Of a DNA stretch of 56,249 nucleotides, positions 1-56,249 are shown one piece after another. Made by a program: the position numbers and the translations under genes. Numbering within the stretch: the first letter of the stretch is position 1; each line of letters starts with the position of its first letter. The DNA lies in NCBI GenBank assembly GCA_902761225.1, contig CACWJQ010000008.1, positions 1-56,249 on the forward strand. Reading direction: 5' to 3'. The notes below the pieces were generated by a model, which saw nothing but the letters and a program-made list of their open reading frames with translations, did no database searches and was not told the origin of the DNA. This stretch comes from an uncultured Lachnospiraceae bacterium. GTDB lineage: Bacteria > Bacillota > Clostridia > Lachnospirales > Lachnospiraceae.

Positions 1-77
1 GTTACCACTTGATTTGCCAATCTGTAGTATACAGGTAAATCCACGTTGCTACAAAATGGAGGTCATTACATATTGTC

Positions 78-98
78 TAATGGTGCCTGGCACCATTA
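78..98. repeat. Perfect 10-bp palindrome over the response-regulator stop codon
   Basis: Two 10-base arms (TAATGGTGCC and GGCACCATTA) are separated by a single T. The stop codon of the response regulator gene lies inside the right arm. No T-run follows on either strand, so a classical intrinsic terminator is not supported. The GGTGCC/GGCACC core resembles short dispersed palindromes (REP-like) found in many genomes, but only one copy is visible here. The remaining 77 bases to the left hold no gene that I can see. Confidence 0.5.
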
Positions 99-710
99 AG
101 AAGAGAGGGCAACAACGAGCTTGACTCTGTCGTGGATCCCGGTTTTGTCGTAGATGGATGAGATGTAGTTCTTGACTGTTCCCTCGGAGATGTAGAGCTT
201 ATCTGCTATCTGTCTGTTGGTGAGGCCCTCTGCAAGAAGACCTGCTATCTCTCTTTCGCGTTCGGTCATCTCCACGTACAGATCGTCGGAAGTATTCTTA
301 TTCATAAGAGAAGTCAGTCTTGCCATGACCTTGGGATCGAGTACGTTCACTCCGCTCATAAGCTGAGACACGGCACCCAGTATGGCATCCTTGCCGCTGT
401 CCTTGAGAAGATATCCGTCCGCACCGTTTGTGATGGCATCCGTGATATTCTTATCATCATAGAATGTGGTAAGGACAAGGATCTTGATCCCGGGATAGTC
501 TTTCTTCATATGGCCTATAAGCTCTATCCCGCCCATGCCTTTCATGTTCAGGTCCACCAGGGCAACATCGCATTCAGTTCCTTTAAGTATCTTAAGCGCT
601 TCATGTCCGTCATGAGCCTTACCCACGATTTCCATGTCATTTATGGACAGTATTATCTCAAGACTGTCCAGAAGCATATTTTCATCGTCTACAAGCAAAA
701 CTCTGTACAT
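96..710 (-). CDS. NarL/FixJ-family response regulator
   Basis: DNA-binding response regulator of 204 residues, cytoplasmic. The receiver domain (about 1-120) has the acidic pair in VDDE, the phospho-acceptor Asp53 in LVDLNM, the switch Thr in LVLTT and the conserved Lys in LLKD. The C-terminal LuxR-type helix-turn-helix (about 140-204) carries the TEREREIAGLLAEG signature. A GAGG ribosome site precedes the ATG. It is the last gene of an operon with its histidine kinase (47 bases upstream), an S41 peptidase and an ABC transporter, so it most likely controls that operon. The direct repeats near 6380-6459 are candidate binding sites (inference). Family assignment is firm; the signal is unknown. 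Confidence 0.95.
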   Translation of the reverse strand: MYRVLLVDDENMLLDSLEIILSINDMEIVGKAHDGHEALKILKGTECDVALVDLNMKGMGGIELIGHMKKDYPGIKILVLTTFYDDKNITDAITNGADGYLLKDSGKDAILGAVSQLMSGVNVLDPKVMARLTSLMNKNTSDDLYVEMTEREREIAGLLAEGLTNRQIADKLYISEGTVKNYISSIYDKTGIHDRVKLVVALSS

Positions 711-757
711 TTTATCCTCACATTTATAAGATCATTCCGGGTATCCATGCGACGCAC

Positions 758-1957
758 TCAGCCATCATCACCCATAGTGAGCGGCAGCTCTATCACGGAT
801 CTGAATCCGTTATCATTTGTAAATTCAGTCCTGCCGCCGCATCTTTCGGCATAGGATGTCAGCTTCTTAAGTCCGAAGCCATCCCTTATCCTCTGTTCCC
901 TGTTATCATCACTAAAATCGCCGGTTCCGTTATCCATGACACTTAACCGCACATGAGCCTTATCACCTGACAGTTTCACGAAAAATACGGAAGCATTGCC
1001 ATGCTTTACTCCGTTAGTCAGAAATTCACTGAGTGCTCCCGTGAGAAACTCCGCATGCTCTCTCGGAATACTGTATTCCTCTGACATAATATCATAAATC
1101 CTCTCACAGGTGCGTTCCGTATCCATAAGGAATTCATCAAGAATATTGTCAAAATAACATTTAAGATCCCTGAAGCTTACATCGCTTCCCTCTTCATCGA
1201 GGGCTCTTACGGCACTTCTTATGGCGGTGAGGCTTCCGCGGATCCTGCCGGTAGCCTCGTTCATCCTTTTATGTGCTTCTTCGGGATCCTTATCAAAAAG
1301 AACATCTGCGGCATCAAGCGTCATTATAGCCGCAGTGATGGAATGTCCCACACTGTTGTGGATATTCCTGCTGATATTTTCCCTTTCAAGCAATCTGGCA
1401 TTCTGCTCCGTAAAGTAGCTCTTTATCATAAGCTCCCTGTTTTTTTGGATCTCATGCATCTCTCTCAGACTGAAATCCTGTATCCTCTTTCTTTCAGCCT
1501 CTTCATTTCTTTCCATCCTTTTGATGAGATTTCTGATCATAAGGATCACGAAACATGCAGCCTCGAGAAATACCAGATCAAGTATGCCTGATGCAACCAG
1601 ATATCCGGCGGTATGACCATAGCCTGGTGTCTGTCCGGAAAAAACAAAAAATCTGCATACCGCTGTCACCATATACATTGCCGCAGCAAGTAGAAGACTC
1701 TGCCTGACGTTCATCCAGACAAAGAGGGCTGCCACTATACATCCCCACCAGTTTCCCGAAGCCAAGGCAAATAAGACTGCAAAGGAAAGCTGAAGAATCT
1801 TCATCAGCTTCCCTCTGCCGTCCGTTATGTATCCTGCAGTGATGAGTATCATCAAACCGCCACCCGTAAAAAGCAGCAGGGATATATTGGCCGAAAAACA
1901 GGCCGATATCAGCGCAAGCAGGATCAGTGCTAATATTGACAGCGTCACTTCTATCAT
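758..1957 (-). CDS. Membrane sensor histidine kinase, HisKA_3 (DesK/NarX) type
   Basis: Sensor kinase of 399 residues. About 145 N-terminal residues form five or so membrane segments with little extracellular loop, suggesting an intramembrane or envelope-stress sensor. A linker coiled coil (about 145-195) leads to a HisKA_3 dimerisation domain with His200 in NIHNSVGH, then a HATPase domain with the N-box in SEFLTNGVKHG and G-boxes in DNGTG and GFGLKKL. Unusually for the family, the residue after the phospho-accepting His is Asn (often Asp or Glu), and the position often Gln in the HDxxxQ phosphatase motif is His205. It starts four bases after the peptidase stop and pairs with the downstream NarL-type regulator. 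Confidence 0.93.
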   Translation of the reverse strand: MIEVTLSILALILLALISACFSANISLLLFTGGGLMILITAGYITDGRGKLMKILQLSFAVLFALASGNWWGCIVAALFVWMNVRQSLLLAAAMYMVTAVCRFFVFSGQTPGYGHTAGYLVASGILDLVFLEAACFVILMIRNLIKRMERNEEAERKRIQDFSLREMHEIQKNRELMIKSYFTEQNARLLERENISRNIHNSVGHSITAAIMTLDAADVLFDKDPEEAHKRMNEATGRIRGSLTAIRSAVRALDEEGSDVSFRDLKCYFDNILDEFLMDTERTCERIYDIMSEEYSIPREHAEFLTGALSEFLTNGVKHGNASVFFVKLSGDKAHVRLSVMDNGTGDFSDDNREQRIRDGFGLKKLTSYAERCGGRTEFTNDNGFRSVIELPLTMGDDG

Positions 1958-1961
1958 ATGA

Positions 1962-3317
1962 TCAATTTCCCAGGATCAGCTCATATGCTCTGTCCATCGC
2001 CTCCTCAGAACTGCAGGGATAATCCGGATCAAGGGGCTGACCGCTCTTTGTCTCATCTATTCTGAACCATCTCTTATATGAGATTGAAAAGTTCAGATGG
2101 GAATTGGGAGTATCGAACTTCAGGATATCTCCGTATGAATCGGGGAGATTGCCTGAAGGTTCACCGACAATGATCCCCAGGTCATTATCCATGATGTCCA
2201 TGGCAAAGTCCATAGCTGCGCTGAATGTTCTCTGATTCGTCAGCACATACAGATCACCATGATAAAGAGGATCCTTCCTGTTATTCTTCATATAACTCTT
2301 ATCCCACTTATATAAAAATGATCCGTATCTGACATGAACAGGCCAGCTGTAATATCCGTCAACATCGAGATAATGGATAAATTCATCACCTACCATTGAG
2401 CTTCCGCCACCGTTCCATCTCAGATCCACAATGATATGCTCTATCCCGGACTCATTCACGGCTTCAAAAAATTCCCTGACTGTCCTTTTATACTCATTAT
2501 CATACCGGCACGATGTAAGAGTGAAAATACCGATCCCGTTTTCTTCATCTATATCATAATATACCCACTTTTCATCGGAATCCTCACCTTCTTCTCTTCC
2601 TGCCACATCCTCAAGCGGAACAAAATCATAATGAAAGCTTTCAGTCACACCATCACCCGTATCGAATACCATGTCGACTCCATCAGATGTATCAACACCT
2701 GTCCAGCGGAGATAATCCTCATTACAGATCACATTGGAATCAAACACAGCCTGTGCATAGCTTTCCGTCTCATATTGGAATACGCCGCAAAAATCATTCA
2801 GAACATCTTCATATGATCTTCCGTCTATCATTACAGGAGGTCCATAGCTACGCAGCATTGAAAAATCTTCCAGATATCTTGTATTGCTGTTTAAACTGTA
2901 CACATTGGAATGGCCGTCATACAGACAATGCATGATGCGGGATATCATCTGCCACTCTTCAAGAACGGATATTTCGGATATTCCGGAATTCCTGATATTA
3001 CCTACCTCTTCCTGATACTGCCTTTCAACATCGGCAACTCTTGTATTACCATCCTCAAGCCATGCGGGATGACGTTCCCTGTACATCGCCATTACATAAT
3101 CGATATCCTCTATAGCCTGATCTGCAGTTATCATCTCATCCAGAGAAAGGGTCTCCACCGATCCGCTGTTGACACCTCTGTGAGGATCTATGGCGAGCTT
3201 ATAAATACCAAACAGTATCGCAGCCAGCCCCAGTATCCCGCATATAATGCCGATCAGTATCTTTAAGGCTTTTCCTTTTCTTTTTTTCGGCTCCCTCAAT
3301 ATAGCATCATTTTTCAT
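1962..3317 (-). CDS. S41-family serine peptidase, membrane-anchored
   Basis: A 451-residue protein with a basic N-terminus and one membrane segment (about 17-42), so the catalytic part is predicted outside the cell. The C-terminal half has the S41 (C-terminal processing/tricorn-like) fold features: IIVDLRWNGGGSS, then QRTFSAAMDFAM, where the Ser is the likely nucleophile, then a GEPSGNLPDSYGD segment. No PDZ domain is evident. An AGAGGAG-type ribosome site precedes the ATG. It sits between the ABC transporter genes and the two-component genes and is co-oriented with both, suggesting it processes or degrades the peptide the system senses or transports. That role is inference; the substrate is unknown. 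Confidence 0.88.
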   Translation of the reverse strand: MKNDAILREPKKRKGKALKILIGIICGILGLAAILFGIYKLAIDPHRGVNSGSVETLSLDEMITADQAIEDIDYVMAMYRERHPAWLEDGNTRVADVERQYQEEVGNIRNSGISEISVLEEWQMISRIMHCLYDGHSNVYSLNSNTRYLEDFSMLRSYGPPVMIDGRSYEDVLNDFCGVFQYETESYAQAVFDSNVICNEDYLRWTGVDTSDGVDMVFDTGDGVTESFHYDFVPLEDVAGREEGEDSDEKWVYYDIDEENGIGIFTLTSCRYDNEYKRTVREFFEAVNESGIEHIIVDLRWNGGGSSMVGDEFIHYLDVDGYYSWPVHVRYGSFLYKWDKSYMKNNRKDPLYHGDLYVLTNQRTFSAAMDFAMDIMDNDLGIIVGEPSGNLPDSYGDILKFDTPNSHLNFSISYKRWFRIDETKSGQPLDPDYPCSSEEAMDRAYELILGN

Positions 3318-3357
3318 TTATCAATTCTCCTCTTGCCGGTTTTTACTATCTTTATCA

Positions 3358-4458
3358 TCAGAACTCCGTCACATCGCACTTTGACATGCTCCTTCCCTTC
3401 AGGAAGATCGTAGGCACCATCACAAGCGCATTGGAAATAAGGAACGCATTTAATCCTATATCAGAGTAGTACGGAAGGTACTGTCCCTTTGGCAGATACA
3501 CCAGTTCGTTCATGAGCAGTGTAAACAGAAATATCATCCCGGCTCCTGCAAGATAAGCAATGTAATCCATCACAAGGAGTTCCAAAGCAACCTTCCTGTA
3601 TATTTCCGCTTTGGTCAGTCCGATTGCCCTGAATACACCGAATTCATACCTTCTCTCAAGGTACTGTCCGGTTATGACCGAATTAACAACCACAGAAAGA
3701 ATGATCGAAAGAAAAATGATACCTGCTCCGAATATCAGTATGAAGGGCTTGAACTGTTCGTCTATCAATTTCCTTTCAGGAATCGAAATATCAGCTTTCC
3801 GGTCACCCTGTATCTCTATGATATGCTGATACAGTTCATCTCCCGAAATATCCCTTCCCAGAACGTTCAGTCTTACAGGATCTCCCTCATACTCCGAATG
3901 CGCGACGTAAAAGACTATAAAGCTTTCATCGTCAAGAAGTGCTGCGATCCTGTAGCTTCCGAGAAATCCTTCCCTTACGCCGGAATCGATCACATCTCCC
4001 TTCTTAAGTCCATACTGGGCAGCAAGAGCTTTTGAGATACAGACAGTACCATCCTCAACCTCTGAAAGGTCTGCATTTATACCGAATACTTCAAAGGCGG
4101 TCTTAAGATCTTCAGGAGTTTCGAACACAAAGGAAGAGCTTCCCATCTGGAATCCCAGTGTGCTCATCCACTGAAGTCCGGCATATCCGCTGGGACTTCT
4201 GGGCATTACGATAAGTGACTCATCCTCAAGAAGATCTTTATAGAACTCCCCGAATTCCCTGTAATCCTCATCTGTTGACAGTGCACTGACATCGAACAGC
4301 TTATCCGAGTAATCCATATATGGATCCCAGTAATAATACACACTGTCTATATAATTACCCGCAAGAAAAAGAAGCGTCGTCAAAAAGAGCATGAAGATGA
4401 TGATCAGGCTTCGTATTTTATTTTCCCTTATATAATAAAGCGGTGACAAAGGTCTCAT
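3358..4458 (-). CDS. FtsX/MacB-type ABC transporter permease (second subunit)
   Basis: Integral membrane permease of about 366 residues. One membrane segment near the N-terminus is followed by a roughly 200-residue extracytoplasmic domain and three C-terminal segments, the typical FtsX/MacB layout. The C-terminal FtsX region includes YEFGVFRAIGLTKAEIY. I place the start at the ATG that overlaps the ATPase stop as ATGA, with GGAG ten bases upstream. An in-frame ATG seven codons earlier has a poorly spaced ribosome site. Together with the other permease of this operon it should form a heterodimer energised by the ATPase between them. Such transporters act on peptides, antibiotics or lipoproteins; which applies here is not visible. 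Confidence 0.9.
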   Translation of the reverse strand: MRPLSPLYYIRENKIRSLIIIFMLFLTTLLFLAGNYIDSVYYYWDPYMDYSDKLFDVSALSTDEDYREFGEFYKDLLEDESLIVMPRSPSGYAGLQWMSTLGFQMGSSSFVFETPEDLKTAFEVFGINADLSEVEDGTVCISKALAAQYGLKKGDVIDSGVREGFLGSYRIAALLDDESFIVFYVAHSEYEGDPVRLNVLGRDISGDELYQHIIEIQGDRKADISIPERKLIDEQFKPFILIFGAGIIFLSIILSVVVNSVITGQYLERRYEFGVFRAIGLTKAEIYRKVALELLVMDYIAYLAGAGMIFLFTLLMNELVYLPKGQYLPYYSDIGLNAFLISNALVMVPTIFLKGRSMSKCDVTEF

Positions 4459-5111
4459 TTGCTCAATTCTCCATCCCATATCTCCAGAACAAGATCGGCA
4501 TCCGTCAGAATACTCTTATCATGGGTTATCACCATCACCAGTCTTTTTTCCGAATATTTCTTAAGTATCCTCATGACATTAAAAGCATTCTCATGATCCA
4601 GCGAAGCTGTAGGTTCATCGGCAAAGACTACTTTGGGATCATTGATCATAGCCCTTGCTATTGCGGTTCTCTGGCACTGTCCCCCGGAAAGTCTGGCGGG
4701 TTTCTTCGCGAATTCTTTTTCCGAAAGTCCAAGCTCTGCAAGCAATGCCGATGCCTTTTCCTGCACCTCATTTTTGCTTCCCGTTGCGGCAACCATCACA
4801 TTATCCAGTGCACTCATATAAGGAACCAGATAGTGCTTCTGGAATATGAATCCGAACTCAGTTCTGCGCAGTCTCTCTCGTTCTTTCCCGGTGACTGCCG
4901 TGATCTCAATACCGTTATAGATTATGCTGCCTTCGGTAGGCTCCTTCAGAGTTGACAGACAGTACATAAGAGTACTCTTTCCGCTTCCCGAGGGTCCTAT
5001 GATCCCTATCAGTCCCTTATCCGGAAGTGTCAGATCGATCTCCTTAAGGGCATATGTCTTGGAATCGGTGTTCATGTCATATATCATTGACAGATCTTTT
5101 ACCTGGAACAT
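4455..5111 (-). CDS. ABC transporter ATP-binding protein, MacB/LolD type
   Basis: A 218-residue nucleotide-binding subunit on the cytoplasmic face. It has Walker A GPSGSGKST, a Q-loop near FGFIFQKH, signature LSGGQCQR, Walker B VVFADEPTASLD and a switch His in MVITHD, so it should hydrolyse ATP. Length is normal for the MacB/LolD/BceA class. The ribosome site AAAGGAG stands seven bases before the ATG. It lies between two permease genes, 24 bases after the first and overlapping the second by four bases, so the three are almost certainly co-translated. Confidence 0.95.
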   Translation of the reverse strand: MFQVKDLSMIYDMNTDSKTYALKEIDLTLPDKGLIGIIGPSGSGKSTLMYCLSTLKEPTEGSIIYNGIEITAVTGKERERLRRTEFGFIFQKHYLVPYMSALDNVMVAATGSKNEVQEKASALLAELGLSEKEFAKKPARLSGGQCQRTAIARAMINDPKVVFADEPTASLDHENAFNVMRILKKYSEKRLVMVITHDKSILTDADLVLEIWDGELSK

Positions 5112-5135
5112 TGATCTTCTCCTTTGGTTTCTCGT

Positions 5136-6290
5136 TTATTTTTCTACGGCATCTATTGTCCTGATCCTTGAAATGCAGGCAAGGGCAGGAATCTGAAGGA
5201 TTCCAATCATGAATATGAATGTGGAAAGTATCTTGAACATATGCCCCGCATACAATACATGTCCTATCAGTCCTTTGGGTTCTATCACAAGCCTCTCTAT
5301 GGCATATCCGCCTGCAAGGGAAAGGATCATGCCTGTCACAGCGGATATACCAAATATGATAAACATCTCACGGATCATCATCCCATATATGTCTCCCCTT
5401 CCGTATCCTATGGAAGAATACAGACAGTATTCCGATACACGGTTTCTCATGTAAGACACATAGGTTACCAGGATAAGGATCGCAAGGAATACCATAACAA
5501 CGATCATGATCACATTTACCGCAGAACCGATAGCATCCTCTACATCCTTGCGATAAGCATCCCTGTAATGAACTCCGTCAATGATGTTATCCGAACTCTT
5601 TATCTTTATGCCTTCTTCAATAAGTACCGAAGTAAGATCCATAACAGATTCATCGCCCAGCACCACGAGATACGACCCGCTGTTGGTATGTCCCATGGGA
5701 GTTCCCACAGAGATCATGCAATCCGATCTTATGGTTCCGACTATCTTAAAGGTCTCTCCATACCAGTCCTTCATGAAGTATCCGCCAATGCTGTATCCCA
5801 TATTCTTCATGATGGTCTCATCCACCAGCATTTCGCCGTCACCGGCCGGCATCCTTCCCTCTGTCAGACGGGCTTCCATATGATCCAGAAAAGCCGGGAT
5901 CCGTTCTGGTTCCATCAGCGGGGTTTCAGCTGTCTGCTGTCCCACCACCGACTGATACATGCTGTAAAGTATCTGTGCGTAGAATACATCGCTTATACCC
6001 GGTCTGCTTTTAAGTCTTTCAATAAGCTGTTCCTGTTTTTCGTTATAGGCTGCCTCAAGTTCCTCATAGGTCTCATAACCTTTTACATCAAGTCCGTAGG
6101 AGCTTCCTGTTATGGAGGCATATGAGATCTTCTTCGGAAGCTCCAGCATTATGGGCCTGAAGCTCTCCGATGTTGTCTGAAGAAGGGTGTAGATCACATA
6201 CATCGTCATCAGAGAAAGACTTAGTGCGGATATCTGCACCAGCAGTACGCGCATATTGTTTTTTACATATTTCCATGCCGAAAGTTTCAT
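5136..6290 (-). CDS. FtsX/MacB-type ABC transporter permease (first subunit)
   Basis: First gene of the ABC/peptidase/two-component operon, about 384 residues. It has one N-terminal membrane segment (about 15-40), a large extracytoplasmic domain of about 210 residues, and three C-terminal segments with an FtsX-like region (YCLYSSIGYGRGDIYGM). I choose the ATG preceded by GAAGGA at about seven bases; a TTG codon five codons upstream would be the alternative. It is not a close copy of the other permease in the operon, so the transporter is probably heteromeric. Confidence 0.9.
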   Translation of the reverse strand: MKLSAWKYVKNNMRVLLVQISALSLSLMTMYVIYTLLQTTSESFRPIMLELPKKISYASITGSSYGLDVKGYETYEELEAAYNEKQEQLIERLKSRPGISDVFYAQILYSMYQSVVGQQTAETPLMEPERIPAFLDHMEARLTEGRMPAGDGEMLVDETIMKNMGYSIGGYFMKDWYGETFKIVGTIRSDCMISVGTPMGHTNSGSYLVVLGDESVMDLTSVLIEEGIKIKSSDNIIDGVHYRDAYRKDVEDAIGSAVNVIMIVVMVFLAILILVTYVSYMRNRVSEYCLYSSIGYGRGDIYGMMIREMFIIFGISAVTGMILSLAGGYAIERLVIEPKGLIGHVLYAGHMFKILSTFIFMIGILQIPALACISRIRTIDAVEK

Positions 6291-6343
6291 TTTCAATTCC
6301 TTCAAATGATGTTAAGGGATGCCGCATTCCGTTCATCTCTTTA

Positions 6344-6380
6344 TGATCCCATACTACAACCTTAAGATCATGCACAACAG
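6344..6380 (-). promoter_or_regulatory. Weak candidate promoter of the ABC/two-component operon
   Basis: On the minus strand a TAGTAT -10 lies at 6351-6356, giving a predicted start near 6344. The best -35 (CTGTTG, 18 bases upstream) is poor, as expected for an activator-dependent promoter. With this start the three direct repeats upstream would be centred near -42, -75 and -108. This placement is inference from spacing alone. Confidence 0.35.
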
Positions 6381-6459
6381 TGACCGCAGTCATGTATTTA
6401 ATGACTTGATACATGACCGTGGTAAGGGATTTATCATCCGAATCCATGACCGTGGTCAT
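6380..6459. promoter_or_regulatory. Three direct repeats at exact 33-bp spacing, candidate operators
   Basis: GTGACCGCAGTCAT (6380), ATGACCGTGGTAAG (6413) and ATGACCGTGGTCAT (6446) share the core TGACCGYRGT and begin exactly 33 bases apart, about three helical turns. The third copy is itself nearly palindromic (ATGACC..GGTCAT). A further inverted repeat, CATGTAT/ATACATG, joins the first two copies (6391-6415). The repeats lie between the divergent ABC operon and the GGDEF-EAL gene. The most likely ligand is the NarL-type regulator encoded at the end of the ABC operon. Confidence 0.6.
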
Positions 6460-6512
6460 ATAGCATAAACAGTATGGGAATTAACGTGGATCCGGATATT
6501 GTGAATAATAAA

Positions 6513-6541
6513 ACAATAGTGGCGGAAAACGTTTTTATACT
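6513..6541 (+). promoter_or_regulatory. Candidate promoter of the GGDEF-EAL gene
   Basis: A TATACT -10 (6536-6541) lies 17 bases downstream of a poor -35 (ACAATA, 6513-6518), giving a predicted leader of about 33 bases. The -35 doubles as the right arm of a TATTGT/ACAATA inverted repeat (left arm 6497-6502), which could be an operator. The ribosome site is AAGGAA, about 11 bases before the ATG. Confidence 0.4.
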
Positions 6542-6580
6542 ATAGAATGGAAATATACATGCTAAGGAAAGCGTGGCTGA

Positions 6581-8314
6581 ATGAGTGACAAAGTTCACAA
6601 TAAAGACAATCGAATAATCGAAACCACCCTTAACAATATGTATGATGCCGGGAAAAGACCTCCCGAGCGCATATTCTGGTTTCTTGTGGTGGCATATCTC
6701 ATCACCAATGTTGTGGTCTCCTCTACCGCCACTTCAGGAGGTACTATCTCATTCGGCGAACACAGCATACAGGTTTACACATTTGCCGGAGTATTCTCAT
6801 CTATCTCCAATATGTGTGTGATATTCATGTCAGTCTATTATGGCAAAAAGGGATATTGGAGCGGTCTTACACTGCTTCTGATCCAGCTTCCGCTTGTCCT
6901 CCTAAGCATCATCAAAGGACACAATCTTAACAGCATTCCGGGTGTATTTGGTTCTCTGCTGACCATGACCGCCATTACCTTTGTATATTTCAACGGAAAA
7001 AAGATCGACAACTACCAGAAAAAACTGCGTGACGTTGCCGTCACTGACATCCTTACAGGTATCCCCAACGGATTTGCCTGTGATGAGCTTGTAAATACCC
7101 TGACCCGCAGGAATGAACCCTTTGCCAATGTGACCATCAATCTGAACGCCTTCAAGAGCATCAACGATACCATGGGATTTGATGCAGGCAATCAGATCCT
7201 CATGGATACCGCGTACAGGTTAAAAAGTGTGGCCGAAAGCGGAGAAACAGGAACCTTTGATTTTGTGGGAAGAACCTCCGGCGATGAATTTTCTCTTATC
7301 ATACGGGGATACAAAACACCTGATGAACTGTATAAAGTCATCCAGATATATGATGAAGCCATCAATAAGCAATATACGGTTCTCGACTGTGACCTGTTTG
7401 TTTCAGCTTCTTTCGGATATGCTCTATACCCTGAGGATGGCGACACCCTTGACTCTGTGATTTCCCACTCCAACATTGCAATGAATGAGGTCAAGCGTAA
7501 AAACAACGGTAACCATATCCTCAGATATACCGAAGATCTCAACCAGAACAAGAAGCTCATAGAAATGGAGAGCAAGATAAGATCTGCGATAGATAATGAC
7601 AGGGTCTTTTTCATGCTCCAGCCACAGTTCGATATGGAACACAGGCTCCGCGGTTTTGAGGCACTGGCCCGTATAAAGGATAAGGACGGCACGATCATCA
7701 ATCCGGGAGACTTCATCCCCGTTGCAGAGAAGGTCGGACTTATCGATAAGATAGACGGTATCATCTATAAAAAAGCAGGTGGATTTATAGGAGAACATAT
7801 TAAGAAAACCGGCTCAAAGGTTACCTTAAGTATCAATGTATCCGTCATGCATCTTATGAAGAAGGACTTTATCGATGAAATCTCGTCTCTACTTAGGACC
7901 ACAGGTATTCCGGCTGATCAGCTTGAAGTAGAGATCACCGAATCGGTTATGATCGAATCTCTTGAAAAAGCAATGGACCGCATCAGCACTCTTCACATGA
8001 TGGGTATTAAGATCGCAATAGACGATTTCGGAACAGGATTTTCATCCTTAAGCTATCTTAGCGAATTTCCTGCCAACCTTCTTAAGATTGACAAGGCCTT
8101 CATCGACAAGCTTCTTACCGGAGAAACATCAAAGCAGTACGTTGCAGGCATCATCTCCCTCGGACACACCATGGGATTTGATGTCATCTCGGAAGGAGTC
8201 GAAGAAGATGAACAGCTTGAGGTCCTCCAAAGAATAGGCTGCAATTACATCCAGGGATTCATATGGGGACGTCCTCTCCTTCCCGAAGATGCTGAGAAGC
8301 TCATTACCGACTGA
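6581..8314 (+). CDS. Membrane GGDEF-EAL protein, probable c-di-GMP phosphodiesterase
   Basis: A 577-residue protein with four membrane segments (about 31-48, 65-87, 92-112, 118-138), then GGDEF (about 150-315) and EAL (about 330-570) domains. The EAL domain looks catalytically complete: EAL at 360-362, INVS, EITES, IDDFGTG, KIDKAF, SEGVE and YIQGF are all present. The GGDEF domain is degenerate: the motif is SGDEF (233-237) and the metal-binding Asp of the usual DxDxFK block is Asn (NLNAFK, 187-192). It therefore more likely binds GTP as a regulator than makes c-di-GMP. Monocistronic: own promoter region and a strong terminator directly after. Its product could be read by the PilZ protein of the motility operon in this window. 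Confidence 0.93.
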   Translation: MSDKVHNKDNRIIETTLNNMYDAGKRPPERIFWFLVVAYLITNVVVSSTATSGGTISFGEHSIQVYTFAGVFSSISNMCVIFMSVYYGKKGYWSGLTLLLIQLPLVLLSIIKGHNLNSIPGVFGSLLTMTAITFVYFNGKKIDNYQKKLRDVAVTDILTGIPNGFACDELVNTLTRRNEPFANVTINLNAFKSINDTMGFDAGNQILMDTAYRLKSVAESGETGTFDFVGRTSGDEFSLIIRGYKTPDELYKVIQIYDEAINKQYTVLDCDLFVSASFGYALYPEDGDTLDSVISHSNIAMNEVKRKNNGNHILRYTEDLNQNKKLIEMESKIRSAIDNDRVFFMLQPQFDMEHRLRGFEALARIKDKDGTIINPGDFIPVAEKVGLIDKIDGIIYKKAGGFIGEHIKKTGSKVTLSINVSVMHLMKKDFIDEISSLLRTTGIPADQLEVEITESVMIESLEKAMDRISTLHMMGIKIAIDDFGTGFSSLSYLSEFPANLLKIDKAFIDKLLTGETSKQYVAGIISLGHTMGFDVISEGVEEDEQLEVLQRIGCNYIQGFIWGRPLLPEDAEKLITD

Positions 8315-8341
8315 AGGATACGAAATATCATTACAGAATAC

Positions 8342-8380
8342 TAACAGGGGAGCCTGAAAGGCTCCCCTGTTAAATTTTTA
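8342..8380 (+). terminator. Strong intrinsic terminator after the GGDEF-EAL gene
   Basis: A perfect 13-bp stem (TAACAGGGGAGCC with GGCTCCCCTGTTA) and a TGAAA loop are followed by AAATTTTTAG. It lies 27 bases after the stop. On the other strand the same stem may also end transcription of the convergent phosphatase lipoprotein gene, though there the T-run is poor. Confidence 0.9.
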
Positions 8381-8431
8381 GATTTAAAATGTGATCCTGA
8401 TGTACAGATCCGGTACGTATCGTATTATATT

Positions 8432-10606
8432 TCAGGCCGCTTTTACGACATACTCGGTATAAAGTCTGTAATATTCACCGATTGCATCTTCAAACAGGCC
8501 GCGGAAATCCTCATCCTTATACAGACCGTCATTATTCTGTCTGATCCCGTCAAAACTCAGATGACATATCGCAGGGGGATTGTTAAGATCAAGTAATATC
8601 GCATTCCTGAGCTGTTCTGTTGTCTGATAAACAAGATCTGCTGACCAGAACTGATCCCCCGACTCATTACTCCATTTAGTAAATACAAGCTTGCATCCGA
8701 TGGGAGTTGTCTTTTCTATAGCACCTTCAAGGTCATAATCCTCTGCACCGAGTGCAGCAAGCACGCTTCCTATATTGGAATCATGTCCGCACAGGAATGT
8801 GAACTTCCTGTTACTCATACCCATCTCATAATCGATCTCTTCAAGTAAAGGCTTGGCAACATTGATTGCAACAAGAGGCGCTGTAAAAAGTACATCCCCA
8901 TATACATCCTTTATCTCTGCGATCTGTTCCCACTCTTCCATGGTAAGCTCATTGCCGAATGCAGCTTTCACGGCATCACTCTCTTCATAGTACTGCAGAG
9001 TCAGTGCATCGCTGACGGAACATGCTGTTTTCAGGGAACCTGATACAGCAGGTTCTGCCCCTGTGACAAGGGAGAAGATGCTGTCGTCAGTAACAAATCC
9101 GGTAATATCTCCGTTCTTGTAACTTTCGGAATCTGTAAGCCCGATCACCTCTGAAAGCAGTTCGTAATTGTCTTCAAGACCGGCTATACGGTCTTCGAAC
9201 ATATCCAGTATCTGATCCTTGGCATCTGCTGCGTATTCGTCGGTACAGAAGGTAAGCTGCGGAGTGAATACAGGATCCATCTTATCGAACTCTGCATGAT
9301 ATTCAACTTCAAGTCCTGCAGTAGGAAGAAGCGCCGATGCAAAATACTGAGCTGTTGCTATGGTACGCTGTTTGGAATTGGCATATATCCTGAACTCTCC
9401 GGGCGCAGGATCATAACCCGCTGTGATAAGCCCTTCCTCCTCCATCCATTTGCGGAAGTAATGACCCATTTCCGTTTCAAGGACTCCTCCTCTGAGTGAC
9501 AGTTCACTAGGTGCGGATGTCCATTCGAACCAGTCATAGGGTGTTATGGAACCCAGAACAGAGCCTGCTCCGCTTAAGGGGGATCTGATATTATGTCTGC
9601 TGAGAACGATCACCTGCTCAAGCGTATATCCCTCATAAGATATGCTCCGGGTGATGTCCTCCTGATCAGCATCATCTGTGTCTTCATTCTCCGGATCAGC
9701 CTGGTCATCATTATCTTCTTCGTCATCATCCCCCGAACCGGCATCAGCATTCTCCACTCTTTCGATATCCTCAGACTGATCTATGGTGAGATCAAATCCT
9801 GCAAACATCTCATTATCCGGAATCTGCATCTCAAATCCGTCGGTATCATCCCAGGTAATAGTCCCCTGAGTGAGCTTAAGCCCCAGCACATGCCCGCCCA
9901 TAGTCCTGTCATCGGAGATAAAGTGAAGATGCCATCCGGTGGCATTAAGATCCTTCATATAAGGCGGACAGTAAAGACATACCAGCGTACCATCCACATT
10001 CTCGTAATCAAAGAAAGTCTGATCAGTCTCAAGCACATCGGCAAGCGGCTTATAAGGCTCTTCCTGGGCCAGCTCGCTTCTGACATTTATCTCGGAAAAC
10101 CTTCCATCAATCCTGACCATGTAGAACCTGTTGATGCCTCTTTCCTCAACTGTTTCATTCAGAATATCAAGGAGCGAACCGATATCTCCTATTCTCCTGA
10201 TATCCATCTCCATATCACTGTCAAGAAATGTCACATTGGAGAAAGGAACTGTCTCGGTATCAGGCACCTCCTCAACAGTGCCATCACCTGCAGCACGGTA
10301 CACTTCACCATCGATGACTATCATCTCACCGTTAAGGGCGTCGAATGTACCAAGGCCTGTGTCACCATGCTCCTTAAGTTCTTCAACAGTTATACTTCCA
10401 TGATAATCCCCGAATGTAAGCCCCTGCAGAAGGGACACCTGGAACATCACATCCCTCTGTTCATCTGATACGGAAACATCCGGGAATTTATCGGATAATG
10501 CACGGTCTGTACGGCTTCTTTCCCCTCTTATGGGTCCGGAGCAGGCTGCAAGTGAAAATGTCATCATAAAAGCCATTGAAACAGATATAATCTTCTTGAT
10601 CATCAT
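8432..10606 (-). CDS. Lipoprotein fusing acetolactate-decarboxylase and histidine acid phosphatase domains
   Basis: About 724 residues. The start is the ATG preceded six bases away by AAGGACAG; an upstream in-frame ATG lies at the predicted -10 box. A signal peptide ends in the lipobox LAAC (Cys22), so the protein is likely anchored outside the membrane. Residues about 50-275 match alpha-acetolactate decarboxylase: LGTFDALNGEMIVIDG, FYMVRIDGRF and HLHFISDDRTMGGHVL, which keeps the three zinc-ligand histidines (226, 228, 239). An acidic linker (about 287-318, Asp/Glu rich) follows. The C-terminal 400 residues are a clade-2 histidine acid phosphatase with RHNIRSP (Arg337, His338) and the proton-donor HD in CGHDSNIGS. 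I know of no described protein with this pairing. The enzyme roles follow from family; the combined role is unknown. Confidence 0.88.
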   Translation of the reverse strand: MMIKKIISVSMAFMMTFSLAACSGPIRGERSRTDRALSDKFPDVSVSDEQRDVMFQVSLLQGLTFGDYHGSITVEELKEHGDTGLGTFDALNGEMIVIDGEVYRAAGDGTVEEVPDTETVPFSNVTFLDSDMEMDIRRIGDIGSLLDILNETVEERGINRFYMVRIDGRFSEINVRSELAQEEPYKPLADVLETDQTFFDYENVDGTLVCLYCPPYMKDLNATGWHLHFISDDRTMGGHVLGLKLTQGTITWDDTDGFEMQIPDNEMFAGFDLTIDQSEDIERVENADAGSGDDDEEDNDDQADPENEDTDDADQEDITRSISYEGYTLEQVIVLSRHNIRSPLSGAGSVLGSITPYDWFEWTSAPSELSLRGGVLETEMGHYFRKWMEEEGLITAGYDPAPGEFRIYANSKQRTIATAQYFASALLPTAGLEVEYHAEFDKMDPVFTPQLTFCTDEYAADAKDQILDMFEDRIAGLEDNYELLSEVIGLTDSESYKNGDITGFVTDDSIFSLVTGAEPAVSGSLKTACSVSDALTLQYYEESDAVKAAFGNELTMEEWEQIAEIKDVYGDVLFTAPLVAINVAKPLLEEIDYEMGMSNRKFTFLCGHDSNIGSVLAALGAEDYDLEGAIEKTTPIGCKLVFTKWSNESGDQFWSADLVYQTTEQLRNAILLDLNNPPAICHLSFDGIRQNNDGLYKDEDFRGLFEDAIGEYYRLYTEYVVKAA

Positions 10607-10663
10607 ATTTTTCTGTCCTTTTTTATCTGTTAACTTATCCGGAGATACAACATCCCCATTTAA

Positions 10664-10676
10664 CTTTACCATTATA
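10664..10676 (-). promoter_or_regulatory. Candidate promoter of the phosphatase lipoprotein gene
   Basis: A consensus TATAAT -10 lies at 10671-10676 (minus strand) with no convincing -35. The predicted leader is about 58 bases, ending in the AAGGACAG ribosome site. The longer in-frame ATG at 10672 would sit on this -10, which supports the shorter start. Confidence 0.5.
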
Positions 10677-10706
10677 GAAAAAAAAGTGTAAGGAAAGCAT
10701 ACTTTT
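10675..10706 (-). terminator. Weak AT-rich hairpin with T-run after the flavoprotein gene
   Basis: On the minus strand AAAAGT and ACTTTT arms enclose 13 bases and run into seven T residues. It begins in the stop codon of the upstream flavoprotein gene. The stem is only six AT-rich pairs, so termination is likely to be partial. Confidence 0.3.
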
Positions 10707-12354
10707 ACTTAAGCGGACTGTACTTTCTTATGACAGATTCTGCACCGCGCAATCCGTCTGCAGCTGCCGAGGTTATCCCTCCGGCATATCCTGCCCCTTC
10801 TCCGAGAGGATAGATACCTGAGATCGAGCTTTCCAGATTCCCGTCACGCGGGATACGGACAGGGGAGCTTGTCCTGGATTCCACTCCTGCCATAATGACT
10901 TCGGGTGCATCGAAGTTCCTGATGGTATGTGCAAAGGAGGTCATTCCATCCACAAACAGCCTGTTGATCTTTTCGTCAAAAATACCTGTAAGATCACACC
11001 ACTCATATTCACCTTTAAAGACAGGTTCAAAACCTTCACCTCTGCATCCATCATCTGAAGATTCGGAGGAGACTGTACTGTTCTCTGTTTTAATCACTGC
11101 ATCCTTAAATTCACCGTATCTCTGAGCCGGGATTCTGCCCTGGGCAAGATCATACGCTCTCTTTTCAAGATTCCTCTGATATTCAATACCCGCAAGAGGA
11201 TGATCCGAAGGATACTCGGATACGGGTATGCTGACGACTATGGCAGAGTTGGCATTGGCAGAGTCTCTTCCGCTGTAGCTCATCCCGTTAACACAGAGTT
11301 CTCCCTCTTCGGATGACGCATTTACCACATATCCTCCGGGACACATACAGAATGAGAACACGCCCCTGTCTTCAAAATTTGCCGTAACCTTATAGGGAGA
11401 TGCACCAAGCAGTTCTGCAGCTTCGTATGAACCGTATCTGTCGAGGTTGATCATCTTCTGTGGATGCTGCACCCTGAAACCCGCTGCAAAGGGCTTTTGT
11501 TCCATCTTAAGGCCGTTATCATACAGCATCTTATATGTATCCCTTGCTGAATGTCCGGTTGCAAGTATGAGCACCTCACACGGGATTTCCTCCGGTGCTC
11601 CTTCACGGTCTGTGACAGTTACCGAAACAACTCTTCCTTCATTCATGGCAATACCTGTCAGTTTGGTTTCAAATCTGACTTCACCGCCGTTTTCGATTAT
11701 CTTTTCCCTGATACTCTTGACAATACCCGGAAGAATGTCCGTACCAAGATGAGGCATCTGTTCATAGAGAATATCAAAAGGTGCTCCGTTATCAGAGAAG
11801 ATCTTCAGGACTTCATGGATCCTTCCGTCCTTATCCTTAACGGATGTTGCCAGTTTGCCATCCGAAAATGTACCTGCACCTCCCTCACCGAATTGAACAT
11901 TCGATATGGTATCAAGAACTCCGGTTTCCCAGAATCTCTTTACATCATTCTTACGCTCTTCAACGCTTCTGCCCCTCTCGATAATAAGCGGCTTATATCC
12001 CCTGAGTGCCAGTTCGTATGCGCAGAATAGTCCTGCAGGACCCATACCTGTGATAACAGGTCTGTGTGTCAGTTTTTCATTGCCGCCTTCGGGTGCTTTA
12101 TATAAGACCGGAGAAAAAACAGAAACTGATGCATCCTTTCTTAACTTCTTCAATATCTTCTCATCATTTCCCGTCCTGACCCAGACACTGTATACGTTAA
12201 AAAGCTCCGGTTTCTTACGTGCATCCAGAGACTTTCTTATGATACCCAGTTCAAGGATATCTTCTTTCCTGATACCCAGTTTACGTGACACTGCTTTGAT
12301 CAGGCCTTTATCATCTTTTGATGGGGCGCATTTAAGCTGGTCTATACGGATCAT
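10705..12354 (-). CDS. FAD-dependent dehydrogenase, COG2509 type
   Basis: About 549 residues. The chosen start is the ATG that overlaps the previous stop as ATGA, with AGGAG nine bases upstream; an earlier in-frame start would add 22 unconserved residues. An N-terminal alpha/beta domain (about 1-85) precedes the FAD domain with GMGPAGLFCAYELA and an ERG end to the second strand. Further hallmarks are NVQFGEGGAGTFSDGKL and the C-terminal GEGAGYAGGITSAAADG. These match the family of uncharacterised FAD-dependent dehydrogenases distantly related to geranylgeranyl reductases; substrate unknown. It is translationally coupled to another flavoprotein gene just upstream. Confidence 0.88.
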   Translation of the reverse strand: MIRIDQLKCAPSKDDKGLIKAVSRKLGIRKEDILELGIIRKSLDARKKPELFNVYSVWVRTGNDEKILKKLRKDASVSVFSPVLYKAPEGGNEKLTHRPVITGMGPAGLFCAYELALRGYKPLIIERGRSVEERKNDVKRFWETGVLDTISNVQFGEGGAGTFSDGKLATSVKDKDGRIHEVLKIFSDNGAPFDILYEQMPHLGTDILPGIVKSIREKIIENGGEVRFETKLTGIAMNEGRVVSVTVTDREGAPEEIPCEVLILATGHSARDTYKMLYDNGLKMEQKPFAAGFRVQHPQKMINLDRYGSYEAAELLGASPYKVTANFEDRGVFSFCMCPGGYVVNASSEEGELCVNGMSYSGRDSANANSAIVVSIPVSEYPSDHPLAGIEYQRNLEKRAYDLAQGRIPAQRYGEFKDAVIKTENSTVSSESSDDGCRGEGFEPVFKGEYEWCDLTGIFDEKINRLFVDGMTSFAHTIRNFDAPEVIMAGVESRTSSPVRIPRDGNLESSISGIYPLGEGAGYAGGITSAAADGLRGAESVIRKYSPLK

Positions 12355-13586
12355 TTCATAACACTCCTGCCTGCGATAAGCCCGGTTGCCCAGGCAAGAT
12401 AAAGATTGTATCCACCGCATTTTCCGTCTATATCGAGAAGTTCTCCCGTAACATAAGCACCGTTTACATCTTTCAGCATACAGTTCTTATCTATAAGACA
12501 GGGAGAAATACCGCCGCACATAGTCTGTGCCTTCTCTTTACTCTCCGTACCTGTCACGGTGAAGGTAAGCTCCTTACACAGTGTGATCAGTCTGTCGATA
12601 TTATCTGAGGGAATCTTTGATACTTCATCCCTTCCGGATATTCCGGCTTTCAGATAGATATACTTGGCGAGTTTATCATTGAGCATTCCATTAAGGAGCT
12701 CATATATCTTCCTGTCAGGATGAGTATTTATATAATTCATGATATATGATGACAGTTCATCACTTGTCATTTCCGGCATAAGATCGATACAGACCGTAAC
12801 ATATCTTTCCATATCAAGGTACACGGAGGCCTGTCTGCTGATCTGAAATACGGGGATTCCCGAAATGCACTCTTTTGTAAACTGAAGTTCACCCTCATCG
12901 CTCCCAAGGAGTTCATCACCGGAATAAAGAGATACCCTTCCCTTTGCCCTGACGCCCGCGCAGGATGTTATATCTTCCGATACAGTAAGTCCGCATAATG
13001 CAGGAAGATTATTTCTGAACCTGTTTTTATCCTTCAAAAGAGATCCGAACATAACAGCAGGATCGGAATTCTTTATCTCAAAACCGCCTGAGCCGAGTCC
13101 GGAGGCAAGGATAACACGGTCACATTTCACCTGCGAATCATTTACTTTAAGCAGGAAGCCATCATCCGATCTTTCAATACATGTTACAACTGATGAATAA
13201 ACCGGTTGCACTCCTGCGCTGTTTAATTCGGTCATAAGTGCATTCAGAACAGATGATGCCTGCATCGATCTGGGATACAGATATCCGTTTTTCGATACAG
13301 TGATAATTCCGAGTGAATCAAAGAAAGATTTCAGATCATAGGCAGTAAATGAAGAAATGAGTTCATCAAGGAACTCATCACCTTCCCTGTCCGAAGTATA
13401 GAAACACGATGCATCAAGGTATTCATTACCAAGATTACATCTGCCGTTACCGGTGGCGAGGATCTTTCTTCCCGGTCTGTCGGATGCTTCATAGATAGTT
13501 ATCTGAGCGGGATCGGCACCGCTTCTTATTGCAGAAATGGCTGCAGTCATCCCGGATGCACCGCAGCCAATGATCGATATCCTCAT
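12351..13586 (-). CDS. HI0933/YhiN/BaiN-like flavoprotein
   Basis: A 411-residue NAD(P)/FAD-dependent oxidoreductase of the COG2081 family. The N-terminal Rossmann motif is IGCGASGMTAA, followed by the family signature GRKILATGNGRCNLGN. The C-terminus has GELLDIDGKCGGYNLYLAWATG, matching the last FAD-binding segment. In gut clostridia a member (BaiN) was linked to bile-acid dehydroxylation steps, but most members have no known substrate, and nothing here suggests bile acids. It starts just after the flippase stop, and its own stop overlaps the next start. Confidence 0.87.
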   Translation of the reverse strand: MRISIIGCGASGMTAAISAIRSGADPAQITIYEASDRPGRKILATGNGRCNLGNEYLDASCFYTSDREGDEFLDELISSFTAYDLKSFFDSLGIITVSKNGYLYPRSMQASSVLNALMTELNSAGVQPVYSSVVTCIERSDDGFLLKVNDSQVKCDRVILASGLGSGGFEIKNSDPAVMFGSLLKDKNRFRNNLPALCGLTVSEDITSCAGVRAKGRVSLYSGDELLGSDEGELQFTKECISGIPVFQISRQASVYLDMERYVTVCIDLMPEMTSDELSSYIMNYINTHPDRKIYELLNGMLNDKLAKYIYLKAGISGRDEVSKIPSDNIDRLITLCKELTFTVTGTESKEKAQTMCGGISPCLIDKNCMLKDVNGAYVTGELLDIDGKCGGYNLYLAWATGLIAGRSVMK

Positions 13587-13587
13587 T

Positions 13588-15162
13588 TCAGATCACCTTT
13601 AGAATCTGTCCAAGCGAGTACAGCACTCCGCCAAGGGGCATGAGTTTCAGTTCCGCATCCGTGTAATTCCTCAAAAGAAGGAGAACGGAATGATATATGA
13701 TCAGCCCTATGGGAATACACATGATCATTGTAAAGAGATTACCCAGATGAGCAGCTGCAGCATTTGTTATGAGCAGCATGAATATCGCGGTAACGGCACC
13801 GGACACCACAGGAAGAAGTACATTCCTGAGAGGATCGAACACCATTCCCATTTTAAGATAAGTAATGACGCACCACATGATCATGGAGACAGCCGAGTAT
13901 ACTATCACGGCTATTGTAAATCCCATGTAGAAGCTCAGCTGCGAACCACCGCATATCCTTACCGCCATGATGGAAAGGAGTCCGGCAACCGCATCGGCTA
14001 TGATCCTGAGAAGACGGTCATCCCTCATCATGCAGAGCTGATCCGCAAAAAGAGCCATGGATAAGAATACTGATGCCATAACAATTAGTCTGAGTTCTGT
14101 CGAAAGGGACATTCCAGACTCTGCGAGAAGCAGTCTGCCCATCAGCTTTGCTACTGCAGCAAAGAATCCTGTACAGAAAACCGAAGTGATTGCCACGATA
14201 TGTATTCCAAAATCAAAGTATGATCTGGACATTCCCTTTTCATTTTTACGCACACTGTTCACCCAGCTGACAGATGCGGCTGTTCCGCTGTAACCTGCAG
14301 CGATGGAGGATATGGCAAAGGGAATGAACAGAACGGTAAATGCCGTTCCTATGACTGTTGCGTCATGAGCCGATGAAGCTGCGGCAACAAGGAAAATGCA
14401 AAATACGGTGCCATGCACAAGACTTCCGGCTCTCTTCTTCCAAAGGTTCAGAAAAACGGCAACCGGTCTGTCCTTGCCGGAATATGATTCGTAACCGCCG
14501 GCCGTCTTCACCTTCAGGCCCAGCCTGACAATGAACAGGAAAGCAAATACCAGTGCTTCCGAAATACAGAAACCGATAAAAAGTCCGGAAGATGCATATA
14601 CATATTTAAGGTCATCGTCCATAAGAAGCGTGGCCGCAATGACACCTTTGTCATAAAATGAACTCATGAACAGATATCCTAAGAAGATCCTGAACACTTC
14701 TCTTACAAGTCCTGAAATGCATATGGCTTTATCGCCTGATGAAACCGATGCATATCCGATCAGATACTCGTTGATCATCCTGAAGAAAAAGAAAACAGCC
14801 AGATAAATACCAAGATACCTGCCCTTAGGAAGTCCCATAACTCCTGACATAAGCTTAAAGTTCAGCACTCCGCAAAGTATGGCTCCGATGACTCCGAACA
14901 CAAGCTGATTCACAAAAGCCATGGACAGAATGCTCATAGCATTATTCCTCTGTCCCTTTGAAAGTCTGGCTCTTACCATTCTCGAAACAACGTCGGAGAA
15001 TCCCTCTCCCAGCACCATCCATATCAGCGCACATACCAGATACGAACAGACCATATATCCTGTTCCCGTATCGGAAAGAATATGTCTGTACACAAATACG
15101 GAAAGTACAGATATCAGAAGTGCTATATATTCTGTCTTTTTCTTATAGATATAGTTTTTCAT
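13588..15162 (-). CDS. MOP-superfamily flippase (SpoVB/MurJ/MATE-like)
   Basis: A 524-residue protein almost wholly made of membrane segments (about 12-14). Length and layout fit the MOP superfamily of lipid-linked sugar or polysaccharide exporters (MurJ, SpoVB, Wzx) or MATE transporters. The short YSGKDRPVAVFLNLWKK loop may be cytoplasmic. The start overlaps the YbeY stop by one base (TGATG) with AGAGGAAA upstream. Because it lies among housekeeping genes rather than in a polysaccharide cluster, a general cell-wall flippase role is plausible, but no substrate-defining residues can be recognised by eye. Confidence 0.7.
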   Translation of the reverse strand: MKNYIYKKKTEYIALLISVLSVFVYRHILSDTGTGYMVCSYLVCALIWMVLGEGFSDVVSRMVRARLSKGQRNNAMSILSMAFVNQLVFGVIGAILCGVLNFKLMSGVMGLPKGRYLGIYLAVFFFFRMINEYLIGYASVSSGDKAICISGLVREVFRIFLGYLFMSSFYDKGVIAATLLMDDDLKYVYASSGLFIGFCISEALVFAFLFIVRLGLKVKTAGGYESYSGKDRPVAVFLNLWKKRAGSLVHGTVFCIFLVAAASSAHDATVIGTAFTVLFIPFAISSIAAGYSGTAASVSWVNSVRKNEKGMSRSYFDFGIHIVAITSVFCTGFFAAVAKLMGRLLLAESGMSLSTELRLIVMASVFLSMALFADQLCMMRDDRLLRIIADAVAGLLSIMAVRICGGSQLSFYMGFTIAVIVYSAVSMIMWCVITYLKMGMVFDPLRNVLLPVVSGAVTAIFMLLITNAAAAHLGNLFTMIMCIPIGLIIYHSVLLLLRNYTDAELKLMPLGGVLYSLGQILKVI

Positions 15163-15668
15163 CAGTTTCCTCTTGTGATGCCTAATCTGTCCAGTATATT
15201 TTCCTGTCTGGAGAACATATCCTTTTCTTCATCAGGTGTCATGTGGTCATATCCGCAGAGATGAAGACAGCTGTGAGCCGTAAGAAACGCCATCTCCCTT
15301 TTTATGCTGTGTCCGAAATCCTCCGCCTGTGAAAAGATCCTGTCGGCGTTAAGTATTATATCCCCGAGCAGAAGTTCCCCTGTTTCCGGATCTGTATAAT
15401 CAGCTTTTCTTTCATCCGGAACGGTAAAATCAGAAGGTCTCTCAAAATCAATGTTAGGAAATGAAAGAACATCCGTAGGAGAATCAATCCCCCTGTAATC
15501 CCTGTTGAGCTGTCTGATACCTTCGGAATCCGTTATCAGAACATTCACGGATGCATTATCAACAGGCGCTCCTTCAGATGAAAATGCCTCCAGGCACACG
15601 GTCCTTATAAGCCCGGATTCATCAAATCCAAAATCCTCTTCCGTTTCATTTTCAATGTAAAAAGTCAT
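15162..15668 (-). CDS. ybeY: Endoribonuclease YbeY, rRNA maturation factor
   Basis: A 168-residue metal-dependent RNase involved in 16S rRNA 3'-end processing and ribosome quality control. The zinc motif HSCLHLCGYDH gives the H-x3-H-x5-H triad near the C-terminus. The region PTDVLSFP in the middle is also characteristic. The length is typical. The start overlaps the PhoH stop by one base (TAATG), the usual phoH-ybeY pairing of Firmicutes. Confidence 0.97.
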   Translation of the reverse strand: MTFYIENETEEDFGFDESGLIRTVCLEAFSSEGAPVDNASVNVLITDSEGIRQLNRDYRGIDSPTDVLSFPNIDFERPSDFTVPDERKADYTDPETGELLLGDIILNADRIFSQAEDFGHSIKREMAFLTAHSCLHLCGYDHMTPDEEKDMFSRQENILDRLGITRGN

Positions 15669-16648
15669 TATTTATGCTTTCTGTCCTGTGTTCTCTTATT
15701 CTCGTAATCTTCGTATCTCTTTACTATCTTCTGTACAAGAGGATGCCTTACAACGTCCTTGCTTGTAAGTCTGCAGAATGCGATCTCATCCATGCTTCCG
15801 AGAACCTTCATGGCAACATCAAGTCCCGAAACGGTTCCGGGTGCAAGATCCTTCTGCGTGGCATCTCCCGTGACGACTACCTTGGAACCGAATCCGATCC
15901 TTGTAAGGAACATCTTCATCTGAGCAGGAGTTGTATTCTGTGCTTCGTCCAGTATGATGAACGCATTATCAAGAGTTCTTCCTCTCATATATGCAAGAGG
16001 AGCCACTTCGATAAGCCCTTTCTCCATATTGAGATTGAATTTTTCAGGGCCCATTATCTGGAATAGCGCATCATACAGCGGTCTTAGATACGGATCCACC
16101 TTGCTCTGAAGATCACCGGGAAGAAATCCCAGCTTTTCACCTGCCTCTATGGCGGGTCTCGTAAGGATGATCCTTCCCACCTCTTCGTTCTTGAACGCAG
16201 TGATCGCCATAGCCATGGCAAGATAGGTCTTTCCCGTACCTGCAGGACCTACACCGAAGGTTATCATCTTATCCCTGATCGCACCGACGTAGGCTTTCTG
16301 ACCGAGAGTCTTGGGCAGTACAGGCTTTCCTGCAGCTGTATGACAGATAACATTGGAGCCGGTCTCACTGAGCGCACCTTCGTGGTCTTCCGAAGCTTCT
16401 TCTATTGCATAGTTGACACTCTGTTCTTCTATCTCGTTGCCCTTTCCGGAATAATCCTTAAGATCCATTATAACTGACATAGCCTTTCTGGCATTCTCTT
16501 CATCTCCGTAAACATAGAGATATCCGTTTCTTGATACCACTCTTACGTTCATTGAGGACTCAACCTTTTTGATGTATGCGTCCCTCATGCCGAAGATGTT
16601 TCTCATCTCATCGCCTGTCAATTCGGCTTTTATTGAAAATCCTTCCAT
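15668..16648 (-). CDS. PhoH-family ATPase (PhoH-like/YbeZ)
   Basis: A 326-residue cytoplasmic P-loop protein. The N-terminal part (about 20-90) resembles a KH-like RNA-binding fold. The PhoH domain has Walker A GPAGTGKTYLA, Walker B IILDEAQN and the GDATQKDL motif. PhoH-like proteins are thought to help YbeY in rRNA processing as RNA helicase-type ATPases. The gene is translationally coupled to ybeY and lies 18 bases after the phosphorylase gene. Confidence 0.94.
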   Translation of the reverse strand: MEGFSIKAELTGDEMRNIFGMRDAYIKKVESSMNVRVVSRNGYLYVYGDEENARKAMSVIMDLKDYSGKGNEIEEQSVNYAIEEASEDHEGALSETGSNVICHTAAGKPVLPKTLGQKAYVGAIRDKMITFGVGPAGTGKTYLAMAMAITAFKNEEVGRIILTRPAIEAGEKLGFLPGDLQSKVDPYLRPLYDALFQIMGPEKFNLNMEKGLIEVAPLAYMRGRTLDNAFIILDEAQNTTPAQMKMFLTRIGFGSKVVVTGDATQKDLAPGTVSGLDVAMKVLGSMDEIAFCRLTSKDVVRHPLVQKIVKRYEDYENKRTQDRKHK

Positions 16649-16666
16649 TTAACCTCTCTGAGAAAA

Positions 16667-17971
16667 TCATTCAATTATCATTTTGATCAGATCCTGTGGT
16701 GCAGGCTCTGCATCTGATATAACATACGAAGCTTTAAGCTTGTCAACAGCTTCTGACAGATTCTTTTCATCGTTATAATATACGATGGCAAGGTCATCAC
16801 CGGTCCCTACATGATCTCCGCGTTTCTTAAGGAGTCTGATGCCTACGGACAGATCTATCACATCCTCCTTGGATGCTCTTCCGCCTCCGAGCATCATGCA
16901 TGATACTCCCACTTCATCGCATATGATCCTCTCAACATATCCGGATCTGTCAGCCTTTATGTTGATGCACTTATCCGAAACCTTAAGCGTCTCGGGATGG
17001 TAGACCTGATCTGCACTTCCGCCCTGTGCCTCAATGAATTCCCCAAGCTTTTTAAGAGCAGCTCCGCTCTCTACAGCTTCCTTTGCAAGAGCACGCGCTT
17101 CATCAACAGATGATGCCCTGCCTCCGAGCATAATCATATATGACGCAAGTGTCATAACAAGCTCTGTAAAATCCTCAGGGCCTTTACCCATAAGAGTATC
17201 TATGGCCTCTCTTACTTCGATGGCATTACCCACGGCATTTCCAAGAGGCTGGTCCATATCGCTTATGACTGCAATGCACTTTCTTCCTGCTCCCTTTCCG
17301 ATCCGTACCATCTCCTCTGCAAGAGCCTTTGAATCCTCAAGAGTCTTCATGAAAGCCCCGCTTCCGGTCTTCACATCAAGTACAATGGCATCTGCACCTG
17401 CGGCAAGCTTCTTGCTCATTATGGAGCTTGCTATAAGGGACATGTTCTCAACTGTTCCGGTAACATCCCTAAGGGCATAGAGCTTCTTATCTGCGGGAGC
17501 AAGATCGGCTGTCTGTCCCATTATCGAGATGCCTATCCTGTTCACATTATCAATGAACTCAGATGTGGAAATGGATACATTGAATCCGTCAAAGCTTTCC
17601 AGCTTATCGATGGTTCCTCCTGTATGTCCGAGTCCTCTTCCGCTCATCTTGGCTATTGGCACACCGCATGCCGAGACGATGGGAGTAAGGGCAAGAGAAG
17701 TCTTATCACCGACGCCTCCCGTAGAATGCTTGTCAACCTTGATCCCCCTGATCGCGGAAAGATCCAGCTTATCACCGGAATTCTCCATTTCGGTGGTCAG
17801 AGTCAGAGTCTCTCTTTCATTCATTCCACGGAAATAGATCGCCATCATCAGTGCGGAAACCTGATAATCGGGTATCTCTCCTTTTGTATATCCTTCTACG
17901 AAAAAAGAGATCTCTTCATCAGTGAGTTCATTCCCGTTCCTTTTAGACGTTATGATGTCCACCATTCTCAT
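16667..17971 (-). CDS. pdp: Pyrimidine-nucleoside phosphorylase
   Basis: About 434 residues, the usual length. It cleaves uridine and thymidine with phosphate to the base and (deoxy)ribose-1-phosphate. The family signature SGRGLGHTGGTIDKLES is intact, as are KHSTGGVGDKTS (phosphate site) and VDKHSTGG. The start was set at the ATG eight bases after AGGAG; the ATG six codons earlier lies upstream of that ribosome site. There is no other nucleoside-salvage gene beside it, so the operon position is likely historical rather than functional. Confidence 0.95.
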   Translation of the reverse strand: MRMVDIITSKRNGNELTDEEISFFVEGYTKGEIPDYQVSALMMAIYFRGMNERETLTLTTEMENSGDKLDLSAIRGIKVDKHSTGGVGDKTSLALTPIVSACGVPIAKMSGRGLGHTGGTIDKLESFDGFNVSISTSEFIDNVNRIGISIMGQTADLAPADKKLYALRDVTGTVENMSLIASSIMSKKLAAGADAIVLDVKTGSGAFMKTLEDSKALAEEMVRIGKGAGRKCIAVISDMDQPLGNAVGNAIEVREAIDTLMGKGPEDFTELVMTLASYMIMLGGRASSVDEARALAKEAVESGAALKKLGEFIEAQGGSADQVYHPETLKVSDKCINIKADRSGYVERIICDEVGVSCMMLGGGRASKEDVIDLSVGIRLLKKRGDHVGTGDDLAIVYYNDEKNLSEAVDKLKASYVISDAEPAPQDLIKMIIE

Positions 17972-18027
17972 GACCAGATCTCCTTTCAATCCAATAAAAT
18001 ATTAAATTATGCCTTTATCACGGCTTA

Positions 18028-18660
18028 TTAACGTATCTTCTTTTTACAGATATCCGCAAGAACACAACCCTCGCACATGGGACCCTGTGCCTTGCACACA
18101 GCTCTTCCGTGGTCCACAAGTCTGTGACAAAGTGCTCCCGATTCTTCAGGTGGAACGATCTTCCTAAGCTGCATCTCCACCAAAAGCGGATCCTTAGAGC
18201 CATCGGACAGTCCGATCCTTCCTGAAAGCCTTATGCAATGCGTGTCACACACATATGATTCCTTGCCGAAGATATCTCCCAGAATAAGATTGGCACTTTT
18301 TCTTCCAACCCCCGGAAGACTGAGCAGTTCCTCCATTGTATCCGGGACCCTTCCGCCAAACTTCGTAACCAGCATGCTCATGCAGGCCTTGATATCCTTA
18401 GCCTTTGTCTTGAACAGTCCGCAAGGTCTTACTATGCGTTCAATATCAGACAGATCTGCCGAAGCAAGTGCTTCAGGCGAAGGGTACTTTTCGAACAGTT
18501 CGGGTACAGTCTCATTGACTCTCTTATCCGTACACTGTGCGGCAAGCCTGACACTGACCAGAAGCTGCCATGCATGTGAAGTATCAAGGGTACAGACAGA
18601 ATCGGGATATTCCTTTTTCAGACGGAGGATCACTTCCTCTGCCAGCTGTTTTTTTCTCAT
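18028..18660 (-). CDS. nth: Endonuclease III
   Basis: A 210-residue base-excision-repair glycosylase/AP lyase. The helix-hairpin-helix LPGVGRKSANL holds the catalytic Lys, and the catalytic Asp lies in the YVCDTHCIRL segment. The C-terminal iron-sulfur cluster motif C-x6-C-x2-C-x5-C is complete (CKAQGPMCEGCVLADIC). Its start overlaps the rlmH stop as ATGA. Confidence 0.96.
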   Translation of the reverse strand: MRKKQLAEEVILRLKKEYPDSVCTLDTSHAWQLLVSVRLAAQCTDKRVNETVPELFEKYPSPEALASADLSDIERIVRPCGLFKTKAKDIKACMSMLVTKFGGRVPDTMEELLSLPGVGRKSANLILGDIFGKESYVCDTHCIRLSGRIGLSDGSKDPLLVEMQLRKIVPPEESGALCHRLVDHGRAVCKAQGPMCEGCVLADICKKKIR

Positions 18661-19133
18661 TTGTGATACGGTTCTCCGCGCATTATCCTGAAGGCCCTGT
18701 ATATCTGCTCAGAAAGGATCACTCTCATAAGCTGATGCGGAAATGTCATATCCGAAAAGCTGAGCTTTTGATCCGCCCTTTCAGAGACCGATCGGTCAAG
18801 CCCGTTGGAACCGCCTATTATAAATGCTATATCGCTTTTGCCGGATACGAACAGATCTGACAGCATCTTCGAAAAACCTTCGGAATCCGTCTTTTTTCCC
18901 TTTATCTCGAGAGTGATGACGTGCATGCCGGGCTTCAATTGCTTCAGTATCCTCTCTGCCTCTCTGGCAAGTATCACGGATGCATCTCCGCTTCCAAAGC
19001 CCTGGTCCGATTCATCCTCCACTTCGATGATCCTGAAAGTGCAATACCCGGAAAGTCTCTTGGAATATTCCGCTATTGCATCACGATAGAATGACTCTTT
19101 GATCTTCCCTACGCATATGATACTTATATTCAT
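18657..19133 (-). CDS. rlmH: 23S rRNA pseudouridine-1915 N3-methyltransferase RlmH
   Basis: A 158-residue SPOUT-class methyltransferase that methylates pseudouridine 1915 of helix 69 in the assembled 70S ribosome. The N-terminal MNISIICVGKIKE, the glycine-rich SAM loop FIIGGSNGLD and the C-terminal LSEQIYRAFRI...GEPYHK tail are characteristic; the tail is needed for rRNA contact. Coupled by four-base overlaps to genes on both sides. Confidence 0.97.
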   Translation of the reverse strand: MNISIICVGKIKESFYRDAIAEYSKRLSGYCTFRIIEVEDESDQGFGSGDASVILAREAERILKQLKPGMHVITLEIKGKKTDSEGFSKMLSDLFVSGKSDIAFIIGGSNGLDRSVSERADQKLSFSDMTFPHQLMRVILSEQIYRAFRIMRGEPYHK

Positions 19134-19699
19134 TCGGTTCTCTCTTCAAATATCATGTCATAGATCTTGTCATCTATCAGATCATCGAGAAATGCAGGAT
19201 CAATGCCTACGAATTTTCTGCCTATGGCTTTTTTCAGATAATCGGCTCTCTTGAAATACAGGATCTCAGGCTCATCGCCATCTTCAACACCCGCAAGCTC
19301 ATCGATACCGTTATGATCAAGTTCCTTCTCTACATAATCCAGTATCCTCTTTTCCAGAGTGTGATCTGATTTTGCTTTTTTCTCAAATATTCCCGCACTC
19401 CTTATAGAGGTTATTCCCATCACAAGAAAGAGAACAGAAACAGCAAACAGCACACCGTATGAAAGATACGGATTACCCAGATATTCCGGGATCACCCGGA
19501 TCACGGTCAATATGACAAAGACAACTCCAAGACCACCGATAACTGTAAGAAGTAAACCGGTTGAACGGTAATCCGTGGCCTTGTCATTATTTCGGATATA
19601 AGGTGCTCCGGTCTGCGGTTCTTCGGAAGAAGGCTGAGGATCTTCAGCCTTTTCCGAATAGCCGTAGCTTTCGCTTAATTCCTTTTCATCGCCGGACAT
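19130..19699 (-). CDS. Unknown two-helix membrane protein
   Basis: 189 residues, family not recognised. An acidic, Ser/Pro-rich N-terminal tail (about 1-45) is followed by two membrane segments (about 48-70 and 77-98) and a charged, probably cytoplasmic C-terminal domain of about 90 residues. That domain contains FKRADYLKKAIGRKFVGID and ends with an acidic helix. It lies between nfnB (four bases before it) and rlmH (ATGA overlap), so it is translated with them. It could be a small membrane adaptor; nothing allows a function. Confidence 0.75.
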   Translation of the reverse strand: MSGDEKELSESYGYSEKAEDPQPSSEEPQTGAPYIRNNDKATDYRSTGLLLTVIGGLGVVFVILTVIRVIPEYLGNPYLSYGVLFAVSVLFLVMGITSIRSAGIFEKKAKSDHTLEKRILDYVEKELDHNGIDELAGVEDGDEPEILYFKRADYLKKAIGRKFVGIDPAFLDDLIDDKIYDMIFEERTE

Positions 19700-19703
19700 A
19701 TGA

Positions 19704-21092
19704 TCATCCTTTTATGAATTCATCAATAGCCTTAGCTGCTTCCTTACCGGCTCCCATGGCGAGTATAACGGTTGCTGCACCTGTTACGGCATCTCCGCCT
19801 GCATATACGCCTTCTCTGGATGTCTTACCGGTATTTTCCTCAGCTACGATACACTTTCTCTTATTGGTATCAAGTCCCTTGGTGGTCATTGAGATAAGAG
19901 GGTTAGGTGATGTTCCGAGGCTCATGATAACGGTATCGACATCGATATCAAACTCTGAACCTGCAACGGGCTGAGGGCTTCTTCTTCCGGATTCATCGGG
20001 CTCGCCGAGTTCCATCTTAACGCATCTGATTCCCTTTACCCAGCCGTTCTCATCACCGAGGATCTCGGTAGGATTGGTAAGAAGATCGAAGATGATGCCC
20101 TCTTCCTTGGCATGGTGAACTTCCTCTACTCTAGCAGGAAGCTCCTCTTCGCCTCTTCTGTAAACGATATGAACCTCTGCTCCGAGTCTGAGAGCTGTTC
20201 TGGCAGCGTCCATGGCAACGTTACCGCCGCCTACAACGGCAACCTTTTTACTCTTCATGATAGGGGTAGGAGAATCCTCACGGAAGGACTTCATGAGATT
20301 GCTTCTGGTAAGATATTCGTTGGCTGAGAATACTCCGTTTAATGTCTCACCGGGGATGTTCATAAATCTGGGAAGTCCTGCTCCCGATCCGATGAATACG
20401 GCCCTGAAGCCTTCTTTCTCCATAAGCTCATCGATGGTCACGCTTCTTCCTACCACAACATTGGTCTCGATCTTAACACCGAGCGCCTTTACGTTTTCTA
20501 TCTCTCTGGCAACAACTCTTTCCTTGGGAAGTCTGAACTCGGGAATACCGTAGACCAGAACTCCTCCTGCCTGATGAAGTGCCTCAAAGATGGTCACATC
20601 ATATCCGAGCTTTGCAAGATCACCGGCACAGGTGAGTCCGCTGGGGCCTGAGCCTATGACTGCAACCTTTATTCCGTTGTCGGGAGCTGTCTTTTTGGGC
20701 TTAAGTCCATGCTCCATTGCATAGTCTGCAACAAATCTCTCAAGCTTTCCGATGGAAACAGCTTCACCCTTGATGCCTCTTATGCACTTGCCTTCGCACT
20801 GGGTCTCCTGAGGGCATACTCTTCCGCACACTGCGGGAAGCGCGGAAGACTGGGAAATAATGCTGTAAGCCTCCTCGATATTGCCTTCCTTGATCTGCTG
20901 GATAAATCCGGGAATATTGATGGATACGGGACATCCCTTCATGCACTGTGCATTCTTGCAGTTAAGACATCTTGAAGCCTCAGCCTGCGCCTCTTCAAGG
21001 GAATAGCCATAGCAGACCTCTTCAAAATTCTTTGCTCTTTCCCCGGGTTCCTGCTCCCTGACGGGTACCTTCTTCATTACATCGACTTCCAT
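19704..21092 (-). CDS. nfnB: NfnB: large subunit of NADH-dependent ferredoxin:NADP oxidoreductase
   Basis: A 462-residue flavoprotein of the glutamate-synthase-small-subunit family. The N-terminus carries the two [4Fe-4S] cysteine groups (CLNCKNAQCMKGCP and CGRVCPQETQCEGKC). Two Rossmann motifs follow: GSGPSGLTCAGDLA for FAD and GGGNVAMDAARTA for NADPH, then AGGDAVTGAATVILAMG. It pairs with the [2Fe-2S]/FAD protein encoded just upstream, so the NfnAB electron-bifurcating complex is far likelier than a glutamate synthase subunit. NfnAB couples NADH and reduced ferredoxin oxidation to NADP reduction. Ribosome site AAAGGAG supports this start. Confidence 0.93.
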   Translation of the reverse strand: MEVDVMKKVPVREQEPGERAKNFEEVCYGYSLEEAQAEASRCLNCKNAQCMKGCPVSINIPGFIQQIKEGNIEEAYSIISQSSALPAVCGRVCPQETQCEGKCIRGIKGEAVSIGKLERFVADYAMEHGLKPKKTAPDNGIKVAVIGSGPSGLTCAGDLAKLGYDVTIFEALHQAGGVLVYGIPEFRLPKERVVAREIENVKALGVKIETNVVVGRSVTIDELMEKEGFRAVFIGSGAGLPRFMNIPGETLNGVFSANEYLTRSNLMKSFREDSPTPIMKSKKVAVVGGGNVAMDAARTALRLGAEVHIVYRRGEEELPARVEEVHHAKEEGIIFDLLTNPTEILGDENGWVKGIRCVKMELGEPDESGRRSPQPVAGSEFDIDVDTVIMSLGTSPNPLISMTTKGLDTNKRKCIVAEENTGKTSREGVYAGGDAVTGAATVILAMGAGKEAAKAIDEFIKG

Positions 21093-21158
21093 TTATATAT
21101 CTCCTTTAAGTTATGATCATGGTAAAAACAAATGTGTTTTCTGAAAGGAACCGAGTTA

Positions 21159-22034
21159 TCAGCAGTTTCCGCATCCGCCGTGATGGGTTGCACCTTCCTT
21201 AAGTTCGAGCATCTTTCTGCCCTCTTCGGTCTTGTACATTGCCTGACGTCTCATGGACTCGTCAAAATCCACAAGCCATCCGTCGAACTCGGGGCCGTCG
21301 ATGCAGGCGAACTTTATCTCATCTCCCACATGAACACGGCATGCACCGCACATTCCGGTACCGTCTACCATGATAGGGTTCATGGATACGATGGTAGGGA
21401 TCTCAAGCTTTTTGGTAAGCTGAACTGCAAATTTCATCATGATGAGGGGACCAATCGCGACACATCTGTCATATTTCTTGCCTTCATCTATAAGGGACTG
21501 GAGACATACGCAGACATTACCGTTTCTGCCGTAGGAACCGTCATCGGTTGTAACATACACATTGTCAGCAACAGTTTTGAAATCATCCTCAAGAATGACA
21601 AGATCCTTATTCCTTGCACCGATGATAACATCAGCGGGAACGCCCTGCTCCTTGAGCCACTTAAGCTGGGGATAAACGGGTGCTGTTCCTACACCTCCTG
21701 CGATGAAGATGATCTTTTCCTTCCTGAGATCTTCAATACTCATCTCTGTAAGTTCCGAAGGACGGCCAAGAGGTCCAACGATATCGGTAAAGCTGTCTCC
21801 TTCATTGAGGTCAGCCATAAGGGTGGTTGATGCTCCGATGGTCTGGAATACGAGCACTATGGTACCCTTTTCGCGGTCATAATCGCAGATCGTGAGAGGG
21901 ATCCTCTCTCCGTCAGATGAACCTCTGACAATGACAAACTGTCCGGGAAGACATCTGTCAGCGGTACGCTTTGCTTCGACCTCCATTCTGATAATGTTGT
22001 CCGTCAGATAGGATTTGCTTAAGATCTTGTACAT
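21159..22034 (-). CDS. nfnA: NfnA: small subunit of NADH-dependent ferredoxin:NADP oxidoreductase
   Basis: A 291-residue sulfide/dihydroorotate-dehydrogenase-like FAD/NAD-binding protein. It has the flavin-domain segment CLPGQFVIVRG, the NAD-domain GGVGTAPVYPQ and a C-terminal [2Fe-2S] group near residues 225-240 (MCGACRV ... FACIDGP). The length equals NfnA. It is the first gene of a long minus-strand run. The leader of about 125 bases upstream contains a hairpin that may end the preceding operon, but I see no convincing promoter. It could in principle serve as PyrK, but no pyrD lies nearby. Confidence 0.92.
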   Translation of the reverse strand: MYKILSKSYLTDNIIRMEVEAKRTADRCLPGQFVIVRGSSDGERIPLTICDYDREKGTIVLVFQTIGASTTLMADLNEGDSFTDIVGPLGRPSELTEMSIEDLRKEKIIFIAGGVGTAPVYPQLKWLKEQGVPADVIIGARNKDLVILEDDFKTVADNVYVTTDDGSYGRNGNVCVCLQSLIDEGKKYDRCVAIGPLIMMKFAVQLTKKLEIPTIVSMNPIMVDGTGMCGACRVHVGDEIKFACIDGPEFDGWLVDFDESMRRQAMYKTEEGRKMLELKEGATHHGGCGNC

Positions 22035-22104
22035 TTTATTTCCCTTTCCCTAAAAAAAGATTTATCCATCAATACCTGTCCCCGGTGCACTGTTCACCAT
22101 ATAA

Positions 22105-22132
22105 ACGGACTCTTACAGGCACTTAAGTCCGT
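22105..22132 (-). terminator. Hairpin between the zinc-ribbon gene and nfnA
   Basis: ACGGACT and AGTCCGT arms (eight pairs with one G-T) enclose 12 bases. On the minus strand the stem is followed only by TTTATATG, so termination would be weak. It is the only structure seen between these two co-oriented operons. Confidence 0.35.
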
Positions 22133-22160
22133 ACATATGATGAACCCTGCACCCGACACA

Positions 22161-23408
22161 TCAGGTATTTTCAGTTTCGGTATTTTCTGCAGATATATTC
22201 TCTGCATCTTCATCACCGGCAGCAGTTTCCCGTGATCCGTCCGGACCCGGGTTATCCGCAGCTCCTTCATCTGCCCGGTCAGTTGTATCAGGCATTACAA
22301 GTGGGATCAGCTCACCCTCCGGTGTTTCAACATATGGTATTCCGTCTATATTTTTTCCGACGGTTACAAATTCACCTGATTCGCCGATAATGCATGGAAT
22401 ACCGTCAACGGTATATATACCGAATCCGTAATCCAGGATAACATGCTCTTCTTCCTTCTTATCGTCGTAGGGTTCGATCGCTTCGTACAGCTCCTCGCTC
22501 TCTATAACGATCTTGCGCTCGGTCACAGCGCTCCATATGCCATACGGATTGAGGACACATACCTTGAAATCATACTCTCCCTTTGTAAGGAGAAGAGGTA
22601 CGGAATACTCTGATGAATACAGATCGGGATCCCTTCCGTCAAGAGTATAGAATATCCTGCCTCTTCCGGGGATCGTTATCTTGAACAGCTGGTCTGTTCC
22701 GTAATAACCGCTGTCGAGATTGAACTCCGGAGTCATGATGCAGTAATCTATGTATTTTTCCTTCACCTCTACATTATTGCACCCGAGAAGGATATCTGCC
22801 ATGGATACATAGTCACCGGCATTTTCATAGATGGTAAGGAGCTTCTCATAGCTTTCGGCATTTTGTTCCGAGGTGGCAAAGGACATGCCTATAACGGAAA
22901 GAAGAAGATTCTCATATTTGATCATCTCTCCGTCTTCCTTGTAGAGCTTCGCCAGATATAAAAGTGCCTCAACATCCGCAGCATCCTTGGCTTCTATACC
23001 CTCGAGTATCGCCTTGGCCTGTGCGGAATCACCGTTTATCGCAGCTTCTCTTGCAGACTCAAGGAGAAAGTCGGTCCTGCCAGACATGTTGATAAAACCG
23101 AGGGAAACCGAAGCAAGTATCATTATACTTGCCGCAAGAAGTGCAAATCTGGTCCATCCGTATTTAGATTGTTTTTCTTCAGTGAAACCTTCGCTTTTCC
23201 TTACAGGTCTCTCGTCATTGGCTCCCTCGGGGGATCTGCCGAAATCGGCTTCCTCTCCGTCAAGATCGTTCAGCAGGTTCCTGACAGTATCTTCTGCCTT
23301 TCTCTCAGCGAACTCCTTAAAATCGGGAACTATATGAACATCCTTACCGCACTTTGGGCAGTACAGGCTGCCTTCAGGTATCTCGGTTCCGCATATTTCA
23401 CATTTCAT
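22161..23408 (-). CDS. Zinc-ribbon membrane protein with CHB_HEX_C-like domain
   Basis: 415 residues. A zinc ribbon (CEIC...CPKC, residues 3-19) and a charged linker precede one membrane segment (about 90-108). After it come helical, TPR-like repeats (about 112-210, e.g. DSAQAKAILEGIEAKDA). A domain around 225-305 then resembles the chitobiase/beta-hexosaminidase C-terminal fold: FYTLDGRDPDLYSSEYSVP. The acidic, Thr/Glu-rich tail looks disordered. The zinc ribbon is probably inside the cell and the rest outside. No clear ribosome site is seen before the ATG. Function unknown; similar zinc-ribbon/TPR proteins are common in Lachnospiraceae. Confidence 0.8.
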   Translation of the reverse strand: MKCEICGTEIPEGSLYCPKCGKDVHIVPDFKEFAERKAEDTVRNLLNDLDGEEADFGRSPEGANDERPVRKSEGFTEEKQSKYGWTRFALLAASIMILASVSLGFINMSGRTDFLLESAREAAINGDSAQAKAILEGIEAKDAADVEALLYLAKLYKEDGEMIKYENLLLSVIGMSFATSEQNAESYEKLLTIYENAGDYVSMADILLGCNNVEVKEKYIDYCIMTPEFNLDSGYYGTDQLFKITIPGRGRIFYTLDGRDPDLYSSEYSVPLLLTKGEYDFKVCVLNPYGIWSAVTERKIVIESEELYEAIEPYDDKKEEEHVILDYGFGIYTVDGIPCIIGESGEFVTVGKNIDGIPYVETPEGELIPLVMPDTTDRADEGAADNPGPDGSRETAAGDEDAENISAENTETENT

Positions 23409-23521
23409 ATGATACCGCGTTTCTAACCGCTTATCTTCTTCATTTCACCTGTGATCATCTGTATTTTGCACCGGAACAGGTCCGTTTGTGCAGAAGCAGA
23501 CAATTCCGACGGTCTGTTTTA

Positions 23522-24358
23522 TCAGAGGACCGAAGACAGACAATTATACATCAGCATGGCTATTGTCATGGGGCCAACTCCGCCGGGAACCGGGGTAATG
23601 GCTGAGGCAACAGGCTCTACCGAATCATAATCAACATCTCCGCACAGCTTTCCGTCCTCATTTCTGTGGATGCCCACATCGATCACCACTGCTCCGTCCT
23701 TAACATACGTAGCATCGATGAATTTAGGCTTTCCGATGGCAACAACAAGGATATCAGCTCTCTTTGTAACCTCCCTGAGGTCAGCGGTGCGTGAATGGGC
23801 TACGGTTACAGTTCCGTTCTCCCTGAGAAGAAGCATCGCCATGGGCTTTCCCACAATGTTGCTCCTGCCTACAACAACACACTCTTTTCCCGAAATCTCA
23901 ATACCGGACCTCTTGAGGAGCTGTATGACTCCGGCGGGGGTACAGCTTACATATCCCTTCTTGCCGATGGAGAGCTTTCCGACATTTACGGGATGGAATC
24001 CGTCCACATCCTTAAGGGGAGAGATTGTATCCAGTACTCTGTCCTCATTGATACCTGCGGGAAGAGGGAGCTGTACAAGGATACCGTTCACATCGTCCCT
24101 GGTGTTAAGTTCCTCTATAAGCTCAAGGAGCTTTTCTTCGGTAGTATCTGCGGGAAGCTCGTATGAAAGAGATCTGATACCGCAGTATTCACACGCTTTC
24201 TTTTTATTTTTCACATATACCTGTGATGCGGGATCTTCTCCTACAAGTATCACTGCAAGTGTAACGGTGATACCCTTTGCAGCCAGTTCTTCAGTCTTAG
24301 CCTTAATCTCATCCTTTACGGCAAGTGAGATTGCTTTTCCGTCAATGATCTTAGCCAT
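23522..24358 (-). CDS. folD: Methylene-THF dehydrogenase / methenyl-THF cyclohydrolase
   Basis: A 278-residue bifunctional enzyme interconverting methylene-, methenyl- and 10-formyl-tetrahydrofolate with NADP. Catalytic features: YVKNKKKACE with the active Lys, VQLPLP, and the nucleotide motif VVVGRSNIVGKPMAMLL. It lies 18 bases after fhs, so the two folate steps are co-expressed. Length is typical. Confidence 0.98.
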   Translation of the reverse strand: MAKIIDGKAISLAVKDEIKAKTEELAAKGITVTLAVILVGEDPASQVYVKNKKKACEYCGIRSLSYELPADTTEEKLLELIEELNTRDDVNGILVQLPLPAGINEDRVLDTISPLKDVDGFHPVNVGKLSIGKKGYVSCTPAGVIQLLKRSGIEISGKECVVVGRSNIVGKPMAMLLLRENGTVTVAHSRTADLREVTKRADILVVAIGKPKFIDATYVKDGAVVIDVGIHRNEDGKLCGDVDYDSVEPVASAITPVPGGVGPMTIAMLMYNCLSSVL

Positions 24359-24376
24359 ATCCTACTCCTTGAAATA

Positions 24377-26047
24377 TTAAAACAGTCCGGTTATCTTTCC
24401 GTTATCGTCAACATCGATATTATATGCGGCGGGAGTTTTGGAAAGTCCGGGCATTGTCATGATGCTTCCGGTAAGTACGACAACAAATCCTGCACCGCTG
24501 CTTACATATACTTCCCTTACATGCATCCTGAATCCGGAAGGTCTTCCCAAAAGCGAAGGATCGTCCGAAAGTGAATACTGTGTCTTGGCCATGCATACGG
24601 GAAGATTTCCGAAGCCCATATCCTCTATCTTTCTGATCTGCTTTACAGCCTCCGATGAGAACTCAACACCGTCTGCTCCGTAGATCCTGCCTGCGATGGT
24701 CTCAATCTTCTCACGGATGGGCATATCATCGGGATATGCGGTCTTAAAGTCTGCTTTTCCCTCTTCGATGGTATCGATAAGGATCTGTGCAAGTTCCGTT
24801 CCGCCTTCTCCGCCCTTTTCCCATACACGTGCAACGGACATCCTGCAGTCTTTGGATGCACAATAATCCCTTATGAATCCTATTTCCGCATCGGTATCGG
24901 ATACGAATGCATTGAGTGCCACCACAACGGGAAGGCCGTAGCTCTGGATATTTTCGATATGCTTTCCGAGATTCTCTATACCCTTCTTAAGTGCCTCGAG
25001 ATTCTCAGTGCCAAGCTCTGTCTTGGGAACACCGCCGTTATACTTAAGAGCCTTTACGGTAGCCACAAGAACAACCGCATCAGGCTTAAGTCCGGACTGC
25101 CTGCACTTGATATCAAAGAACTTCTCAGCACCGAGATCGGCACCGAAGCCGGCCTCTGTTATGCAGTAATCAGCAAGCTTGAGAGCCGCCCTTGTTGCGA
25201 TGACGGAGTTGCATCCATGTGCGATATTGGCAAAGGGTCCGCCGTGTACAATGGCGGGAGTGTGCTCCAGAGTCTGGATGAGATTGGGTCTGATGGCATC
25301 CTTGAGAAGTGCGGTCATTGCACCTACAGCCTTTATATCAGCTGCCGTTACGGGATTGCCGTCAAGATCGTATGCAACGATTATCCTTCCGAGTCTCTTC
25401 TTCAGATCCTGGAGATCTTCGGAAAGACAGAGCACTGCCATGATCTCACTTGCAACGGTGATGACAAAGTGATCTTCCCTTACGAATCCGTCAGACTTTG
25501 AGCCAAGACCCACAACTATGTTTCTGAGGCTCCTGTCGTTCATGTCCATACATCTCTTCCAGACAACGCTTCTGGAATCGATCCTTTTTTCATTTCCCTG
25601 CTGGATATGATTGTCCAGGAGAGCTGCCAGAAGATTGTTGGCAGAAGTGATCGCATGGAAGTCACCGGTAAAATGAAGGTTAAGATCCTCCATGGGCACA
25701 ACCTGTGCCATTCCGCCCCCTGCAGCTCCTCCCTTGATCCCGAAGCAGGGTCCGAGTGAAGGCTCTCTGAGTGCGATGATAGCCTTTTTATCAAGCTTCG
25801 CAAAAGCCTGGCCGAGTCCGACAGTGACAGTCGTCTTACCCTCTCCTGCGGGAGTGGGATTAATGGCTGTTACAAGAATGAGCTTTCCGTCTTTGCCCTT
25901 CGATATCTTCTTAAGGCACTCATCACTAAGCTTAGCCTTGTACTTTCCGTAGAGTTCAAGATCATCCGGATCGATGCCGGCATTCCTTGCAACTTCAGTA
26001 ATGGGGAGCATTTCACAGCTCTGTGCGATCTCAATGTCTGATTTCAT
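24377..26047 (-). CDS. fhs: Formate-tetrahydrofolate ligase
   Basis: About 556 residues, the standard length. It makes 10-formyl-THF from formate, THF and ATP. The P-loop-like [14 protein letters not shown] motif and the [17 protein letters not shown] segment are intact. The ATG chosen follows AGGTGG by eight bases; an upstream in-frame start would add 13 residues. No other Wood-Ljungdahl genes are visible, so this pair may serve purine, Met and Ser metabolism. The 75 bases before it contain a small CCGGCATTGCCGG hairpin but no recognisable riboswitch. Confidence 0.97.
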
Positions 26048-26121
26048 CTCTTTTTCCACCTGTATAACTCTTATTGTATTGATCAATCCGGCAATGCCGG
26101 TATCACTTCAGAATATCCCGG

Positions 26122-29100
26122 TCATTCCGGAGGAGTATCCTTACTGTGCAGCAGCACATTGAACTCATCCTCCGTCATAAGGATATCTCTCGGCTTGGTG
26201 CCCTGTTCCTGACCGACAACACCGTATTCCGCAAGATAATCCATGATCCTTGCAGCTCTGTTAAATCCGATCTTCAGAACTCTCTGCAGATAACCTATTG
26301 AGGCCTTACCGCTCCTTATAATATATAATCCTGCCTCTGCAAACAGATCATCTCCGAATACCGATGTACCCTGTGCGGCACCGGATGATGCCGACGATGA
26401 AGACTGAGGTGTGGGATCCATGCCCGCTTCAATATCCTTGATAGTCTTCTTGAGTTCCTCGATGCCATCCGCATCGGAAAGGGGATTTCTGAAATAGGGA
26501 TCGTTGCTCACGCCTCTCAGATACCCTGTAACCCTGCTGACCTCTTCATCGGATACAAAGGCTCCCTGAAGTCTGTCAGGCTTAAGCTTGCCCTGGGGGT
26601 AGAACAGCATGTCTCCCTTTCCGAGAAGCTTCTCGGCACCCACGGTATCAAGGACGGTCCTTGAGTCAACACCGCTGGATACGGCAAAGGCGATTCGGCT
26701 GGGCATATTTGCCTTTATAAGTCCGGTAATGACATCAACGGAGGGACGCTGGGTCGCAACTACCAGGTGCATTCCCGCAGCTCTCGCAAGCTGTGCCAGA
26801 CGGCATATGGATTCCTCAACTTCCTTGGCTGCAACCATCATAAGATCTGCCAGCTCATCGATAATGATGACGATCCTGGGCAGCTTCCTGAGCACCGGAG
26901 CAATTGAATCCGTCTCATCATGCTGATCGATGGGGAAGGGATCTCTCCTTCCATGATTCACATCCTCAACATACTGGTTATATCCTTCGATATCCCTTAC
27001 TTCCCTGTCGGCAAATGCACGATACCTTCTCTCCATTTCCCTTACGGACCACTTGAGCATCTCGGAAGCTGCCTTGGCTTTGGTGACCACTCCGAAGGGA
27101 AGATGTGGAATGTTGTTATAAACCTTGAGTTCAACCACCTTGGGATCCACCAGTATCAGCTGTACATCCTCGGGAGAGGATTTGTACAGAAGGCTGAGGA
27201 TAAGGGTGTTGATGCATACCGATTTACCGGAACCGGTTGTACCTGCGATGAGCACGTGGGGGAACTTCGCAATGTTGGTAACAACGGTATTTCCTTCAAT
27301 ATCCTTTCCTACGGCAAAGGAAAGAGGATCCTTGGAATCACCAAACTGTCTGCTGGAAAGAAGGTCACCAAGCAGTACGGGAACTGCCTTGGAATTCGGA
27401 ACCTCGATACCGATGGCGCTCTTTCCCGGAATGGGAGCCTCTATCCTGATATCCGTGGCAGCAAGAGCCATCTTGATCTCATCCGAAAGATTAACGACTC
27501 TTGAAAGCTTGGTACCCTGGCTTACAGTAAACTCATACCTGGTTACGGTAGGTCCCTGGGAATAATCTCCCATTTCAGCTTCTATTCCGAAGGATGCAAG
27601 AGTCTCAACCAGTCTGGTCTGTACCTCTCTTATCTCCGTAGCGGCATCCACCTTTGATCCGCCGTTTTTCTTAAGGAACTCCAGTGAAGGAGGTGTATAT
27701 CTGAATCTGCCTGATCTTCCGGATGCAGACTTCTTTGGAGCAGCTGCCTTTGCATCTGCAGCGGATTCAGCTAAAGGCTTTCTGTCAGCCTTCTCCTCTG
27801 CCTCTGGAGCAGGCTTTTCCGCTGCAGGGGCAGGACTCTTTTTAGGCTCTGTTTTTTCTGCTGCGATAACAGGTTCATCAGTTCCATGACCGGATACTTT
27901 TATCCTGTGTTCGGAATTGACCTGAACCTTCTCGAATCTTAATTCCTCTTTCTCGTAAGAATAACCGTCATCTTCGTATGTATCATCGGGAGCAGCAGGT
28001 TCTTCATATGCAGGCTGTGCTGACGAACCGGGTCTCTTGTCCGGATCACTCCATCCGCCGGATGAAGCACTGTATCCGGGATCATCATTTTCATACTCAT
28101 CATCAGCTTCAACATAATTCAGCTGATGCATCTCACCGGTATGCTTCGGCTCAAATGCAGCTTTACGGGCAGGAACTTTCTCAACCTTAAGGATATTCTT
28201 TGCATCCTCGGTCTCCTCACGTACCTTCCTGTTCTGCTCCTTCTTGATGTGCTCTTCTTCGGTTCTCTTTTTTACATTGTTCTTCCAGTTCTCGAGTCCG
28301 GAAGAAACCTTGGGGAGAACCTCCTTCTTCTTGCCTTCACGTTCCTTGTTGATCTTCTCTGTGACCGTAAGAGCCCGGCTGGGAGCTGCCGGCTGATCTT
28401 CAGGCACATCTTCTGCCTGATCATCATTTCCTTTATCGGGGAGTTCGGGGACCTTCTCCCTCTCGGCAAGTCTTTGTCTTCTCTCTTCGTTCCTCACTCT
28501 GGTCTCTGAGATCAGTTCTCCGGTCTTATCTGTAGCACTGATAAAAAGATTTTTGAAAAACCTGGAAAAGAACTGTCTGTTTATGGCAAAAAGACTGAGT
28601 ATGAGTATCAGAAGGCATATTATGAACTCTCCCGCAGTACCTATGTTTTTGTAAAGCAGAAATGAAATACTTCCGGCGATCACTCCGCCGCCGTTTCTGC
28701 CCTCTGATGAAAGTCTGTATATATCACCTGCACTGTAAGAAGCAAGCTCCGAGGCAGAACCTGACAGCATCTCCGAGAAAATACCGAACACAAGGAACAG
28801 GCATACAGCACCCGTCATCCTTATGGGAAGCACCGGATCATCATCCCTTCTGTACATAAACCACAAGATCAGTCCTCCGATGAACACCGGAGCGATATAG
28901 CTTTCAAATCCGAATGCACCGAAGAGTACGGAAGCCACCGATTCGCCGAATGCGCCGCATACTCCAAAACAGCAAAGTGTCAGAAAAAGAGCCAGTCCCG
29001 CTACAACTACGGTTATAAGCACTCTTTCCGATCCGTCATTTTCAAATTCATTTCCAGAAGAACGTGTTCCCGATGATCTGCCGGAAGTACTCTGGGCAGG

Positions 29101-29208
29101 TCTTCTGGACCCCTGTGTACTTCTTGACTGTGAGCCGCCTCTTGATGATGAACTTCCTCTCTGTGAAGTTCCCTGTCTTCTGTTGTTACCGGTAGTACCC
29201 TGAGCCAT
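26122..29208 (-). CDS. ftsK: DNA translocase FtsK/SpoIIIE
   Basis: 1028 residues. A Ser/Arg/Gly-rich N-terminal tail (1-60) precedes four or so membrane segments (about 63-215). A long charged linker (about 215-520, rich in Glu, Lys, Ala, Pro) leads to the motor. The motor has Walker A AGTTGSGKS (about 655-663), Walker B IVIIIDELADLMM (about 780) and AQLARAAGMHLVVATQRPS. The winged-helix gamma domain closes it (SIGYLQRVLKIGFNRAARIMDYL). It pumps chromosome DNA through the division or sporulation septum. The linker is longer than in SpoIIIE. The ribosome site is AAAGGA, 12 bases before the ATG. Confidence 0.97.
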   Translation of the reverse strand: MAQGTTGNNRRQGTSQRGSSSSRGGSQSRSTQGSRRPAQSTSGRSSGTRSSGNEFENDGSERVLITVVVAGLALFLTLCCFGVCGAFGESVASVLFGAFGFESYIAPVFIGGLILWFMYRRDDDPVLPIRMTGAVCLFLVFGIFSEMLSGSASELASYSAGDIYRLSSEGRNGGGVIAGSISFLLYKNIGTAGEFIICLLILILSLFAINRQFFSRFFKNLFISATDKTGELISETRVRNEERRQRLAEREKVPELPDKGNDDQAEDVPEDQPAAPSRALTVTEKINKEREGKKKEVLPKVSSGLENWKNNVKKRTEEEHIKKEQNRKVREETEDAKNILKVEKVPARKAAFEPKHTGEMHQLNYVEADDEYENDDPGYSASSGGWSDPDKRPGSSAQPAYEEPAAPDDTYEDDGYSYEKEELRFEKVQVNSEHRIKVSGHGTDEPVIAAEKTEPKKSPAPAAEKPAPEAEEKADRKPLAESAADAKAAAPKKSASGRSGRFRYTPPSLEFLKKNGGSKVDAATEIREVQTRLVETLASFGIEAEMGDYSQGPTVTRYEFTVSQGTKLSRVVNLSDEIKMALAATDIRIEAPIPGKSAIGIEVPNSKAVPVLLGDLLSSRQFGDSKDPLSFAVGKDIEGNTVVTNIAKFPHVLIAGTTGSGKSVCINTLILSLLYKSSPEDVQLILVDPKVVELKVYNNIPHLPFGVVTKAKAASEMLKWSVREMERRYRAFADREVRDIEGYNQYVEDVNHGRRDPFPIDQHDETDSIAPVLRKLPRIVIIIDELADLMMVAAKEVEESICRLAQLARAAGMHLVVATQRPSVDVITGLIKANMPSRIAFAVSSGVDSRTVLDTVGAEKLLGKGDMLFYPQGKLKPDRLQGAFVSDEEVSRVTGYLRGVSNDPYFRNPLSDADGIEELKKTIKDIEAGMDPTPQSSSSASSGAAQGTSVFGDDLFAEAGLYIIRSGKASIGYLQRVLKIGFNRAARIMDYLAEYGVVGQEQGTKPRDILMTEDEFNVLLHSKDTPPE

Positions 29209-29224
29209 TTATCTGTTAAATCCT

Positions 29225-31435
29225 TTAAATATCAAAATCGTCGTTATCTGAGATCTTAATGTCATAATCCATCATTGCATCTGTGACATTAATGTCATAT
29301 TCCATCGGCTTACGCTCGGTCTTTCTGACCGGATGAGGGATGGGATTATCAAGAAGAACCGCACCGTTTGCAGCGATCTCCGGTGCTTTCTTTTCAGTTT
29401 CCGAACCTGCTGTCTGTTCCTGTGAGGGAGTCTTTTCACTCTCTTTCTTTTCACCGGCTGAATTCGCATCAGCGGAAGACATTTCTGCAGATGCATCATC
29501 CTTGCCCTGTGCGCCGAGCTTTATTTCTTTTCCGTCAGATGCAAGTTTATTCTTCTCATTAAGAGCCTGCATCCATGCACCGGGTCTTCTCTTATACTCG
29601 GGCTTAAGCTGAGGCTTTCCGAAGGGAACATATACCGACTTTTTCTTTTCTTCCACGACAGGTTCTGCGCTCTCCCCCTCAGTCTGAGCAGGAGCAGCCT
29701 GTGCATTCCCCTCGGTCTGTGCAGGAGCAGCCTGTGCATTCCCCTCAGTCTGTGCAGGAACATCCTGTGCATTTCCCTCAGTCTGACTGTTCTGTCCGGG
29801 TCTTGGGAGAATGACTGCATCGAACATCTCGATAGGTGAAAATCCCTTTTGTTCATTCTGAGTCATACTGCCCTGATCCTCTTTTGCCTGAGTCTGTTCC
29901 AAATTCTGTTCCGAATGCGGTTCCGGTGACTGTTCCGGTGTCTGTTCCGGTGTCTGTTCTGAAGTCTGCCCCAAAGCCTGTTCCCGGACCTGACCGGATA
30001 TAAGGTCCTGCGCCGGATCCGTAACCTGCTCCGGATTCGCATCCTTGGCAACCTCAGTGCTTTGCCCGGGATCAGCCGGATCATCAGGCTTTATATCAAG
30101 GTCCGAAAGGTCATCAAGAGGCTCCGAAGGATCGATATCCTTCTTAAGTCCCGTGGGTACATATCCCTTATCCGGATCTGCAAATTCATTGTCGTACATC
30201 TCTGCACTTGCCTTGAACACGTCTCCCGTAACCTTTGAAGGAAACAGCTCCCTGAAAGAGATCCCTGCGATCAATGCACCGAACATGAAGAAGATCTCTC
30301 TTCCGTCGTTTTCAAGATAAGTCATTCCGAAGTTGTTGATGATAAGGATCATCAGGGTTGAAAGGAGCAGTATCAGTCTCGGCTCATTCTCGGAAAAGAA
30401 GGCATTAAAAATTCCCAGTGCCACTATTACTGCCATCACAAGTATCTCCGCATAGGAGGTCATGTACGAAAAGCCGAGGGAAAAAGCATCCGAAGGCCTG
30501 TACAGTGCTGCGATGGATGACAGCGTTCTGAAGGGATTGGCTGATGAAAGATATGAATCGACAAAAATAAGCAGCACCAGTCCGAACACCGTTGAGACAA
30601 GCGTGAAAAGCATCTTGCTCAGTCTTAATCCAAGACTGTTGTCATCATCACTTCCCTGATCGTTAAACAGGATCCCGAGTATAAAAGGAATCAGCGTAAG
30701 TCCTGCAACATCGGCATATATGCATACCGAGACTAAAAGCCCCGTGAACAGATAACTGAAGAATCTTCCTGACGAAGCCGGCACGCACAGACTGAATACA
30801 AACAATGTCAGGCAGATCAGGAAAAACACCAGGCTCCTTGAATTGAGTGTCAGAGCTTCATGTACCGAGAAACCGGTAATGGTCCAGAATGCGGTAAAGG
30901 CCAGAGCGGGCACTATTCCAAGCATCCTGCGGAATGCCGTGGTTCCCAGTATCACAGCCGCCATCTGGAGAACACAGTTAAAGATCGCAGCTATGAATAT
31001 GCGGTTTCCGAAAAGGAAAAAGACACAGTGGAGAATTCTCAGATACCAGTCATCACATCCGTGAACATAATGACCCATACCCTGTCCTGTAACCTTGGCA
31101 ATCTCGAAATATGCCGTGCCCCCCAGCCCGTTCCAGGAATATGAAGCAACTCTGAAAACAACCGAAAAAACGAGAAGTATGAAAAAAACGATGAGTCCAA
31201 GAGTATCACCTTTCTCGGTGATAGTCTTGAACTTATCTGAACCTGCAGTATATGAAAGAAGCTTTTTCAGTATCGGCCCGAGCACAACAAGGGCAACAAA
31301 TGCTATAAGTCCGGGAAAATAAGAGAAACCGAACCCCTCAGCGGCATCCATGATCGTGATGATGCATAATGCGCTGGCTAGTAGTACATATATGGCATTT
31401 ATGACGATACTGACCTTAGTCTTTCGAAGTGTCAT
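29225..31435 (-). CDS. Polytopic membrane protein with repeat-rich tail, possible GT-C glycosyltransferase
   Basis: 736 residues. The first 395 or so form 10-12 membrane segments. An early loop holds GGTAYFEIAKVTGQGMGHYV and GCDDWYLR, reminiscent of the acidic first-loop motif of GT-C (GT39/ArnT-like) glycosyltransferases. Similarity is weak and the call tentative. The remaining 340 residues are soluble and low-complexity: EQTP-type repeats (near 490-510) and three to four 11-residue units (AAPAQTEGNAQ), then a Lys/Glu-rich end. The start lies inside the end of the upstream GT2 gene (20-base overlap), implying coupled translation. If GT-C, it would use the polyprenyl-phosphate sugar made by that GT2. 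It is followed 16 bases later by ftsK. Confidence 0.65.
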   Translation of the reverse strand: MTLRKTKVSIVINAIYVLLASALCIITIMDAAEGFGFSYFPGLIAFVALVVLGPILKKLLSYTAGSDKFKTITEKGDTLGLIVFFILLVFSVVFRVASYSWNGLGGTAYFEIAKVTGQGMGHYVHGCDDWYLRILHCVFFLFGNRIFIAAIFNCVLQMAAVILGTTAFRRMLGIVPALAFTAFWTITGFSVHEALTLNSRSLVFFLICLTLFVFSLCVPASSGRFFSYLFTGLLVSVCIYADVAGLTLIPFILGILFNDQGSDDDNSLGLRLSKMLFTLVSTVFGLVLLIFVDSYLSSANPFRTLSSIAALYRPSDAFSLGFSYMTSYAEILVMAVIVALGIFNAFFSENEPRLILLLSTLMILIINNFGMTYLENDGREIFFMFGALIAGISFRELFPSKVTGDVFKASAEMYDNEFADPDKGYVPTGLKKDIDPSEPLDDLSDLDIKPDDPADPGQSTEVAKDANPEQVTDPAQDLISGQVREQALGQTSEQTPEQTPEQSPEPHSEQNLEQTQAKEDQGSMTQNEQKGFSPIEMFDAVILPRPGQNSQTEGNAQDVPAQTEGNAQAAPAQTEGNAQAAPAQTEGESAEPVVEEKKKSVYVPFGKPQLKPEYKRRPGAWMQALNEKNKLASDGKEIKLGAQGKDDASAEMSSADANSAGEKKESEKTPSQEQTAGSETEKKAPEIAANGAVLLDNPIPHPVRKTERKPMEYDINVTDAMMDYDIKISDNDDFDI
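29677..29793. repeat. 33-bp tandem repeat in the membrane protein tail
   Basis: Three consecutive 33-base units (starting at 29677, 29710 and 29743) plus a partial fourth keep frame and encode the 11-residue unit AAPAQTEGNAQ. Neighbouring units differ at only a few bases, so copy number probably varies between strains. Shorter 12-base repeats (EQTP/EQSP) lie at about 29925-29975. Confidence 0.85.
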
Positions 31436-32378
31436 CAGCTAAAACCTTTTCAATGTTATAACGCGGTCTGTGCTTTACCTCTATGTAAGTCTTGCCTACA
31501 TACTTGCCCACAAGTCCTATGGCAAGAAGCTGCATACCGCCGAGGAACCAGATCGAGATGATGATCGATGTCCATCCCGGTTCAACATTGTTCGTAAAAT
31601 ATGACACAAGTGCATATATGAGAGCCAGAAAAGAAAGGAAAACACTGACAAATCCCGCAGTGAGTATCATGTCAATGGGTCTGGTTGAAAATGACGAGAT
31701 ACCGTCAAAGGCCAGTGCCAGCATCTTCTTGAGAGGATACTTGGATACTCCGGCAGCCCTCTCTTTCCTGTCATAGTAAACGCAATCGGTCTTGTAACCT
31801 ATCAGCGGAACAATGCCCCTGAGGAAAAGATTGTATTCCCCGTAATTGGAGAATTCCCTGAGTGCCCTGCTGCTCATAAGTCTGAAGTCGGCATGGTTAT
31901 ATACGGTCTTTACTCCCATCTTGGCCATGACCTTGTAGAAGGACTGGGCGGTAAATCTCTTGAAGAAAGTATCTGTCTTTCTTTCCTTTCTCACACCGTA
32001 TACGATGTCACAGCCTTCATGATACTTATCGATCATCTCTTCAATGACCGCTACGTCGTCCTGAAGATCCGCATCGATGGATACGGAGACATCGCACATA
32101 TCCGCAGCAGTGATAAGGCCGGCTGTAAGAGCATACTGATGCCCCACATTCCTGGCAAGCTTTACGCCAAAAACCTGACCGGGATATTTAGAGTGCTCCT
32201 CCTCTATCAGAGACCATGTCTTATCCGCACTGCCGTCATTGACGAACAGTACAAAGCTGTCAGGTGATATTTTTCCCTTGGACACAAGGTCGTTAAGCAC
32301 GCCTCTGAGCGCTTCAGAAGACATGCCGAGTACTTCTTCCTCGTTATAGCAGGGAACAACTATTGCAAGACGTTCCAT
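31416..32378 (-). CDS. GT2 glycosyltransferase, GtrB/DPM1-like
   Basis: About 320 residues. An N-terminal GT-A domain (IVVPCYNEEEVL; DXD region SIDADLQDD) is followed by two C-terminal membrane segments (about 230-255 and 268-290), as in GtrB/ArnC/Dpm1-type enzymes. These load a sugar onto polyprenyl phosphate at the inner leaflet. The start chosen is the ATG seven bases after GAGG; an ATG directly upstream is equally possible. The overlapping downstream membrane protein is the likely user of its product. Confidence 0.9.
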   Translation of the reverse strand: MERLAIVVPCYNEEEVLGMSSEALRGVLNDLVSKGKISPDSFVLFVNDGSADKTWSLIEEEHSKYPGQVFGVKLARNVGHQYALTAGLITAADMCDVSVSIDADLQDDVAVIEEMIDKYHEGCDIVYGVRKERKTDTFFKRFTAQSFYKVMAKMGVKTVYNHADFRLMSSRALREFSNYGEYNLFLRGIVPLIGYKTDCVYYDRKERAAGVSKYPLKKMLALAFDGISSFSTRPIDMILTAGFVSVFLSFLALIYALVSYFTNNVEPGWTSIIISIWFLGGMQLLAIGLVGKYVGKTYIEVKHRPRYNIEKVLADDTSKD

Positions 32379-32448
32379 CATCAATCCTCTTGAAAATCAT
32401 AATCGGATACCCTGTACAGGGCATCACAGGTCCGGTATACCCGGAGCA

Positions 32449-33177
32449 TCACTCATCCCAGTTATGATATACGTTCTGTACATCATCATCTTCATCGAGA
32501 AGATCCAGGATCCTGTTAAGGCACTTGATGTCATCCTCATTGGAAAGCTCTACATAGTTCTGGGGGATCATGGTAACCTCAGCGCTGAGCATGGGGATTC
32601 CTGCATCCATGAGCTTCTTGTTGACCTCATCGAATGCATCGGGATCTGTGTAAATCTCGTAGCTGTCCTCTTCCTCGCTGAAATCTTCAGCTCCCGCATC
32701 AAGTGCGGTCATCATGAGATCATCTGCGGAAAGCTCAGTCTCTTCCTTGTCTACTATGATAAGTCCCTTCTTGTCGAACATGAAGGATACGCATCCGGGA
32801 GTTCCGACATTGCCGCCGCCCTTTGTGAATGCTGCTCTTACATTGGCTGCGGTACGGTTCTTGTTATCGGTAAGGGTATCAACGATGATAGCGATACCGC
32901 TGGGACCGTAGCCCTCATATGTGATGTATTCGTAATTGACATTACCGCCCTCGCCGGCAGCCTTCTTGATACCTCTCTCGATGGTATCATTGGGCATATT
33001 GTTGGCCTTTGCCTTGGCAATGACTGTTGCAAGCTTGAAGTTGTTGGAAGGATCGGGACCGCCCTCCTTGACCGCTACAGCGATCTCACGGCCGATGATG
33101 GTGAAGATCTTACCCTTCGCAGCGTCGTTTTTCTCCTTCTTGTGCTTAATGTTCGCAAATTTGGAATGTCCTGACAT
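32449..33177 (-). CDS. yebC: YebC/PmpR-family protein
   Basis: 242 residues with the family N-terminus MSGHSKFANIKHKK and the GGPDPSNNFKLATVIAKAKA block. The family was annotated as transcriptional regulators; more recent work links members to translation, easing stalling at proline-rich stretches. The full length is present. A good promoter precedes it, so it is probably the first gene of the yebC-GT2-membrane protein-ftsK run. Confidence 0.95.
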   Translation of the reverse strand: MSGHSKFANIKHKKEKNDAAKGKIFTIIGREIAVAVKEGGPDPSNNFKLATVIAKAKANNMPNDTIERGIKKAAGEGGNVNYEYITYEGYGPSGIAIIVDTLTDNKNRTAANVRAAFTKGGGNVGTPGCVSFMFDKKGLIIVDKEETELSADDLMMTALDAGAEDFSEEEDSYEIYTDPDAFDEVNKKLMDAGIPMLSAEVTMIPQNYVELSNEDDIKCLNRILDLLDEDDDVQNVYHNWDE

Positions 33178-33217
33178 GTTGTACCTCTCGTTCTTCTTAA
33201 ATTTATATAATCAATCT

Positions 33218-33246
33218 ATTTTACCATTTTGGCCTGTCTTAGTAAA
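33218..33246 (-). promoter_or_regulatory. Promoter of yebC with extended -10
   Basis: Minus strand: -35 TTTACT (33241-33246), 17-base spacer, -10 TAAAAT (33218-33223) preceded by TGG, an extended -10. The predicted start is near 33211, giving a leader of about 34 bases. The -35 overlaps the hairpin at the end of alr. Confidence 0.65.
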
Positions 33247-33277
33247 GAAACGCCGGTCACTTATGACTGTTTCTTTA
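33243..33277 (-). terminator. Hairpin over the alr stop codon
   Basis: Nine-base arms TAAAGAAAC and GTTTCTTTA enclose 17 bases; the alr stop codon is inside one arm. No T-run follows, so it may only partly separate alr from yebC. Confidence 0.4.
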
Positions 33278-34477
33278 TGTCGAGCTCAGGGCAAGCACCG
33301 GAGCCCCGTGAAGGGTATATACCCTGGGTATCCTCGAGCCTATCAGACAGACAAGTTCATAGTTGAACCTTCCCGACTTTTCACCCAGTTCCTCGGCCGA
33401 TATGTGCTCGTCTCCGTCATACCCGAGAAGAGTTACCGTCTCTCCCTCTTTGATGTCCGGAAATACGGATACATCGATCATAAACTGGTCCATGCAGATC
33501 CTTCCCAGTATGGGGCATCTCCTGCCTCTTACAAGAACCTCGCCCTTTCCTGTCAGGCTTCTGGGATATCCGTCACCGTAGCCAAGAGGCACAGTTGCGA
33601 CCAGCATCTCCTTATCCGCCGTAAACAGTCCGCCGTAGCTTATGCTGGTACCGGGTTTGACCTTCTTCACATATGTGATGTGGCTGAAAAGACTGAGAGC
33701 GGGCTTCAGATTTATCCTGCTCATATCCACTTCGTCGGACGGCGCAAGTCCGTACATCGTTATCCCGGCCCTTACCGCATCCATGTAAGCATCCGGAAGT
33801 TCCAGTATCGAGGCGCTGTTGGAGATATGTGAAATGGGGATAACGGCTCCCAGATGACCTGAGATATCTCCTATGAACTTCCTGAAGGAATCAAGCTGCA
33901 TCCTGGCATATGTCTTGTCGGCTTCATCTGCCTTGGCCATATGGGTAAAGATGCCTTCCACGATGATATTGGGAGCATCAAGGGTACGTCTTACAAAGTC
34001 CAGTCCCTCTTTATCGGGAGCCACTCCTATCCTTCCCATACCGGTATCCACCGCTATGTGGACCACCGCATTTTTTCCCACAGCGGCAGCTGCGGCCGAT
34101 ATCTGACCTATGGTATCATTCCTGAAAACTGTTATCCTTACATCCTCACGTATCAGCTCTTCATAGCTGTAGGGGAATGTATAGCTGAGGATCAGTATAT
34201 CCTTCTTAATCCCGTCAGCTCTGAGCTCCAGGGCTTCTTCTGCGGTTGCGACCGCATATCCCTTAACGTAGGGAACACTCTCCAGTGCCTTGGCTATGGG
34301 AAGACTTCCGTGTCCGTATCCGTTTGTCTTTATAACGGCATACATCTTGGTATCCGTTCTGAGCATGGCATGCATGGCGTCCATATTGGAGATGATGGCA
34401 TCCAGGTCGACATATGCCACACCTCTTTTGTATGTCTCAATGCATTCTTTTATCTGGTCCTTGGTCTGAACCCACAT
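33275..34477 (-). CDS. alr: Alanine racemase
   Basis: 400 residues. It makes D-alanine for peptidoglycan using PLP. The PLP-binding Lys is Lys50 in AVIKTNGYGHG (most homologues have KADGYGHG). The second catalytic residue, Tyr, lies in SISYGGLF. The C-terminal beta domain has CPILGRICMDQFMID. A GAAAGGAAG ribosome site precedes the ATG. It follows the coiled-coil gene by 41 bases and probably belongs to the rex transcript. Confidence 0.96.
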   Translation of the reverse strand: MWVQTKDQIKECIETYKRGVAYVDLDAIISNMDAMHAMLRTDTKMYAVIKTNGYGHGSLPIAKALESVPYVKGYAVATAEEALELRADGIKKDILILSYTFPYSYEELIREDVRITVFRNDTIGQISAAAAAVGKNAVVHIAVDTGMGRIGVAPDKEGLDFVRRTLDAPNIIVEGIFTHMAKADEADKTYARMQLDSFRKFIGDISGHLGAVIPISHISNSASILELPDAYMDAVRAGITMYGLAPSDEVDMSRINLKPALSLFSHITYVKKVKPGTSISYGGLFTADKEMLVATVPLGYGDGYPRSLTGKGEVLVRGRRCPILGRICMDQFMIDVSVFPDIKEGETVTLLGYDGDEHISAEELGEKSGRFNYELVCLIGSRIPRVYTLHGAPVLALSST

Positions 34478-34518
34478 AACTTCCTTTCATCCCGTACGGC
34501 AGATCTGCCGCCACAGGC

Positions 34519-35196
34519 TCACTGCTTATTTTCGCTGTCCTTATTCTCTGCGGCTATCTCCTCAGCGGTTCTGGGATGCTTGTCCGCAGGGTTGTATCTC
34601 ATATCAAAAATATCCACCACATCCGCACCGAAGATATCATGCATATATTTATATATCTCATGATTCTTGGCTTCTTTTTCCTGCTTGCGGATCAGATTCT
34701 TCTTGAGCTCTATGCGGATATTCCTTATCCACTCTTCAAGTTCATCTATGTCATCGGTATTATCCTGCATCGTCTCATAGCAGTGTTCCATGGTGGCACA
34801 GAGGAGCTCTTTGTTAACCTTGTCTATCATGCGGGGAAGCTCGATCATCTCATCCTCGTATGAATCAAGCTTGTCATTGCATTCCTTAAGGAGTCTCTTA
34901 TTATCCTCGATCTTGGATCCGCCTTCTCCGTTTCCTCCCTGGTTCTCGTCCATGAGGGACACGATCTCATCCATCAGGCGTCTCTTGACCTTCTTGATCT
35001 CCTTCATCTCGTTATTGATCTTGCCCTGTCTCTTGAGCAGGTCATTAAGGCGCTTTTCGCCTGAACGGATATCCTCAAAGCCGACTTTTCCCAGCAGATG
35101 GTACCATTTGTTGTCCAGCGTAAGGGCGGGAATCTCCTTCCCCTTTAACGATTCCTCGAATATGTCCTTTTTATCTTGTCCTGAGTATTTTCCCAT
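34519..35196 (-). CDS. Unknown cytoplasmic coiled-coil protein
   Basis: About 225 residues, no recognised family, no signal or membrane segment. Residues about 45-150 are heptad-rich and charged (e.g. KQGKINNEMKEIKKVKRRL), predicting a long coiled coil, followed by helices with YKYMHDIFGADVVDIFDM and a short charged tail. The ATG follows GAGG by seven bases; a TTG two codons upstream is less likely. It sits between rex and alr, about 22 bases after rex. A structural or adaptor role is possible, but nothing proves it. Confidence 0.75.
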   Translation of the reverse strand: MGKYSGQDKKDIFEESLKGKEIPALTLDNKWYHLLGKVGFEDIRSGEKRLNDLLKRQGKINNEMKEIKKVKRRLMDEIVSLMDENQGGNGEGGSKIEDNKRLLKECNDKLDSYEDEMIELPRMIDKVNKELLCATMEHCYETMQDNTDDIDELEEWIRNIRIELKKNLIRKQEKEAKNHEIYKYMHDIFGADVVDIFDMRYNPADKHPRTAEEIAAENKDSENKQ

Positions 35197-35218
35197 AAAC
35201 AAGCCTCAGATGATCAAC

Positions 35219-35860
35219 TTATTCTTTGTGGTTTTCGTTATAACTCGAGATATTGTAGGAAAGCTTCATAAGGGAGTCTGACAGATGAACATTCTCAACC
35301 TGTACATACTCAGGAACATCAAGATCCACATGAGCAAAGTTCCATATAGCCCTGATCCCGTTGTCAACAAGTATCTTGGCAACAAGTACCGCTCCCTCCT
35401 TGGGTATCGTAAGCACGGCAATATCAATGTTGCCGGAGCGTACGAATTCCGGGAGTTCCTCCATCGGCATCACCTTGACGCCTCTGACCTGGGTGCCTAT
35501 GAGATCCGGATTCTTATCGAACATTCCCTTAAGGATAAATCCCCTCTTTTCAAAGTTCAGATATCCTCCGAGAGCCTTTCCCAGGTTTCCTGCACCGATA
35601 ATGATGAAATTATACTGGTGTTCAAGCCCCAGTATCTTGCTTATCTCGGAATAGAGATAGTCTACATTGTATCCGTATCCCTGCTGTCCGAAACCGCCGA
35701 AATTATTGAGATCCTGACGGATCTGCGAAGCAGTTACCTTCATAAGAACGCTGAGTTCAGATGAACTTATGCGCTCGACATTTTTATCCTTAAGTTCCCC
35801 CAGATAACGCAGATATCTGGGAAGTCTGCTTATAACTGCCTGTGAAATATCCTTGTCCAT
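35219..35860 (-). CDS. rex: Redox-sensing transcriptional repressor Rex
   Basis: 213 residues. The N-terminal winged helix (about 1-80: ISSSELSVLMKVTASQIRQD) is joined to a Rossmann domain with the NADH-binding GAGNLGKALGGYL motif and a C-terminal swapped helix. Rex represses fermentation and respiration genes until the NADH/NAD ratio rises. A strong GGAGGGG ribosome site precedes it. Candidate promoter and operator lie 60-90 bases upstream, suggesting autoregulation. Plausible targets near by are the divergent ABC-F gene and, in trans, redox genes such as nfnAB. Confidence 0.97.
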   Translation of the reverse strand: MDKDISQAVISRLPRYLRYLGELKDKNVERISSSELSVLMKVTASQIRQDLNNFGGFGQQGYGYNVDYLYSEISKILGLEHQYNFIIIGAGNLGKALGGYLNFEKRGFILKGMFDKNPDLIGTQVRGVKVMPMEELPEFVRSGNIDIAVLTIPKEGAVLVAKILVDNGIRAIWNFAHVDLDVPEYVQVENVHLSDSLMKLSYNISSYNENHKE

Positions 35861-35911
35861 TGATCCCCTCCGATGTGTGCCGTATCATCCCCTCAGATAT
35901 GGTTACATACA

Positions 35912-35929
35912 AAGTTAATTTTACAACTT
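35912..35929. promoter_or_regulatory. Possible Rex operator overlapping the rex -10
   Basis: The 18-base stretch matches the core of the clostridial Rex consensus (TTGTTAA-N4-TTAACAA) at GTTAA on the left and AAC on the right, 8 of 14 defined positions. It covers the predicted -10 box of rex. The match is imperfect and may be chance in AT-rich sequence. Confidence 0.3.
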
Positions 35930-35947
35930 GTGTTAAAATATTGTCAA
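35918..35947 (-). promoter_or_regulatory. Promoter of rex
   Basis: Minus strand: -35 TTGACA (35942-35947), 18-base spacer, -10 TAAAAT (35918-35923). The predicted start is near 35911, giving a leader of about 50 bases. Its -35 shares five bases with the -35 of the divergent ABC-F promoter. Confidence 0.7.
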
Positions 35948-35971
35948 TGATTTGGCAATATATGTTATACT
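35941..35971 (+). promoter_or_regulatory. Promoter of the ABC-F gene, predicting a leaderless mRNA
   Basis: -35 TTGTCA (35941-35946), 19-base spacer, -10 TATACT (35966-35971) with an extended TGT before it. The start expected seven bases after the -10 falls at about 35978, directly at the ATG (35979). No Shine-Dalgarno sequence exists upstream. Confidence 0.65.
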
Positions 35972-35978
35972 ACCTATT

Positions 35979-37934
35979 ATGTTATTAAGTGTGAACAATA
36001 TTTCCAAAACTTTCGAGACAGGCCCCATTCTTACGGGGGTCTCATTTAACATTGAAAAAAGGCAGAAAACCGCGCTTATCGGATCAAACGGATCCGGAAA
36101 GACCACTCTTCTGCGCATCATAACAGGAAGCCTTGAACCGGATGAGGGAACAGTCACCTTTGAGAGGGATGCGGAAGTCGGATATCTCTCACAGGAGGGT
36201 ACTTTTTCCGGCGGAGGTACCGTATACGAGGAAATGCTCCTGTGCAGGTCGGAACTTGTGAAAATGGAGGAGGATCTTCGCTCTCTCGAAGCACAGATGG
36301 AAACAGCCGACGATGTGAGCGCGATATGCGACAGATACGAGAAGCTCAGAAGCACCTTCGATCTGATGGGCGGTTACACCTTCAGATCCGAGATAGTCGG
36401 TGTACTTAAGGGACTCGGTTTTTCCGAAGAGGATTTTGACAGAAAGGCCTCAACACTGTCGGGAGGGCAGAAAACAAGAGCTGCTCTCGGTGCGATACTT
36501 GTCAAAAAGCCCGACCTTATCATCCTGGACGAGCCCACCAACCACCTGGACATGAATTCGGTCATCTGGCTGGAAGGTTATCTCAGCAGTTACAGCGGTG
36601 CCGTTCTGATAGTCTCTCACGACAGATACTTCCTTGATAAGATCGCTGATACAGTGATCGAACTGGAGAATACCCGTGTAAGTTCATACAAGGGCAATTA
36701 TTCCGATTATGCCGTCAAGAAAAAGATGCTCTTTGAAGCAAGGATGAAGGCATATCTCAATCAGCAGCAGGAAATAAAGCACCAGGAAGAAGTCATAGAA
36801 AAATTAAAGAGCTTCAACCGCGAGAAATCCATAAAGCGCGCAGAGAGCCGCGAAAAGGCACTTGAAAAGATCGAAGTACTGGACAAACCGGAAACCATAG
36901 ACGATGAGATCAGCTTAAGCTTCAGGCCATCCAAGGTTCCGGGTAACGATGTGCTGACCATCAGGGACCTTTCCAAGTCCTTTGACGGACGCACTCTCTT
37001 CAGAGGCATGAACATCGACATAAAACGGGGTGAACATGTCTGCATCATCGGAGATAACGGGACGGGCAAGACAACCCTCCTGAAGATACTGAACGGGCTC
37101 GAAACATCCGACACGGGAACATTTACCTGGGGCACTAATGTCGAAACCGCATATTACGATCAGGAGCATCTGGTCCTGAACCCCGAAAACACCATATATG
37201 ATGAGATATCGGATGCGCATCCGGATATGACCATAACCCAGATAAGGAGTGTTCTGGCAGCTTTTCTTTTTACGGACGATAATGTTTACAAAGAGATAAA
37301 GCTCCTAAGCGGCGGCGAAAAGGGACGCGTGAGTCTTGCAAAGCTCATGCTCTCCGATGCCAACTTCCTTATCCTTGACGAGCCTACCAACCATCTTGAT
37401 ATCACCACCAAGGAAATCCTTGAGCAGGCTCTTTCAAAGTTCGAAGGTACTGTTATATGCGTATCACATGACAGATATTTCGTTAACAGGATCTCAACAA
37501 GGATAATAGAGCTTCACGAAGGCTATTTCGATAATTACATCGGAAACTATGATTATTATCTTGAAAAAAGGGATGATGTGAGAAAAGCAAACGAGGGATT
37601 AAAACTCTCTGCAGGAGCTCCTTCGCAGGCTTCATCCTCGGCAGATGCCTCTTCGGATACCTCTCTGGGCACTCCGGGCAGCCAGACATCCGGAGCAGTC
37701 GACTGGAAAGCACAGAAAGCCCTGCAGGCAGAGGAAAGAAAACGTGCCAATGACCTTAAAAAGGTTGAAGACAGGATAACGGAGATTGAAAATGAACTGT
37801 CGGAGATCGAGAGCAAAATGGCCGAGCCCGATGTGGCAACAAGTCCCTCAAAGCTTAACGAGCTTGTCAGGAAACAAAACGAACTGAATACGGAACTTGA
37901 AGCATTAATGGAAAAATGGGAAGCTCTCAGCTGA
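35979..37934 (+). CDS. ABC-F family ATPase
   Basis: About 651 residues with two ATP-binding cassettes and no membrane segments. Walker A motifs are GSNGSGKTT and GDNGTGKTT; signatures LSGGQKTR and LSGGEKGR; Walker B LIILDEPTNHLD and LILDEPTNHLD. The linker between cassettes (about 235-300) is the basic, helical ABC-F interdomain arm. A C-terminal extension (about 530-650) contains a Ser/Ala-rich stretch and a coiled coil (RITEIENELSEIESKM). ABC-F proteins act on ribosomes as translation factors or antibiotic-resistance factors; the subclass cannot be set by eye. I choose the second ATG because it starts the conserved fold; an earlier one would lie upstream of the -10 box. Confidence 0.93.
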   Translation: MLLSVNNISKTFETGPILTGVSFNIEKRQKTALIGSNGSGKTTLLRIITGSLEPDEGTVTFERDAEVGYLSQEGTFSGGGTVYEEMLLCRSELVKMEEDLRSLEAQMETADDVSAICDRYEKLRSTFDLMGGYTFRSEIVGVLKGLGFSEEDFDRKASTLSGGQKTRAALGAILVKKPDLIILDEPTNHLDMNSVIWLEGYLSSYSGAVLIVSHDRYFLDKIADTVIELENTRVSSYKGNYSDYAVKKKMLFEARMKAYLNQQQEIKHQEEVIEKLKSFNREKSIKRAESREKALEKIEVLDKPETIDDEISLSFRPSKVPGNDVLTIRDLSKSFDGRTLFRGMNIDIKRGEHVCIIGDNGTGKTTLLKILNGLETSDTGTFTWGTNVETAYYDQEHLVLNPENTIYDEISDAHPDMTITQIRSVLAAFLFTDDNVYKEIKLLSGGEKGRVSLAKLMLSDANFLILDEPTNHLDITTKEILEQALSKFEGTVICVSHDRYFVNRISTRIIELHEGYFDNYIGNYDYYLEKRDDVRKANEGLKLSAGAPSQASSSADASSDTSLGTPGSQTSGAVDWKAQKALQAEERKRANDLKKVEDRITEIENELSEIESKMAEPDVATSPSKLNELVRKQNELNTELEALMEKWEALS

Positions 37935-37945
37935 GCTTCCCATTT
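37914..37945. terminator. Bidirectional terminator between ABC-F and icd
   Basis: A perfect 13-bp stem (AAATGGGAAGCTC with GAGCTTCCCATTT) and a six-base loop span the ABC-F stop codon. On the minus strand it runs into TTTTT, a good intrinsic terminator for icd. On the plus strand the T-tract is short. Confidence 0.85.
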
Positions 37946-37963
37946 CTGTATCATATCTTAAGA

Positions 37964-39172
37964 TCAAAGCAATGTTTCAAGAGTCTCCCTGATAGCCTTT
38001 ATAAAGCCTTCGGAATCAAGGATCACAGGATCCTTGCAGTCGGAAATAAGTGACAGAGACTTTGTCATCTTACCGTCCTCGATGGTCTTGATGCAGGCCT
38101 TCTCAAGCTTCTCTGCAAACTCTGTAAGCTCAGGAGTTCCGTCAAGCTCACCCCTCTTCTTAAGAGCTCCTGTCCATGCGAAGATGGTCGCGATGGAATT
38201 GGTCGAAGTCTTCTCACCCTTAAGATGCTTGTAATAGTGTCTCTGAACTGTTCCGTGAGCTGCTTCATACTCATACACTCCCTTGGGAGATACGAGTACG
38301 GAGGTCATCATGGATAGGTCTCCGTAAGCGGTGGCGACCATATCAGACATGACATCGCCGTCATAATTCTTACATGCCCAGATGAAGCCGCCCTCACTTC
38401 TTATGACACGGGCAACGGCATCATCGATAAGGGTGTAGAAATACTCTATGCCGGCTGCTTCGAACTTTGCCTTATATTCATTCTCATAGAGGTCTGCGAA
38501 TATATCCTTGAACCTGTGGTCATAGGTCTTGGAAATGGTATCCTTGGTTGAGAACCACAGATCCTGCTTTGTTGAAAGAGCATACTCGAAGCATGCCTTT
38601 GCAAAGCTTATAATGGACTTATCCGTATTGTGGATTCCCTGGATGATACCGGGGCCGTCGAATTCCTGGATGGTCTTACGGGTCTCGGTGCCGTCTGCTG
38701 CGGTGAAGACAAGCTCAGCCTTTCCGGCTCCGGGAACTCTTATCTCCGTGTTCTTATATACATCACCATATGCATGACGGGCAAGGGTAATGGGCTTGGT
38801 CCAGTTGGAAACATAAGGTCTGATGCCCTTAACCAGAATGGGAGCCCTGAATACGGTACCGTCAAGGATCGCACGGATGGTTCCGTTAGGACTCTTCCAC
38901 ATCTCCTTAAGCTTGTACTCATCCATTCTTGCGGCGTTGGGGGTGATGGTAGCGCACTTGACTGCAACACCGTACTTAAGAGTTGCATTGGCGGAATCTA
39001 CGGTAACCTGATCGTCAGTCTCATTTCTGTGCTCAAGTCCCAGGTCGTAATACTCAGTCTTAAGATCAACATAAGGAAGAAGAAGCTCATCCTTGATCAT
39101 CTGCCAGAGTATCCTGGTCATTTCGTCCCCGTCCATCTCTACAAGGGGTGTTTTCATCTGAATCTTAGCCAT
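37964..39172 (-). CDS. icd: NADP-dependent isocitrate dehydrogenase (eukaryote-like type II)
   Basis: 402 residues. It oxidises isocitrate to 2-oxoglutarate with NADP in the oxidative branch of an incomplete TCA cycle, supplying glutamate synthesis and NADPH. The N-terminus ([20 protein letters not shown]) and the [17 protein letters not shown] segment place it with homodimeric eukaryote-like enzymes rather than the E. coli type. Preceded by GGAGAAAG. It is 25 bases after the gntR gene, so both are expected on one transcript. No citrate synthase or aconitase gene is in view. Confidence 0.96.
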
Positions 39173-39197
39173 AATCTTTCTCCATTATCTTAAAATT

Positions 39198-39875
39198 TTA
39201 ATCGGGCTTTATAAGTCCGTTGTCGATCATGTTCTTGTATGCATTGATCATGTGCTCGTGGGCAAGTCTCTCCGCATCGTCATGATTCTTGTTCTTTATC
39301 GCTTCCAGTATCGCCTCATGCTCTGTATTGGACTGAGGCCCCCTGGTCGCACTTGAAAGTGTCTTCTTGCGGATACGGAGGACATACTGGTGATAATCCT
39401 TCAGCTGATGCTCAAGTATCTTGGATCCGGAAGCTTCGTAAAGAAGCTCGTGGAATCTGTTATCCAGCTCAAACATCTGCTCGGTATGGCCCTTCTCAAT
39501 GTGGAACTTGGCAAGATACACGTTCTCTTCCATCTCTTCCATCTGTTCCTTGGTGATATGATCCACAGCCCACCTTGCGGCAAGACCTTCCAGTCTTGAT
39601 CTCAGGATATAGATATCTCTTACATCCTTATCACTGATACCCACCACATAAGCGCCCTTATTGGGGATGATCCTGATAAGTCCCTCGAGTTCAAGCTGCC
39701 TGAAGGCTTCTCTTACAGGAGTCCTGCTGACCCCCAGCTCTTCACCAATGGCGATCTCTCTGAGTTCAATGCCCTCTTCATATTTTCCGTTAAGGATATC
39801 TTCTCTTAACCTTGAAAAAACCCTGCCTCTGAGAGAGTATTTATCGGAAGCGCCTTCTTTGACATCTTCTTCCAT
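39198..39875 (-). CDS. GntR-family regulator, FadR subfamily (FCD domain)
   Basis: 225 residues. The N-terminal winged helix (about 10-80: GEELGVSRTPVREAFRQLEL) is typical of GntR. The helical FCD ligand domain (about 90-215) has the family's DNRFHELLYEASGS. FadR-type members sense organic acids or acyl compounds; the neighbour icd suggests a tricarboxylic or dicarboxylic acid (inference). Ribosome site GGAGG. A 12-bp perfect palindrome overlaps its own -10, pointing to autoregulation. Confidence 0.92.
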   Translation of the reverse strand: MEEDVKEGASDKYSLRGRVFSRLREDILNGKYEEGIELREIAIGEELGVSRTPVREAFRQLELEGLIRIIPNKGAYVVGISDKDVRDIYILRSRLEGLAARWAVDHITKEQMEEMEENVYLAKFHIEKGHTEQMFELDNRFHELLYEASGSKILEHQLKDYHQYVLRIRKKTLSSATRGPQSNTEHEAILEAIKNKNHDDAERLAHEHMINAYKNMIDNGLIKPD

Positions 39876-39897
39876 TTTCTACCTCCAAAAAATGCAC

Positions 39898-39950
39898 AAA
39901 AAAACACAGCTCAAAGCCTTGTATTATTGTATACAATCCTTGGAGCTGTG
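39898..39950 (-). terminator. Terminator-like inverted repeat ending in T7 before gntR
   Basis: Minus strand: CACAGCTC (39943-39950), a loop of 30 bases, GAGCTGTG (39905-39912), then seven T residues. Three more pairs form inside after one mismatch. It could stop read-through from fcl. The gntR promoter lies within it, so transcripts from that promoter contain only the second arm and would not be stopped. Confidence 0.5.
39926..39937. promoter_or_regulatory. Perfect 12-bp palindrome, probable GntR operator
   Basis: ATTGTATACAAT is its own reverse complement and fully covers the -10 box of the gntR-icd promoter. FadR-type GntR proteins commonly bind short palindromes of this kind (TNGTNNNACNA). 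Confidence 0.65.
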
Positions 39951-39954
39951 TCAA
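39926..39954 (-). promoter_or_regulatory. Promoter of gntR-icd
   Basis: Minus strand: consensus -35 TTGACA (39949-39954), 17-base spacer, -10 TACAAT (39926-39931). The predicted start is near 39919, giving a leader of about 44 bases. This is one of the best sigma-A matches in the window. Confidence 0.75.
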
Positions 39955-40030
39955 ATACAAAATCTTTCTATTCTTCCCATCCTTTGCATACATCACACCG
40001 GCCTGCAGCCCCTGAGTCTTTCTTAGGGCT

Positions 40031-40054
40031 CATCGGGAGTAAGGCTCACCGATG
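40031..40054 (-). other. Small hairpin downstream of fcl
   Basis: CATCGG and CCGATG arms enclose 12 bases shortly after the fcl stop. No T-run follows, so it may protect the mRNA end rather than terminate transcription. Confidence 0.3.
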
Positions 40055-40059
40055 TGAAC

Positions 40060-41004
40060 TCATCTCTCCGCTCTCATGGGATTGTTCAGAAAATCCTCAT
40101 AGGATCTCTTAAGTCCTTCTTCAAGCTCAGTGTGATATTTCCAGCCGAGCGCTTCAGCCTTGGATACGTCAAGAAGCTTACGGGGTGTTCCGTTTGGTTT
40201 GGTGGTATCCCATACGATCTTCCCTTCATATCCCACTGTCTTAGCCACAAGTTCAGACAGCTCTTTTATGGTGACCTCCTTGCCGGTTCCGGCATTTACA
40301 GTCTCATTGCCGCTGTAATTGTTCATGAGGAACACGCAGAGTTCTGCCAGGTCATCAACATACATGAATTCCCTTAAGGGTGAACCGTCACCCCAGCAGA
40401 CAACCTCGGGAGCACCGCTGATCTTGGCTTCATGGAACTTTCTTATCAGCGCGGGTACTACATGGGAATGGGTCGGATGATAATTATCATTCGGTCCGTA
40501 GAGGTTGGTGGGCATTACGGAGATATAGTCCGTACCGTACTGTCTGTTAAGGAACTCACAGTATTTAAGGCCGGAGATCTTGGCAAGTGCATAGGCCTCA
40601 TTGGTCTTCTCCAGCTCGGAAGTAAGAAGGCATGATTCCTTCATGGGCTGGGGTGCAAGCCTGGGATAGATGCAGGATGATCCCAGAAATTCAAGCTTTT
40701 TTACTCCGTTTTTGAATGCGGAATGTATCACATTCATTTCGAGCATCATGTTGAAATACATGAAATCTGCCAGTGCCTCGGAATTGGCTACTATACCGCC
40801 AACCTTTGCGGCAGCAAGAAAGACATATTCGGGTTTTTCACTTTCAAAGAAATCCTCAACAGCTCTCTGGTCGCACAGATCGAGCTCCGCATGGGTCATC
40901 AGTATAAAATTCCCATAACCCTGTTTTTTAAGTTCCCTTAAAATGGCGCTTCCCACCATTCCCTTATGTCCGGCAACGTATATCTTACTGTCTTTTTCCA
41001 TCAT
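40060..41004 (-). CDS. fcl: GDP-L-fucose synthase
   Basis: 314-residue short-chain dehydrogenase/epimerase that turns GDP-4-keto-6-deoxymannose into GDP-L-fucose with NADPH. The N-terminal motif [10 protein letters not shown], the SSCIYP segment and the catalytic YALAK motif are all present, as is [11 protein letters not shown]. The partner GDP-mannose dehydratase (gmd) is not adjacent and must lie elsewhere. Two consecutive ATGs begin the gene after AAAGG. A -35/-10 pair (TTGATA/AATAAT, 16-base spacing) just upstream is a weak promoter candidate. Confidence 0.95.
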
Positions 41005-41103
41005 AGCAGGTGCCTTTCAGATTATTACGATACGAATTTTGGTATCAATATGATGTAGAACTTGCCCGCAGGCTTAATTAAATATACAATATATGCAGGT
41101 GTA

Positions 41104-41132
41104 TGTGACTGAAACAACAATACGCAGTCACA
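41104..41132. repeat. Inverted repeat between fcl and the divergent unknown gene
   Basis: Perfect eight-base arms TGTGACTG and CAGTCACA enclose 13 bases. The position between divergent genes suits an operator or a hairpin in the plus-strand leader. The rest of 41005-41175 is AT-rich with no clear promoter. Confidence 0.45.
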
Positions 41133-41175
41133 GCAGAGATTATATCACAATCGGACGATTTGTTCATCATAAGCT

Positions 41176-41943
41176 ATGGTAGATCCTGTCAGGAGAGTAC
41201 AATCATATAATACTTCAGTGGTAGGCTCCGCATCCTCCAAAAGCTCAGGCCAGGGGGAATCGGTTCCTTTCAGCATGGACCAGGCTCTTGCCGAGGAATC
41301 CGCTAAGGATGAAGGCGTTTATTACGAGCACGGCAAAGCTCCTCAGGCGAAGTCTTCCGATCAGAACAGTAAAGACAGGTCATCAGTGCCTGAGGATCAG
41401 ATAATCGAAAAGCCAAATCCGGACGCTCCCCTCGGAGCCATAGATACGGGAAATCTTATAAAAGGAATCGGAAGATTCCTTTCCGGGCTCTGGGATAAGC
41501 TTCTAAAGATCTTCGGAAATATCTGGGAAAGCAAGCCCCTTACAGAGGGGGTGAAGGATGACACCGGAGATATGACGGGCGACCCTCTCCACACAGAGGA
41601 TTCCATGAATTTCCACTACAGTTCCATGGGGCAGGACACTTCGGAAATCCCTCAGGACGAGTTTGACGCATCCATAGAAGAGCTTGAAAAAGAGGCCGAA
41701 GCTTCCGGCGATACTCTTTCAGAAGAACACATAAAACCTTACGAAGACAAGGCAATAAAGGATGCCCTGATGTCAGGTGATGATGAACGCTTTGAAAGAC
41801 TCATCACAAGAGGAGGCGAAAGACATGCCGCAATATCCTCCACTCTTCTAACCCAGTATGATTCAAGAGGAAGGATAATACAGATAGATCCTTCGGATGA
41901 AAACCTGATACTCCACGGCAAAAATCATACCTCAAGAGGGTGA
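41176..41943 (+). CDS. Unknown soluble protein with amphipathic helix
   Basis: 255 residues, no recognised family and no signal peptide. The first 85 residues are Ser/Glu-rich and likely disordered. A Trp/Leu-rich stretch (GRFLSGLWDKLLKIFGNIW, about 98-116) could be an amphipathic, membrane-touching helix. An acidic middle part is followed by a more ordered C-terminus with DDERFERLITRGGERHAA and RGRIIQIDPSDENLILHG. No Shine-Dalgarno site precedes the ATG. It is the only plus-strand gene between fcl and the motility region and converges on tsf. Coding use resembles its neighbours, so I regard it as real. Confidence 0.7.
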   Translation: MVDPVRRVQSYNTSVVGSASSKSSGQGESVPFSMDQALAEESAKDEGVYYEHGKAPQAKSSDQNSKDRSSVPEDQIIEKPNPDAPLGAIDTGNLIKGIGRFLSGLWDKLLKIFGNIWESKPLTEGVKDDTGDMTGDPLHTEDSMNFHYSSMGQDTSEIPQDEFDASIEELEKEAEASGDTLSEEHIKPYEDKAIKDALMSGDDERFERLITRGGERHAAISSTLLTQYDSRGRIIQIDPSDENLILHGKNHTSRG

Positions 41944-41985
41944 TTAACGCGTAGTGTATCACATAAAAGTGCTTTATCAGACCAA

Positions 41986-42018
41986 CAAAAAATACCGCAG
42001 GCTTAAAGCCTGCGGTAT
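41986..42018 (-). terminator. Intrinsic terminator of rpsB-tsf
   Basis: A stem of 12-13 pairs (ATACCGCAGGCTT with AAGCCTGCGGTAT) is followed on the minus strand by six T residues. It lies 22 bases after the tsf stop and probably also serves the convergent unknown gene. Confidence 0.92.
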
Positions 42019-42039
42019 CTGTATCTTATCGTATCCGGA

Positions 42040-43137
42040 TCAGCCGTTCATCTGCTTTGCAACTTCAGCAGCGAAATCCTCGTTCTTCTTCTCAAGTCCC
42101 TCACCGGTCTCGAAACGAACGATCTTGGCAATCTTGAGGTCTGCAGCTACGCTCTTAAGATAAGCGCCAACGTTCTGCTTTCCGTCCTCTGCCTTTACAT
42201 AAACCTGCTCAAGAAGGGTTGACTCCTTGATCTGCTTGGAGATACGGCCCTGAACAAGTCCGCTGAAGATCTTGTCTCCTGCGATATTAGCCTTATCTTC
42301 CATTGCAAGTCCTGCAAGGGTAGCCTTTGCAGCATCTGAAAGGAAGTTGAAGAGGAACTTGTTGGTCTTCTCTGCTTCGTATGCAGCAAGATCTTCCTCG
42401 CTCCAAAGCTTCTCATTAACTGCCTTATCAAGGAGCTTCTGAAGAATGGGCTTGGGAAGAGTTGCGGGATCGTTAAGAGCAGAATCAAGAGTGATCTCTT
42501 CGATCTTCTTCATCTCATCAGCTGAGATATCGTCTCTGCTTATATACTGGGGGTTCATGGAAGCAACCTGAAGAGCTACGTTCTTAAGAGCCTCCTTGAC
42601 ACCGTCGTTAACTGTTGCAGTCTCACCTACAACGATAACGCCGATCCTTCCGCCGCCGTGTACATATGTAGCAACGCATCCGTTATCGGTAGAAACCTTC
42701 TCAAAACGTCTGATGTTGAGCTTCTCTCCGATGGTAGCGATCATCTCAACCTGTACATCGTTAACAGTCTTGGATGAATCCTTAGCCCAGGTCTCAGCCA
42801 TGAATGACTCAAGATCTGAAGCGTCTGACTTAAGAGCCTGCTCAGCAACATCCTTAACGAAGTTCTGGAACTTCTCGTTCTTCGCAACAAAGTCGGTCTC
42901 AGAGTTAACCTCTACAACTGCAGCCTTGTTGTCTCCCTCGGTAGCGATGCAGCAGATTCCCTCTGCAGCAATACGGCTGGCCTTCTTAACAGCCTTAGCC
43001 TGTCCGTTCTTTCTGAGGAATTCCATAGCGGCATCCATATCGCCGTTTGTCTCGTTAAGAGCCTTCTTACAATCCATCATGCCGGCGCCGCTCTTCTCAC
43101 GCAGCTCCTTTACCATGGAAGCACTGATCTCTGCCAT
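42040..43137 (-). CDS. tsf: Elongation factor Ts with an internal expansion
   Basis: 365 residues. EF-Ts exchanges GDP on EF-Tu. The N-terminal UBA-like domain (MVKELREKSGAGMMDCKKAL) and the VEVNSETDFVAKN core are canonical, and the C-terminus ends as usual (FETGEGLEKKNEDFAAEVAKQ). It is longer than the usual 280-310 residues because of about 60 extra residues in the C-terminal core (roughly 210-275, including KLWSEEDLAAYEAEKTN). The reading frame is intact. Ribosome site AGGAG. 39 bases after rpsB. Confidence 0.96.
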   Translation of the reverse strand: MAEISASMVKELREKSGAGMMDCKKALNETNGDMDAAMEFLRKNGQAKAVKKASRIAAEGICCIATEGDNKAAVVEVNSETDFVAKNEKFQNFVKDVAEQALKSDASDLESFMAETWAKDSSKTVNDVQVEMIATIGEKLNIRRFEKVSTDNGCVATYVHGGGRIGVIVVGETATVNDGVKEALKNVALQVASMNPQYISRDDISADEMKKIEEITLDSALNDPATLPKPILQKLLDKAVNEKLWSEEDLAAYEAEKTNKFLFNFLSDAAKATLAGLAMEDKANIAGDKIFSGLVQGRISKQIKESTLLEQVYVKAEDGKQNVGAYLKSVAADLKIAKIVRFETGEGLEKKNEDFAAEVAKQMNG

Positions 43138-43176
43138 AATATCATCTCCTATAAAAAATCAGGTTAACTGTAACAA

Positions 43177-43902
43177 TTAAGCCTCTTCAGCTGCTTCAGC
43201 CTCTGCAGCCTGGTCTGAAGTTCCCTGGCTTGCTTCGATAACAGCATCAGCCATCTTGCTTACGATAAGCTTTACGGCACGGATAGCGTCATCGTTGCCG
43301 GGAATGATGTAATCGAGCTCATCGGGATCACAGTTGGTGTCGCCGATTCCGATAAGGGTGATGCCAAGTGATCTTGCTTCCTGTACGCAGATGTTCTCCT
43401 TCTTGGGATCAACTACGAAGATAGCATCGGGAATCCTGGTCATGTCCTTGATACCGCCAAGGTTCTTCTCAAGCTTCTCCCACTCCTTGCGAAGTCCGAT
43501 AACTTCCTTCTTGGGAAGTACATCAAATGTTCCGTCCTCGGACATTCTCTCGATGTCACGAAGTCTCTTGATACGGGACTGGATGGTACGGAAGTTGGTA
43601 AGCATACCGCCGAGCCATCTCTCATTTACAAAATACATTCCGCAGCGCTCAGCCTCCGTCTTAACTGCGTCCTGTGCCTGCTTTTTGGTTCCTACGAAAA
43701 GGATTGTGCCGCCCTGGGCAACGATCTCACTGACTGCCTTGTAAGCCTCGTCAAGCTTGCCTACGCTCTTCTGCAGGTCAATGATGTGGATGCCGTTGCG
43801 CTCGGTAAAGATGTAGGGAGCCATCTTAGGGTTCCAACGTCTGGTCTGATGACCGAAGTGCACACCGGCTTCAAGAAGCTGCTTCATAGAAATAACGCTC
43901 AT
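43177..43902 (-). CDS. rpsB: 30S ribosomal protein S2
   Basis: 241 residues with the S2 signatures [20 protein letters not shown] and [12 protein letters not shown], ending in a Glu/Ala-rich tail. An ideal AAGGAGG ribosome site precedes the ATG. The gene has its own promoter and a leader of about 130 bases with a predicted fold, although it also follows the motility operon on the same strand. Confidence 0.98.
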
Positions 43903-43930
43903 TTTAGATCCTCCTTATTTGTTAATCTTC

Positions 43931-44015
43931 CGTCTGCTTTTTAATGGACCTAAGCGTCAGTGGCCCAAACCCGCTGCAGGACCCTTTCGGGCACACCCTC
44001 ACGGTAAAACAGACG
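43931..44015 (-). ncRNA. Candidate structured leader of rpsB-tsf mRNA
   Basis: In the minus-strand transcript a 10-bp closing helix joins CGTCTGTTTT (44006-44015) with its complement ending at 43931, including one G-U pair. Inside, GCCC-GAAA-GGGT forms a GNRA-capped hairpin (43981-43992), and GGGTTTGGGCC and other G/C-rich segments can pair further. The helix ends about 15 bases before the Shine-Dalgarno site. This fits an autoregulatory ribosomal-protein leader, where S2 binding would block translation (inference). I cannot match it to a named RNA family. Confidence 0.55.
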
Positions 44016-44038
44016 TGTTTTATAGTTACAACGTTCGA

Positions 44039-44067
44039 ATTTTATCACACACACCAGCTGAGTGCAA
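44039..44067 (-). promoter_or_regulatory. Promoter of rpsB-tsf with extended -10
   Basis: Minus strand: -35 TTGCAC (44062-44067), 17-base spacer, -10 TAAAAT (44039-44044) preceded by TGA, an extended -10. The predicted start is near 44032. It lies just after the last motility gene and separates ribosomal-protein expression from flagellar control. Confidence 0.75.
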
Positions 44068-44081
44068 GGATTTTCTGATCA

Positions 44082-44876
44082 TCATAAGGATCTTGTAATG
44101 GCTCTTGCTATATAGTCATAGTCGGAACCGTATGGTATCTGGAAGGTTCCCACACTGATGCGGCTTGCATATCCGTTGGCAACAAGGTACTTATCAAAAT
44201 CCACCGGATCGGTTATGACACCAAGGGACTCAAGTCTTCTTGCCACCACATCGGAGCTGTTGCCTCTCTCAACCACCAGGACGGCATAACTGTTTCCATC
44301 AGGAACCGTTTCAGCGTCACCGCTTTGACCGGCATCCGTAACGGTGTCTAACGTGCTGTCTGTGTTTCCGTTTTGATCCGTATCCGTACCTGCGTCTGCT
44401 GTGCTGCCGTTATCTGCATTTTGATCCGCGTCTGTACCTGCGTCTGCTGTGCTGCCGTTATCTGCATTTTGATCCGCGTCTGTACCTGCCTCTGCGGTGC
44501 TGTCGTTATCTCCGCTTTGGTCTGCAGCCAAACCTGCGTCGTCTGTACTTACGTTATCCGCGTTTCGATCCGTGTCTGTACCTGCGTCTGCTGTGCTGTC
44601 TGTGTGTCCGCTTTGATCCGTATCCATAACAGTGTCCGACGTGCTGCCTGTGTTATTGTCAGGCGCTGAAGCGGCAGCTTCCCCGTTTCCGAGGTCTTCC
44701 GCCGCACTCAGTGACAGATCTCCGGGATTCACCATCCCCAGTGCCCTGGCTCTTGAAACTATCTCTTCATCAGAAATATCGGCCGGAGTATTGATTCTTG
44801 AAATGATCAGTATCAGTGCGCATATCAGTATACCTACACCGATGCCTCTCATATAGTATCTTTGTTTTCTGCTCAT
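44082..44876 (-). CDS. MltG-like LysM protein with tandem-repeat linker
   Basis: 264 residues. One N-terminal membrane segment (about 9-26) is followed by an Asp/Thr/Ser-rich linker (about 60-180) made of 16-residue repeats (TADAGTDADQNADNGS). The C-terminal 65 residues (VVERGNSSDVVARRLESLG ... SVGTFQIPYG) match the LysM-like subdomain of the endolytic transglycosylase MltG, but the catalytic YceG domain is absent. It may bind peptidoglycan from the outer membrane face. AGGTAAG ribosome site. Last gene of the motility run, four bases after the DUF6115 gene. Confidence 0.8.
   Translation of the reverse strand: MSRKQRYYMRGIGVGILICALILIISRINTPADISDEEIVSRARALGMVNPGDLSLSAAEDLGNGEAAASAPDNNTGSTSDTVMDTDQSGHTDSTADAGTDTDRNADNVSTDDAGLAADQSGDNDSTAEAGTDADQNADNGSTADAGTDADQNADNGSTADAGTDTDQNGNTDSTLDTVTDAGQSGDAETVPDGNSYAVLVVERGNSSDVVARRLESLGVITDPVDFDKYLVANGYASRISVGTFQIPYGSDYDYIARAITRSL
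44346..44633. repeat. 48-bp minisatellite, six units
   Basis: Six in-frame 48-base units begin at 44346 and every 48 bases after. The units at 44394-44441 and 44442-44489 are identical; the others diverge progressively. This indicates recent duplication by slippage or unequal exchange and predicts length variation between strains. Confidence 0.9.
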
Positions 44877-44880
44877 TTTC

Positions 44881-45738
44881 TTACCTGTTATGAAGATCGA
44901 GGATCAGTCCGACTTCACCGACTCCCATCTTTAGTTTTCTGGCGATCTCTACCTTGTCAAATCCCGCCTCGGAAAGTTCTATAACCTCTTTATTGAGCCG
45001 CTCTCTGGGTCCTTCCACCATATTCTCAGGTTCTCTTCCCTCCTTGGCAGCCTCCCTCTTTTCAGCTTCATTGGCTTCATTGACGGCAGCCTCAGCCCAT
45101 CCGAGAGTCCTTACGGGCTTGGGCTTATCTGAAGGCTGGACGCTTTCTGTATTAACCAAAGTCTCCGCAACAGGAATGCCCGATACGAAATCAGCAGCCT
45201 TTGGCGTCGGACGCTTTACATCATTTACAGGAAGGGGAACGGGATTATCATACACTTCCTGCTTCTTTAAAGAGGACGGTGCCGATGAAACAACGGTCTC
45301 CGCAGTCTCGGTCCTTGCCTTAAGCTCCTCAGCAGTCTTCTGTGCCTCCTTGGTCACTTCCGAAGCGGCTGATACGGTATCCTTAAGATTCTTCTGCTTA
45401 TCGTTGAGCATCTCATAAAGGAACATAACTTCCTTATGATTCTTGTTGATCTCCTCAAGCACGGTATCCGAATATTCGTTAACCGCCATTATCTTCTCGT
45501 TCGAAACCCTCTCAAGAGCACGCTCTGTCTTCTCCTCGGCATAGGATACGGCTTCACTGACCACATCATCCACATGCTTGCGCATATTCTCTGATTCGCT
45601 CTCTATGCTCTTTTTTACCTCTTCCCTTACAAGTCCGCTTATATCGGTATCGATATCATTGTCCTTAGCCGGAACAAAAAAGCTTGCCGCAATAAGAAGT
45701 GCACCTGCGGCAAGTAATATAATCTCAAGAATTGTCAT
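44881..45738 (-). CDS. DUF6115-type membrane coiled-coil protein, SwrB-like layout
   Basis: About 285 residues. An N-terminal membrane segment (about 2-22) leads to a long coiled coil (about 35-135) and a disordered linker. A C-terminal helix-turn-helix-like motif ends it (KEVIELSEAGFDKVEIARKLKMGVGEVGLILDL in outline: LSEAGFDKVEIARKL). This layout and position (after sigD, before rpsB) mirror Bacillus subtilis SwrB, which helps activate flagellar type III secretion. Functional equivalence is inference. The ATG follows AAAGGA by about seven bases; a TTG two codons earlier is an alternative. Confidence 0.8.
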   Translation of the reverse strand: MTILEIILLAAGALLIAASFFVPAKDNDIDTDISGLVREEVKKSIESESENMRKHVDDVVSEAVSYAEEKTERALERVSNEKIMAVNEYSDTVLEEINKNHKEVMFLYEMLNDKQKNLKDTVSAASEVTKEAQKTAEELKARTETAETVVSSAPSSLKKQEVYDNPVPLPVNDVKRPTPKAADFVSGIPVAETLVNTESVQPSDKPKPVRTLGWAEAAVNEANEAEKREAAKEGREPENMVEGPRERLNKEVIELSEAGFDKVEIARKLKMGVGEVGLILDLHNR

Positions 45739-45751
45739 TACCAATGTCCTT

Positions 45752-46060
45752 TCAGATCTTAATATCTATGGATGATGAAGAGCCCTTTACCACTACCCTG
45801 TCCGCATTTTTCTCTTCATGATCTCTTTTTCTGTTCTCTCCGCCATCACCCGCATATCCGCCGGAGCTTCCGTTTCCGCTGTCATCAGCTCTCATCTCGG
45901 TTTTTTCCGCACCCGCTACCTGGGAATGAGAAAGCTCATTCTTCTTGGCGCCCTCTACAAGTGCCTGACTCTGCACGAGGGATGAATGCATATCTTCATT
46001 GTGTTTTAAGCTCGCATATTCAATGGATGCGGGGATCTGAGCTATTTCGATTCCTGCCAT
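45752..46060 (-). CDS. Small unknown protein of the motility operon
   Basis: 102 residues, hydrophilic, no membrane segment. The N-terminal half (IEIAQIPASIEYASLKHNED) looks helical; the C-terminal half is Gly/Ser/Glu/Lys-rich and probably disordered, ending in VVVKGSSSSIDIKI. A GAGG ribosome site and seven-base spacing to the DUF6115 gene support translation. I do not recognise a family. Confidence 0.7.
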   Translation of the reverse strand: MAGIEIAQIPASIEYASLKHNEDMHSSLVQSQALVEGAKKNELSHSQVAGAEKTEMRADDSGNGSSGGYAGDGGENRKRDHEEKNADRVVVKGSSSSIDIKI

Positions 46061-46118
46061 TATCCTTACCTCTTAATACCTGTTGTTCAAGAACCGGCCT
46101 CTCCGGATCATATCATTC

Positions 46119-47708
46119 TCACAGCTGTGACATCTTAACTTCACCCTGGGAACGGATGAACCTGCAGTATTTATAACTGTCCTTAACCGTCATGGACAGA
46201 TCGCCTATTATGATGGTAGTCCCCGGATACACCTCACCGGTCACGACAACCTCTGCCTTTCTGTCCGGATCGAATATCTGTGAGAGTTCCTTCATCCTGG
46301 CGTTCTTAACCATAAGCTCCTGCTTCATGCCCTCGAGCTTTGCGACAGTCTGCTTTATATATTCGATCTGATCGGCTGTTATCCTTGCACCCTTTGCCTT
46401 TTTTTCCATGAAATTCCGGATTATGGGCTGGGTATCCTTGATGGACTTAACGAGTGCTGCAACCTCTTTGCTGATCCTGTTATATTCCATCTTAAGTTCG
46501 GGATTGGCTCCCACTTCGATTATCGTCTGGGAACCCATGACACCGCCGAGAGTCCTGGCCTCCACCTTTGTATCCGCCTGAATATGACAGCCTGTGATAA
46601 ATCCGTGCTTTCCGGTAACCATCACCTCGGTGCCCGAGATCACCTCGCTGTGCAGAATGGATTCCGTATTAACGTATCCCCCTGCCTTCACATAGCAGTT
46701 CTCGATAAACTTGGAAACGATATTGTTCCCGGCTTCGAGAATTCCCTTGCTCATGCCGTTCACGCCTCTGGCGATTATTATATTGCCACCGGCTACGATA
46801 TGAGCTCCTTCCACGGTACCGTATATCACAACATCACCCGAAGCCTTTACTTCAAAGTTGGATGCGATATTTCCGTTAACCTGCACGCTGCCGGTAAAAT
46901 CTATATTACCGGTGGAGTTATCAACGTTCTCGACAGTATATATATCGGACACGAAAACCGAATTATCCGTAAGTGTGACCATGCCGTCTATCTCGGAACT
47001 GATGGTCAGTCTGTCTTCGGAAAGTCTGATATTCCTGCCGAAATCATGACGAAGCTTCTTGACTTCACGGGGCTTTATCTGAGCTCCCTGTATAGTCATA
47101 CCGGGCTCACCCGGATCTTCCGGTGTGATCTTCGCCAGCACATCCCCTGCCTTGATATTATTGACTATCCCCAGATGAAAATAGTCCACGGATCCGTCTT
47201 CGTTCACCTCAGGCTTTGCCCGCAGATCCGTATTAAAAAAATATTCTATCCGTGCATCGGTTCCATGCCTCGGAGCCTTTCCCTTTGCCACAACGATATC
47301 CGTACAATAAATCCCGGAGCCCTCGAAAAGCTCCCTGATGATATCTTCCCGGATTCCGAATCTGATCATCCTGAAGGACATGTCCCTCATAAACTCATCG
47401 GCAGTCATCCTCTCACCGGTTTCAGAAGGCGGATAGAATCTTGCAACTGCCATCAGATTATCATCCGATACGGAAAAGTGATAACTCTCTCTTATGGCGG
47501 GACATTCGCCTTCGCCAAGTTCAAGTATGTTATCACTGCCGGACTCGGCGGCATCCCTTACTTTGGTGATATCATATACTATCCCGTTTGCATCCAGATA
47601 ACCTGTGATCTCCAGTGTGCTTACGGCTTCTCCGCCGTCTTTGGGCGCAAAAACAGAAAGGCCGTAGCCTCTCTGTGTTTTTACAATTTTGAAATATCCG
47701 TTACGCAT
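46119..47708 (-). CDS. FapA/DUF342-family protein
   Basis: 529 residues. The centre (about 150-400) has the FapA repeat region: GEPGMTIQGAQIKPREVKK, then glycine-rich beta-helix turns such as VQVNGNIASNFEVKASGDV. A C-terminal coiled coil follows (about 425-480). The family occurs in flagellar operons and in Vibrio, where FapA affects flagellar assembly; the molecular role is not settled. It sits 20 bases after the sigma factor gene. The Shine-Dalgarno match is weak. Confidence 0.88.
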   Translation of the reverse strand: MRNGYFKIVKTQRGYGLSVFAPKDGGEAVSTLEITGYLDANGIVYDITKVRDAAESGSDNILELGEGECPAIRESYHFSVSDDNLMAVARFYPPSETGERMTADEFMRDMSFRMIRFGIREDIIRELFEGSGIYCTDIVVAKGKAPRHGTDARIEYFFNTDLRAKPEVNEDGSVDYFHLGIVNNIKAGDVLAKITPEDPGEPGMTIQGAQIKPREVKKLRHDFGRNIRLSEDRLTISSEIDGMVTLTDNSVFVSDIYTVENVDNSTGNIDFTGSVQVNGNIASNFEVKASGDVVIYGTVEGAHIVAGGNIIIARGVNGMSKGILEAGNNIVSKFIENCYVKAGGYVNTESILHSEVISGTEVMVTGKHGFITGCHIQADTKVEARTLGGVMGSQTIIEVGANPELKMEYNRISKEVAALVKSIKDTQPIIRNFMEKKAKGARITADQIEYIKQTVAKLEGMKQELMVKNARMKELSQIFDPDRKAEVVVTGEVYPGTTIIIGDLSMTVKDSYKYCRFIRSQGEVKMSQL

Positions 47709-47728
47709 TAAAAGATACTCTCAGAAAC

Positions 47729-48505
47729 TTAAACACTGTGTGTAAGAATGTTCATGTACGGTCCGAGCTTGTCCTTCATCTTTTTAAGTGCCCTTGTATG
47801 AAGCTGGGATATCCTGGATTCGGACACATCCAGAACCTGAGCGATCTCCTTAAGAGTCATCTCCTCATAATAGTAGAATGTGATTATCTGCTGTTCCTTG
47901 TCGGATAATCCGCTGAGAGCCTCGGACAGCTTCTCTGTCAGTTCCTTTTTATCAATATTTTCCTCGGGACTAAGGAAATGGGTGGTGGTCTGTGAAGAAG
48001 GCGAAGATGCCACATCCGCTCCGGACTCCACAAATTCATCCAGACTTACAAGACCGGTTATCTTCATCTGATTCTGCCAGTCAGAAAACTCATCCTCGGT
48101 TATGCCGAGAGCCTGGGCTATCTCGTCATCCGTCGCCGCCCTTCCCTTCGACTGCTCGATCTCGTGCATGACGGCATCGATCTTCTTCTGTTTCTGTCTT
48201 ATGGTCCTGGGTATCCAGTCCATCTTACGGATCTGGTCAAGGATGGATCCTCTTATACGAAGGGAGGCATATGTCTCGAATTTGACATCCTTGAGGTTAT
48301 CAAACTTGTCGATGGCATCTATCAGTCCGAAGATACCGTAGCTGCACAGATCCTCAAACTCCACATTATAACCCAGGTACATGGATAATCTTCCTGCAAC
48401 GACCTTAACCAGAGGTGCATACTCTATTATGAGCTGCTCCCTGGTCTCCGCGCTTCTGCTTACCGCATAATCATCTAATAATTTTTTTCTGGAGGATTCG
48501 TCCAT
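47729..48505 (-). CDS. sigD: Flagellar sigma factor sigma-D/FliA
   Basis: 258 residues, FliA/WhiG family. Region 2 (FEDLCSYGIFGLIDAIDKFD ... RKMDWIPRTIRQKQKKI) and region 4 (LSDKEQQIITFYYYEEMTLKEIAQ, SRISQLHTRAL) are intact. It directs late flagellar and chemotaxis genes (promoters TAAA-N15-GCCGATAA). Its place after cheD matches B. subtilis. No anti-sigma FlgM is encoded in this window. Confidence 0.96.
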   Translation of the reverse strand: MDESSRKKLLDDYAVSRSAETREQLIIEYAPLVKVVAGRLSMYLGYNVEFEDLCSYGIFGLIDAIDKFDNLKDVKFETYASLRIRGSILDQIRKMDWIPRTIRQKQKKIDAVMHEIEQSKGRAATDDEIAQALGITEDEFSDWQNQMKITGLVSLDEFVESGADVASSPSSQTTTHFLSPEENIDKKELTEKLSEALSGLSDKEQQIITFYYYEEMTLKEIAQVLDVSESRISQLHTRALKKMKDKLGPYMNILTHSV

Positions 48506-48512
48506 ATATCAG

Positions 48513-48785
48513 TTATCCGTTTTCCTGTCCGTCAGATCCATCATCCGCGGAACCATTGTTATCAGTCTCATTTTCAGCCGCTGCCGCTTTGGCCGCATCG
48601 GCATTTACCTTATCAAAATGATCCAGGAAATACACTATCACGCTTCCGACAAAATAAAATATGAGAAAGACAGCCAGAAGGCTTACAAGCTTATATATTA
48701 TACTGTAACCCCTGATAAAAGTTATGATGACAGTAACGAGCCCTGCTATCAGCATCAGTGTCAGAGGGAGTAGTCTTCTCTTCAT
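48513..48785 (-). CDS. Small two-helix membrane protein between cheD and sigD
   Basis: 90 residues: two membrane segments (about 5-22 and 28-52) and an acidic Asn/Asp/Gly-rich tail. The start overlaps the cheD stop (TAATG), and sigD follows after seven bases, so it is surely translated with them. No family recognised. Confidence 0.75.
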   Translation of the reverse strand: MKRRLLPLTLMLIAGLVTVIITFIRGYSIIYKLVSLLAVFLIFYFVGSVIVYFLDHFDKVNADAAKAAAAENETDNNGSADDGSDGQENG

Positions 48786-49267
48786 TATATGGTCTTTTCC
48801 GGCTTTCCCACAGCCTTGATCACGTAGTCTCCGGTCTCGGGATAAAATATTACTGTACGACCGAAGTTAAGTCCGCAGTCCTCGGCAAGTATCGGTATGC
48901 CGAGCTCCTTAAGTTTCTTCTTGACCGCTTCAACATTTCGTTCGCCGACATTCAGGCTGGATCTCGAGCTGACGGCAAACATTGTTGCACCGCCTGCGAT
49001 CTTTGCTGTCATGTTACGCCTGTTGGCCCCCAGCAATTCCATCTGCCTTATGAGTTCCATTATGCCTGTATCAGCAAACTTGGCAAGATTGGTCTGATTG
49101 GCTATTACGGTGGAATCCGGCAGCATTATATGTGCAAGCCCGCCGACTTTTTTCAATTTGTCCCTTAAGGCAATACCAACGCATGATCCAAGACCAAGTG
49201 TCGTTATTCCGTTCGGGGGGAGGCATGTCTTAAGGTCAGCCATACCTACTTTGATAATCTCACTCAT
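48785..49267 (-). CDS. cheD: Chemoreceptor glutamine deamidase CheD
   Basis: About 160 residues. CheD deamidates receptor glutamines and is a partner of CheC. The catalytic Thr23, Cys29 and His46 are in TLGLGSCVGIAL and GGLAHIMLPDS. The ATG follows AGGGGAAG by six bases; a TTG two codons earlier is less likely. Two other CheD landmarks are AKIAGGATMF and NVGERNVEAVKKKL. Confidence 0.96.
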   Translation of the reverse strand: MSEIIKVGMADLKTCLPPNGITTLGLGSCVGIALRDKLKKVGGLAHIMLPDSTVIANQTNLAKFADTGIMELIRQMELLGANRRNMTAKIAGGATMFAVSSRSSLNVGERNVEAVKKKLKELGIPILAEDCGLNFGRTVIFYPETGDYVIKAVGKPEKTI

Positions 49268-49312
49268 CCGCAACTTCCCCTAGATCGATCGAATAAACAT
49301 TTTCCTTCATTC

Positions 49313-49933
49313 TCAGATTGACAAACCGAGGGAAGTAAGGATCTTCCTGTATGAATCCATATCGGGAACCAGTATAAAATACCCGTCTATCTGTACTTCA
49401 TCAAAAAAGTTGGACTGTATCATCAGGATCTGGTCTCCATAGATACCAAACTCTATCGCGGGAACCGAAAGGATCGCCCCCGCCATATCCACCGTCAGTG
49501 CGGGAGGTGAAGGGAAAACCCTAAGTCCCGTAAGCATGGAAAGCGAATTCAGATAGGCTCCGGTGATGATATTTCCCACTTCCTGCATTGCCGACAGTTC
49601 CATCTCGGTGAAGTCTTCACCGGGATCACCCATGCCCATCATGACTTTATTGATAAGTGCCTTCGCGCTTTTCTGCTCTACCAGGAAAAGCATGGATCCG
49701 GTGACATCTCCCTCAACACCGAGGAAAACACCCACCATGATCTGCTCTTCACCGCCGATTGCAGCCCCGACCTCAGAAAAATCAAGCAGCTCAACCTGGG
49801 GAACTCCCATGTCTATCTTGCTTCCGAGCATCTGTGACAGGGCTGTCATGGCGTTTCCTGCACCTATATTTCCTATTTCCTGTAAAACATCGTAGTAATT
49901 CTGAGTAACTTCATGAAGACTAAGGTCGCTCAT
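49313..49933 (-). CDS. cheC: CheY-P phosphatase CheC
   Basis: 206 residues. Both phosphatase motifs are present: LQEIGNIGAGNA (Glu19, Asn22) and MQEVGNIITGAY (Glu118, Asn121), so two active sites are expected, as in B. subtilis and Thermotoga CheC. It dephosphorylates CheY-P and controls CheD. It lies 25 bases after cheW. Confidence 0.96.
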   Translation of the reverse strand: MSDLSLHEVTQNYYDVLQEIGNIGAGNAMTALSQMLGSKIDMGVPQVELLDFSEVGAAIGGEEQIMVGVFLGVEGDVTGSMLFLVEQKSAKALINKVMMGMGDPGEDFTEMELSAMQEVGNIITGAYLNSLSMLTGLRVFPSPPALTVDMAGAILSVPAIEFGIYGDQILMIQSNFFDEVQIDGYFILVPDMDSYRKILTSLGLSI

Positions 49934-49958
49934 AAATAATGCTCCGTATAAGAGATGA

Positions 49959-50453
49959 TTAGTTGTCGTCTAAGCTGATGGACGCAATATCCAGAATGGA
50001 GATCAGTTCATCACCGTTCTTTCCCACTGCACTTACGAACCTTCTTGATTCCGGCACAGCGCCCTCTGCAGTGGTAGATTCGATCTGGTCTTCAGAAAGC
50101 TTTATAACCTCCTTGACCTCATCAACGATCACTCCGACGCTGCCCTCCGACTCGATCTTAAGGATTATTATCCTGGTATTTCTGTTAATGACATCCTCGT
50201 CCAGTCCCATCTTAAGTCTGAGACTCATAACGGGTATGACCTCGCCCCTCAGATTGATGACACCCTTAAGATAAGCGGGAACCTTGGGAACCCTGGTTAT
50301 CTGCTGCATACGGAGAATGTTATCTATGTAATTGATATCAATACCGAAATTCTCTTCTCCGAGCTTAATGACTATATACTGGAATATCTCTTTTGTTATC
50401 TTGGTCTCATCACCGCCTGCGGGAAGATTCCTGAGATCATTACTCAATTCCAT
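49959..50453 (-). CDS. cheW: Chemotaxis coupling protein CheW
   Basis: About 164 residues, a single CheW domain linking CheA to receptors (INLRGEVIPVMSLRLKMG; a segment like VIVDEVKEVIKL). The ATG follows AAAGGCAGG; an in-frame codon eight residues upstream would lie inside cheA. It starts 20 bases after the cheA stop. Confidence 0.96.
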   Translation of the reverse strand: MELSNDLRNLPAGGDETKITKEIFQYIVIKLGEENFGIDINYIDNILRMQQITRVPKVPAYLKGVINLRGEVIPVMSLRLKMGLDEDVINRNTRIIILKIESEGSVGVIVDEVKEVIKLSEDQIESTTAEGAVPESRRFVSAVGKNGDELISILDIASISLDDN

Positions 50454-50473
50454 ATTAACCTGCCTTTCTGCTC

Positions 50474-52633
50474 TCAAAGAAGTGCATTGGTATCAAGGAT
50501 AAGTGCAACCTCACCGTCTCCAAGGATGGTTGCGCCGCTGATGAACTTGACCTGTTTGATATATCTGCCCAGTGACTTGATAACGATCTCCTGCTGTCCC
50601 TTAAGCTCATCGACCACGATGCCCGCCATCTTATCACCCTTTTTAACGATGACAACCGTAAGGTTTGCATCATCGGGGCACTTCGATTCCACATCTATAA
50701 GTTCACATAACCTTATCAGAGGAAGAACCTGTCCGCGCAGATTGATGACCTCCCTGTTTTCTACATACTTGATATCCCCTCTGGGTATGGTTTCGATGGT
50801 CTCGATGGAACCGAGGGATATCGCATACTTCTCGCCGCCCACAACTACCATGAGAGTCTGAATGATGGCAAGAGTGAGAGGAAGTCTGATCGTCCATGTT
50901 GAGCCTTCTCCGAGGACCGACTTAACGCTCACCTCTCCGCTGAGTGCCTCGATCTTGGACTTGACCACATCAAGTCCCACACCTCTTCCGGATACATCGG
51001 TGATCTCCTTGGCAGTGGAAAATCCCGGATGGAAAAGAAGGTTTATGGCATCCTTGTCCGCCATCACAGCAGCCTGTTCAGGTGTGACAACCCCCTTCTC
51101 GACAGCCTTGTTCTTGACTGCTTCAACATCTATTCCGTTACCGTCATCCCTTACCTCGATGATGACATTATTGCCTTCCTGATATGCATCAAGGAAAATG
51201 GATCCTGTCTCGGGCTTTCCGCGCTGCGCACGGACCACTGCGGATTCAATACCATGGTCTGCGGAATTCCTGAGAAGGTGCATCAGAGGATCTCCGATCT
51301 CATCGACCACAGTACGGTCAAGTTCGGTATCTTCGCCGGTCATGTACAGTTCCATCTTCTTGCCGAGCTTCTTGTTGAGATCACGTATCATACGCGGGAA
51401 CTTCTGAACGGTACTCTCTATCGGAACCATTCGAACCTTCATAACAGATTCATGAAGGTTGGTGGTTACGCTCTCTAAGTATTCTATCTTCTCGTTAAAA
51501 TCAGTATTGGCACCTGATGCCGCTACGGATTCAGCGGAAGCGGACACTATGCTGTTCTTGGCAATGATAAGCTCCGAAACGAGGTTCATCAGTGAATCAA
51601 GCTTCTCGATATCGACTCTTATGGTCCTGTTGACAACGGGCTTTCCGGGCTTTCTCTCAGCAGGCTTGGCTGCAGGTGCCTGTGCTGCTGGAGCAGGAGC
51701 TGCCGTAGCGGGCTGTGCTGCAGGCTGTGCAGGTGCCGTCTGCGCTGATGTCTCACCGGCTTTAACCGTCTCAGCTGCCGGAGTCTCCTGTGCAGGTGCA
51801 TCTCCACCGTCAGGCACTTCATCGTCTTCCACATGTATCTTGTCGATATCAAGTGCATCGCCCACAACCTTATCTATCTCGGAAACATCTGCTGCTGCCT
51901 TGATGATGGTCTCGATGGGACACTCTGCAATGACGATCAGTGTGAAATCAAGATCAAACTTTTCGTCCTCTATATCCTGTGAACTGGGATCGGAGACTAT
52001 GATCTCTCCACCCTTTTCCTCAATGGCCTTAAGTACAAGAAAAGCCCTCGCTGCCTTAAGAATGCATGACTCTCTGACGGTAACATTTATACCGTACACA
52101 TTCATGCCGGACTTGATGGCTTCGTGTATTACCTTAACCTGTGAATCGTCGTACTTGATGTGATTCCATTTATCGGATGCGCCTGAAGCTTTGTCTTCAG
52201 CCTTTCCGGATGCTGCGGGTGCCTTGGCAGCCGGAGCGGGCTCGGAATCCTTTTTATTGAGAAAATCATTAAGAAGCTTGATGAGGGGCTCATTATCGTT
52301 GGTTCCCTCATCAGAAGAATTTTTGATATTATCGGTATATTCCTGAAGGGCATCCAGGCACTGGAAAAGAGTGTCGATCATCTCGGGACCGACCTTGATA
52401 TTGCCGGCTCTTACCTCGGAGAACACGTTCTCCATATCATGGGTAAGATTCTGCATTCTCTTATAGCCCATCGTTCCGGCCATACCCTTGAGAGAGTGTG
52501 CCGCACGGAAGATCTCGTTAATGGTGTCCGAATCCTCGGGATTCTGTTCGAGGTTGAGGATCTGAGTATTCAGACTCTGCAAGTGTTCGTTAGTCTCATC
52601 GAGAAATATCTCCAGATACTGACTGACATCCAT
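50474..52633 (-). CDS. cheA: Chemotaxis histidine kinase CheA
   Basis: About 719 residues with the usual domains. P1 has the phospho-accepting His46 in FRAAHSLKGMAG. P2 (about 160-260) binds CheY/CheB. An Ala/Pro-rich linker (about 275-330, poor complexity) follows. P3 dimerisation includes LDSLMNLVSELIIAKN. P4 ATPase has RNSADHGIE, DDGNGID and GRGVGLDVV. P5 is the CheW-like end (NLRGQVLPLIRLCEL). The ATG follows GGAGG by seven bases; an upstream start would add nine residues. Confidence 0.97.
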   Translation of the reverse strand: MDVSQYLEIFLDETNEHLQSLNTQILNLEQNPEDSDTINEIFRAAHSLKGMAGTMGYKRMQNLTHDMENVFSEVRAGNIKVGPEMIDTLFQCLDALQEYTDNIKNSSDEGTNDNEPLIKLLNDFLNKKDSEPAPAAKAPAASGKAEDKASGASDKWNHIKYDDSQVKVIHEAIKSGMNVYGINVTVRESCILKAARAFLVLKAIEEKGGEIIVSDPSSQDIEDEKFDLDFTLIVIAECPIETIIKAAADVSEIDKVVGDALDIDKIHVEDDEVPDGGDAPAQETPAAETVKAGETSAQTAPAQPAAQPATAAPAPAAQAPAAKPAERKPGKPVVNRTIRVDIEKLDSLMNLVSELIIAKNSIVSASAESVAASGANTDFNEKIEYLESVTTNLHESVMKVRMVPIESTVQKFPRMIRDLNKKLGKKMELYMTGEDTELDRTVVDEIGDPLMHLLRNSADHGIESAVVRAQRGKPETGSIFLDAYQEGNNVIIEVRDDGNGIDVEAVKNKAVEKGVVTPEQAAVMADKDAINLLFHPGFSTAKEITDVSGRGVGLDVVKSKIEALSGEVSVKSVLGEGSTWTIRLPLTLAIIQTLMVVVGGEKYAISLGSIETIETIPRGDIKYVENREVINLRGQVLPLIRLCELIDVESKCPDDANLTVVIVKKGDKMAGIVVDELKGQQEIVIKSLGRYIKQVKFISGATILGDGEVALILDTNALL

Positions 52634-52673
52634 AATGTATCCTCCATTCCGTGTTATCAAAGAGAAGGGATGA

Positions 52674-53753
52674 TCATCTTATCCCGATCCTCATTGATAT
52701 CTCCTCAGCTACCTTGTCGAGGCCTGTTACCTGATCTGACAATCCGGCGTTATAGACCGCTTTAGGCATACCGTAAATGGTCGATGTTGCTTCGTCCTGT
52801 GAAATTACATATGTCTTGCGACTTGCCTTCAGTTTCCTGATACCTTCAGTGCCATCCGCTCCCATTCCGGTAAGAACACAGCATACTATCTGGTCAAACC
52901 TGGAACCGATAAGCGATTCGAACATATAGTTGGCACAGGGTTTTACACCTTCCCTGAGAGGTTCATCGGTATAATGTATCTTATATGAACCTGACGGAGT
53001 AAGGACGATGTTCATATGAAGACCGCCCGCTGCGATATAGGCATGACCCTTCTCGAGTACCTGACCCTCAGACGCCTCACATACCGGCATCTTCGATACC
53101 GAATTGAGCCTCTGGGCAAGAGTTGCGGTAAAGCCCTTGGGCATATGCTGTACCACAACAACCGGTGCATCAAGATTCTCCGGCAGATAAGGTATAACGG
53201 CCGAAAGTGCCTTCGGACCTCCGGTAGAGCTTGCGATGGCTACTATCTTGGAGCCGGCTATCCTGGAGCCGGACCTTGACAGAAGTCCCATCAGATGATC
53301 CGTATCGGCTCTTCTCTGCCTCTCACGTGACTTATCCTCAAATACAGGGAGTCTCGAATTAGCAACGCCCTTCAGCGTGTTCAGGAATACCTGAGTAAAA
53401 TCGCCTTCCTTGCATGCATAAGCCTGATCCGGCTTATGTATAAAATCAAGGGCACCGAGTTCCAGCGCGTCCATGGTTGTCTGCGCACCTTCCCTTGTAT
53501 CGGTACTGGCCATCATGACCCTTTGGGGAAGACCCGCTTTTTTCAGTTCCGCCAGGAACTGGATACCGTTCATCCTGGGCATATTGACATCCAGGACGAT
53601 GGCGTCATATGTATTTTTCTTCACAAGTTCCAAAGCTTCAAGGCCGTTTATGGCTCTGCCCGCAACTTCAAAACTCTCATCACTGCTTATTATATCACAG
53701 AGCACTCTTCTCATGAGTGCAGAGTCGTCAACAACCAGGATTTTTTTCTTCAT
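52674..53753 (-). CDS. cheB: Protein-glutamate methylesterase CheB
   Basis: 359 residues. The receiver domain has Asp55 in AIVLDVNMPRMNG. The methylesterase domain has the Ser-His-Asp triad in ASSTGGPKAL, VVQHMPKGFT and LTGMGADGTEG. It removes methyl groups from receptors when phosphorylated by CheA. No cheR lies in the window. GAGG ribosome site. Confidence 0.97.
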   Translation of the reverse strand: MKKKILVVDDSALMRRVLCDIISSDESFEVAGRAINGLEALELVKKNTYDAIVLDVNMPRMNGIQFLAELKKAGLPQRVMMASTDTREGAQTTMDALELGALDFIHKPDQAYACKEGDFTQVFLNTLKGVANSRLPVFEDKSRERQRRADTDHLMGLLSRSGSRIAGSKIVAIASSTGGPKALSAVIPYLPENLDAPVVVVQHMPKGFTATLAQRLNSVSKMPVCEASEGQVLEKGHAYIAAGGLHMNIVLTPSGSYKIHYTDEPLREGVKPCANYMFESLIGSRFDQIVCCVLTGMGADGTEGIRKLKASRKTYVISQDEATSTIYGMPKAVYNAGLSDQVTGLDKVAEEISMRIGIR

Positions 53754-53781
53754 ATTGGTCCTCAGGTTTTAATCAGTCAGA

Positions 53782-54501
53782 TCATCTCTTCAGGTTCTTT
53801 CTTTCCTCCTCAAAGATGAATCTTATGATCTCCTCCCTTGCTCCACGTTCCATGTTGATATACTGGACTCTGTGTTCGAAGGTACCGGGCCTGTTTTCCA
53901 GCTCTTTTACAACGAGTACCTTGCCTATGAGCTCGTACTTTTTACGCTCACCGCCTATAAGAAGGTTGTAGCTGATATAGAGCATGCTTCCGGGCTCATA
54001 CTTCTGGTTGGACATGAATCTCAATCCGCCGCCGGAGATATCCACGATAACGCTTCTCTTGATGGGAAGGTTCGGCTGCAGGTAGAGAGGACTCTTATTG
54101 GCTACGGCATTTACCTCTTCCTCCACCAGATTTCTGGAACACATCTCAAGAGCACAGCTGAATCTGTAATATTCTCTGCGCTGATATTTTCTCAGGTTAC
54201 TGGTCAGCTCAAGCACCAGAACATAGATATTATTGGATTTATATCTGTCGATGACCCTGACAAAGCACTGATAGAGGCCGGCATTGGCATATACTATCAT
54301 GTTGAATTCCGCATCAACGGGGAGCAGGATAAGCTTTGTCTGCTCAAGAGGCATCTGGACCTCAACGGAATCCTCCGAAAGGATGTCCACTATCTTGGTC
54401 TCATAATATCTCGTGTTCTCGCCTTTATCGCTTCCGTCAAGCTTACGGTCAACCGCTGTGAGCTCCACTCTGTCACCCGGCGAAATAAAATTGCTAAGCA
54501 T
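53782..54501 (-). CDS. YcgR-like PilZ flagellar brake
   Basis: About 239 residues. An N-terminal YcgR-type beta domain (about 1-95) precedes a PilZ domain with the c-di-GMP motif RREYYR and DISGGGLRF, both intact. It likely slows or stops flagellar rotation when c-di-GMP is high. The start was set at the ATG with GGAGG eight bases upstream; a start six codons earlier would overlap flhG. It links the operon to c-di-GMP enzymes such as the EAL protein at the left end. Confidence 0.93.
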   Translation of the reverse strand: MLSNFISPGDRVELTAVDRKLDGSDKGENTRYYETKIVDILSEDSVEVQMPLEQTKLILLPVDAEFNMIVYANAGLYQCFVRVIDRYKSNNIYVLVLELTSNLRKYQRREYYRFSCALEMCSRNLVEEEVNAVANKSPLYLQPNLPIKRSVIVDISGGGLRFMSNQKYEPGSMLYISYNLLIGGERKKYELIGKVLVVKELENRPGTFEHRVQYINMERGAREEIIRFIFEEERKNLKR

Positions 54502-54515
54502 ATATAAAACCTCCG

Positions 54516-55385
54516 TCATCTTCTGGTAACTATATGTGAGAAAAATGCAGCCATTCCCCTGGCAGGTCTCTTGCCTTCTCCGTTCTCGTCAAGAAGTGCC
54601 CGTGCTATCGTCTCATATGCCAGCGAGGATCTGGCACCCGGACTGCTCAGAGAAACCGGCATCTGCTGCATTACCGCATCGGATAACTGCGGATCCTGCG
54701 GGACCGAACCGAGATATGTAAGCGGCAGCTTCAAAAATCTCTGCACTACGGAATTGAGCTTTTTGTAAAGTGTCTGTCCGTCAGCATCCCTGCCCACCCT
54801 GTTGGCTATCATCCTGACGGATGTCTCCTGGGGATTGAACCTCGGATGCCTTGCCAGTGCCTTCAGCAGTGAATATGAATCCGTTATGCTGGTGGGCTCG
54901 TGAGTGGTTATAAGAAGTATCTCTCCGCTGGCCACCAGGAATTCAAGTACCGCATCGGATATACCGGCTCCGGTATCAACTATTATTATATCAGCAATGG
55001 AATCAAGTTCGGAAAGATTCTGTATGATGTAGTTCAGATAATCATTGCTGAGATTGGACATTCCGGCAATGCCGCTGCCGCCGGATATGAAGCCCACTTC
55101 TCCCGGGCCCCAGGTTATGATGTCCTTAATGTTCTTGCCCTGATATATCAGATCACACAGATTATGCTTTGGAACCGTCCCAAACATTATCTCTATATTT
55201 GCAAGTCCGAAATCAGCATCCAGTATGATCACCCTCTTGCCGAGTTTTTTCATCTGTATCGCCAGATTGATGGCGGTGTTGGATTTACCGACTCCGCCTT
55301 TTCCGCTTGTAACGGTTATCACTCTCGCAAGGGGTCTCGCCTGTCTGTTTGCCTTTATGATACGGAGCGATTCAGCCTGATCCAT
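54516..55385 (-). CDS. flhG: Flagellar number regulator FlhG (MinD-like ATPase)
   Basis: 289 residues. The N-terminal DQAESLR (2-8) is the FlhG activation motif that stimulates the FlhF GTPase. The MinD-like domain has the deviant Walker A SGKGGVGKSN, DADFGLANIE and VDTGAGISD. FlhG sets flagellum number by acting on FlhF and the C-ring. Four bases separate it from flhF. Confidence 0.96.
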   Translation of the reverse strand: MDQAESLRIIKANRQARPLARVITVTSGKGGVGKSNTAINLAIQMKKLGKRVIILDADFGLANIEIMFGTVPKHNLCDLIYQGKNIKDIITWGPGEVGFISGGSGIAGMSNLSNDYLNYIIQNLSELDSIADIIIVDTGAGISDAVLEFLVASGEILLITTHEPTSITDSYSLLKALARHPRFNPQETSVRMIANRVGRDADGQTLYKKLNSVVQRFLKLPLTYLGSVPQDPQLSDAVMQQMPVSLSSPGARSSLAYETIARALLDENGEGKRPARGMAAFFSHIVTRR

Positions 55386-55389
55386 AGCT

Positions 55390-56249
55390 TCACTCTCCTC
55401 CCAACAGCTGCTTTACGATACGCTGCGCGTTAAATGTTTCAATATCATCCGGGACATTCTGACCGCATGTTATAAAGGCTATGGCGCTGTTCGAATAGCA
55501 CTTTATATTATACAGGCTGCCGAGTGTGGATGTCTCATCAAGTTTTGTGAAAATAAGCTGAAAATCCGATACTGTACGGTAGTTGTCAACGATCTTCTTG
55601 AGATCCTTGTACTTGGTGGTAGCGGAAAGAACAAGGAAGCACTGTTTCGACACCGTCTCAGGCAGGCATTCCATATAGCTCTTCTGCTTGGCAAGAAGCT
55701 CCTCACTTTTATGGGAGTGACCTGCCGTGTCAACCAGGATATAATCACAGTCACTGAAATCTTCACATGCAATGAGCAGTTCATCCTCCGAGTAGATGAC
55801 CCGGAAAGGTACTTCAAGGATGCTCGCATAGGTCCTAAGCTGGTCTGCCGCAGCGATCCTGTAGGTATCTGTGGTAAGCAGTGCAACCTTTCTTTTATCA
55901 TTCACGGACAGTGAACTGGCCACCTTGGCTATTGTGGTGGTCTTGCCGACACCGGTGGGACCGATGAAAAATATGACTACAGGCCCCTTGGCTGCAGGCT
56001 CTGCAATACCGTCTGCCTTGCCAAAGCGCAGTATCATCTTCTGATAGACCGCACTGAGATAATGATCCAGCTTGGCACCGGGCTTTCCTGCATTTCCGGC
56101 ATTCCCCACAAGCTCATTTACAAGCTTCTCATCGATATCGTTATCGATCATTGTGTTGTAGAGAAGTCTCAGGAATCTGGAGGTCTCCCTGTCAGGTTCC
56201 TCCTTGGGAGCCCCGGCATTATCTGCGGGTGCGGGACTTTCAGTCTTTT
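55390..56249 (-). CDS. flhF: Flagellar GTPase FlhF (5' end outside the window)
   Basis: Only the C-terminal 285 or so codons are visible. The frame stays open through the window edge, so the methionine at 56151 is internal. The visible N-terminal part (Pro/Ala/Glu-rich) is the linker before the NG domain. The SRP-type GTPase has GPTGVGKTTTIAK, TTDTYRIAAADQL, VDTAGHSHK and FTKLDETSTLGS. FlhF places the flagellar basal body and pairs with FlhG. Confidence 0.95.
   Translation of the reverse strand, partial: KTESPAPADNAGAPKEEPDRETSRFLRLLYNTMIDNDIDEKLVNELVGNAGNAGKPGAKLDHYLSAVYQKMILRFGKADGIAEPAAKGPVVIFFIGPTGVGKTTTIAKVASSLSVNDKRKVALLTTDTYRIAAADQLRTYASILEVPFRVIYSEDELLIACEDFSDCDYILVDTAGHSHKSEELLAKQKSYMECLPETVSKQCFLVLSATTKYKDLKKIVDNYRTVSDFQLIFTKLDETSTLGSLYNIKCYSNSAIAFITCGQNVPDDIETFNAQRIVKQLLGGE

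Follow-up and report, generated by a model that had tools for sequence, protein, structure and literature searches.

A predicted lipoprotein joining an acetolactate decarboxylase and an Agp-like histidine acid phosphatase in an uncultured Lachnospiraceae bacterium

The window analyzed here, i.e., the whole stretch of 56,249 nucleotides from an uncultured Lachnospiraceae bacterium, contains a gene that encodes a putative lipoprotein in which an acetolactate decarboxylase (ALDC) domain and a histidine acid phosphatase (HAP) domain resembling the glucose-1-phosphatase Agp are joined in one chain (Table 1). With moderate confidence, we interpret it as a cell-envelope lipoprotein whose single lipid anchor would carry two exported enzymes, each of them complete and independent of the other. 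A previous sequence-only reading of this DNA had proposed an exported protein in which an ALDC is fused to a clade-2 histidine phosphatase, both with the expected active-site residues, and this part is supported by the profiles and motifs presented below, whereas a two-step reaction of both halves on one substrate is not. The elements that it had listed were found again: the single uninterrupted frame, the lipobox (LAAC, residues 19-22), the histidine zinc motif of the ALDC-like domain (H226-x-H228 and H239), the acidic linker, and the RHNIRSP (337-343) and HD (608-609) motifs of the phosphatase. No description of an ALDC-HAP fusion was found in limited searches of open-licence literature, in agreement with the earlier statement that no such lipoprotein was known, and PADLOC gave no match.

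Table 1. Features of the fusion gene and its 3' flank (window coordinates; residues of the 724-aa protein).
Feature	Coordinates	Strand	Remarks
ALDC-HAP fusion gene, 724-aa lipoprotein (predicted)	8432..10606	-	stop codon at the low end
Predicted lipoprotein signal peptide, residues 1-22, lipobox LAAC with C22	10541..10606	-	sequence reading
ALDC domain, residues ~54-289	9740..10447	-	Pfam, NCBIfam, alignment to 4BT2
Acidic linker, residues ~291-315	9662..9736	-	sequence
HAP (Agp-like) domain, residues ~321-710	8477..9646	-	profiles, PDB sequence match, fold match
Terminator-like inverted repeat	8341..8373	both	between the convergent 3' ends of the fusion gene and a GGDEF-EAL-type gene

The ATG that yields the 724-aa protein is directly preceded by AAAGGACAG; the mechanical ORF begins 22 codons upstream, at 10672, and yields 746 aa. 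Pfam coordinates given below count on the 746-aa reading, and motif residue numbers on the 724-aa reading. The N-terminus has the charged start, the hydrophobic stretch and the lipobox cysteine of a bacterial lipoprotein (MMIKKIISVSMAFMMTFSLAAC); the signal peptide was called from the sequence and the motif position, and its cleavage and the lipid attachment are predicted.

The N-terminal half matches the ALDC family (EC 4.1.1.5) over a full domain. PF03306 was found at residues 76-295 (E 1.5e-71, 240.7 bits, cut-off 25) and TIGR01252 scored 206.3 bits against a cut-off of 180.65, bearing out the assignment previously made by eye, and 4BT2 was found as PDB sequence match (1.8e-43). Together with the E-value of PF00328 in the other half (6.5e-18), this excludes chance matches. 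Residues E94, R176, H226, H228, H239, and E285 align with E65, R145, H194, H196, H207, and E253 of the 4BT2 chain (positions counted from the alignment), which we take to be the zinc ligands and the catalytic Glu, Arg, and Glu. The part of PMC10466699 available to us does not name the zinc-ligand or catalytic residues of ALDC. The profile scores and the conservation of all six residues point to a member of the family, which differs from the known enzyme in lying on a predicted lipoprotein, in being fused to a phosphatase, and in forking with lipoprotein-type ALDCs. The ALDC fold may have been re-used for another reaction, but the six retained residues argue against it.

The HxH-10-H motif is kept in all 39 distinct ALDC rows (loci L003-L172). 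In a tree of 40 rows including the window, the window half forks with L016, L024, L025, and L037 (five rows, support 94/92, not starred) and lies outside a starred clade (100/98), which comprises 15 rows in which no signal is visible. Lipoboxes are carried by L016, L024, and L025, and L037 shows no signal peptide; according to the crude pattern from which the signal labels were taken, a lipobox or signal peptide is present in 18 of the 39 rows besides the window. The predicted exported ALDCs are a separate type of ALDC. Because the tree forks the N-terminal half with lipoprotein-type rows, its derivation from an ALDC of the unsignalled, cytoplasmic type was rejected. At one locus (L040:1459-3091), the genes for a lipoprotein ALDC and for an unsignalled one lie in tandem, and two other ALDCs (L136:1051-2205, L141:73-1188) are extended at the N-terminus by a stretch that, judged by eye, is similar to a copper-amine-oxidase N-type repeat.

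Apart from the fusion, no ALDC match was found in the own genome, whereas acetolactate synthase gave two matches there that exceed the cut-off, one of them with an internal stop codon in the matched stretch. Thus, acetoin made by ALDC in this organism would arise outside the cell.

In the C-terminal half, PF00328 was found at residues 350-671 (65.7 bits, cut-off 23.6), and the key residues are R337, H338, R341, R414, H608, and D609. Profile, RHxxRxP and HD motifs, and fold all place this half in branch 2 of the histidine phosphatases. Its best match in both sequence and fold (compared with VIA-align) is Agp (PDB 1NT4, 6RMR, 3NTL; 7e-78 for the sequence match with 3NTL), with which it shares the RHN-type nucleophile motif and HD. 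The nearest NCBIfam model is also Agp (NF007553), with 333.3 bits, under the equivalog cut-off of 425, and the half differs from Agp in being part of a bigger lipoprotein. It is likely that it works like Agp, and membership of the Agp equivalog is not claimed. Among 120 distinct HAP rows, SRHxIRxP is kept in 118 and GHD in all. A HAP tree, built by a quick method without bootstrap, groups the window HAP in one fork (88) together with Butyrivibrio proteins that stand alone and with four proteins in which HAP is followed by a prephenate dehydratase (PDT).

A search for relatives with alignment A2 found 532, of which the best 80 loci were kept, and therefore the architecture counts describe the most similar 80 and not the whole family; a single-protein query scan of the same genome contigs found nothing. 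Judging by their titles, many of these 80 come from rumen assemblies. By the length criterion, 57 of the 80 have no long extension and 23 do. The latter have HAD before HAP (8 loci) or after it (2), PDT after (5), PAP2 before (2), Ig-like Big_2 before (4), an SLH-like domain (1), or no assignment (1, L116), counting an HAD match in L092 and the SLH match in L117 that are under their Pfam cut-offs. Architectures were assigned with Pfam on representatives, by blastp for L078, L096, L098, L100, L101, and L121, and through likeness to L055 for L056, L061, and L063; some loci duplicate genomes already counted (L098 and L007, L101 and L009). Besides the 23, two dockerin-HAP proteins were found (L054:3275-4858, L059:106-1722), which are possibly cellulosome-borne phosphatases; no HAP with dockerin was found in open-licence literature. 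A separate search yielded nucleoside hydrolase-HAP fusions in both orders (hydrolase before HAP, L014:1483-3879; after HAP, L011:526-3093). The unassigned C-terminal extension (L116:3347-4459, ~370 aa) has no Pfam match at 0.01 and by eye looks like a cell-wall hydrolase, and in L034:1486-3880 HAD and HAP occupy separate, overlapping frames, in place of the single HAD-HAP frame of relatives.

The five HAP-PDT proteins (PF00800; L104:2252-4366, L111:3803-6007, L113:90-2516, L120:3851-5986, L121:2820-4955) have a signal or membrane N-terminus by eye. Each of their genomes encodes at least one further PDT, in open frames of 360-412 aa, which is presumably the usual cytoplasmic enzyme. In the HAP tree, the starred branches require at least three label changes in the case of both PDT-after and HAD-before, and at least two in that of PAP2-before; three changes are possibly one gain plus two losses. 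The window protein shares with the fusions of HAP to PDT, HAD, PAP2, or nucleoside hydrolase (L104, L111, L113, L120, L121, L091, L106, L112, L011, L014) the HAP family and the signal or membrane parts seen by eye, and it differs in the partner, ALDC having been met once. The HAP domain is, as far as predicted signals and architectures tell, a promiscuous exported module.

Partner enzymes also occur as neighboring genes: a stand-alone lipoprotein PDT at the end of HAD-HAP (L098:5220-6155), HAD after HAP (L119), and PAP2 after HAP-PDT (L120, L121). In L062, CstA, a dockerin-HAP, an HAD lipoprotein, and a PDT lipoprotein stand in a row on one strand, with a broken HAP frame, a dockerin recognized by eye, and a PDT (L062:6475-7041) that ends at the contig edge. 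A CstA-family carrier gene lies just upstream in 4 of the 80 loci (L062:2199-3626, L091:1343-2767, L096:194-1618, L100:1561-2853), in the last three directly upstream of HAD-HAP. A conserved operon around HAP was rejected as unsupported after clustering the neighbors in the 80 loci: the largest group after HAP covers 5 loci, with ORFs opposite to and overlapping HAP, and the others at most 4.

The exact ALDC-HAP fusion was found in one genome only in the searches made. No second such chain was detected among 397 genomes of the family, 392 of the order, and 398 of the phylum (overlapping sets), nor among 189 genomes of the family of G743, 31 of the genus, and 48 of the family of G545 (also overlapping), nor among the best 80 of the 532 relatives' loci. 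In one of these 80 loci, L047, a Selenomonadaceae MAG, ALDC and HAP genes are adjacent on the same strand and in the same frame, with 24 bp from stop to start and, by eye, a separate signal peptide each. L047 matches identically L144 of G1166, a member of the G743 family, in which the query was matched in 141 of the 189 genomes. Adjacency was seen in this one contig, and among the matches listed five other same-contig pairs of the Selenomonadaceae family are ~5 to 31 kb apart.

Exported-type ALDC and HAP tend to be found in the same genomes: HAP was present in 2 of 5 genomes with an exported-type ALDC and in 13 of 396 overall (Fisher p 0.009), in 4 of 8 and 11 of 391 in a second sample (p 2e-5), and in 2 of 5 versus 4 of 48 in the family of G545, all ignoring kinship. 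These counts omit the window's genome and come from hand-made lists, the two samples overlap in some genomes, only two candidates were scored in many genomes, and "exported-type" means an identity of at least 50%, a limit set after the data had been seen. G474 (C-terminal HAP fragment) and ALDC rows under 50% identity, including the fragment of G533, were dropped, and L037 and L041 (start cut off) were counted as exported-type.

In our preferred interpretation, the fusion protein would be exported and then lipid-attached at C22; the ALDC half would decarboxylate acetolactate leaked by the own cell or its neighbors to neutral acetoin, and the Agp-like half would strip phosphate off sugar phosphates or related molecules on the outer side of the membrane. 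Such a chain would be one outcome of a wider habit of these Clostridia, in which an Agp-like phosphatase is placed beside other exported enzymes or joined to them, and the gain would be co-export, one anchor, and equal dosage, not substrate channelling. Both halves belong to families that are met elsewhere as stand-alone proteins with an export signal. The partners of HAP vary and acetolactate carries no phosphate, and thus the simplest mechanism is two independent reactions. The missing phosphate also counts against the interpretation, since nothing links both reactions, as do the origin of the exact fusion from one 106-contig draft, the internal stop in one of the two acetolactate synthase matches, and the score of the HAP half under the Agp equivalog cut-off.

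It is also conceivable, if unlikely, that HAP, ALDC, HAD, PDT, and nucleoside hydrolase modules form one extracytoplasmic pathway acting on related overflow metabolites, with neutral or keto-acid products imported by, e.g., CstA-type carriers. The repetition of exported-enzyme fusions and neighborhoods (HAP-PDT, L098, L062, and CstA at L091, L096, and L100) and the further PDT in all five HAP-PDT genomes agree with it, but the named substrates have no chemistry in common with a sugar phosphatase, no cluster in the loci examined combines ALDC with PDT or CstA, long extensions are absent from most of the 80, and the CstA-type neighbor is infrequent. A published parallel is provided by exported chorismate mutase-cyclohexadienyl dehydratase fusions, which, according to the part of PMC10520331 available to us, also join two normally intracellular enzymes, are rare and exported, and have unclear roles outside, and which differ in belonging to other families and in catalyzing consecutive steps of one pathway. 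CstA is a pyruvate importer in E. coli, as stated in the accessible part of PMC5847655. In view of pyruvate import by CstA and of the published exported fusions of shikimate-pathway enzymes (PMC10520331, in part), it is reasonable, if unproved, to think of a broader pathway for scavenging or overflow outside the cytoplasm. Tentatively, anaerobic Clostridia might have a modular extracytoplasmic metabolism, in which an Agp-like phosphatase would be the shared component, combined in many chains or clusters with lipoprotein or surface forms of otherwise cytoplasmic enzymes (ALDC, PDT, HAD, PAP2, and nucleoside hydrolase), sometimes with CstA-type carriers nearby. These would capture and convert metabolites that leak from the cell and its neighbors, the window protein being the ALDC form.

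The fusion and the HAP joinings of its relatives hint at a little-known habit of carrying out metabolic steps beyond the cell membrane. Amino-acid and overflow pathways are assumed to operate with intracellular enzymes. Here ALDC, and in relatives PDT, would face outward according to their predicted signals, as part of the same chain as a phosphatase. If these outer forms are active, shared metabolites would be converted outside the membrane, with consequences for how phosphate, acetoin, and aromatic keto acids are cross-fed within rumen communities.

A re-use of one or both halves for binding or sensing instead of turnover would suit the module-like Agp domain, which joins dockerin, Ig-like, and enzyme partners; it is rather improbable given the conservation of SRHxIRxP, GHD, and HxH-10-H in nearly all or all rows. 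We consider very improbable the two-step reaction of the sequence-only reading, in which HAP would dephosphorylate a phosphorylated keto or hydroxy acid and ALDC would then decarboxylate the product. Both sites keep their expected residues within one chain and the ALDC-then-HAP gene order recurs in L047, but elsewhere HAP is fused to enzymes hardly able to use the same product, and lipoprotein-type ALDC is present in genomes without HAP match (G395, G297, G368, G522, G507). Since each half has stand-alone exported relatives and HAP has unrelated partners, a shared substrate is unnecessary to explain the joining.

The fusion gene, which lies between two convergent neighbors, is probably a recent acquisition. 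Two further species of this genus, represented by G1317 and G1315, carry the same GGDEF-EAL-type and FAD-type genes in convergent orientation, with the neighboring FAD protein showing 82% and 74% identity, respectively. The matches are separated by 60 bp in G1317 (41 bp when measured between the ORFs) and by 29 bp in G1315, so that the window's 2.4-kb interval has no content in either. Within short flanks, this gene pair was not found in the other compared genomes of the genus. Among the 31 genomes of the genus searched, the HAP match occurs only in the window's own genome and a different ALDC (42-45% identity) in three. Recent gain is the simplest reading, and loss in the other genomes may have occurred instead; no flanking direct repeats of 14 or more were found around the gene. 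An assembly chimera of two separate genes is hardly credible despite the draft of 106 contigs (93% complete) and the lack of a second exact fusion in the searches made, since one frame spans both domains and the linker, a single lipobox is present and no further signal peptide is recognizable by eye, both halves have native codon scores (0.191 and 0.198 versus 0.201 +/- 0.055 for 35 other window genes), and the flanking genes match those two species; the doubt is lowered, not abolished. Farther along the window, positions 46119-56151 contain a run of genes that by eye resemble chemotaxis and motility genes, of the CheA, CheW, CheC, CheD, CheB, FliA, and FlhF types.
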